The translations under genes were made by a program, and so were the position numbers. Under the pieces are notes generated by a model. It did no database searches and was not told the origin of the DNA. It saw nothing but the letters and a program-made list of their open reading frames with translations. A DNA stretch of 28,483 nucleotides from a virus: the IMG/VR virus record IMGVR_UViG_3300009506_000150, positions 1-28,483 of that record. The stretch is one strand, 5' to 3'. The first letter of the stretch is position 1. Every line of letters starts with the position of its first letter. Positions 1-28,483 of this stretch are shown piece after piece.

Positions 1-1
1 G

Positions 2-760
2 AGCGGTGAATCGAAAGAAGCGGCAACACTCAAAGCACTCGGCGACTTAGCGATTGCGCTTTCGTCCGATCCTACCGAAGGATTGATCGAGAAGGTGCAA
101 GCGTTGACGAAGGTTCTCGGCGATCTCGTAGACGTTCCCGCCCCTGCTACTGACCCGGCGACTCCGCCCGAATCGACTCCCGCTGCGAAGACCGACAACC
201 GAACCGAACCGACCCCACCCGTTGCCGATCCCGTGGACACGGGAACGCCGACCGCGAGTTCCGATCCGCAACCTCCGGCAACCGAGCCAACCACGAAGAC
301 CGACAACCCGGCTTCCGGTGATGCTCCCGCCGTAAAACCTCCCGCCGAAGAGGATAGCGTCGCGAAGGCGCTAGGGCTTGCCACGGTCGAAATCGCAAAG
401 TTGGGCGCAAAGATGAGCCAAGGGCGGCTTTCTCGACTGCGAAACGCTTTGAAAGCGATTGCCGATCTCGTTGATGAGCTCGGACCGGTCGCGAAGACTG
501 ACGAACCCGCCCCGCCTCCGGCCGCTCCCGTTGAGCCGCCTCCCGTCGCAGATCCCGAACCACCTCCGGCACCCGTGGTCAAGACTGACCAACCGGTCGA
601 CGTCGTAAAGATGGTACAGGATCTCAACAAGAAAGTTTCTACTCTTATGGAAAAACCGGTAGCGCCGGCTTCCAGACGAGTGGAGGGTAACCCCGGTACG
701 GGCGCCACGTCGCCGGTTCCCGAACCACACCAAACGCGTAAGCGGAGGTGGATTGTATAA
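2..760 (+). CDS. C-terminal part of a probable head maturation protease/scaffold (5' truncated)
   Basis: The reading frame is open from the left edge, so only the last 252 residues are visible; the TTG at 83 is unlikely to be the true start. The visible part alternates short helical segments (residues near 1-40, 118-160 and 200-215) with Pro/Ala/Thr-rich linkers carrying a recurring KTD motif (AKTDN, TKTDN, AKTDE, VKTDQ). The segment GAKMSQGRLSRLRNALKA resembles the lysine-rich helical tail that follows the protease domain in XkdF-like or other phage prohead proteases. Its place directly upstream of the capsid gene fits a protease or scaffold. No catalytic domain lies inside the window, so the function is inferred from position and composition. 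A minor virion protein with a disordered tail is the main alternative. Confidence 0.6.
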   Translation, partial: SGESKEAATLKALGDLAIALSSDPTEGLIEKVQALTKVLGDLVDVPAPATDPATPPESTPAAKTDNRTEPTPPVADPVDTGTPTASSDPQPPATEPTTKTDNPASGDAPAVKPPAEEDSVAKALGLATVEIAKLGAKMSQGRLSRLRNALKAIADLVDELGPVAKTDEPAPPPAAPVEPPPVADPEPPPAPVVKTDQPVDVVKMVQDLNKKVSTLMEKPVAPASRRVEGNPGTGATSPVPEPHQTRKRRWIV

Positions 761-809
761 CAGCAATCGGCGACAGGAATAACGTCAAACCAAGATAGGA
801 GTAAGAGAC

Positions 810-1745
810 ATGACCACAGATAATAGGAGTCTAATCCAAAAGGCGGATTTCCTCCTGGCACAGCTCGCGCCCGGAGGGTTGTTAAACGCCGAACAACTCG
901 ACCGCTTCATTCGTCTCGCGATCGATCAAGCCGTCGCCATGCCGAGCATGACGAAGGTTATGATGAAATCCCCGACGCAAGAACGCGACAAGATCCGGTA
1001 CGGATCCCGAGCTCTTCGGAAGGGCACCGAAGCGACCGCGCTAGCCACGGCCGACCGAAGTCGCCCCGACACTTCCAAGATCGAATTGAGCGCGCAATTG
1101 GTGAAAGCCGAAACCCGCGTTTCTTTCGAAGCGTTGGAAGACTCAATCGAGCAAAATACGTTCGAAAGCACCGTTCAGGATGCTTTGGCCGAACGGATTT
1201 CGTTGGACCTCGAAGACCTCGCTTTCAACGGCGACACCACGAGCACGGATTCTCTGCTATCGGTTCTCGACGGTTTCATTAAGCAGGCGACCACGAACGT
1301 GGTTCCCGCGGGTAGCGCTGCGATCTCGCGAGATCTGCTTAAGGACATGCTCAAGACCATGCCGAGCGAGTTCCGCAAGGATAAGCGCGCGCTGTGTTAT
1401 TACACGGCCGACGAAGCGGTTATCGACTACCACGAGCTGTATGCGGCACGCGAAACCGCGAAAGGTGACGCGCATACCGACGGTATGGATACCGCAGGGT
1501 TCGAAGGTATCCCAGTTAAGGGCGTTCCCGTATTCCCGACGAATCTCGGCGCCGGTACCGACGAAACCGTCGCTCTCCTGTTGGATCCCGCAAGCATGCT
1601 TTTCGGCGTGTGGCGGAACATGCGCGTAGACACCGACAAGGACGTCAGCGCGGGTGTGTGGATTCTCGTCGTAACCGCGCGTGTGGATTTCAAATACGCG
1701 CACGAACCTGCAGTCGTCCAAGCGGAAGCAATCACAGCGGTCTAA
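810..1745 (+). CDS. Major capsid protein (HK97-type fold)
   Basis: This 311-residue protein has the length and layout of a phage major capsid protein. A helical N-terminus (LIQKADFLLAQLAPGGLLNA) is followed by a stretch with RYGSRALRKGTEA and by KAETRVSFEALEDSIEQ, which looks like the start of the capsid spine helix. The segment LAERISLDLEDLAFNGDT is the 'inner' helix and loop seen in many HK97-fold capsid proteins, and the C-terminal part is beta-rich. The protein should form the icosahedral shell. A clear AGGAG at 797-801 lies 8 nt before the ATG, as expected for a highly expressed gene. It follows the presumed protease/scaffold and precedes a small likely decoration protein. The family call rests on recognising the pattern, not on an alignment. 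Confidence 0.88.
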   Translation: MTTDNRSLIQKADFLLAQLAPGGLLNAEQLDRFIRLAIDQAVAMPSMTKVMMKSPTQERDKIRYGSRALRKGTEATALATADRSRPDTSKIELSAQLVKAETRVSFEALEDSIEQNTFESTVQDALAERISLDLEDLAFNGDTTSTDSLLSVLDGFIKQATTNVVPAGSAAISRDLLKDMLKTMPSEFRKDKRALCYYTADEAVIDYHELYAARETAKGDAHTDGMDTAGFEGIPVKGVPVFPTNLGAGTDETVALLLDPASMLFGVWRNMRVDTDKDVSAGVWILVVTARVDFKYAHEPAVVQAEAITAV

Positions 1746-1796
1746 CAACCTACGTGCTAAACTAACGATTACTCTCACTATAGGAGTTTTTGAATC

Positions 1797-2117
1797 ATGG
1801 CAATCACGATTAACAGCGCGACACTGACCCACGGGCAGACGACTGCCCCCGGTCGTTGGGTGAAACTGAACGTCGATCTCGACAATGCGTACCCGACGGG
1901 CGGGTATGACGTCTCGGGTCAGCTCGAAAACGGCACTGTCCGTTACTCCGAAAGCGTATTCGCGTACGACGGCGCTGTGCTGAACTTACTCAAAGTTGAC
2001 GCAAACGGTATGCTTATGGCGTACGTTGTCACCAACGGCGAGCAAGGCGCGCAGGTAGCCAACGGCGTCGATCTGTCGGGTGTGACTGGCAAAGAAATCA
2101 ACGTTTGGGTCGACTAA
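1797..2117 (+). CDS. Small beta-rich virion protein, likely capsid decoration protein
   Basis: This 106-residue protein has no cysteine and very little lysine. It is rich in Gly, Asn, Val and Asp and is predicted mostly beta (AITINSATLTHGQTT at the start, KEINVWVD at the end). It sits 51 nt after the major capsid gene and has a strong AGGAG at 1782-1786, so it is probably made in large amounts. A small beta protein directly after the capsid gene is commonly a head decoration or cement protein, and that is the inference here. I see no family motif that proves it. It is followed by an unusual hairpin at 2133-2175. Confidence 0.6.
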   Translation: MAITINSATLTHGQTTAPGRWVKLNVDLDNAYPTGGYDVSGQLENGTVRYSESVFAYDGAVLNLLKVDANGMLMAYVVTNGEQGAQVANGVDLSGVTGKEINVWVD

Positions 2118-2132
2118 ACGGACATCAAAACG

Positions 2133-2175
2133 CAATACCGGTCACCCTACATATCGGTGGGGTGACTAGGTATTG
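2133..2175 (+). promoter_or_regulatory. Long intergenic RNA hairpin after the capsid/decoration genes
   Basis: CAATACC (2133-2139) pairs with GGTATTG (2169-2175), and GTCACCC (2141-2147) pairs with GGGTGAC (2160-2166). Together they form a 14-bp stem with a small internal bulge (G2140 against TA2167-2168) and a 12-nt loop. No T-run follows, so it is not a standard intrinsic terminator. It may protect the 3' end of the capsid transcript, act as a processing site, or tune read-through. The 3' arm covers the TTG at 2173, another reason to start the next gene at the ATG at 2194. Confidence 0.7.
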
Positions 2176-2193
2176 GGGAAGGCTAAGGTAGAC

Positions 2194-2778
2194 ATGGGAT
2201 CTAATGATAAGTACGTACGGGTAAAGCCGTATAATAAGCACACCGGTTGTCTCGCGATGCGCGTGAACATCGATGGCAAGCTATTCGAGTCCGGGAATTG
2301 GTACGTGGTACCCACCGAAGTCGCGCAGAAGTTGAGCAAGATGTCTCAAAAGACCGGCGCGCCGTTTTTCGAGGTTTGCTCATACGACGAATTTCGCGAG
2401 GCTTCACAGCGAGATTTAGCGGCGATGGCTTTGGCGGCCGGTCTAAAAGGCCTAGCTCTAGCACCGCAGCAACTTCCGCAACCTCGAGCTCACGTCGATA
2501 AGAAAGAAAAGAAGAGCGAGCTTGCCGGTATAGGAAAGCAAATCAAAGACGTCGATTTGAGCGGCGATGGTGTGATGACTACCGCGCAACTTCGCGGGCA
2601 AGAATCATCGGTAGACGAAGAAGAGAGCGAAACGGATGAAGTAAAAAGCGTCAACGTAAGTTCTATGAAACGGCCGGAATTGGAAGCACTTTGCAAAGAG
2701 TACAATATTACCGTTCCGTTCGGTTCTTCGAACGCCGAGATCAAGCAATTACTCCGCGATCAAGGTATTGTCGAGTAG
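2194..2778 (+). CDS. Phage protein with C-terminal helix-extension-helix-like segment
   Basis: The ATG at 2194 is chosen because TAAGG at 2184-2188 precedes it at good spacing, while the upstream in-frame TTG (2173) lies inside a hairpin arm. The protein has 194 residues. The N-terminal ~70 residues form a compact domain (YVRVKPYNKHTG, then GNWYVVPTEVAQKL). The middle is charged and probably disordered, with many Lys, Glu and Asp, including DEEESETDE. The C-terminal ~35 residues (MKRPELEALCKEYNI, then SSNAEIKQLLRDQGI) resemble the small helix-extension-helix or SAP-like domains often found at the ends of phage virion proteins. Position between capsid and connector genes suggests a head-associated or accessory structural protein. 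The exact role is unknown. Confidence 0.62.
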   Translation: MGSNDKYVRVKPYNKHTGCLAMRVNIDGKLFESGNWYVVPTEVAQKLSKMSQKTGAPFFEVCSYDEFREASQRDLAAMALAAGLKGLALAPQQLPQPRAHVDKKEKKSELAGIGKQIKDVDLSGDGVMTTAQLRGQESSVDEEESETDEVKSVNVSSMKRPELEALCKEYNITVPFGSSNAEIKQLLRDQGIVE

Positions 2779-2863
2779 ACTTAATTGGCTTAGGAATTTT
2801 GTTGTTTGAAAGTACTAATCGTTTATATTTAACGAAAGCGCACAACTAAACAGGAGTGATTTA

Positions 2864-3712
2864 ATGGGCAACATTAAACGAAGCCAAGAAACTATTCAAT
2901 ACGGTAGTTCGGGACCGGTGATCAAAGCTAACGGATCCGCCCTTGAGGCACGTACTGACGGTAAACACACCGCACTAGTTCCATTTCGCGCGGGAGCAGC
3001 CGTCGGCGCTAACGACCTTGTAACCAAGGGTGTACACGACTCCGAGTTGGACACTATTCGACCTGGCGTACCGATGATGAATCGTCTACGCTTACTCGGC
3101 GCACCGGGTGCGGCGGTTGAAGGTAACACGGTGGTGGTCGGCGCTGACACCTACGAGTTTCGTGATAGTACCCCTCCCGCGGGCGGTACGGCTGGGCGAA
3201 TTTGGGTGTACGGCGGTGCCGATTCCGCGGCGTCGCGTGCGAACCTAATCAAGGCGATTAACGGCACTGTCGACGCAGCGTTGGTAACGCGTGACGGCGC
3301 TAACACCGAGGAAGTTGTTGCATCGGCTGGCATCACCACAGGTGATGTTATCGTACAGTCAGCGGATGCTATCGGTGGTAACCCCGCCCCGTCTGCAACG
3401 GCTATCGCGTGTTCCGAAACTCTAGCAACCGCGACCGATATTTGGGATCAAACCAACACATATAACGGTCTCGCGACCACGCTACGCGAAGCTATCGCAG
3501 TAGCAGTAACACTCACCGCGGCAATGATTGCGAAGGGTACTGTTGAAGTTCTTTTCGATTTCACCCCGCGATCGGTGATGGTTGTGAATCGATCACGCCC
3601 ACAAGACGAAGCCTACACGATTTCCGGAAATGCTGTCAGCTTGACGCTTGCCGGCGGAGCTTCGCCGAATAACCAAGCGGATGACGTGATCGACGTTATC
3701 GCGTTTAAGTAG
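2864..3712 (+). CDS. Beta-rich virion protein, possible head fibre or surface protein
   Basis: This 282-residue protein has a strong AGGAG (2852-2856) and a free 85-nt upstream gap. The N-terminus contains LVPFRAGAAVGANDLVTKG, the type of short linker common at the start of phage fibre proteins. The middle (about residues 85-190) has the pattern NTVVVGADTYEF ... ANLIKAINGTVDA. It resembles beta domains with an 'L-x-x-A-I-N' helix that also occur in the sheath insertion and the last gene of this window. The C-terminal ~60 residues (VEVLFDFTPRSVMVV to VIDVIAFK) form a separate beta unit. A surface-exposed virion component is the best inference. No enzymatic motif was seen. Confidence 0.55.
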   Translation: MGNIKRSQETIQYGSSGPVIKANGSALEARTDGKHTALVPFRAGAAVGANDLVTKGVHDSELDTIRPGVPMMNRLRLLGAPGAAVEGNTVVVGADTYEFRDSTPPAGGTAGRIWVYGGADSAASRANLIKAINGTVDAALVTRDGANTEEVVASAGITTGDVIVQSADAIGGNPAPSATAIACSETLATATDIWDQTNTYNGLATTLREAIAVAVTLTAAMIAKGTVEVLFDFTPRSVMVVNRSRPQDEAYTISGNAVSLTLAGGASPNNQADDVIDVIAFK

Positions 3713-3731
3713 CGGCAAACCCGGCATTGTG

Positions 3732-3751
3732 TGTGTGCTACTACACATTTA
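3732..3751 (+). terminator. Weak hairpin plus T-rich tract after the head genes
   Basis: TGTGT (3732-3736) can pair with ACACA (3743-3747) around a 6-nt loop, and TTTATTT follows directly. The stem is short and A+T-rich, so termination would be inefficient at best. It lies between the last head gene and a promoter-like sequence at 3778, at the point where base composition shifts to A+T-rich. Confidence 0.25.
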
Positions 3752-3777
3752 TTTAGTACCAACGTTTTACCCAAATA

Positions 3778-3786
3778 TGCTATAGT
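3778..3786 (+). promoter_or_regulatory. Extended -10 promoter candidate for the fibre cassette
   Basis: TGCTATAGT (TG-n-TATAGT, the -10 hexamer at 3781-3786) is an extended -10 element with 5/6 matches to TATAAT. No convincing -35 is visible at 16-18 nt upstream. A transcript starting near 3793 would carry AAGGA at 3801-3805 and the ATG at 3812, a normal leadered layout. It sits in a 99-nt gap at the start of the A+T-rich block. Confidence 0.4.
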
Positions 3787-3811
3787 AATGTAGTTACACA
3801 AAGGACAAATA

Positions 3812-4084
3812 ATGCCAAACCCTGTTCCCACACCCTGCACAGCTAACGCTTGGACAAAAGTTGCGGATGATGTACTAAATTGTACCATCCACAAATTCAC
3901 CAAAACTCCGACATATTACCACACGTACCGTGTTGCAGGAGAAGCCGCACCAACTGCAACACCACCGGTTTCAGCGGATTCAATTGAATGGAAAAGTGAC
4001 ACGTTAATCGTAAATTTTAGCTACCCAGTCGACATATACTTGTATTCCGCCGGTGCGGCTGGTGCTGTGAGAGTCGATCAGTAG
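3812..4084 (+). CDS. Small beta-rich virion protein of the fibre cassette
   Basis: This 90-residue protein starts with a Pro-rich segment (PNPVPTPCTANAW), continues with alternating beta-type residues, and ends SAGAAGAVRVDQ. AAGGA at 3801-3805 serves the ATG. It ends 2 nt before the start of the large repeat protein, so the two are likely co-translated. Small proteins of this type are often trimeric adaptors or surface decorations in phages, and its partner may be the repeat fibre. I recognise no named family. Codon use is richer in A+T than in the capsid genes, in line with the following four genes. Confidence 0.6.
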   Translation: MPNPVPTPCTANAWTKVADDVLNCTIHKFTKTPTYYHTYRVAGEAAPTATPPVSADSIEWKSDTLIVNFSYPVDIYLYSAGAAGAVRVDQ

Positions 4085-4086
4085 AG

Positions 4087-5784
4087 ATGGCTGCGATTAT
4101 TGGAAATAACTTCCGTTTAAACCAAAACGTAATTTGTGAGAGTAGGCTACTTTTTCCAGATAGCTTTGCACTAGTCGGGGTTGGAGCTGGGTTGTTTAAA
4201 TTGCACCCATTTACTACTGAATGGACAGTGGCCGGTGATGCAGCGGCACGAACCATTACTTTACCACTTGTAAGTGGATATTCTTATAATTGCGTAGTTG
4301 ACTGGGGTGATGGGACTACCCCAAGTCTAGTAACTGCTTATAACGATGTGAATCGTATCCACACCTATTCGAGCGATGGTACCTATAACGTCGGAATCTT
4401 TGGTATATGCCAGGGATGGTCATTTAATAATGGCGGTGACAAGTTAAAAATAACAGATATTATAAGTTGGGGATCAAAACCCACAGTCGGAGGGTTCAAA
4501 TATCTTGGGGGTGGGTTTTACGGTTGTTCTAACCTAAAAAGTCTTGGGCCTTCAAACAGTATAATTCCAGATGATGGTCTACTTGATATTAGTAGCTGTT
4601 TTCGGAGTAGCAGTGGTGCTACTAGTCAAATACCGCCAAATTTACTAAAACAACTAACAAACGCGACAAACCTAAGTCATTTGCTCCGCAGCTGTTCCGG
4701 ACTAACAGGATCGATTCCAACAGACTTTCTCCGCTACGTCACCAGCGCTACAGACATAAGCCGTTTGATGTATAACTGTTACGGACTTACAGGCTCTATC
4801 CCAACAGATCTCTTACGCTACGTCACCAGCGCAACAGACATAAGCTATTTGTTTAACGGCTGTTCAGGACTTACAGGCTCTATCCCAACAGACTTTCTGC
4901 GCTACGTGACAAACGTTACAAACATAAGCTCTTTGTTACGCAACTGTTCCGGGCTCACAGGTTCGATTCCAACAGATTTCCTGCGCTACGTAACAAGCGT
5001 CACAGACATAAGCTATTTGATATATGGCTGTTCCGGGCTCACAGGCTCTATCCCAACAGATCTCTTACGCTACGTGACAAGCGTTACAAACATAAGTCAT
5101 TTGTTGGATAGTTGTTCTGGGCTCACAGGATCAATTCCAACAGACTTTCTCCGCTACGTCACAAGCTCCACAAACCTAAGCAATTTGCTACGCGACTGTA
5201 CAGGACTTACAGGTTCTATCCCATCAGATCTCTTACGCTACGTGACTAGCGCCACAGACATAAGCAATTTGCTACGCAGCTGTTCCGGACTCACAGGCTC
5301 TATCCCATCAGATCTCTTACGCTACGTGACTAGCGCCACAAATTTAAGTTCTTTGTTGTATAACTGTTCAGGACTTACAGGTTCGATTCCAACAGATTTC
5401 CTGCGCTACGTAACAAGCGTCACAGACATAAGCTATTTGATATATGGCTGTTCCGGGCTCACGGGCTACGATGCCGATCTGTGCCGAGAAAATGTGTTGT
5501 GTACAAATTTCAGCTACATGATGGGTGGTTGTACCACAATGCAACAACGGTCCGATACATTTTATAGACCAGGAGAAGAAACAACGCGTTTTCTAAATAA
5601 AAGCGTCGATTTTACATCGTGCTTTGAACGCGCATCGTTTTCAGGTACGCAAGGTACAGCCCCCGATTTATGGAATTGTAGCTTTGGAACCGGGACGCCA
5701 ACAACAACTGGGTGTTGGGCAGGAGCGGGAAATAGTGCGGCAAGTCTAACAAATTACGCGAGTATACCCGCGGGGTGGAAATAA
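4087..5784 (+). CDS. BspA/DUF285-type repeat fibre or adhesin with PKD-like domain
   Basis: This 565-residue protein has an N-terminal region (1-55), then a PKD-like beta domain (about 60-112) marked by VVDWGDGTTPS and HTYSSDGTYNVGIFG. A BspA/DUF285-type leucine-rich array follows. It begins with degenerate units (FYGCSNLKSLG), then has nine exact 28-residue repeats at residues 205-456 of the form GLTGSIPTDFLRYVTSxTDIS-x-LxxxCS. Each repeat keeps one cysteine. The C-terminal ~100 residues are a Cys- and Gly-rich cap (MMGGCTTMQQ ... WAGAGNSAAS). Such proteins mediate surface adhesion in bacteria and occur in phage fibres. Here, placed between capsid and connector genes, it is most likely a head fibre that binds cells, mucus or particles. 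The location on the head is inferred from gene order only. Confidence 0.75.
   Translation: MAAIIGNNFRLNQNVICESRLLFPDSFALVGVGAGLFKLHPFTTEWTVAGDAAARTITLPLVSGYSYNCVVDWGDGTTPSLVTAYNDVNRIHTYSSDGTYNVGIFGICQGWSFNNGGDKLKITDIISWGSKPTVGGFKYLGGGFYGCSNLKSLGPSNSIIPDDGLLDISSCFRSSSGATSQIPPNLLKQLTNATNLSHLLRSCSGLTGSIPTDFLRYVTSATDISRLMYNCYGLTGSIPTDLLRYVTSATDISYLFNGCSGLTGSIPTDFLRYVTNVTNISSLLRNCSGLTGSIPTDFLRYVTSVTDISYLIYGCSGLTGSIPTDLLRYVTSVTNISHLLDSCSGLTGSIPTDFLRYVTSSTNLSNLLRDCTGLTGSIPSDLLRYVTSATDISNLLRSCSGLTGSIPSDLLRYVTSATNLSSLLYNCSGLTGSIPTDFLRYVTSVTDISYLIYGCSGLTGYDADLCRENVLCTNFSYMMGGCTTMQQRSDTFYRPGEETTRFLNKSVDFTSCFERASFSGTQGTAPDLWNCSFGTGTPTTTGCWAGAGNSAASLTNYASIPAGWK
4699..5454 (+). repeat. Nine tandem 84-bp in-frame repeats
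   Basis: The stretch is exactly 9 x 84 bp, coding nine 28-residue units. Units 4 and 9 are near copies: 4957-5042 and 5377-5462 are identical over 86 nt at a distance of 420 bp (5 units). Other units differ mainly at codons 16-18 and 22-28, the exposed face. No indels separate the units. This suggests recent unequal crossing-over or gene conversion and potential for length variation. Confidence 0.95.
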
Positions 5785-6218
5785 TGAAGGTGCGTACCAC
5801 AACGGATCCAACAAAAATTCTTTCAGTCAATAAGACCGAAGAATACGAACCTGGCGTGATTTTCTGTTATGATACCGAAAAAGATGGTATAACTAAATTA
5901 CTTGCTATCATACATAATGTAGGTGGTGAGTTTGTGGTGGATGCCGAAGCGGATGTTTTGGCTTTAATACCTTCGGCTAGTCCAACTACGATAGAACCAC
6001 ATCCTTTATATAATATTTATGTTAAAGCCTATGGAAAAATCGCCAAGCATATTGGAATTGAAGGATTTGGTGATTTTTATTTTGGTCATAAGGTTTTGAA
6101 TTTCGAACCATCAGATACGACATGGGAACAGTTGAGAAAACTCGAATATCAAATAGCACCTTCATCGCTAGATTCGGAACTAGACCAATTGTCCACAAAA
6201 ATTAAATATGTTTTATAA
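5784..6218 (+). CDS. Unknown protein of the A+T-rich fibre cassette, possible fibre chaperone
   Basis: The ATG at 5784 overlaps the stop of the repeat fibre (TAATG), so translation is probably coupled; a GTG at 5775 in the same frame is less likely. The 144-residue protein is soluble and acidic, with no cleavable signal or membrane segment. Visible segments include PGVIFCYDTEKDGITKLLAI, ALIPSASPTTIEPHPLYNIY and a C-terminal helical part (WEQLRKLEYQIAPSSLDSEL). The base composition is strongly A+T-rich compared with the flanking connector genes. Coupled genes directly after a fibre gene are sometimes fibre assembly chaperones, but no sequence motif shows this. The function is unknown. Confidence 0.6.
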   Translation: MKVRTTTDPTKILSVNKTEEYEPGVIFCYDTEKDGITKLLAIIHNVGGEFVVDAEADVLALIPSASPTTIEPHPLYNIYVKAYGKIAKHIGIEGFGDFYFGHKVLNFEPSDTTWEQLRKLEYQIAPSSLDSELDQLSTKIKYVL

Positions 6219-6382
6219 TGATAGAAATAATAATACAAGATTTTATATCTATATTTGACGAAATTGATTATAAATTTGAATTAGGGGTTTATGTATTAGA
6301 TTCTATATCCGTAACAGATCAAATTGTTGTAAATTTGATTTTTACGAAACCAGTGGCTGTTATTAATGCAGTATTTATGTAA
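6218..6382 (+). CDS. Small 54-residue protein coupled to the fibre cassette
   Basis: ATG at 6218 overlaps the previous stop (TAATG) and the frame runs 54 codons to TAA at 6380-6382. The start has an unusual run of isoleucines (MIEIIIQDFISIFDEI). The second half, VYVLDSISVTDQIVVNLIF then TKPVAVINAVFM, reads like part of an Ig-like beta domain. It could therefore be a remnant of a larger fibre domain rather than a free-standing gene. Base composition is very A+T-rich. Support comes from the stop/start overlap and the uninterrupted frame; nothing is recognised. Confidence 0.45.
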   Translation: MIEIIIQDFISIFDEIDYKFELGVYVLDSISVTDQIVVNLIFTKPVAVINAVFM

Positions 6383-6393
6383 GACCGGCGATC

Positions 6394-6759
6394 ATGATGA
6401 TAGGCATTCTCGATAGCTATTACATCTTAACTGACGAAAATGCGCCGGAAATAAGCAACTTTGATCCGGTGATCGGTACCGCAATTGGGCGCACCGACCC
6501 AATCCAATTTGTCGTAACGGATGACATCGAAATTGCCATTGTGTTTATTGTCGTGCGGTACAGCACTGGAATCGCGGAATGCGCGTATGATGGAAGCAGC
6601 TTTCACGCTAATTATTTAAGCGGATCTTCACGGGTTGATATTGACGGGGGGTATCGTTTCACAATTCGGCGTACTGGTGGTTGGAGTAGTACGCCGATAA
6701 CTGTCGACATAATTGCTACAGACTTATGTGGAAACGTGGGTAGAGGCGAATTTTCCTAA
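6394..6759 (+). CDS. Single Ig-like domain virion protein
   Basis: This 121-residue protein begins MMIGILDSYYILTDEN and then reads as one Ig-like beta sandwich. APEISNFDPVIGT is the first strand and turn, TDPIQFVVTDD the next, GYRFTIRRTGGWSSTPITV a hallmark near residues 88-106, and ATDLCGNVG the end. Ig-like domains of this type are common in phage fibres and baseplates, where they add weak carbohydrate contacts. There are two ATG codons in a row (6394 and 6397) and no clear Shine-Dalgarno, and the gene starts 11 nt after the 54-residue ORF. A shortened paralogue lies at 21240-21413, matching both ends but not the middle. Confidence 0.62.
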   Translation: MMIGILDSYYILTDENAPEISNFDPVIGTAIGRTDPIQFVVTDDIEIAIVFIVVRYSTGIAECAYDGSSFHANYLSGSSRVDIDGGYRFTIRRTGGWSSTPITVDIIATDLCGNVGRGEFS

Positions 6760-6788
6760 ATGGTGCTACCATAAAAAGAGGCTGAACT

Positions 6789-7871
6789 ATGCCATCAATA
6801 CCACGCGGACAAGAAAACACCTCGAACAATATCAATTGGTTCACGTCGATCAACAACGTGAAAGTTGATATGTATTTGGTCGAGTTTCAGATTTTTTATA
6901 TCGGCGCCGGTCTCCCGGGAACCCAAGTTTTTCCGCTAAGTGGGTGGGAAGACGTAACGAGCGCGCCCGGGCGTTTTGCCGAAGGTTCTTATTACGCGTA
7001 CGACAATACCGGCGGTTGCGGGTGGACACCCGATGTAAGCGCTACTGTGGGGGCTTACCGTATTTATTGGCGGTGGAAGTATCTCTCGACGTCGGCGTAC
7101 CAAAACGACAGCGAAGACTTTACGGTCGAGGTTGAGTCGGTCGGTTCCCCCGGGACCGAGACAATGTATTGTTCCGTGCAAGACATGCGCGACGAAGGGG
7201 TACCGTCGAGCGGTTACGGGGCGGTTACGGACGCGCGGCTAACTACGTTGATTCAACGCGCTTCGCGACTTATCGACGCGTACACGGGTAGGTGGTTCGA
7301 ACCGCGCACAATGACGTTTCTTCTCGACGGAAAGGGATCCGTTTCGCTTCTTCTCGAACAACCGATCATTCGTATCGATTCGATTTTGTTAGATGGCGTA
7401 GCGATGTCGTCGGCGGATTATGTCGTTTATAATCGGCACATCACAGAGAATCTTTTGAACCCCGACGATCGAGAAAATCCGAAGATAGAAGTTAAGCAAC
7501 CTCTCGACGACGAGTACCTCTTTAGGATGGGGTTGACGTGGTTTCCGAAGGGACAGCAAAACATAAGTGTTACAGGTGTTTTCGGTTACACCGATTATGA
7601 TGGATCGGACGAAGGCGCTACGCCGACGCTTATTGCGGAAGCGTGTAAAATGATTGTTTTGCGGGGTTTGCCTTTGAAGTACGGGGCTGACCCGTCAGCA
7701 AACGAAAAAACATGGTGGCGCATGGTACGTCAGCGTACACGAGATCAGTCTATCGATTTCGCCGATCCTTCGCGCCTCGGTCATCAAGGCGTCGGTGTGT
7801 TCACAGGAGATCCGGAGATCGATAATATTCTTCGGCAATATTCACGCCCCCCTAGAATCCGGGTGGTGTAA
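6789..7871 (+). CDS. Head-tail connector protein with N-terminal beta domain
   Basis: This 360-residue protein looks like a fusion. Residues ~1-120 are beta-rich (VDMYLVEFQIFYIGAG, GWEDVTSAPGRFAEG, YRIYWRWKYLS), like a small Ig-type or stalk domain. Residues ~127-360 look like a phage head-tail connector of the gp6 family: MYCSVQDMRDEGVPSSG, DARLTTLIQRASRLIDAYTG, RWFEPRTMTF, then LLEQPIIRIDSILLDG. A late helical part (LIAEACKMIVLRGLPL) and an arginine-rich tail (RPPRIRVV) follow. Connectors of this type form the ring below the portal. AGAGG at 6776-6780 precedes the ATG. The stop overlaps the next start (TAATG), so the two are coupled. The extra N-terminal domain would probably project from the neck. 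Confidence 0.75.
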   Translation: MPSIPRGQENTSNNINWFTSINNVKVDMYLVEFQIFYIGAGLPGTQVFPLSGWEDVTSAPGRFAEGSYYAYDNTGGCGWTPDVSATVGAYRIYWRWKYLSTSAYQNDSEDFTVEVESVGSPGTETMYCSVQDMRDEGVPSSGYGAVTDARLTTLIQRASRLIDAYTGRWFEPRTMTFLLDGKGSVSLLLEQPIIRIDSILLDGVAMSSADYVVYNRHITENLLNPDDRENPKIEVKQPLDDEYLFRMGLTWFPKGQQNISVTGVFGYTDYDGSDEGATPTLIAEACKMIVLRGLPLKYGADPSANEKTWWRMVRQRTRDQSIDFADPSRLGHQGVGVFTGDPEIDNILRQYSRPPRIRVV

Positions 7872-8383
7872 TGACGCGCGGGCGATTAATATTCCCTTTC
7901 CTCGTGGACATCGCGCAAGTTGATACGGTCGCGACCGCGGCGGTTGTCAATGGCGGATACGACGATGTTTTCCGCGAGCCGATTATGGTACCCCCGGTAA
8001 GCGGATCGGGGCGTGGAACCATAAGTCGCGAAGAGATCACCTATACGTACAAGTGCCAGATTGAGCCGGATACATTCGAAGCTCTTGAAATGATGGTCTC
8101 GGGAAACTCTCCCAACTCCGAAATCACTATCGTAATGCACTACCAAGATTTAGAAATCGACGGGTTGGTCGACACAAATGGAAAGCCAATTTTGCGTGTC
8201 GGCGATCGCATGATTCAGATAAAGAAATTCCCAACCGGCGAAGTAATCGAAGTTATCCCAACATCGCCGGGATTGTATGTTGTGCAGATCAGATCGGGCG
8301 GTTTCGGGTTGTCGGGTTTGCAGCGAAATCTTTTGTTTGTTACATTCGAAGAGCGCGAACTTTCAACTCGGACGGCTACATGA
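7871..8383 (+). CDS. Probable head-tail adaptor (stopper-type) protein
   Basis: This 170-residue, mostly beta protein starts in a TAATG overlap with the connector gene and ends in an ATGA overlap with the tail completion gene. It begins RGRLIFPFLVDIAQVDT and includes ISREEITYTYKCQIEPDTFE and a central GNSPNSEITIVMHYQDLEI, with strands up to the end (LLFVTFEERELSTRT). Phage stopper or adaptor proteins at this place are usually 100-170 residues and beta-rich. The call is by position and size; I cannot point to a diagnostic motif. Confidence 0.6.
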   Translation: MTRGRLIFPFLVDIAQVDTVATAAVVNGGYDDVFREPIMVPPVSGSGRGTISREEITYTYKCQIEPDTFEALEMMVSGNSPNSEITIVMHYQDLEIDGLVDTNGKPILRVGDRMIQIKKFPTGEVIEVIPTSPGLYVVQIRSGGFGLSGLQRNLLFVTFEERELSTRTAT

Positions 8384-9027
8384 CAGTACAAGTAAGACAA
8401 TTCGGTGATTGGGTTCGAGCAAGTAGAGCAATAAGCGTTCCGGCACAGTATCGTCTTGAGCAGGCGTGGAAGAAATCTATTCTTAAAGAGGCGCACTATT
8501 GGCGCAAAGCGTTAGTTCAAGGAATTACCAAACAAGCGCCCGGCGGGCAACGCTTCGAGCAGTTGTCACCATTGACACGTGCTAAGCGACGCGCGCAAGG
8601 TTTCGCGGGGCGCAAAGCGCTACTTAGGACCGGCACTTTACGCCGAAGTATTGTCGTAAGTCAGCAAGGTGGCACGGTATTTGTTGGTATTCTTCGCGGA
8701 ACCAAAACACGCGACGGAAAAGATCTCGTAAACGTCGCGCGCGTGCACGAGGAGGGGCGCATTGTTGTTATTAAAGTTACTGAAAAAATGCGTAGGTATT
8801 TCTACGCTATGATGCGCAAAGGCGGTATGCGCGCAACTGCTCGAGGTGGAAAGCGGCGCAAGACCGGCGGCGGTTTGGCTCGCGGCGTGTTAGTAATCAA
8901 AATTCCGGCGCGTCCAGTATTCAAACCAGTTTACGAGCACATGTACAGAAACAAAGGATCTCTCTCGAAACGTATGGCGAAACGCATAAGCTTATCCACA
9001 AAGGGTGAATTCGGGCTTGTGTGGTGA
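8380..9027 (+). CDS. Tail completion / virion morphogenesis protein (gpS/Mu gpG type)
   Basis: This 215-residue basic protein shows the pattern of the phage virion morphogenesis family. There is an N-terminal helical part (WKKSILKEAHYWRKALVQG), a 'PLTRAKRRAQG' segment, then KALLRTGTLRRSIVV, then a strand with 'VARVHEEGRIV', and a late IPARPVFKPVYEHM segment. In P2 and Mu such proteins complete the tail before it joins the head. The insert between about residues 155 and 170 is very basic (RGGKRRKTGGG). The start overlaps the preceding stop by ATGA. No promoter or Shine-Dalgarno is needed if coupled. Confidence 0.78.
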   Translation: MTVQVRQFGDWVRASRAISVPAQYRLEQAWKKSILKEAHYWRKALVQGITKQAPGGQRFEQLSPLTRAKRRAQGFAGRKALLRTGTLRRSIVVSQQGGTVFVGILRGTKTRDGKDLVNVARVHEEGRIVVIKVTEKMRRYFYAMMRKGGMRATARGGKRRKTGGGLARGVLVIKIPARPVFKPVYEHMYRNKGSLSKRMAKRISLSTKGEFGLVW

Positions 9028-9030
9028 TCG

Positions 9031-9039
9031 TGTTATAAT
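9031..9039 (+). promoter_or_regulatory. Extended -10 promoter for a leaderless tail terminator mRNA
   Basis: TG-T-TATAAT at 9031-9039 is a perfect extended -10. The ATG of the next gene is at 9046, so a start 7 nt downstream would place +1 on the ATG. There is no Shine-Dalgarno and no good -35. This is the only structural gene with this layout; the four homing endonuclease genes share it. Confidence 0.6.
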
Positions 9040-9045
9040 AGTCTT

Positions 9046-10077
9046 ATGGCCATCCCAACGATTTCAGCGATAACCCCCAATACGGTGCACACCGGTGGGA
9101 AATCCCTTGTCGAAATCACGGGCACAAATTTCAAAGTTCCGACGCTACCACCTCCGGCGAATGAACCCTACACAACCGCTGCGCCGACGGTTGCTGTTTT
9201 GTTTGGCGCTGTCGAAGCGCTAGAGGTTTCTGTTGTTTCAACGACTCGGCTATTCGCACTCGTTCCGCGGTCTCCCATTGAAATCAGCGGCGCGACGAAT
9301 TACGGCGAAGGATCGGTCGACGTAACAATTCGCAATCTCGACGACAACGGTGATCCTATTCCCAGCGAAGAGGTAGTAGAGACTAACGGATTGTCTTACC
9401 TTCGCGTTCAGTTGGCTACTGAAAGTGACTTTCAACGATTAATACGCCAAATCGTTAACGAGTTTCGTTGTCAAATGATCCCGAATGTGCAGATAACCGC
9501 GCACACGGATTTCGACTCGGATCCTTCTGACGCAGCAAACATAACAGATTTAGCCGAGCTCCCCGGAATTGTGCTGGTCGGTCCGTCTCTTCGAGAGAAT
9601 CGTCTTTTTTCCCAAAACGCTCCGATTACGGAAGAGGCGAGTACCCCCGGTGAATACTTACGTCGACGAGTGGGCTACACAGTCGACCTCGAGTTTTCGA
9701 TTGTCGGTGTTTCCAATTTGACCGCTGAACTTGTCAACTTAATGGCAGTTGTAAACGGATTTTTTGAGAAAAACAAGTTTCTCGAGTTGGCGCGCGATCC
9801 CTCGAATCCTTCGCTCGGGACTGTTAGCTACGAAATAGATCTTACCGAAGACGGCGATATTACTGTAAGCGGATCACCAAACGACTCGAACATTCGTGTT
9901 TTTTCTGGTAGATTTGTAATCAGAGGTTTTGACATGCAAGATCTCACAGGTTTTACGGATGACCAGACAATTGGCCGCACGGCGGTAACAGACGACGACG
10001 GTGTGCGTTTATCTACTTACCAAATTGGAGATTCCTACCGAACGGGACCTAGCCCGCGGGGAAGCGGAAGGACATAA
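9046..10077 (+). CDS. Tail terminator-like protein with N-terminal IPT/TIG domain
   Basis: This protein has 343 residues. Residues ~3-118 are a typical IPT/TIG domain (PTISAITPNTVHTGGKSLVE, ITGTNF, then RNLDDNGDP). The rest (about 125-343) looks like a tail terminator or tube-completion protein. ESDFQRLIRQIVNEFRC leads a helix, then LAELPGIVLVGPSLREN, a Tyr/Leu-rich beta core (LEFSIVGVSNLTAELVNLM), and NIRVFSGRFVIRGFDM. Position between the tail completion protein and the sheath supports a terminator role, with the IPT domain exposed on the neck. An extended -10 promoter lies only 6 nt before the ATG, so the gene may be independently transcribed as a leaderless message. The terminator call is moderate; the IPT/TIG call is strong. 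Confidence 0.68.
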   Translation: MAIPTISAITPNTVHTGGKSLVEITGTNFKVPTLPPPANEPYTTAAPTVAVLFGAVEALEVSVVSTTRLFALVPRSPIEISGATNYGEGSVDVTIRNLDDNGDPIPSEEVVETNGLSYLRVQLATESDFQRLIRQIVNEFRCQMIPNVQITAHTDFDSDPSDAANITDLAELPGIVLVGPSLRENRLFSQNAPITEEASTPGEYLRRRVGYTVDLEFSIVGVSNLTAELVNLMAVVNGFFEKNKFLELARDPSNPSLGTVSYEIDLTEDGDITVSGSPNDSNIRVFSGRFVIRGFDMQDLTGFTDDQTIGRTAVTDDDGVRLSTYQIGDSYRTGPSPRGSGRT

Positions 10078-10080
10078 TTA

Positions 10081-10482
10081 ATGGATATCGTGACAATCAA
10101 AAACAACACGGCGCGCGCAATACCGATAGTTTTAGACCATCCCGCGTTCAGAAAGCGCAAGTATGGTTTTCGCATTCGCGCCGACCAACACGTAACCGAA
10201 ACGCGCGAGGGTGGGCGAAGCTTTCGTATCGTGCGAAAAACTATACCGGGATCGATAACGCTTCCGGCACGTGGTGTGCTAAAAAACTTGCACCCTGCAA
10301 TTTGCGGATGTGCGCAGGTGCGCACTCTTGAAAAACAGGGTAGAATCTCAGTACGGAGCGAAAGCGTCGAAGAGCCAAAAGAAGAGCAGCCAAAACAAAC
10401 TCAAACTTTGACGCGACCGCGGCGCTCACGCGTTGTTGCGGAACCCGAACAACCCAAAGAAATCGAGGAGACTAATCAATGA
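10081..10482 (+). CDS. Conserved-type small protein upstream of the sheath gene
   Basis: This 133-residue basic protein has an N-terminal beta part (MDIVTIKNNTARAIPIVLD, GGRSFRIVRKTIPGS), a conserved-looking ALARG-like segment (ITLPARGVLKNLHP) and a Cys pair (ICGCAQV). A charged, Pro/Glu/Lys-rich tail (about 96-133) follows. AAGGA at 10071-10075 serves the ATG. The stop overlaps the sheath start (ATGA), so the two are coupled. Small proteins of this sort often precede sheath genes in myophages; the function is unknown and could relate to sheath assembly. No motif allows more. Confidence 0.55.
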   Translation: MDIVTIKNNTARAIPIVLDHPAFRKRKYGFRIRADQHVTETREGGRSFRIVRKTIPGSITLPARGVLKNLHPAICGCAQVRTLEKQGRISVRSESVEEPKEEQPKQTQTLTRPRRSRVVAEPEQPKEIEETNQ

Positions 10483-12737
10483 CGGCTGAACTGCTAGCAT
10501 CAAAAATTGTCGTACAGGAGGCCGAGCCAAATATCCGTACGATTACCGGTGTAGCTACCGCAACTGCCGCAAGCGTGGGAATTACCGAAAAGGGACCGGT
10601 CGGTACACCAACGTTGTGCACATCATTTGCGCAATGGCGAAAGATCTTCGGCGGCGATATCGCGGACGGTGTCGCGTGTCAAGCTGTGCGCGGCTTCTTC
10701 GAAAACGGTGGACAAGTGTTGTGGTTCACGCGAACCATGCACTACACTGACGTCGCCACCCCCGGGAGCGCGACCGGTGTGGCGGCAACTCTCGATCTCA
10801 ACACAGCCGTTGCGGCGGCGACGCCCGGATCGGTAACGGGTACCGTTGTCGAACCGTTCGAGTTTACGCCCGGCGGAACACTGCTAGTCGCGATCGATGG
10901 CGGCGCAGCGGGCACAGCCACGTTTGACGCAGCTCGCGCAGCGGTAACGGCCGGTAACGCGCCGACTTACGCATTGGTGAACGGCGACACTTTGCTCGTG
11001 AAAGTCGACGAAGGCACCGAGCAAACGATTACCTTCCTAACCGCCGAGTTCGTGGACATCGCAAACGCGACCGCGGCCGAAGTTGCGGCCGTAATCAACG
11101 CGAAGTTGTCCGGTGGATATGCTGACCTTAACGGCGGCAATCCGCGGATAAGTAGCGATGTGCAAGGGACCGACTCTCACATTCAAGTTACCGGCGGAAC
11201 CTCAAACACCGCTCTCGGTTTCTCCACAACGCAGGTTGACGGAACCGGCGATGTCGGTGATATCAGCATGGTAACCGTAGCCGAAATCAAAACCGTGGTC
11301 GAAGCCGACGTGTTCAACGTAGTCGTTTCGAGCGTTAGCGGTAAGGTAAAGCTGACCGCGGACGGTAATCCGGCGGGACCGACGAGCTCGGTGCAAGTCG
11401 AAGCGGCGTCTACAATGGATACGGTAATCGGTGTTGACAACGCGGTTCATTCCGGCGATAGCGGTGCGGCCGCGGCTACTCTGACGGTTGACGGGAAATA
11501 TCTCGGCACCTACGGGAACAACATCACGATTCTAATCACCGATGCGACTTCGGGCGACGCGGAGAGATTCAATCTCATCGTGCTCGTCAGTGGTGTAATC
11601 GTCGAACGGTGGCCGAATCTGACCATGGATCCGGACGATGACAACTACGTCGAAACGATAATCAACGACGCCGATAACGGTAGCACTTATATAAGCGTTA
11701 CCGATCTCGACCTCGCCCCCACCGATGCGGCGGCCGCTCGCCCGGCGAATAGTCCCGGCGCGACTCCGGTAGCCTTCGGACCTCTTACCGGTGGCGACGA
11801 CGGGCTGACCAGTATCGACGATAACGATTTCATCGGTGATTCGACCGGTAAAACCGGTATTCGGTCGTTCGACACGACTCTCGATTTGCGGATTCTCTTT
11901 ATCCCGGATCGACCGACCGCAGCGGTGCATAACGCAATGATCACGTATTGCGAGATTACGCGAGACATGAGCATGTTCGCGATTCTCGATTCTCCGGCGG
12001 GGTTGGACGCGGCCGGAATCATCACGTATGTGGACACGACCGCAGGGTTGCAAAATCTGTCCGAGTTCGGCGCGATCTATTGGCCGCAAATCAAAGTGTT
12101 GAATCCGAACACTGCGGTATTCGGAAGCGACGCATCGATCACGGTACCGCCAAGCGGTCACCTTGCGGGCATTTACGCGCGCACGGATGGCGCGCGCGTG
12201 GGCGGCGTTTACGATCCTCCGAGCAATGAGAAGGGTCGGATAAGCGGTGCTGTCGGTTTGGAAACTGACGAAGTGATCGAAGAGGCGCGACGGGATCTTG
12301 TATTCCCGAAGCGTATCAACCCGATTACTAAACTGTCCGGCTTGCCGATATCGGTTGACGGAGCTCGCACGCTGAAAGGCGGCGGTAACTTCCCGAGCGT
12401 AAGTGAGCGGCGAGGCGTAATCTTTATCGAACAATCGATAAAGAACGGATTGCAGTTCGCGCGTAACAAGAACAACGACGAAAAGTTGCGCGCAACCGTG
12501 AAACGCACCATTTCGGCCTTTTTGCTAACGCAAATGAAGGTTGACGCTTTCCGTTCGAAGGATCCGGCGACGGCTTTTTACGTAGACGTGTCGGAAGCTC
12601 TCAACCCGGCAAGCGAGATTTTTGCAGGTAAACTGAACGCTCGAATCGGCTTGGCGACGCAGAAACCGGCCGAGTACATCGTTCTCACTTTTTCACAAGA
12701 CACGAGAGCTTTAGACGAGGAGCTAGCGAGCACCTAA
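10479..12737 (+). CDS. Tail sheath protein with large internal insertion
   Basis: This 752-residue protein carries conserved sheath features at both ends. The N-terminus has ASVGITEKGPVGTPTLC and AVRGFFENGGQVLWFTRTM. The middle has AATLTVDGKYLGTYGNNITI. The C-terminus has DEVIEEARRDLVFPKRINPI, then LSGLPISVDGARTLKGGGN, RRGVIFIEQSIKNGLQFARN and a final KPAEYIVLTFSQ. Subunits form the contracting outer tube. Its length exceeds the usual 450-550. Residues about 95-325 are an inserted beta region with repeated 'D-G/E ... T-I-T-F ... A-E-V-A-A-V-I-N' elements that probably sit on the outer face. A GAGGAG Shine-Dalgarno precedes the start. Its downstream partner is the tube gene, 16 nt away. Confidence 0.9.
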   Translation: MTAELLASKIVVQEAEPNIRTITGVATATAASVGITEKGPVGTPTLCTSFAQWRKIFGGDIADGVACQAVRGFFENGGQVLWFTRTMHYTDVATPGSATGVAATLDLNTAVAAATPGSVTGTVVEPFEFTPGGTLLVAIDGGAAGTATFDAARAAVTAGNAPTYALVNGDTLLVKVDEGTEQTITFLTAEFVDIANATAAEVAAVINAKLSGGYADLNGGNPRISSDVQGTDSHIQVTGGTSNTALGFSTTQVDGTGDVGDISMVTVAEIKTVVEADVFNVVVSSVSGKVKLTADGNPAGPTSSVQVEAASTMDTVIGVDNAVHSGDSGAAAATLTVDGKYLGTYGNNITILITDATSGDAERFNLIVLVSGVIVERWPNLTMDPDDDNYVETIINDADNGSTYISVTDLDLAPTDAAAARPANSPGATPVAFGPLTGGDDGLTSIDDNDFIGDSTGKTGIRSFDTTLDLRILFIPDRPTAAVHNAMITYCEITRDMSMFAILDSPAGLDAAGIITYVDTTAGLQNLSEFGAIYWPQIKVLNPNTAVFGSDASITVPPSGHLAGIYARTDGARVGGVYDPPSNEKGRISGAVGLETDEVIEEARRDLVFPKRINPITKLSGLPISVDGARTLKGGGNFPSVSERRGVIFIEQSIKNGLQFARNKNNDEKLRATVKRTISAFLLTQMKVDAFRSKDPATAFYVDVSEALNPASEIFAGKLNARIGLATQKPAEYIVLTFSQDTRALDEELAST

Positions 12738-12753
12738 ACCGGAGGATTAATCA

Positions 12754-13215
12754 ATGGGCGTACTAGGCACACCCCGAACATACCATAAGAGGTTCAAGTT
12801 TGTCGTCGAAATCGACGATATAGCAAGCGCCGGATTTCAAACATGCTCGGAGCTTTCCGCCGAAGTGGCGAAGGTCGAGTATTGGGAAGGCGGAGCGTTG
12901 ACCCCCGATAAAAGTCCGGGACGCGTCACGTTTGCGGACATCACTCTCGAGCGCGGAGCGACAAACGATCGCGATATGTGGGATTGGTTCAAGCAAGTAG
13001 TAGACGCGGCCGCCAACTCGGGGGTTGTCGATCCTTCCTACAAGCGCAATCTCGACATTGTGCAGCAAGAGCGCGACGGCTCAACATTACGGCGATGGCG
13101 CGTGTCAAATGCGTTTCCGGTCAAGTTTGTCGGCGGTGCGTGGGACAACAACACCGACGAAACAAATATCGAATCGGTAACGCTTACATTTGACTCTTTC
13201 GATCTTGAGCAATAA
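12754..13215 (+). CDS. Tail tube protein (T4 gp19 family)
   Basis: This 153-residue protein has the gp19/tube fold pattern: a start with [15 protein letters not shown], then '[22 protein letters not shown]', a [20 protein letters not shown] motif, [15 protein letters not shown] and a last [14 protein letters not shown]. These match the hallmark 'F-V-E-I-x...F-x-x-x-S-L', 'L-x-R-G...W' and 'L-T-F-E' elements of the T4 gp19 and Pvc1-type tube family. It forms the inner tube enclosed by the sheath. GGAGG lies 9 nt before the ATG. The 43 nt after its stop hold a small hairpin (13232-13246). Confidence 0.93.
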
Positions 13216-13231
13216 GGTTCAAGAAAATAGG

Positions 13232-13246
13232 AACGGCTAGACCGTT
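13232..13246 (+). other. Small hairpin upstream of the chaperone gene
   Basis: AACGG (13232-13236) and CCGTT (13242-13246) form a 5-bp stem with loop CTAGA, ending 1 nt before the GGAGGG Shine-Dalgarno (13247-13252) of the next gene. There is no T-run, so it is not a terminator. It may lower expression of the chaperone relative to the tube, but it is short enough to be chance. Confidence 0.3.
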
Positions 13247-13258
13247 GGAGGGAAGACC

Positions 13259-14020
13259 ATGGCAGAAAAATCGATAGTGTGTCCGTCGGGATTCGGCGGA
13301 CGCGTGCGCAGTTTAAAAGGTAGCGAGCTAAATTTGCTCGGTGACAAGAAGGCGATTCGCTCCGGCGATTTGTTCGACAACTTGCTTCGCGCGTGTTGGC
13401 TTGGCACCGACGATCCCGGCCCGTACAACTTCGACGTAGGCGGTGCGGTAAATTGGGGAAAGGTACTTGTCGCTGACAGGTTTTTTATTCTTCTCCAAAT
13501 CCGCGACACGACATACCCCGAAGACCCCTACAGTTTTCGCGCTTCGTGCGGCGACTCGAATTGCGGTGCATCGTTTACGTGGGATATCAACCTGAATGAT
13601 TTAACCGTGAAAGCCATTCCCGAGGAAAGCCTCGAAAAATTGCGCAGCGGTACGCCCCTCGAAACAATCGTATTTGATAAGAAAATTCAGTTTCGGCTCA
13701 CTACCGGCGAAGACGAGAAGAAGGGCGCGAAGTTTCTCAAAGGAATGCAGCAACGTATTCTTGACGTTCTAAACATGCGCGTTATTTCTGTGGAAGGTGT
13801 CGAGTCGCAAGATAAACGAAAGTGGCTCGCGGATCTCGACCTCAATTTTCACAGGGATATGATCGCCGCGTTCGACGAACAGGACGGCGGCGTAGAAACC
13901 GAAATCGAAATCGAATGTCCTGAATGCGGAAATGTGTTCCCGATCGACCTCCCTTTCGGGCGGGAGTTCTTCTTGCCAAAGCGTCGATCGAAGGACTCCT
14001 CGAGTACGGCGCAGAAATAG
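13259..14020 (+). CDS. Tail/baseplate assembly chaperone with zinc-ribbon (T4 gp26-type)
   Basis: This 253-residue protein begins MAEKSIVCPSGFGGRVRSLKGSEL. Residues ~60-105 hold a helix-rich part and a CGDSNCGASF segment, and a second pair, CPECG, lies at residues ~220-224. The four cysteines look like a zinc ribbon, as in the T4 baseplate chaperone (gp26-like) family. Position between the tube and tape measure genes is where tail assembly chaperones usually lie. A GGAGGG Shine-Dalgarno (13247-13252) precedes it. Near its 3' end is a -1 frameshift site (13951) that would let a fraction of ribosomes continue into the 14253-ending frame, giving a 331-residue product. The zero-frame end is unstructured and Ser/Lys-rich (KRRSKDSSSTAQK). 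Confidence 0.75.
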   Translation: MAEKSIVCPSGFGGRVRSLKGSELNLLGDKKAIRSGDLFDNLLRACWLGTDDPGPYNFDVGGAVNWGKVLVADRFFILLQIRDTTYPEDPYSFRASCGDSNCGASFTWDINLNDLTVKAIPEESLEKLRSGTPLETIVFDKKIQFRLTTGEDEKKGAKFLKGMQQRILDVLNMRVISVEGVESQDKRKWLADLDLNFHRDMIAAFDEQDGGVETEIEIECPECGNVFPIDLPFGREFFLPKRRSKDSSSTAQK

Positions 14021-14253
14021 AAGAAGACCCCTACGGTATTCTTGGCGGTTTGTTTCAGTACATTGACGCAGAAACCGCACGTCAGATAATTTTCGATCTC
14101 ACGTATCAGCAACACGGCGGGTCCGGGTTGAACATAACCTACAACGACGCGCAACGTATGGATTTAGCTGAAATAGCGTGGTACTCTGATACTTTAGGGT
14201 CTCGTAGACGACAGGAGGCTGCAGCTATCGCACGTGCATCCAAAGTGCGCTAA
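13924..14253 (+). CDS. Downstream half of the chaperone, probably made by -1 frameshift
   Basis: The frame opens just after a TGA at 13921 and has an ATG at 13924, but no Shine-Dalgarno. Its first ~12 codons (MRKCVPDRPPF) look like accidental coding. From the slip site at 13957 the sequence is sensible and contains LLEYGAEIEEDPYG, GGLFQYIDAETARQIIFDLT and AQRMDLAEIAWYSDTL, followed by a helical RRQEAAAIARASK. The final motif resembles the C-terminal helix of gp26-like and gpT-like tail assembly chaperones. So the real product is most likely the 331-residue fusion of residues 1-233 of the 13259 gene with 98 residues from this frame. The HNH gene on the other strand ends at its last codon. Confidence 0.7.
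   Translation: MRKCVPDRPPFRAGVLLAKASIEGLLEYGAEIEEDPYGILGGLFQYIDAETARQIIFDLTYQQHGGSGLNITYNDAQRMDLAEIAWYSDTLGSRRRQEAAAIARASKVR
13951..13999 (+). promoter_or_regulatory. Programmed -1 frameshift site: CCCTTTC plus stem-loop
   Basis: In the chaperone frame the codons read C CCT TTC at 13951-13957, an exact X_XXY_YYZ heptamer. After a 5-nt spacer, GGAGTTCTTC (13963-13972) pairs with GAAGGACTCC (13990-13999) in a 10-bp stem with one U-G pair and a 17-nt loop. Slipping -1 leads into the frame that ends at 14253. Slip site, spacing and stem all match known -1 frameshift signals, and the position matches the gpG/gpGT locus of other phages. Confidence 0.82.
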
Positions 14254-14945
14254 GTCAGTTTGCGCGATTTGCCTTCAATCCAGTTGTAAATAGAACGTGC
14301 ATGCACTCCGAACTCTTTAGCTAACTTGTACGGTGACTCGCCATTTTTGCAACGTTGGACAATATTACGTGCTGTATCGTCTGAAATTCTTTTTGTAACA
14401 TCCGCTTGAGTCTGCGAGAGCTTTCGTTCTGTTCGAATAGGTCCACCAACACGTTTCCAAGTTTTTCCACGAACTATAAGCATAATTGCGGTATGTGAAA
14501 GACCATACTTTTTTGCAAGATTTTTCATAGCAATACCATCGGCGTGTTTTTCGCGAATAGAAATCACATCGCTTTCGTGAATTTTGTTGCCGGTTGGCGA
14601 ACGATTAAGGACCGCGTAAGCGTGTAAAATATTGTCTCTGTTAGAAACAGCTTCAAGATTTGAAACTGCATTGTGAAGCTTATTACCATCTTTGTGATTA
14701 ATCACAAAACCTTGCGGAATTGGTCCGACAAATGCGGTAAAAACTGCGCGGTGCACACGTATCAATTTTGGTTTGCCATGCACAGAAACGCCTACATTGG
14801 CATAACCGTCACGATCGATGTATCCTTTAAGCATCGTGCCGGCCTTCGCTCTTGTTTTTGATACTTCGCGACGAACTTTTCCGCTATCCGAAATTGCGTA
14901 TAAACCTTCGCAATCAACTACAGGTTTCCAGTTTTCATGTGGCAT
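14250..14945 (-). CDS. Free-standing HNH homing endonuclease (NUMOD4 + HNH, two helix-turn-helix motifs)
   Basis: This 231-residue protein is coded on the opposite strand, in the gap between the chaperone and tape measure genes. Residues 4-50 (ENWKPVVDCEGLYAISDSGK) resemble a NUMOD4 DNA-binding module. Residues 60-110 hold the HNH site: VHRAV (H65), NHKDGN (N83-N88) and SNLEAV. Two helix-turn-helix segments follow (about 124-160, KNLAKKYGLSHTAIMLIV, and 193-226, YKLAKEFGVHARSIYNWI). The start at 14945 is chosen because a -35/-10 pair (TTGCAC, 17 nt, TATGCT) ends 6 nt before this ATG. The stop overlaps that of the chaperone frame. It is a selfish element expected to cut sites lacking it; upstream in-frame Met codons overlap the tape measure and are unlikely. 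Confidence 0.88.
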   Translation of the reverse strand: MPHENWKPVVDCEGLYAISDSGKVRREVSKTRAKAGTMLKGYIDRDGYANVGVSVHGKPKLIRVHRAVFTAFVGPIPQGFVINHKDGNKLHNAVSNLEAVSNRDNILHAYAVLNRSPTGNKIHESDVISIREKHADGIAMKNLAKKYGLSHTAIMLIVRGKTWKRVGGPIRTERKLSQTQADVTKRISDDTARNIVQRCKNGESPYKLAKEFGVHARSIYNWIEGKSRKLT

Positions 14946-14951
14946 AATTAG

Positions 14952-14980
14952 AGCATAGTACCGACAACAATAATGTGCAA
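14952..14980 (-). promoter_or_regulatory. Promoter for the leaderless HNH gene at 14945
   Basis: On the minus strand TTGCAC (14980-14975), 17 nt, TATGCT (14957-14952), then 6 nt to the ATG at 14945. The start of transcription would fall at or just before the ATG. No Shine-Dalgarno is present. The hexamer scores are modest (3/6 and 4/6). Confidence 0.5.
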
Positions 14981-14988
14981 GCAAACAG

Positions 14989-17391
14989 ATGGCACTCAAT
15001 AGATTAGGCTTGGGGTTCGACTTTATCGGGCGGGATTTTGTTTCGCACACGATGGGTGGAATTCGTCGGCAATTTGGCTTGATGGAAGGGTCAAGCAAAA
15101 AGCTCGCGAAAACAGTCGGCGCCGGGTTTGTAATGCTCACGACTGGCGCGCTAACAACCGCTGTGGCGCTCGGTGCGCTCGGCGGGGCGATAAGCTTAGC
15201 CAATCAAGCGGGACAGTTTGAGCAACAGATGGCGGCCGTAGGCGCTATTACGCGCGCGACTGCCGACGATATGAATATGCTCGAGACCGCTGCGATCAAT
15301 GCCGGTATCGCTACGCAATTCTCTCCACAAGAAGCGGCCGAAGGTTTACGCAATTTAGGTCAAATGGGTTTCAATGCCGCGGAATCAACAACCGCATTGG
15401 TACCGGCTTTAGATCTTGCCGCGGGCGGTCAAATTTCGGTCGCGTCGGCGGCGCAAACGGCGGCGTCAGCCTTACGGGTGTTCAGCTTAGAAACGGACGA
15501 AGCGGCTATAACGACCGACAAACTGCTACGAATTTCGAATGTGACGGCATTGAAGGCGGCCGACCTCGAGCTCGCAATAGGTAATTTGGGTCGAGGTGTC
15601 GGACTCACAAAGCAATCAATCGACGAAATGCTACCGTCTCTCGGTCTCGTGCGAAACACAGGTGTCGAAGCGTCTACGGCTGCAACGTCTGTTTCTTCTG
15701 CGTTGCTGTTCATGGCCAAGAATTCGGATAAGTTCAAGCGAGATATCGGTGTCGATATGACGGACGCGGCCGGTAACTTTCGCCCGTTTATGGATATCGT
15801 GCTTGACGCGAGCGCGGCATTGGAAGACAAGTACACCAATAGCGCAAAGCGTGCCGCAAAAGCTCAAGAGCTGTTTGGGCGATTTGGCGTAAGCGCGTAT
15901 ACGGCAATCAGCGGCCAACTCACGAAAGGAATTAAGACAGCGACGGGCGAAACGCTAAGGGGTGCCGAAGCAGTAAACTATCTTCGCGAGCAAATGAAAA
16001 AAGCCGCGGGGGCTGCAGCGGAGTTCCGCGAAAAGTTACTCGACACGTTCGAGGGACAGAAAACGTTATTGCGCGGCACACTCGAAACAATGGCGGTAGT
16101 GTTTGGTAAACCGTTCGCGGCCGTGTTTAAGCCGTTTGTGAGCGCGTTGACGAATAGCTTAAACGCTGTGATTCGCTTTTTTAACGCGTTACCGAAACCT
16201 GTAAAAAACGCTATAGCCGGGATCATAGTTGGCGTATTGGTATTGACGGCCGCGTTAGGTGCGATGCTTACTGTTGCCGGCGCAATTACAATTCTTCTTC
16301 CGTTCATGGCGACGTTTATCATGGTCATGAAAGCAATGGCGATCGCGGTTGGCGCTGTGGTTCTTGTCGTTGCCGCGTTAGCGGCCGGTTTTGCGCTTGC
16401 GGTGTGGTTGGTCCGTAATAATATCGGCGGTCTCGGGGACGCGTTTAATCGCGCTGTGGAAATGATTAAACTGTTTTGGAACGGCTTGATCGATCTTGTT
16501 ACAAAAGGCGGTTTTTCCGAAGAAATCAGCAAAGAAATGGGGAAAGCAGAGAATCAAGGTGTGCGTAAATTTGCGATTCGTTTCTTTCAAATTTTCTACC
16601 GCATAAAGCGCTTTTTTGAAGGGATTGCGCAAGGCTTTCGCCAAACAATGGAAGAGTTCGCACCTGTTTTTGGGGCGTTGGGCGAAGCGTTTAAACGTCT
16701 CGGGGAAGCGGTCGGCGGTCTCGGTGGGGATATGCTCGGATTTGCCGGAACGCCGTCAGACAGGTTCAACGAAGCGGGGGCGGGTATTGGTTTTGTTCTT
16801 GCGTCGCTGATATCCGGTGTGGCGTGGTTGGTAACCGGTTTTGTTGAACTGTTTACGTGGCTTATAAGAGTTGGCTCGTGGCTCGGTGACACATTCGCGA
16901 AATACATGATTACTGCGTCCGAAGCAACAACAGCATTTGTCGATACACTTATTGAAGTGTGGAATTGGCTAAAAAAAATTAGCGAAAGCGCGGTCGGTAA
17001 AGTGATGTCGTTCTTTACCGGCGAAGAGGCTCCCCCACCTCGACCGGTTGGCGCAGGCGCGCAGCAACCCAACGCTGAACAACAAGAAGCCGATTCGAAA
17101 CGCCCGGTAGCTCTACCGATCAAAAAGCTAGCGCCCGCGGGAGCACCTCTTAACTTGCAAACCGCTCTTGCGAGCATGTCGGCGGAAGAAGTCGCTAGCA
17201 AACTATCCGTATTCAAAGCCGACACCGCAATAGGAAAACAAGATATCGCACAACTTATAGCCGAAATCAAAAATAGGCCTACAGTAGTGTCGCTCAACAT
17301 CGACGGTACGCGCGTGGGCGAAGCTGTCGCGTCAGCGAATCGAAGCAAGCTCGCGCGACAAGGCGTTCCGGTTGGCGAGGAGGCGGGTTAA
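14989..17391 (+). CDS. Tail tape measure protein (TP901/PhageMin type)
   Basis: This 800-residue protein sets tail length. An N-terminal basic segment (SKKLAKTVGAG) leads into the conserved TP901-type region (about residues 75-290) with FEQQMAAVGAITRATADDM, FSPQEAAEGLRNLGQMGF and AQELFGRFGVSAYTAI. A long hydrophobic block lies near 405-475 (IAGIIVGVLVLTAALGAML and GAVVLVVAALAAGFALAVWL). Further amphipathic helices and a Pro-rich segment near 680-720 follow. Other phages show about 1.5 angstroms per residue, so a tail near 120 nm is expected. The ATG at 14989 has no good Shine-Dalgarno, perhaps because an HNH gene has replaced the native upstream junction. Its stop overlaps the next start (TAATG). 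Confidence 0.93.
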   Translation: MALNRLGLGFDFIGRDFVSHTMGGIRRQFGLMEGSSKKLAKTVGAGFVMLTTGALTTAVALGALGGAISLANQAGQFEQQMAAVGAITRATADDMNMLETAAINAGIATQFSPQEAAEGLRNLGQMGFNAAESTTALVPALDLAAGGQISVASAAQTAASALRVFSLETDEAAITTDKLLRISNVTALKAADLELAIGNLGRGVGLTKQSIDEMLPSLGLVRNTGVEASTAATSVSSALLFMAKNSDKFKRDIGVDMTDAAGNFRPFMDIVLDASAALEDKYTNSAKRAAKAQELFGRFGVSAYTAISGQLTKGIKTATGETLRGAEAVNYLREQMKKAAGAAAEFREKLLDTFEGQKTLLRGTLETMAVVFGKPFAAVFKPFVSALTNSLNAVIRFFNALPKPVKNAIAGIIVGVLVLTAALGAMLTVAGAITILLPFMATFIMVMKAMAIAVGAVVLVVAALAAGFALAVWLVRNNIGGLGDAFNRAVEMIKLFWNGLIDLVTKGGFSEEISKEMGKAENQGVRKFAIRFFQIFYRIKRFFEGIAQGFRQTMEEFAPVFGALGEAFKRLGEAVGGLGGDMLGFAGTPSDRFNEAGAGIGFVLASLISGVAWLVTGFVELFTWLIRVGSWLGDTFAKYMITASEATTAFVDTLIEVWNWLKKISESAVGKVMSFFTGEEAPPPRPVGAGAQQPNAEQQEADSKRPVALPIKKLAPAGAPLNLQTALASMSAEEVASKLSVFKADTAIGKQDIAQLIAEIKNRPTVVSLNIDGTRVGEAVASANRSKLARQGVPVGEEAG

Positions 17392-17921
17392 TGGACAGCG
17401 CAACGGCTACACCTCCAAAGTTGTTGTTCGCGAATCTCGTTAGCGCAGACGAGCTAGAGGCGCAGTTCAATCCAACGCAACTTATGGAACAGATCGAAGC
17501 TAATTGGTCTCGGCAAACCGTACCCGGACAAAGCCACGAACCAATGCAATTCGTCAACACAGCAAATTTCAAACTCGATATCGAGCTTTTCTTTCGTGCG
17601 GTGAACAAAACAGAACTCGAAGCTATTCATCGCGCGCGGCGTCAAATTCTCTCGTGGGCATATCCACGCGATATAGAAGGCGACATTTCGGGTGGCGGCG
17701 CCCCGCGGATTCTCGTGTATTGGCCGGGTATGCTATCACTCACATGTGTCATGACTAGCACCTCGATCGTACATCAGCGTTTCAACAAAAACGGACGATC
17801 AGTGCAGTTCACATGTAGACTTCAGCTCGAGGAAATTCGAGATACGCGTTTACATTTCGACGAAGTCGCCGAAGATAATGTATTACGCTTTGGCGATGGT
17901 ATTGGTTTGGAGGATGTATAA
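17391..17921 (+). CDS. Tube-to-hub baseplate protein (contractile injection system tube N-domain type)
   Basis: This 176-residue protein matches the pattern of the contractile injection system tube/hub N-terminal domain. It shows a start strand (PKLLFANLVSADELEAQFNP), the 'FNP-x-x' motif, 'HEPMQFVNTANFKLDIELFF', a 'GGAPRILVYWPGML' strand and a final 'RSVQFTCRLQLEEIRD'. In related machines, such proteins link the tube to the spike hub. The ATG overlaps the tape measure stop (TAATG), and the stop overlaps the LysM gene start (TAATG). It lies directly before a LysM protein, the same pair found in eCIS baseplates and T4-type hubs. Confidence 0.78.
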   Translation: MDSATATPPKLLFANLVSADELEAQFNPTQLMEQIEANWSRQTVPGQSHEPMQFVNTANFKLDIELFFRAVNKTELEAIHRARRQILSWAYPRDIEGDISGGGAPRILVYWPGMLSLTCVMTSTSIVHQRFNKNGRSVQFTCRLQLEEIRDTRLHFDEVAEDNVLRFGDGIGLEDV

Positions 17922-18265
17922 TGCCCCCTCGTCACTATTCACGACACACCTTTACAACCGGCGAGACGGACGACGACGATCGCGCGTTTCTAACGGATCG
18001 ATCTATTTTTGCGTACGAGGCGCTTTCCGATAATCGCCAAATCATCGCGCAGCAAGGCGACACGTTATATACGCTTGCGGCCCGGTACTTTAAGGGCGTA
18101 CCTCGCCCGGCCGGTTTTTGGTGGATAATTGGCGACTTCCAACCACAACCTATACACGATCCCACTATTCAACTTGCGGCCGGACAAGTGCTCGTCATAC
18201 CATCCGTGCGCACAATTACCGAACGCGTGTTTAACGAAGAGCGTCGTCGGGAAAGCGATGTCTAA
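17921..18265 (+). CDS. LysM-domain baseplate wedge protein (gp53 type)
   Basis: This 114-residue protein holds a LysM-like unit at residues 44-96: QQGDTLYTLAARYFKGVPRP, then GFWWIIGDFQPQ, then IQLAAGQVLVIPS. The first 43 residues are charged (TFTTGETDDDDRAFLTDRS). The gene lies between the tube-hub protein and gpD hub genes with TAATG overlaps on both sides. LysM proteins at this place bind the tube/hub or peptidoglycan and correspond to T4 gp53-type wedge proteins. The LysM call is strong; the wedge role is inferred from neighbours. Confidence 0.82.
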   Translation: MPPRHYSRHTFTTGETDDDDRAFLTDRSIFAYEALSDNRQIIAQQGDTLYTLAARYFKGVPRPAGFWWIIGDFQPQPIHDPTIQLAAGQVLVIPSVRTITERVFNEERRRESDV

Positions 18266-19563
18266 TGAGCTATGAAACGCACGAACCAATTTTTTTCGTC
18301 CGTGTCAAGCCAAGCGAAGGCGGTGACGAGCGAGTTGATTTGTCGTCGCGCGTGCTTCGCTTCGAATACGAAGATAACGAGAGTGCAGCGGATAAGCTTA
18401 CGCTATCGGTCGACAACACTGATTTAGTAAACTTCGACGATCCGGTTTGGAAAAAGGGAAACAAGCTCGAAGTTTCATGGGGATACCCGGGTGTTATGGC
18501 ACCAATTCGTACTGTACAAATTCGAAAGGTGCAAGGCTTTCTCACCCTACAAGTTGAAGCACACGGGCTCGAGGTAATTGCAAATAGAGTTGTAAAAACG
18601 CGTGTGTTCGACAACATGAGTCGATCATCAGTAGTGCGCCAAATCGCGCAAGAGCTCGGCTACGTAGACGACGACGTATTGCATATTCAAGACACTGAGA
18701 TTGTGTACGAAACGATTTCTCAAAGTCGTTTGACCGACGCGCAGTTCATTCGGCGACTTGCCCACAAAGAAGGTTTTCAGTGGTTTATTGATTTCGACGG
18801 TTTTCATTTTCACGAGCGCGATATCGCACAAACACCGATTCGAACATACACGTATTTCAATATCGGACACACTGATTCAAATATTATTGATATCGATATC
18901 AAAAACGATGTAACCGCTAAACCGGGGCGTGTGAAACGCAAAGGTCGCGATCCGCTTAATCGCAAGGATGTTGATGGGGAAGCCGACAATGATACTGATA
19001 CGAAACGCGGGGTCACTTCGGAAAAAATCGAGGCGATAGACCCGGAAACGGGTGATAGCCTCGGGATGAAAGATATTGGCCACGAAGACACGAAGCCAAC
19101 ATCCGAAGAAAGCGACGCGGCCGCACGTCGAGAAGCGGCCGGACGTTTCCGAAATGCGCAGCAAGTGGCAGTCAAACTTTCGCTGACTGTCCGAGGCGAT
19201 CCGACAATTCTAGCAAAAAGCATTTTTGAACTAGCCAACGTCGGGAAGCGATTAAGTCAGCGCTACTACATTCGAAAAGCTGTTCATATGATTGAATCGG
19301 GTTATACTGTTCGTTTAGATGCGGTATCCGACGGGACCGGCGGGCACTCAACAAAAAGCAAGCTCGCGGTTGGTTTGTCAGGAATTCAAGTCGGTCCGGC
19401 GGCAAAAGGAAAACGTGCGAAAAAAGACGACGAAAAAGAAAAGAAAGAATCGGAAGAGCTCGAAGAGATTGAGCAAATCGATCCCGAAACCGGAAAGACT
19501 GTGAAGAAATATAAAGACACGCAAGGGCGGCGAAAACAGCGAGGGGATGATTATGTACGATGA
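18265..19563 (+). CDS. Baseplate hub protein (gpD / late control D family, gp27-like)
   Basis: This 432-residue protein has gpD-family features: VDLSSRVLRFEYEDNE, then LTLSVDNTDL, a 'VSWGYPG' strand and 'LEVIANRVVKTRVFDN'. 'SVVRQIAQELGYVDDD' and 'TDAQFIRRLAHKEGFQWF' follow. The last two are the classic conserved segment of this family. It forms the hub that carries the gpV spike. The C-terminal ~60 residues are very charged (KGKRAKKDDEKEKKESEELE), unusual for the family, and a motif IDPETG occurs twice (near residues 257 and 409). The start overlaps the LysM stop (TAATG), and the stop overlaps the gpV start region by 11 nt. Confidence 0.85.
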   Translation: MSYETHEPIFFVRVKPSEGGDERVDLSSRVLRFEYEDNESAADKLTLSVDNTDLVNFDDPVWKKGNKLEVSWGYPGVMAPIRTVQIRKVQGFLTLQVEAHGLEVIANRVVKTRVFDNMSRSSVVRQIAQELGYVDDDVLHIQDTEIVYETISQSRLTDAQFIRRLAHKEGFQWFIDFDGFHFHERDIAQTPIRTYTYFNIGHTDSNIIDIDIKNDVTAKPGRVKRKGRDPLNRKDVDGEADNDTDTKRGVTSEKIEAIDPETGDSLGMKDIGHEDTKPTSEESDAAARREAAGRFRNAQQVAVKLSLTVRGDPTILAKSIFELANVGKRLSQRYYIRKAVHMIESGYTVRLDAVSDGTGGHSTKSKLAVGLSGIQVGPAAKGKRAKKDDEKEKKESEELEEIEQIDPETGKTVKKYKDTQGRRKQRGDDYVR

Positions 19564-20158
19564 GAGCCCAGATCCGCAATTTCTCGCCGTGTATGACGGT
19601 GTAGTAATGGATCGCGATGATCCGCTTAAAGTCGGGCGCGTGCGCGTGCGCGTACCCGGATTGATCGCGGCTCCCGGCGTGTGGGCACTACCGATCGGAA
19701 TGCCCGGCGGTGGGAGCTCAACAAAGGGATTTTTCTTCGTTCCCGAAGTGGGGGCGGAAGTAGCTGTATTTTTCAAACAAGGCGACGTTGACCATCCCCG
19801 CTATCTCGCGGGCGCGTGGGGACGCCCAAACGGAACCCCGGATTTACCAAGCTCGGCGCTCGAAGCGGAAGACGGAACCGAATACACAGCAACACAAATT
19901 CCAAATGTCTGTGTGCTTGAAACGCGACGCTACGAGATTGTTATCGACGACAACGAGGGGCATTCTCGCCTTGCGATTCGCGATAAAGCATCGCCGAACG
20001 GTGGCGAAGATATCATAGAAATCGATGGTGAGAAGCACGGGGTACGAATTTCGGGAACAGTGGCGGTACTGATCGAAAGTGTGGGAGCGGTGACGATCAA
20101 CGGATTACAGGTTATGATTAATAATCGCGTAGTGCGCGACACAGGAGATCCGATCTAG
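19553..20158 (+). CDS. Baseplate spike protein (gpV / gp5 OB-fold family)
   Basis: The ATG at 19553 has GAGGGG (19541-19546) at 6-nt spacing; the ATG at 19547 would be directly adjacent to it, so 19553 is preferred. The 201-residue protein has the OB-fold hallmark: DGVVMDRDDPLKVGRVRVRV, then PGLIAAPGVWALPIG, FFFVPEVGAEVAVFFKQGD and YLAGAWGRP. The C-terminal half (IVIDDNEGHSRLAI to NRVVRDTGDPI) is a repeating beta-helix-like spike region. It forms the membrane-piercing tip with gpD. The stop overlaps the next GTG start (TAGTG). Confidence 0.9.
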   Translation: MYDESPDPQFLAVYDGVVMDRDDPLKVGRVRVRVPGLIAAPGVWALPIGMPGGGSSTKGFFFVPEVGAEVAVFFKQGDVDHPRYLAGAWGRPNGTPDLPSSALEAEDGTEYTATQIPNVCVLETRRYEIVIDDNEGHSRLAIRDKASPNGGEDIIEIDGEKHGVRISGTVAVLIESVGAVTINGLQVMINNRVVRDTGDPI

Positions 20159-20868
20159 TGGGTTTGCCGGCAATCGAAACTTTGTGCGATGCGATACCAA
20201 CCGGGCAATTTGATCTTTGTGTCACTTTCCCCGGCGGTGCGGCCGTTTGCGCGCACACCGAGGGACTTCCCCCGAGCGTTCTTCAACTCGTTCGCGCGAT
20301 GCTCGCGGAAGCCAATTCAGCTCTCGCCCCGCTGCAACCTATTTTCGACATTATCGGAGCGATTACGGCGGTATTGGAGTGTATCCAAGCAATCCCCGAT
20401 TCGCTTGGACCACCTCCCGATCCGACAGCTCTCGCGGCATGTATACCGAATCTCGTCGAGAAGGTCGAGAAGTTGCTTGCGCTACTTCCGGCTTTGTCCG
20501 TGCCATTGATGATCGTCGGTCTTTTGGATGCTTTAATTCTCATGATTGATGGGGTAATCACCGAGTTACAGGCAGTGATTCGCTTATTGGATCGCATCAC
20601 GCGCGCACGCGCGGTGCCGGCGGATGGCTTGGCGGCTATCATCGATTGCGGTGAGCGTTCCGTAACTTCGCAATTGAGTAACATAGAAAGCGTTTTCGCG
20701 TCGATCAATCCGATGATCGAGCTTATCAACACTCTCGGATCGTTGGCCGGCATAGGAGAAATTCCATCGTTTGAGGGTGGTTTGGGCGAAGATCCAAACG
20801 ATGCTATCGCTCCGTTAGAAGCGGTGCGAGACTCACTCACTGGAATACGCAACGCGATTCCGGTATAA
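20158..20868 (+). CDS. Hydrophobic, helix-rich baseplate-region protein of unknown function
   Basis: This 236-residue protein begins at GTG 20158 in an overlap with the gpV stop. It has long hydrophobic helical stretches near residues 55-80 (APLQPIFDIIGAITAVLECI) and 105-145 (LLALLPALSVPLMIVGLLDA and LILMIDGVITELQ), six or so cysteines in the first half, and a Gly/Asp-rich C-terminus. No signal peptide is seen. Proteins of this type are often found next to gpV in myophages without a known role. It could be a spike or hub accessory, or a protein that enters the host membrane with the tail tip. No family motif is recognised. Confidence 0.6.
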   Translation: MGLPAIETLCDAIPTGQFDLCVTFPGGAAVCAHTEGLPPSVLQLVRAMLAEANSALAPLQPIFDIIGAITAVLECIQAIPDSLGPPPDPTALAACIPNLVEKVEKLLALLPALSVPLMIVGLLDALILMIDGVITELQAVIRLLDRITRARAVPADGLAAIIDCGERSVTSQLSNIESVFASINPMIELINTLGSLAGIGEIPSFEGGLGEDPNDAIAPLEAVRDSLTGIRNAIPV

Positions 20869-20869
20869 T
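20864..20869 (+). promoter_or_regulatory. Promoter candidate inside the end of the upstream gene
   Basis: TATAAT at 20864-20869 overlaps the last codons and stop of the preceding gene. The 17-nt upstream hexamer TGGAAT (20841-20846) is poor. A start near 20876 would leave only a very short leader with AGAGGGG (20871-20877). Weak. Confidence 0.3.
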
Positions 20870-20881
20870 AAGAGGGGAAAT

Positions 20882-21235
20882 ATGGATAAAAGTGTGAAAG
20901 AACTTGCGCAAAATCTTTCAAGGGTGCGCACTCAAAGCAACATCAATTACGCGTACGCGCTTGGCTGTAATGACAGTTTGGAGAAACTTCTTCAAATACT
21001 CGAAGAAGTAGCACAAGACACTCAAGAATTCGGTATCGCGTTTCTTCGTGATACCATTGGAAAAATGCGCGAAGAAATTAGACACGGACAAGGGCGTTTT
21101 GCAAAACAAGCCGCCGATCTGTTATGTATGCAACAATTGATCACGAACGATAAGTTTGGCGAGCTGTTAAGCAAAGTAGCAGCCAAACAGGCACAACAAT
21201 CTACTTTAATTCTTCCGACACATTACAGGAGATAG
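20882..21235 (+). CDS. Small helical protein of unknown function
   Basis: This 117-residue soluble protein is mostly helical and rich in Lys, Glu and Gln: MDKSVKELAQNLSRVRTQS, then SLEKLLQILEEVAQDTQ, REEIRHGQGRFAKQAADLL and ITNDKFGELLSKVAAKQAQQ. AGAGGGG (20871-20877) precedes it at short spacing. It shows no membrane segment or metal site. It lies between the hydrophobic protein and the 57-residue gene. A chaperone-like or assembly role fits the look but is not shown. Confidence 0.55.
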   Translation: MDKSVKELAQNLSRVRTQSNINYAYALGCNDSLEKLLQILEEVAQDTQEFGIAFLRDTIGKMREEIRHGQGRFAKQAADLLCMQQLITNDKFGELLSKVAAKQAQQSTLILPTHYRR

Positions 21236-21239
21236 AACT

Positions 21240-21413
21240 ATGTCAGGCACAGTTTGCGGAATTTTAGACGCCTACTATTACGACACTCGACTAACCTGCA
21301 TAGGTTATCGCTTTGTGATTCGCCGCGCTGGCGGTTGGCTTTCCACACCGATCATTATCGATATCGTCGCGGTTGACGGCGGTGGGAATGTAACAACAGA
21401 GACTTTCGAATGA
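21240..21413 (+). CDS. 57-residue miniature of the Ig-like protein at 6394
   Basis: The frame runs 57 codons from ATG 21240 and its TGA overlaps the next ATG (ATGA, 21410). The protein aligns with both ends of the 121-residue gene at 6394. CGILDAYYYDTR matches IGILDSYYILTDE, and GYRFVIRRAGGWLSTPIIID matches GYRFTIRRTGGWSSTPITVD; VDGGGNV matches TDLCGNV. The central ~60 residues of the Ig-like sheet are missing. CAGGAGAT at 21227-21234 can act as a Shine-Dalgarno. It is probably translated, but whether it folds is uncertain; it may be a decayed duplicate kept for coupling to the wedge gene. Confidence 0.65.
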   Translation: MSGTVCGILDAYYYDTRLTCIGYRFVIRRAGGWLSTPIIIDIVAVDGGGNVTTETFE

Positions 21414-21925
21414 GCGAGTGGCAACTACTAAATGATCCAATCACGCCGCAATTACCGGTTACCGATCCGGACGACCCCGGTGCGTCTCAAGTTTCCGATT
21501 TAGCGTTTATCGGTCGCACCATGATTCGTCCCGTAACTCGTGAATTGAAAATCGATTGGGTGAACGCTTCGGGTAGTCGTCTTGTTGCGAGTGCAGTTGG
21601 TCAAATATTGGGCACACGTTGCGACAGTCCCGAAGACGCGGGCGAACTACCGTGGCGAACAGAATTCGGATCTCAACTGTATCGTTTGCGCAATCGGCTT
21701 AATTCGCTCACAGTCGTCGAATTGGCGCGCCGATATGTAATCGATGCTCTTCAACAATGGGCACCGTGGGTACGCGTCACTGGCGTAAAACTCGTGCGGA
21801 CCGGAACGAGCTCCGGCGAATTGAACATTTTAGCGATTAGGGTAAGGTATGAGTTAGTCGGTCAAACGACTACCAACAACCAAATTGTATCCTCAAACCT
21901 CGAAACTGACGTTTCGTTGGGCTAA
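21410..21925 (+). CDS. Baseplate wedge protein (gpW / gp25 family)
   Basis: This 171-residue protein contains the gp25/gpW signature: GTRCDSPEDAGELPWRTEFG, then SQLYRLRNRLNSLTVVELAR, then RYVIDALQQWAPWVRVTGVK, with a last strand block (GELNILAIRVRYELV). It is longer than T4 gp25 (132 residues) because of an N-terminal extension (PQLPVTDPDDPG). It joins the wedge to sheath and hub. The start overlaps the 57-residue gene. The LAGLIDADG gene begins 9 nt after its stop and the gpJ gene follows, so the homing gene splits the normal gpW-gpJ pair. Confidence 0.87.
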   Translation: MSEWQLLNDPITPQLPVTDPDDPGASQVSDLAFIGRTMIRPVTRELKIDWVNASGSRLVASAVGQILGTRCDSPEDAGELPWRTEFGSQLYRLRNRLNSLTVVELARRYVIDALQQWAPWVRVTGVKLVRTGTSSGELNILAIRVRYELVGQTTTNNQIVSSNLETDVSLG

Positions 21926-21928
21926 AAT
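21900..21928 (+). promoter_or_regulatory. Promoter candidate for the leaderless LAGLIDADG gene
   Basis: TCGAAA (21900-21905), 17 nt, TAAAAT (21923-21928), then exactly 6 nt to the ATG at 21935. The -10 is 5/6. The -35 is 4/6 and lies inside the end of the wedge gene. No Shine-Dalgarno is visible. Confidence 0.5.
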
Positions 21929-21934
21929 GTATGT

Positions 21935-22624
21935 ATGGCTCGTATTTCAGCCAATGAAAACTTTAGTGTACCGTTAGGTGTCCCACTGAAATATTTTGAT
22001 CTGAAAAAGAGCGGACGACCAGCGAAGCATTTTTGCAATACTTGGGTGTTTGACAACCCATTATCGATAGACGCTACTTATTGGTTAGGCTTTATCTATG
22101 CAGACGGATCGGTAAGTTGGGTGGATTGTGCGGGGCGAAGTCGGTTTGAACTTCAAATTAACGTGCAATTGAGAGATTTGGGGCATTTGTGGAAATTGCG
22201 CTGTTTATTAGGTGGTGACGTGCGTATTACCACTTCGTGCGCGCGTTTTGGTATTGGTTCGAAACAGCTTTGCCACCGTCTTTCTCAACTCGGTATAATG
22301 CCTCAAAAATCACAATATCCCCTAGAACCGCCGCAACTTCACGGAGACGCTAAAATAGCCTTTCTGCGTGGATTATTCGATGGGGATGGTTGTTTGCATG
22401 TTACAAAACGTGGCTACTTGCAAGCAGCATTTTGCGGACATCCAGCTATTATTAAATGGTTTGCGCGCGAAGTCGGCATTGCTGGAAGTGAACGCTTTCG
22501 GGATAACACGCTATACTATCAATGGACGAGTGGTTGCGCAGCTAAACAATTAGTGCGTTATCTGTATGGTACTTCTGGCCCGGCGCTAAAGCGCAAAGCC
22601 GAAATTGCAAAAAGGTTTATGTAA
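21935..22624 (+). CDS. Free-standing LAGLIDADG homing endonuclease
   Basis: This 229-residue protein carries the two catalytic LAGLIDADG motifs of a monomeric enzyme: YWLGFIYADGSV (residues 49-60, acidic D57) and AFLRGLFDGDGCL (142-154, acidic D149/D151 region). They are spaced by ~90 residues as in known single-chain enzymes, with beta elements between (FELQINVQLRDLGHL). It should cut a specific 18-22 bp target in a related phage. LAGLIDADG genes are less common in phage genomes than HNH or GIY-YIG. It has no Shine-Dalgarno but a -10 (TAAAAT) 6 nt before the ATG. Its stop overlaps the gpJ start (TAATG), so gpJ can be translated after it. There is no sign of intron splicing because both neighbours are whole. 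Confidence 0.9.
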   Translation: MARISANENFSVPLGVPLKYFDLKKSGRPAKHFCNTWVFDNPLSIDATYWLGFIYADGSVSWVDCAGRSRFELQINVQLRDLGHLWKLRCLLGGDVRITTSCARFGIGSKQLCHRLSQLGIMPQKSQYPLEPPQLHGDAKIAFLRGLFDGDGCLHVTKRGYLQAAFCGHPAIIKWFAREVGIAGSERFRDNTLYYQWTSGCAAKQLVRYLYGTSGPALKRKAEIAKRFM

Positions 22625-24117
22625 TGGCGCTTCTTCCAATTAACGTTGATTATACTGATAAAGATTTCAGTAGTTTACGTGAGCGCTTGATTAATCTTGT
22701 CCGTTCCGCATTTCCTGACTGGACTGATTTTAATATTGCCGCATTCGGGAATATTCTTCTCGAGCTCTTCGCTTTCGTCGGGGACACGCTGCTTTACTAC
22801 CAAGATAACCAAGCACGCGAATCAAGGATTTCAAGCGCAAAATTGCGGCGAAGTCTACTCGCTCTCGCGAAGTTGGTAAACTATCAACCATCCGGCGCGA
22901 CAGCGGCAACCGCTGAACTAACGCTCACTCTCGCCGCCGTTCCAGTCGCCGATGTGACTATAAGCGAAGGTGATACATTCCGAACGCTTGAAATATCAAA
23001 TCCTGTCATTTTTCAAGCATTGGCTGACGCTACGATTCCGGCCGGGACCAATCCACCGTCTATCGTTTTCGACGTCGAAAATAGTTTGCCGAGCTCGCAA
23101 GCGTCGGTTTCTAACGGTCTCGCGAATCAAGAATACCAACTTGACGATTCCCCGTATCTCGACAACTCGCTATCGATTTCGGCGGGGAATGGTGCATACA
23201 CACAAGTCGATAACTTTCTCGACTCCACATCGTCCGATCGGCACTTTACCGTTTCAGTAGATGAAAACGATCGGGCAACCGTACGCTTTGGGAATGGAAC
23301 AAACGGAGCGATTCCAACCGGTACTGTTTCTTTCTCGTACAAAACCGGCGGAGGATCTTCGGGCAATGTCAATCCCGGAACTATTGTACGCGCAGACACA
23401 GCGTACACCGACGCTTTCGGCAATCCGGTACAGGTAAGCGTTACGAATAACACAAAGGCAAGCGGCGGCGACGATCGCGATACCGTTGAAGCGATTCGTT
23501 CCGCGGCACCGCTTTCCCTTCGCGCATTAAACCGTACTGTTGCTCGAGAAGACTTCGAAATTCACGCGCTGCAGGTGGCGGGGGTTGCGCGAGCGCTTAT
23601 GCTGACAAGCAATGAGCGTGCCGGAATAGCCGAAAATCAAGGAGAGCTTTACATCGTACCGGCGGGCGGTGGCGATCCATCGACAACACTCAAAGCCGCA
23701 GTGTATACGCAAGTAACCGAAACTTATCCGTGTACTCTCACTTTCATCGTTAATATGGTTGACCCCGATTACGTAACGGTGAATATTCAAGCGTCAGTTT
23801 TTCTCACTACGGGTTACACGGCTGCAACTGTGGCGGCAAGTATTCGATCGAACTTGGCCGACTTTTTTGCGCTAGACGCAGACGACGGAAGCGCAAACGA
23901 AAACATCGGTTTCGGTTATCAGATCGATAATGAAATAGCATATAGCCACATTTACAACGCTATTTTAGATACGGCCGGTGTGCGCAAATTGAAAGACGTA
24001 GCGGGTGCGCTGACGCTTAACGGGGTAGCCGGCGATCTCGAGCTCGAACCGTATCAATTTCCCATTTTGGGAACTGTCACGTTGCTCAATGCGGCTACGG
24101 GGGAAACGCTTGGATGA
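22624..24117 (+). CDS. Baseplate wedge protein J (gpJ / gp6-like)
   Basis: This 497-residue protein has the baseplate J family pattern: MALLPINVDYTDKDFSSLRE, then 'FPDWTDFNIAAFGNILLELF' and 'FVGDTLLYYQDNQARESRI'. LSLRALNRTVAREDFEIHAL, the conserved 'T-x-x-D-F' segment, follows, then VDPDYVTVNIQASVFLTTGY. It forms the wedge ring that ties hub to fibres. The ATG at 22624 sits in TAATG overlap with the homing gene. The stop overlaps the next start (ATGA). A Ser/Gly-rich stretch (TGGGSSGNVNPGT) lies near residue 240. Confidence 0.9.
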   Translation: MALLPINVDYTDKDFSSLRERLINLVRSAFPDWTDFNIAAFGNILLELFAFVGDTLLYYQDNQARESRISSAKLRRSLLALAKLVNYQPSGATAATAELTLTLAAVPVADVTISEGDTFRTLEISNPVIFQALADATIPAGTNPPSIVFDVENSLPSSQASVSNGLANQEYQLDDSPYLDNSLSISAGNGAYTQVDNFLDSTSSDRHFTVSVDENDRATVRFGNGTNGAIPTGTVSFSYKTGGGSSGNVNPGTIVRADTAYTDAFGNPVQVSVTNNTKASGGDDRDTVEAIRSAAPLSLRALNRTVAREDFEIHALQVAGVARALMLTSNERAGIAENQGELYIVPAGGGDPSTTLKAAVYTQVTETYPCTLTFIVNMVDPDYVTVNIQASVFLTTGYTAATVAASIRSNLADFFALDADDGSANENIGFGYQIDNEIAYSHIYNAILDTAGVRKLKDVAGALTLNGVAGDLELEPYQFPILGTVTLLNAATGETLG

Positions 24118-24968
24118 GCATAGACAACTACAGCTTTGAGATTGCCGCAAGTTCACCCGCCCCCGCGGGGCGGCCGGATGGTTGGACAATAACCGAAGTC
24201 AGTACGGCTGTCGAGTATGCGGCATTCTCGGTCTTTGGTGCGTCTCCCGACGAAGGGTATCCCTACGAATCTTGTGAAATAGGCTGGCCGGACGAAGACC
24301 AAACACTGATATCTGAACTAACTGACAGTAATTCGGAAATAGCTGTTTTTGACGTCGGTCCCGGACAGCAATTGGTAGAGGATTTCGAGAATCATTGGGG
24401 CACCGCACAAGGCGCTTTCGAAATCGTGTCAATCGACTACGCCGAATTCGATGCTCTCGAATACGAAGCATTCGAGAGCGGATGGGGTACGATTATTTTT
24501 GTGTTCTCTTCGGAACTTTCGGAAGCGCAATTTGGGTCCGCGGAATACGAAAGCTTCGAGAGTGCGTGGCGAGATAACGAATCGTCTTACGTGAGCACAG
24601 GTACACCGTTGTCACCGACATACGCGCAATTCGTCGCGGGCGCTTCGTCAGACGCTTTCGAGTCGTTCGAGTCGACTATTTTGGATCGTTTCTTCTCTGT
24701 TAACCCAACAACCGAAAAAATCCTTCTCACAAGTCACGGCTTTAGTGACGAAGATATCGTGTACTTTTACGCGTACGACGACGAAAGCTCACTTCCCGAA
24801 CCTCTCGAAGAGGATACACCTTACTATGTAGTGAATGCTGCTACAGACGATTTCGAGGTAGAGGAACAAATAGGCGATGGTACAATCGGCATTACAAGTG
24901 CCGGAATTGGTACTTTCAAAGTTCAGGCAAATTATAAGAAATACTGGACTGAAGAATTGGAATTATAA
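24114..24968 (+). CDS. Baseplate or fibre protein with acidic FES-type repeats
   Basis: This 284-residue acidic protein has an N-terminal part (NYSFEIAASSPAPAGRPDGW) and then repeats of the form FENHWG, YEAFESGWG, YESFESAW and AFESFEST (about residues 85-190). The C-terminal ~75 residues (PTTEKILLTSHGFSDEDIVY, then TPYYVVNAATDDFEVEEQ) match a known phage beta module of the type 'T-x-x-H-G-x-x-x-x-D-x-V ... Y-Y-V-x-x'. It likely sits at the baseplate edge or base of a fibre. It overlaps gpJ by ATGA. An antisense HNH gene starts downstream of its stop. I see no enzymatic motif. Confidence 0.62.
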   Translation: MSIDNYSFEIAASSPAPAGRPDGWTITEVSTAVEYAAFSVFGASPDEGYPYESCEIGWPDEDQTLISELTDSNSEIAVFDVGPGQQLVEDFENHWGTAQGAFEIVSIDYAEFDALEYEAFESGWGTIIFVFSSELSEAQFGSAEYESFESAWRDNESSYVSTGTPLSPTYAQFVAGASSDAFESFESTILDRFFSVNPTTEKILLTSHGFSDEDIVYFYAYDDESSLPEPLEEDTPYYVVNAATDDFEVEEQIGDGTIGITSAGIGTFKVQANYKKYWTEELEL

Positions 24969-24984
24969 AGTGCACAAATTTAAC

Positions 24985-25533
24985 TCAAATATTTTTGTAA
25001 ATTTGTTGGCGCACAATTTTGCTGACACTATTAGGATTAATGTTAAATTCGCGCGCAAGACTTATTTGGCTTTCACCGCGCTTCACGCGATCGCGCAATT
25101 CATGTACTTGCGCAGCGCTCAATTTTCTCATAGTCGACGAGCGCGGTTGCCACAAACCATTTTCAATCGCATGCGCATGGTTTTCGGCATTGGTGCACAG
25201 CTCGAGATTACACAAACAATTATTACGCTTGTTACCATCTTTGTGATTAATTGTAAGTCCATTTGCAATATTACCGTGCGCAACAAACCAAATTACTCTA
25301 TGCGCGAGGCAACGAAACGAACCTTCCGTGTAGCTGAACGATATTCGCAAGTATTGACTTTTCGGGCGTGCCGGTGGATGCACAATTTCGTAAGTGCATT
25401 CTCGCCACTGTGCTTTAGCTCCTTTTCGCCTAGTAAAAATCTTGCCTTCTTCCGGGAATACTTTCAGGCGTTGTTCAAAAATTGCTTTTCTCACATCACT
25501 AAAACTAGCGTTATTTTTATTCACACTGCACAT
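24985..25533 (-). CDS. Free-standing HNH homing endonuclease (antisense)
   Basis: This 182-residue protein is coded on the minus strand between the 24114 and 25564 genes. Residues ~76-120 hold the HNH site: AHRVIWFVAHGN (H78), NHKDGN (N96-N101) and CNLELCTNAEN. Several cysteines (C75, C106, C108, C113) near the site could bind a structural zinc. The C-terminal ~45 residues (KLSAAQVHELRDRVKRG, then ISLAREFNINPNSVSKIV) form a helix-turn-helix. There is no Shine-Dalgarno; TATTAT lies 7 nt before the ATG at 25533. It resembles the 14250 HNH gene in the NHKDGN core and C-terminal HTH, but is shorter and lacks a clear NUMOD4 part. An open frame on the + strand here (24877-25539) is its shadow. Confidence 0.87.
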   Translation of the reverse strand: MCSVNKNNASFSDVRKAIFEQRLKVFPEEGKIFTRRKGAKAQWRECTYEIVHPPARPKSQYLRISFSYTEGSFRCLAHRVIWFVAHGNIANGLTINHKDGNKRNNCLCNLELCTNAENHAHAIENGLWQPRSSTMRKLSAAQVHELRDRVKRGESQISLAREFNINPNSVSKIVRQQIYKNI

Positions 25534-25536
25534 GTG

Positions 25537-25545
25537 TGATATAAT
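25537..25545 (+). promoter_or_regulatory. Extended -10 promoter for the lectin-like gene
   Basis: TG-A-TATAAT (25537-25545) is an extended -10 with a perfect hexamer. +1 near 25552 would start inside AAGGAGG (25551-25557), so the leader is about 12 nt. The same bases form the -10 of the opposite gene. Confidence 0.55.
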
Positions 25546-25570
25546 ACCATAAGGAGGACAGAAATGTCTA
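25541..25570 (-). promoter_or_regulatory. Promoter for the leaderless HNH gene at 25533
   Basis: On the minus strand TAGACA (25570-25565), 18 nt, TATTAT (25546-25541), then 7 nt to the ATG at 25533. Both hexamers are 5/6. The -35 lies inside the first codons of the opposite gene, and the -10 overlaps the + strand TATAAT. Confidence 0.58.
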
Positions 25571-26295
25571 GCGCGGATTGGACCATTTTAACAGGATCTC
25601 TCGGTGTCACTTACGTAAAACGCGGCGTTACGGCCGGCGTGGCAAAGCCGAACGGTGGATCGAATTTTGTTTACGGATTTAACAGTATCGAGCTCGACGA
25701 GGGAGTTGCGGCGCTGACAAACAACCAAACCAACTTCGCACCAATGGCGAAGGGCGGAAGTATTCGCGGAGCGATCAAACGGGCACCCGGGAGTGGTCTC
25801 GAAAACTTCGCGCCGTTTCTCTTCATTGGCCTACAGGGTACAAACGTTTCGGATAACGCCTACATTCTCGGTCTCGGCGACGACGATCCGCATCACATCA
25901 TTCTTCGAAAGGGCACTTTGGCGAGCGGTGTACCCGATGTTGCGCCAACACCCACGACAAGTCCGCGAGTACTGTTGCGATCGTCAGCGTCGTTCGAGAA
26001 CGACACGTGGTTACACTTACGCCTCGACATGATTGTCGAACCAACCGGCGATGTTATCCTGCAGGTTTACCAAAACGACCTCGACGTCAACCCCGTGACT
26101 GCGCCGTCGTGGGAATTAATAACGGGTATGGAAGGTCCACAGTACCCGTCAATCGTCGGCTTTATCGACGATTCACTCGGTGTAAATACAGGCGTTGCGC
26201 CCTATACATCCGGGCGGGCCGGCTTCGGGCATTATAATAACGATGTTGGCCGTCAATCTTTCTTCGACCAAATTGTTGTCGGACGGCAGCTTTAA
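25564..26295 (+). CDS. Lectin-like (concanavalin/LamG-type) virion protein
   Basis: This 243-residue, beta-rich protein has a jelly-roll pattern: SSADWTILTGSLGVTYVKRG, then GGSNFVYGFNSIELDEG, 'GGSIRGAIKRAP', 'APFLFIGLQG', 'ILGLGDDDPHHIILRKG', 'LHLRLDMIVEPTGDVILQVY' and a last 'GRAGFGHYNNDVG ... FFDQIVVGRQ'. The last segment is the usual LamG/concanavalin closing strand. It is expected to bind glycans at the baseplate or fibres. AAGGAGG lies 6 nt before the ATG, and an extended -10 lies just upstream. It is flanked by two homing genes. The fold call is by pattern only; binding is inferred. Confidence 0.6.
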   Translation: MSSADWTILTGSLGVTYVKRGVTAGVAKPNGGSNFVYGFNSIELDEGVAALTNNQTNFAPMAKGGSIRGAIKRAPGSGLENFAPFLFIGLQGTNVSDNAYILGLGDDDPHHIILRKGTLASGVPDVAPTPTTSPRVLLRSSASFENDTWLHLRLDMIVEPTGDVILQVYQNDLDVNPVTAPSWELITGMEGPQYPSIVGFIDDSLGVNTGVAPYTSGRAGFGHYNNDVGRQSFFDQIVVGRQL

Positions 26296-26324
26296 TTGGT
26301 AACTTACTGTACTTGTGCTAAAGT
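26296..26324 (+). promoter_or_regulatory. Promoter for the leaderless HNH-type gene at 26330
   Basis: TTGGTA (26296-26301), 17 nt, TAAAGT (26319-26324) with TGC directly upstream (extended -10), then 5 nt to the ATG at 26330. It starts right after the stop of the lectin-like gene, so it is not buried in coding sequence. This is the best of the five leaderless promoter candidates. Confidence 0.65.
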
Positions 26325-26329
26325 TTTTC

Positions 26330-26998
26330 ATGGAAAAGTTGAGATCAAAATTACGGAAAGAGGAATGGCGGGTGCCAGAAATTCGCACAAAACGCTGCGA
26401 AAGTATGCGCGAAGCCGCTAAACGTCGATACGAAGATCCGGAAGAGCGAAAAAAAGCTGTGCGACGAGCCAAGCAATATTACATCGATCACCCAAACTAC
26501 CGGGAAGAGCGAAAAGAAATTTACGCACAAATTGCAAAAACTTTGCAAGGAAGGAAAGGGCGAGCGCTAGGCTTGTCAAATTCACCAGAATATAAAGTTT
26601 GGATTTCTATGAATCAGCGTTGCCATAACTCAAAAACAACCGGTTTTGAAAATTATGGAGGAAGAGGTATTCAAGTTTGCGAAGATTGGAGAGGCCCGGG
26701 CGGATTCGTAAAATTTTACCAGTATGTAGGCGCACGCCCAACACCAAAGCACACTCTAGAGCGTATTAACAACGACGGTAACTACGAACCAGAAAATGTA
26801 AAATGGGCGACGCGATTTGAACAAATGAAAAATTGGCGGCGGAATAGAATGGTAACGTTAAACGGGCAAACCAAACATGTCGCTGCGTGGGCACGCGAGT
26901 TAAAAGTTAATGAGCAAGTTTTAAACTATCGCCTTAAAGTCGGTTGGCCTTTTGAACGTCTCAGCGAACAGCCGCGAAAAAAGAAAATAGGGCACTAA
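26330..26998 (+). CDS. HNH-type homing endonuclease with N-terminal NUMOD3-like and C-terminal HTH parts
   Basis: The ATG at 26330 gives 222 residues; the upstream GTG (26315) lies inside the promoter. Residues ~15-62 are basic and helical (REAAKRRYEDPEERKKAVRR), like NUMOD3 repeats. The core (86-171) has EYKVWISMNQRCHNSKTTG, then 'FENYGGRGIQVCEDW', then 'HTLERINNDGNYEPENVKWA' with H141, N148, N151 and N156. This is the pattern of the common phage HNH family with W and T after the Asn. The C-terminal ~40 residues (VTLNGQTKHVAAWARELKV) form a NUMOD1/HTH-like part. The stop overlaps the next ATG (TAATG), so the following gene can be coupled. Confidence 0.85.
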   Translation: MEKLRSKLRKEEWRVPEIRTKRCESMREAAKRRYEDPEERKKAVRRAKQYYIDHPNYREERKEIYAQIAKTLQGRKGRALGLSNSPEYKVWISMNQRCHNSKTTGFENYGGRGIQVCEDWRGPGGFVKFYQYVGARPTPKHTLERINNDGNYEPENVKWATRFEQMKNWRRNRMVTLNGQTKHVAAWARELKVNEQVLNYRLKVGWPFERLSEQPRKKKIGH

Positions 26999-27390
26999 TG
27001 GCTGGCGCTTTCTCTTTAGACTTAGGAATCTCGCAAGGGCGCATCGCGTCTTCGTACGCGCCTGACGGATCCTACGTCTACGAGTTAGGGCACGCGAATC
27101 TCGACCTCGGTTGGTTGAAAACAGGCGATTACCACGAAGTGAAGCAAGATATTGTTGCTGACGGCGAAGCGGCGTTCGTGCGCGCGCGCGTACGCATTCA
27201 ATCACCTCCCGACTTGGTTGGATATTCTTGGCGCCTAAGCGCGCGATTGAACGGTGTTACGCGAATGACGCGAGTTATCTCGGCGGGAAGTCGAATTGTA
27301 ACACTGCAAGATATCGCAATACCGCTCGCGCTCGGCAACACACCCCCCACCTCTAACGAGATCGCGTTTCGATTGGAGTTGATCATATAA
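26998..27390 (+). CDS. Beta-rich baseplate-region protein of unknown function
   Basis: This 130-residue protein starts in TAATG overlap with the homing gene and ends in TAATG overlap with the last gene. It is all-beta by look: MAGAFSLDLGISQGRIASSY, then YVYELGHANLDLGWLKTGDY, 'RARVRIQSPPDLVGYSWRLS', 'IALPLAL'-like turn and a final 'SNEIAFRLELII'. The size and position before a fibre/wedge gene suggest a tail fibre or baseplate component. No family is recognised. Confidence 0.58.
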   Translation: MAGAFSLDLGISQGRIASSYAPDGSYVYELGHANLDLGWLKTGDYHEVKQDIVADGEAAFVRARVRIQSPPDLVGYSWRLSARLNGVTRMTRVISAGSRIVTLQDIAIPLALGNTPPTSNEIAFRLELII

Positions 27391-28483
27391 TGGCGATTGT
27401 TCAACTACCAAGTGTACAACTCGACCTTGTAACCGAGGATACCCTAAACGCAACAAAAGCGTCGGTTGCAGGCACCGCAGCGGGTCCGTTTGACTTCGGG
27501 ACAGGCGGAAATTTCACCATAGAAGTCGACGGCGGTAGCGCGCAAACTATTGAATTTGGGGAAGCACAATTTCTTCTTCTCGAGTACGCCACACTGACGG
27601 AAGTAGTTGCCGCGATTAACTCTCAGCTAACGAGCGCGACGGCGAGCGTAGACAACAACGCAATTCTTATCGAGAGTGACACCTACGGCGCTTCGTCCGA
27701 AATTATCGTCAGTAACGGAACTCTAACGATCGTTACGCTTCTCGGTCTCGGAAGCGGTTCGTCTGTGTCGGATACCGGTACAGACGCGGACGATGCGATT
27801 GTTTTGATAAACCGTAATCCCGAACCGGATGAGACAGCCGTTCCCGCCGATTCGACGATCTATTTCGAGCTCGCGTCGACTGACGGTACGGCACCCGCCG
27901 AAACCGATCTTGAAATACAGGTCGGCGGTACAACCGTTTGGAACGGTGTGGATTTTGTCAGCGGTTACAGCGGGACGTTTTCGAATCCCGCGGCCGATGT
28001 GTTGGCGTTTAACATTACGCCCCCAAGTGAGTTCACAACGACAGAAATTGTCACTGTCCGTGTTATTCTCTCGACGCCAACATTTGACGAAAGTTATTCG
28101 TTCACGGCCGAAGATACCGCACCTCCCGAAATAGCAGGTGTGCAGGGGCGCGACGAAAAAATCCTTCGGGTTACGTTTACCGAACCGGTTGTGATCTCTA
28201 ACACATCGGCGACAAACGACGCGCTGAATCCCGCCAACTACGCTATTGAAAGGCTTTCGCGGCCGGCGGTTTCGGGCGAGGTTGTATCGGTTAATCAAGT
28301 CAGTGATCGCATAGTTGACGTAACAACCGATATTGAACTGACGTACGGCGCCCCGTATTTACTAATCGTAAAAAACGTTGAAGACCTCGAAGAGAACGCG
28401 ATTCTTGCTCCGAACAATACCGCGAACTTTGAAGCGTATGCGCCTCCATTCCCGAACGGACGGCGCTACCGCTTGATCGATTT
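27390..28483 (+). CDS. Large Ig-like baseplate/fibre protein, 3' truncated (probable gpI-type wedge continuation)
   Basis: The frame is open from ATG 27390 (TAATG overlap) to the right edge with no stop: 364 codons plus 2 nt are visible. Residues ~30-125 (FTIEVDGGSAQTIEF, then LTEVVAAINSQLTSATASV, ILIESDTYGASSEIIV) form a beta unit like that inside the sheath protein. Residues ~135-235 form an Ig-like domain (FELASTDGTAPAETDLEIQV). Residues ~240-350 form another (PPEIAGVQGRDEKILRVTF, then TEPVVISN, YLLIVKNVEDLEENAI). It ends PFPNGRRYRLID, which looks like the start of a baseplate gpI-type domain. The large stacked Ig domains suggest a wedge-fibre adaptor. The 3' part is outside the window. 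Confidence 0.62.
   Translation, partial: MAIVQLPSVQLDLVTEDTLNATKASVAGTAAGPFDFGTGGNFTIEVDGGSAQTIEFGEAQFLLLEYATLTEVVAAINSQLTSATASVDNNAILIESDTYGASSEIIVSNGTLTIVTLLGLGSGSSVSDTGTDADDAIVLINRNPEPDETAVPADSTIYFELASTDGTAPAETDLEIQVGGTTVWNGVDFVSGYSGTFSNPAADVLAFNITPPSEFTTTEIVTVRVILSTPTFDESYSFTAEDTAPPEIAGVQGRDEKILRVTFTEPVVISNTSATNDALNPANYAIERLSRPAVSGEVVSVNQVSDRIVDVTTDIELTYGAPYLLIVKNVEDLEENAILAPNNTANFEAYAPPFPNGRRYRLID

Follow-up and report, generated by a model that had tools for sequence, protein, structure and literature searches.

The chaperone gene in the tail module of this virus almost certainly gives rise to two proteins from one message, via a conserved one-base slip at CCCTTTC. The frameshift is real at the standard applied in comparative genomics, i.e., from the behavior of the site across related genes. 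For the window, by which we mean the whole stretch of 28,483 nucleotides that was analyzed, it is highly probable that the best explanation overall is a chaperone pair composed of a 253-residue short form and a 331-residue -1 fusion. In the proposed mechanism, most ribosomes would terminate at 14018-14020 and release the short chaperone, while a minority would slip back by one base at C_CCT_TTC. At this step, tRNA-Pro would leave CCU and pair with CCC, and tRNA-Phe would leave UUC and pair with UUU; the slipped ribosomes would then read 98 codons to TAA 14251, producing the 331-residue form with its extra helical C-terminal domain. The conserved site and the two-part architecture are established by sequence comparison, from which we infer that both proteins are made, and likewise their ratio. 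The short form would most likely coat the tape measure, and the domain present only in the long form would recruit tube subunits. This division of labor is proposed from the analogy with lambda gpG/gpGT and from the position of the gene, which follows the tube and precedes the tape measure.

Two Overlapping Frames in the Tail Module

The zero-frame chaperone ORF (13259-14020, + strand, 253 aa), corresponding to the short form, is a member of PF12322, the T4 gp26 family (E 1.7e-10, 41.4 bits against a curated cut-off of 24.5), and also matches PHROG 150, "baseplate hub" (E 1.8e-13). A Shine-Dalgarno-like GGAGGG (13247-13252, + strand) can be read directly 6 nt 5' of its ATG at 13259, and its stop codon occupies 14018-14020. 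The -1 frame is closed on its 5' side by TGA at 13921-13923 and is then open from 13924 to TAA at 14251-14253. The C-terminal extension encoded there (13957-14253, + strand; 98 codons plus TAA) matches PHROG 20255 (E 2.1e-10) and lies in the -1 frame in homologues as well. A -1 slip would thus join 233 and 98 codons into a 331-residue fusion. An earlier sequence-only reading had given the same 98-codon frame, TGA closure, and product length, all of which were correct when reread from the sequence.

The two overlapping frames sit between genes for a gp19-type tail tube (12754-13215, + strand; PF06841 Phage_T4_gp19, E 9.5e-32) and a tape measure protein (14989-17391, + strand; PF10145, E 2.6e-24; PHROG 1533, 2.3e-50). 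The claimed place between tube and tape measure is therefore borne out by Pfam matches for both flanking genes and a PHROG match for the tape measure. Pfam matches also place a sheath gene upstream of the PF12322 ORF and baseplate genes 3' of the tape measure. Three homing-endonuclease-like genes are present in the tail module: a LAGLIDADG-like gene (21935-22624, + strand), an HNH gene (24985-25533, - strand), and a NUMOD4/HNH gene (14250-15203, - strand) that stands after the -1 frame and ahead of the tape measure. A further ORF (26315-26998) looks endonuclease-like by eye and has no Pfam match. Between the capsid and tail genes, a 565-aa ORF (4087-5784) is built of repeated GLTGSIPTDLLRYVTSATDIS-type leucine-rich units, with weak Pfam matches.

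Conservation of the Slippery Site

In the frame of the chaperone ORF, positions 13949-13957 read CTC CCT TTC; the slippery heptamer claimed for 13951-13957 (+ strand), C_CCT_TTC, is an exact in-frame X_XXY_YYZ. Its description as an unusual choice did not hold, since C_CC.U_UU.C belongs to the H_HH.U_UU.Y class that shifts efficiently in E. coli (Sharma 2014, PMC4066793). Within the window, 35 in-frame heptamers were counted among the 6711 codons of the 21 ORFs tested (0.5% of codons), a rate that implies a chance of about 0.16 of finding one in the 32-codon overlap. The heptamer of the window is therefore suggestive rather than significant when taken by itself, and the comparative data carry the case. 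The lambda-like GGGAAAG also occurs in frame in the chaperone gene, at 13456-13462, outside the frame overlap; this is probably a chance occurrence.

IMG/VR was scanned with the N-part and the C-part separately, yielding about 76 loci, of which about 55 are distinct; the comparison of heptamers spans about 30 clusters below 60% identity, so that the conservation cannot be put down to near-identical loci sharing an ancestor. Every homologue of the clade that has both parts carries its C-part in the -1 frame and has CCCTTTN, TTTTTTN, or GGGAAAA in the overlap. Both frames kept without a heptamer, the observation named in advance as telling against a frameshift, was found in none of these homologues. 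The QHGGSG motif of the C-part, whose codons in the window are 14110-14127 (+ strand), is invariant in 49 aligned sequences. At the aligned site the heptamer is mostly CCCTTTC, in others CCCTTTT, CCCTTTG, or CCCTTTA, and in the rest TTTTTTC, TTTTTTT, or GGGAAAA is found nearby.

Three signs point to selection at the nucleotide level. First, C|CCT|TTN is present in 46/46 distinct users of the site, i.e., proline is always encoded by CCT and the preceding codon always ends in C, whereas CCT makes up only 31 of 488 proline codons (6%) elsewhere in the ORFs of these users. Second, CCCTTT is kept even at seven loci whose final codon is TTG or TTA, encoding Leu instead of Phe. Third, where LPF is encoded by CTTCCC, ATCCCC, or similar, TTTTTTC, TTTTTTT, or GGGAAAA is present instead. 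An earlier per-locus estimate for the conservation of the site amounted to a product of 10^-31, a figure that ignores kinship. That a heptamer came to lie in the overlapping frames by chance, for which the in-window figure leaves some room, is contradicted by a site conserved or replaced over about 30 divergent clusters, and we consider it vanishingly improbable. It is also extremely unlikely that the frame changes by transcriptional slippage instead of on the ribosome. Slippage is conceivable at the seven-T runs found at the site in some distant relatives; in CCCTTTC, however, the longest homopolymer is three, and the conserved feature is the tandem-codon pattern X_XXY_YYZ.

A locus found by its N-part alone (L039), with TTTTTTG, has no detected C-part. 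Another (L052:764-1712) had seemed deviant because a frame change upstream breaks its N-part, which is split near residue 124, probably by a sequencing or assembly error; its downstream frameshift site is intact, since CCCTTTC still encodes LPF and the -1 frame still carries the C-part. The CCCTTTC gene is also present in contigs of Myxococcus xanthus AM003, M. dinghuensis, M. qinghaiensis, Corallococcus praedator, and Citreicoccus inhibens, as well as in several MAGs. In two genomes, Citreicoccus inhibens M34 (L102/L104) and Myxococcus xanthus AM003 (L105/L107), the tail module is found on two different contigs, which suggests two prophages or tail-like elements in each.

Possible Initiation Within the Second Frame

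Alternatively, the C-terminal ORF could be a separate gene of 109 aa, translated from ATG 13924 by coupling or reinitiation. Such an ATG does exist in the -1 frame (13924-13926, + strand), and many homologues have GTG or ATG at offsets of -36 or -27 from the heptamer. They arise incidentally from the Cys codons of a CPEC motif in the other frame, however, and the ATG of the window is an unlikely start; no Shine-Dalgarno sequence was found for it. In agreement with the claim that the second frame lacks a good start of its own, 26/34 representatives have no start bearing a Shine-Dalgarno-like core, and at five loci (L009, L053, L063, L066, and L077) the C-domain is not preceded by any possible start. 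Since a separate gene would also leave the conservation of the heptamer unexplained, we consider this reading very unlikely and favor the -1 fusion.

Candidate Structure Downstream of the Slip Site

The 10-bp stem described by the sequence-only reading was found in the sequence. Its arms are GGAGTTCTTC (13963-13972, + strand) and GAAGGACTCC (13990-13999, + strand), which would pair with one U-G across a 17-nt loop, beginning 5 nt 3' of the heptamer. Shuffled sequences match its score with p ~0.01. The minimum-free-energy prediction does not contain the candidate stem, whose pairs have an ensemble probability of about 0, since GAAGAA near 14020 is a better partner for TTCTTC. A co-variation check of heptamer and stem in homologues had been suggested. 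The heptamer proved to be conserved or exchanged for another canonical one; the stem was traceable in the nearest relatives only (L002, L009, and L010), where all ten pairs are kept through three one-sided changes and no compensatory double changes were found. An analogous strong stem is present in L046 (folding z -5.2), and across 37 representatives, which are partly non-independent, the best stems anchored at the 5' end scored above those of shuffled sequences overall (Fisher p 1e-5). Folding z-scores were discarded as proof of a stimulatory stem, as their mean over 53 relatives is only -0.3. Some structure downstream of the slip site, a frequent but dispensable element of G/GT-type frameshifts, is thus likely, and the exact stem 13963-13972/13990-13999 is a plausible stimulator.

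Protein Family and Proposed Function

The N-part and C-part of the fusion were modeled as separate chains. The AlphaFold (AF2) model of the N-part has a pLDDT of 91, and its matches in BFVD include T4-like hub assembly proteins, with E 1.8e-14, and the gp26 of an Aeromonas phage, with 1.7e-6. A Foldseek search of the N-domain against the PDB returned no match, which suggests that the fold has yet to be solved, and the C-domain model gave nothing below E 0.9. No match to families of the lambda gpG type was found in PHROGs or Pfam, where the only hits were PF12322/PHROG 150 and PHROG 20255. For the proposed label of a gpG-type tail chaperone, the place and the two-frame architecture fit, and homology to gpG, which such a label does not demand, was not found; we retain "tail chaperone" because of position and architecture, PF12322 being of the T4 gp26 type.

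A different view of function accepts the frameshift and takes its products to be structural parts of the baseplate hub instead of chaperones for tape measure and tube. PF12322 is annotated as baseplate hub in public records, and T4 gp26 has been assigned to the hub on genetic grounds (PMC3004832). However, the same review of the T4 tail lists gp26 as well as gp51 among the hub assembly chaperones, with gp51 absent from the final particle (PMC3004832), and the gene order tube, PF12322, tape measure fits the G-GT position. We therefore consider purely structural products doubtful and keep the chaperone pair as the working model; by analogy with T4, the short form may have a structural role in the hub.

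Probable Frameshifting in Related Phages

The C-part profile connects the window to PF12322 genes of named phages. For example, the "baseplate hub" genes of SP-15, LIS04, GXN1, Mel-JY01, PA5oct, and Atu_ph07 consist of a homologous N-part followed by the C-part in another frame, and in none of them are the two parts annotated as joined. In PA5oct and Atu_ph07, the C-part follows T_TTT_TTC and occupies the -1 frame, as in the window. In SP-15, LIS04, GXN1, BRock, Mel-JY01, and LR756508, unlike in the window, it lies in the +1 frame. Further scans added at least 95 loci. The C-part was in the +1 frame at 73 or more of these, representing at least 41 clusters, and TTT_TTT_TGG stands just before the stop in at least 35 of them. 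At no fewer than 20 further loci the C-part was in the -1 frame, with TTTTTTC in the overlap among the matches listed, except at L202 (AAATTTT only); at two loci among the matches listed, no C-part was detected. Members of the +1 clade include L119-L198 (e.g., L127 near 3214 and L142 near 3247), L209, and L210.

Judging from this pattern, the large TTT_TTT_TGG clade, in which that motif is strongly conserved, likely uses a +1 (or -2) programmed frameshift. Profiles of the C-part from the myxo-clade and the +1 clade match each other with E 9.7e-12, indicating that the same domain is carried in both frames. Frameshifting thus appears, from these sequences, to be family-wide in PF12322, with CCCTTTC -1 in myxobacteria-linked members, TTTTTTC -1 in jumbo phages and others, and TTT_TTT_TGG +1/-2. 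A search of the open-access literature found no earlier report of a frameshift in PF12322 genes, and a search for CCCTTTC frameshifts returned unrelated papers only. The long forms of PF12322 phages have been missed by annotation: in the named phages examined only the short form is annotated, mostly as baseplate hub or baseplate protein, and the second frame is filed as an unknown family, PHROG 20255.

Comparison With Phages Lambda and T4

In phage lambda, the tail assembly chaperones gpG and gpGT are reportedly produced by a frameshift of this type (Levin 1993; Xu 2004; Atkins 2016, PMC5009743). The window shares with that system the location between tube and tape measure, the combination of a short form with a -1 fusion, and a canonical X_XXY_YYZ heptamer. 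It differs in that its N-part belongs to PF12322 and has no detectable gpG match, and in that its heptamer is CCCTTTC where lambda has GGGAAAG.

T4 is listed as a phage without G-T frameshifting (Atkins 2016, PMC5009743). Its gp26 (208 aa) and gp51 (249 aa), encoded at L078:3803-4429 and 4480-5229, match PF12322 (8.8e-64 and 3.9e-52, respectively), as does the window protein, and the profiles of the two T4 proteins match each other (hhalign, 5.8e-17). Unlike in the window, they are two separate genes, with no frameshift. Past the PF12322 domain, gp51 has about 48 extra residues that begin where the frameshift domain does and align collinearly with the C-part. Against three C-domain profiles, hhalign scored this tail at 27.6, 22.2, and 24.2, compared with 25.0, 18.9, and 17.5 for the best of 100 column-shuffled decoys. 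This weak link required a C-domain profile widened with +1-class and jumbo sequences. The +1 profile alone scored 14.9 against a decoy at 21.5, the score for the myxo-clade profile was weak, hmmsearch scores of gp51 overlapped those of decoys, and when the fusion and gp51 were compared directly as profiles, no C-terminal match appeared. In the S-PM2 stretches read for a cyanophage gp51, no gene is annotated as gp26 or gp51.

The presence of two PF12322 paralogues in T4, one of them extended, indicates that this phage may have exchanged the slip for a gene duplication, and the sequences suggest that its short and long forms come from separate genes. We see an even chance that two-form expression is ancestral in PF12322, by -1 shifts at CCCTTTC or TTTTTTC and +1/-2 shifts at TTT_TTT_TGG, and that T4 and its close kin replaced it by duplication, with gp26 as the short, G-like form and gp51 as the long, GT-like form. 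If true, this would account for the absence of the frameshift from T4 as well as for the role of the "hub assembly catalyst" gp51.
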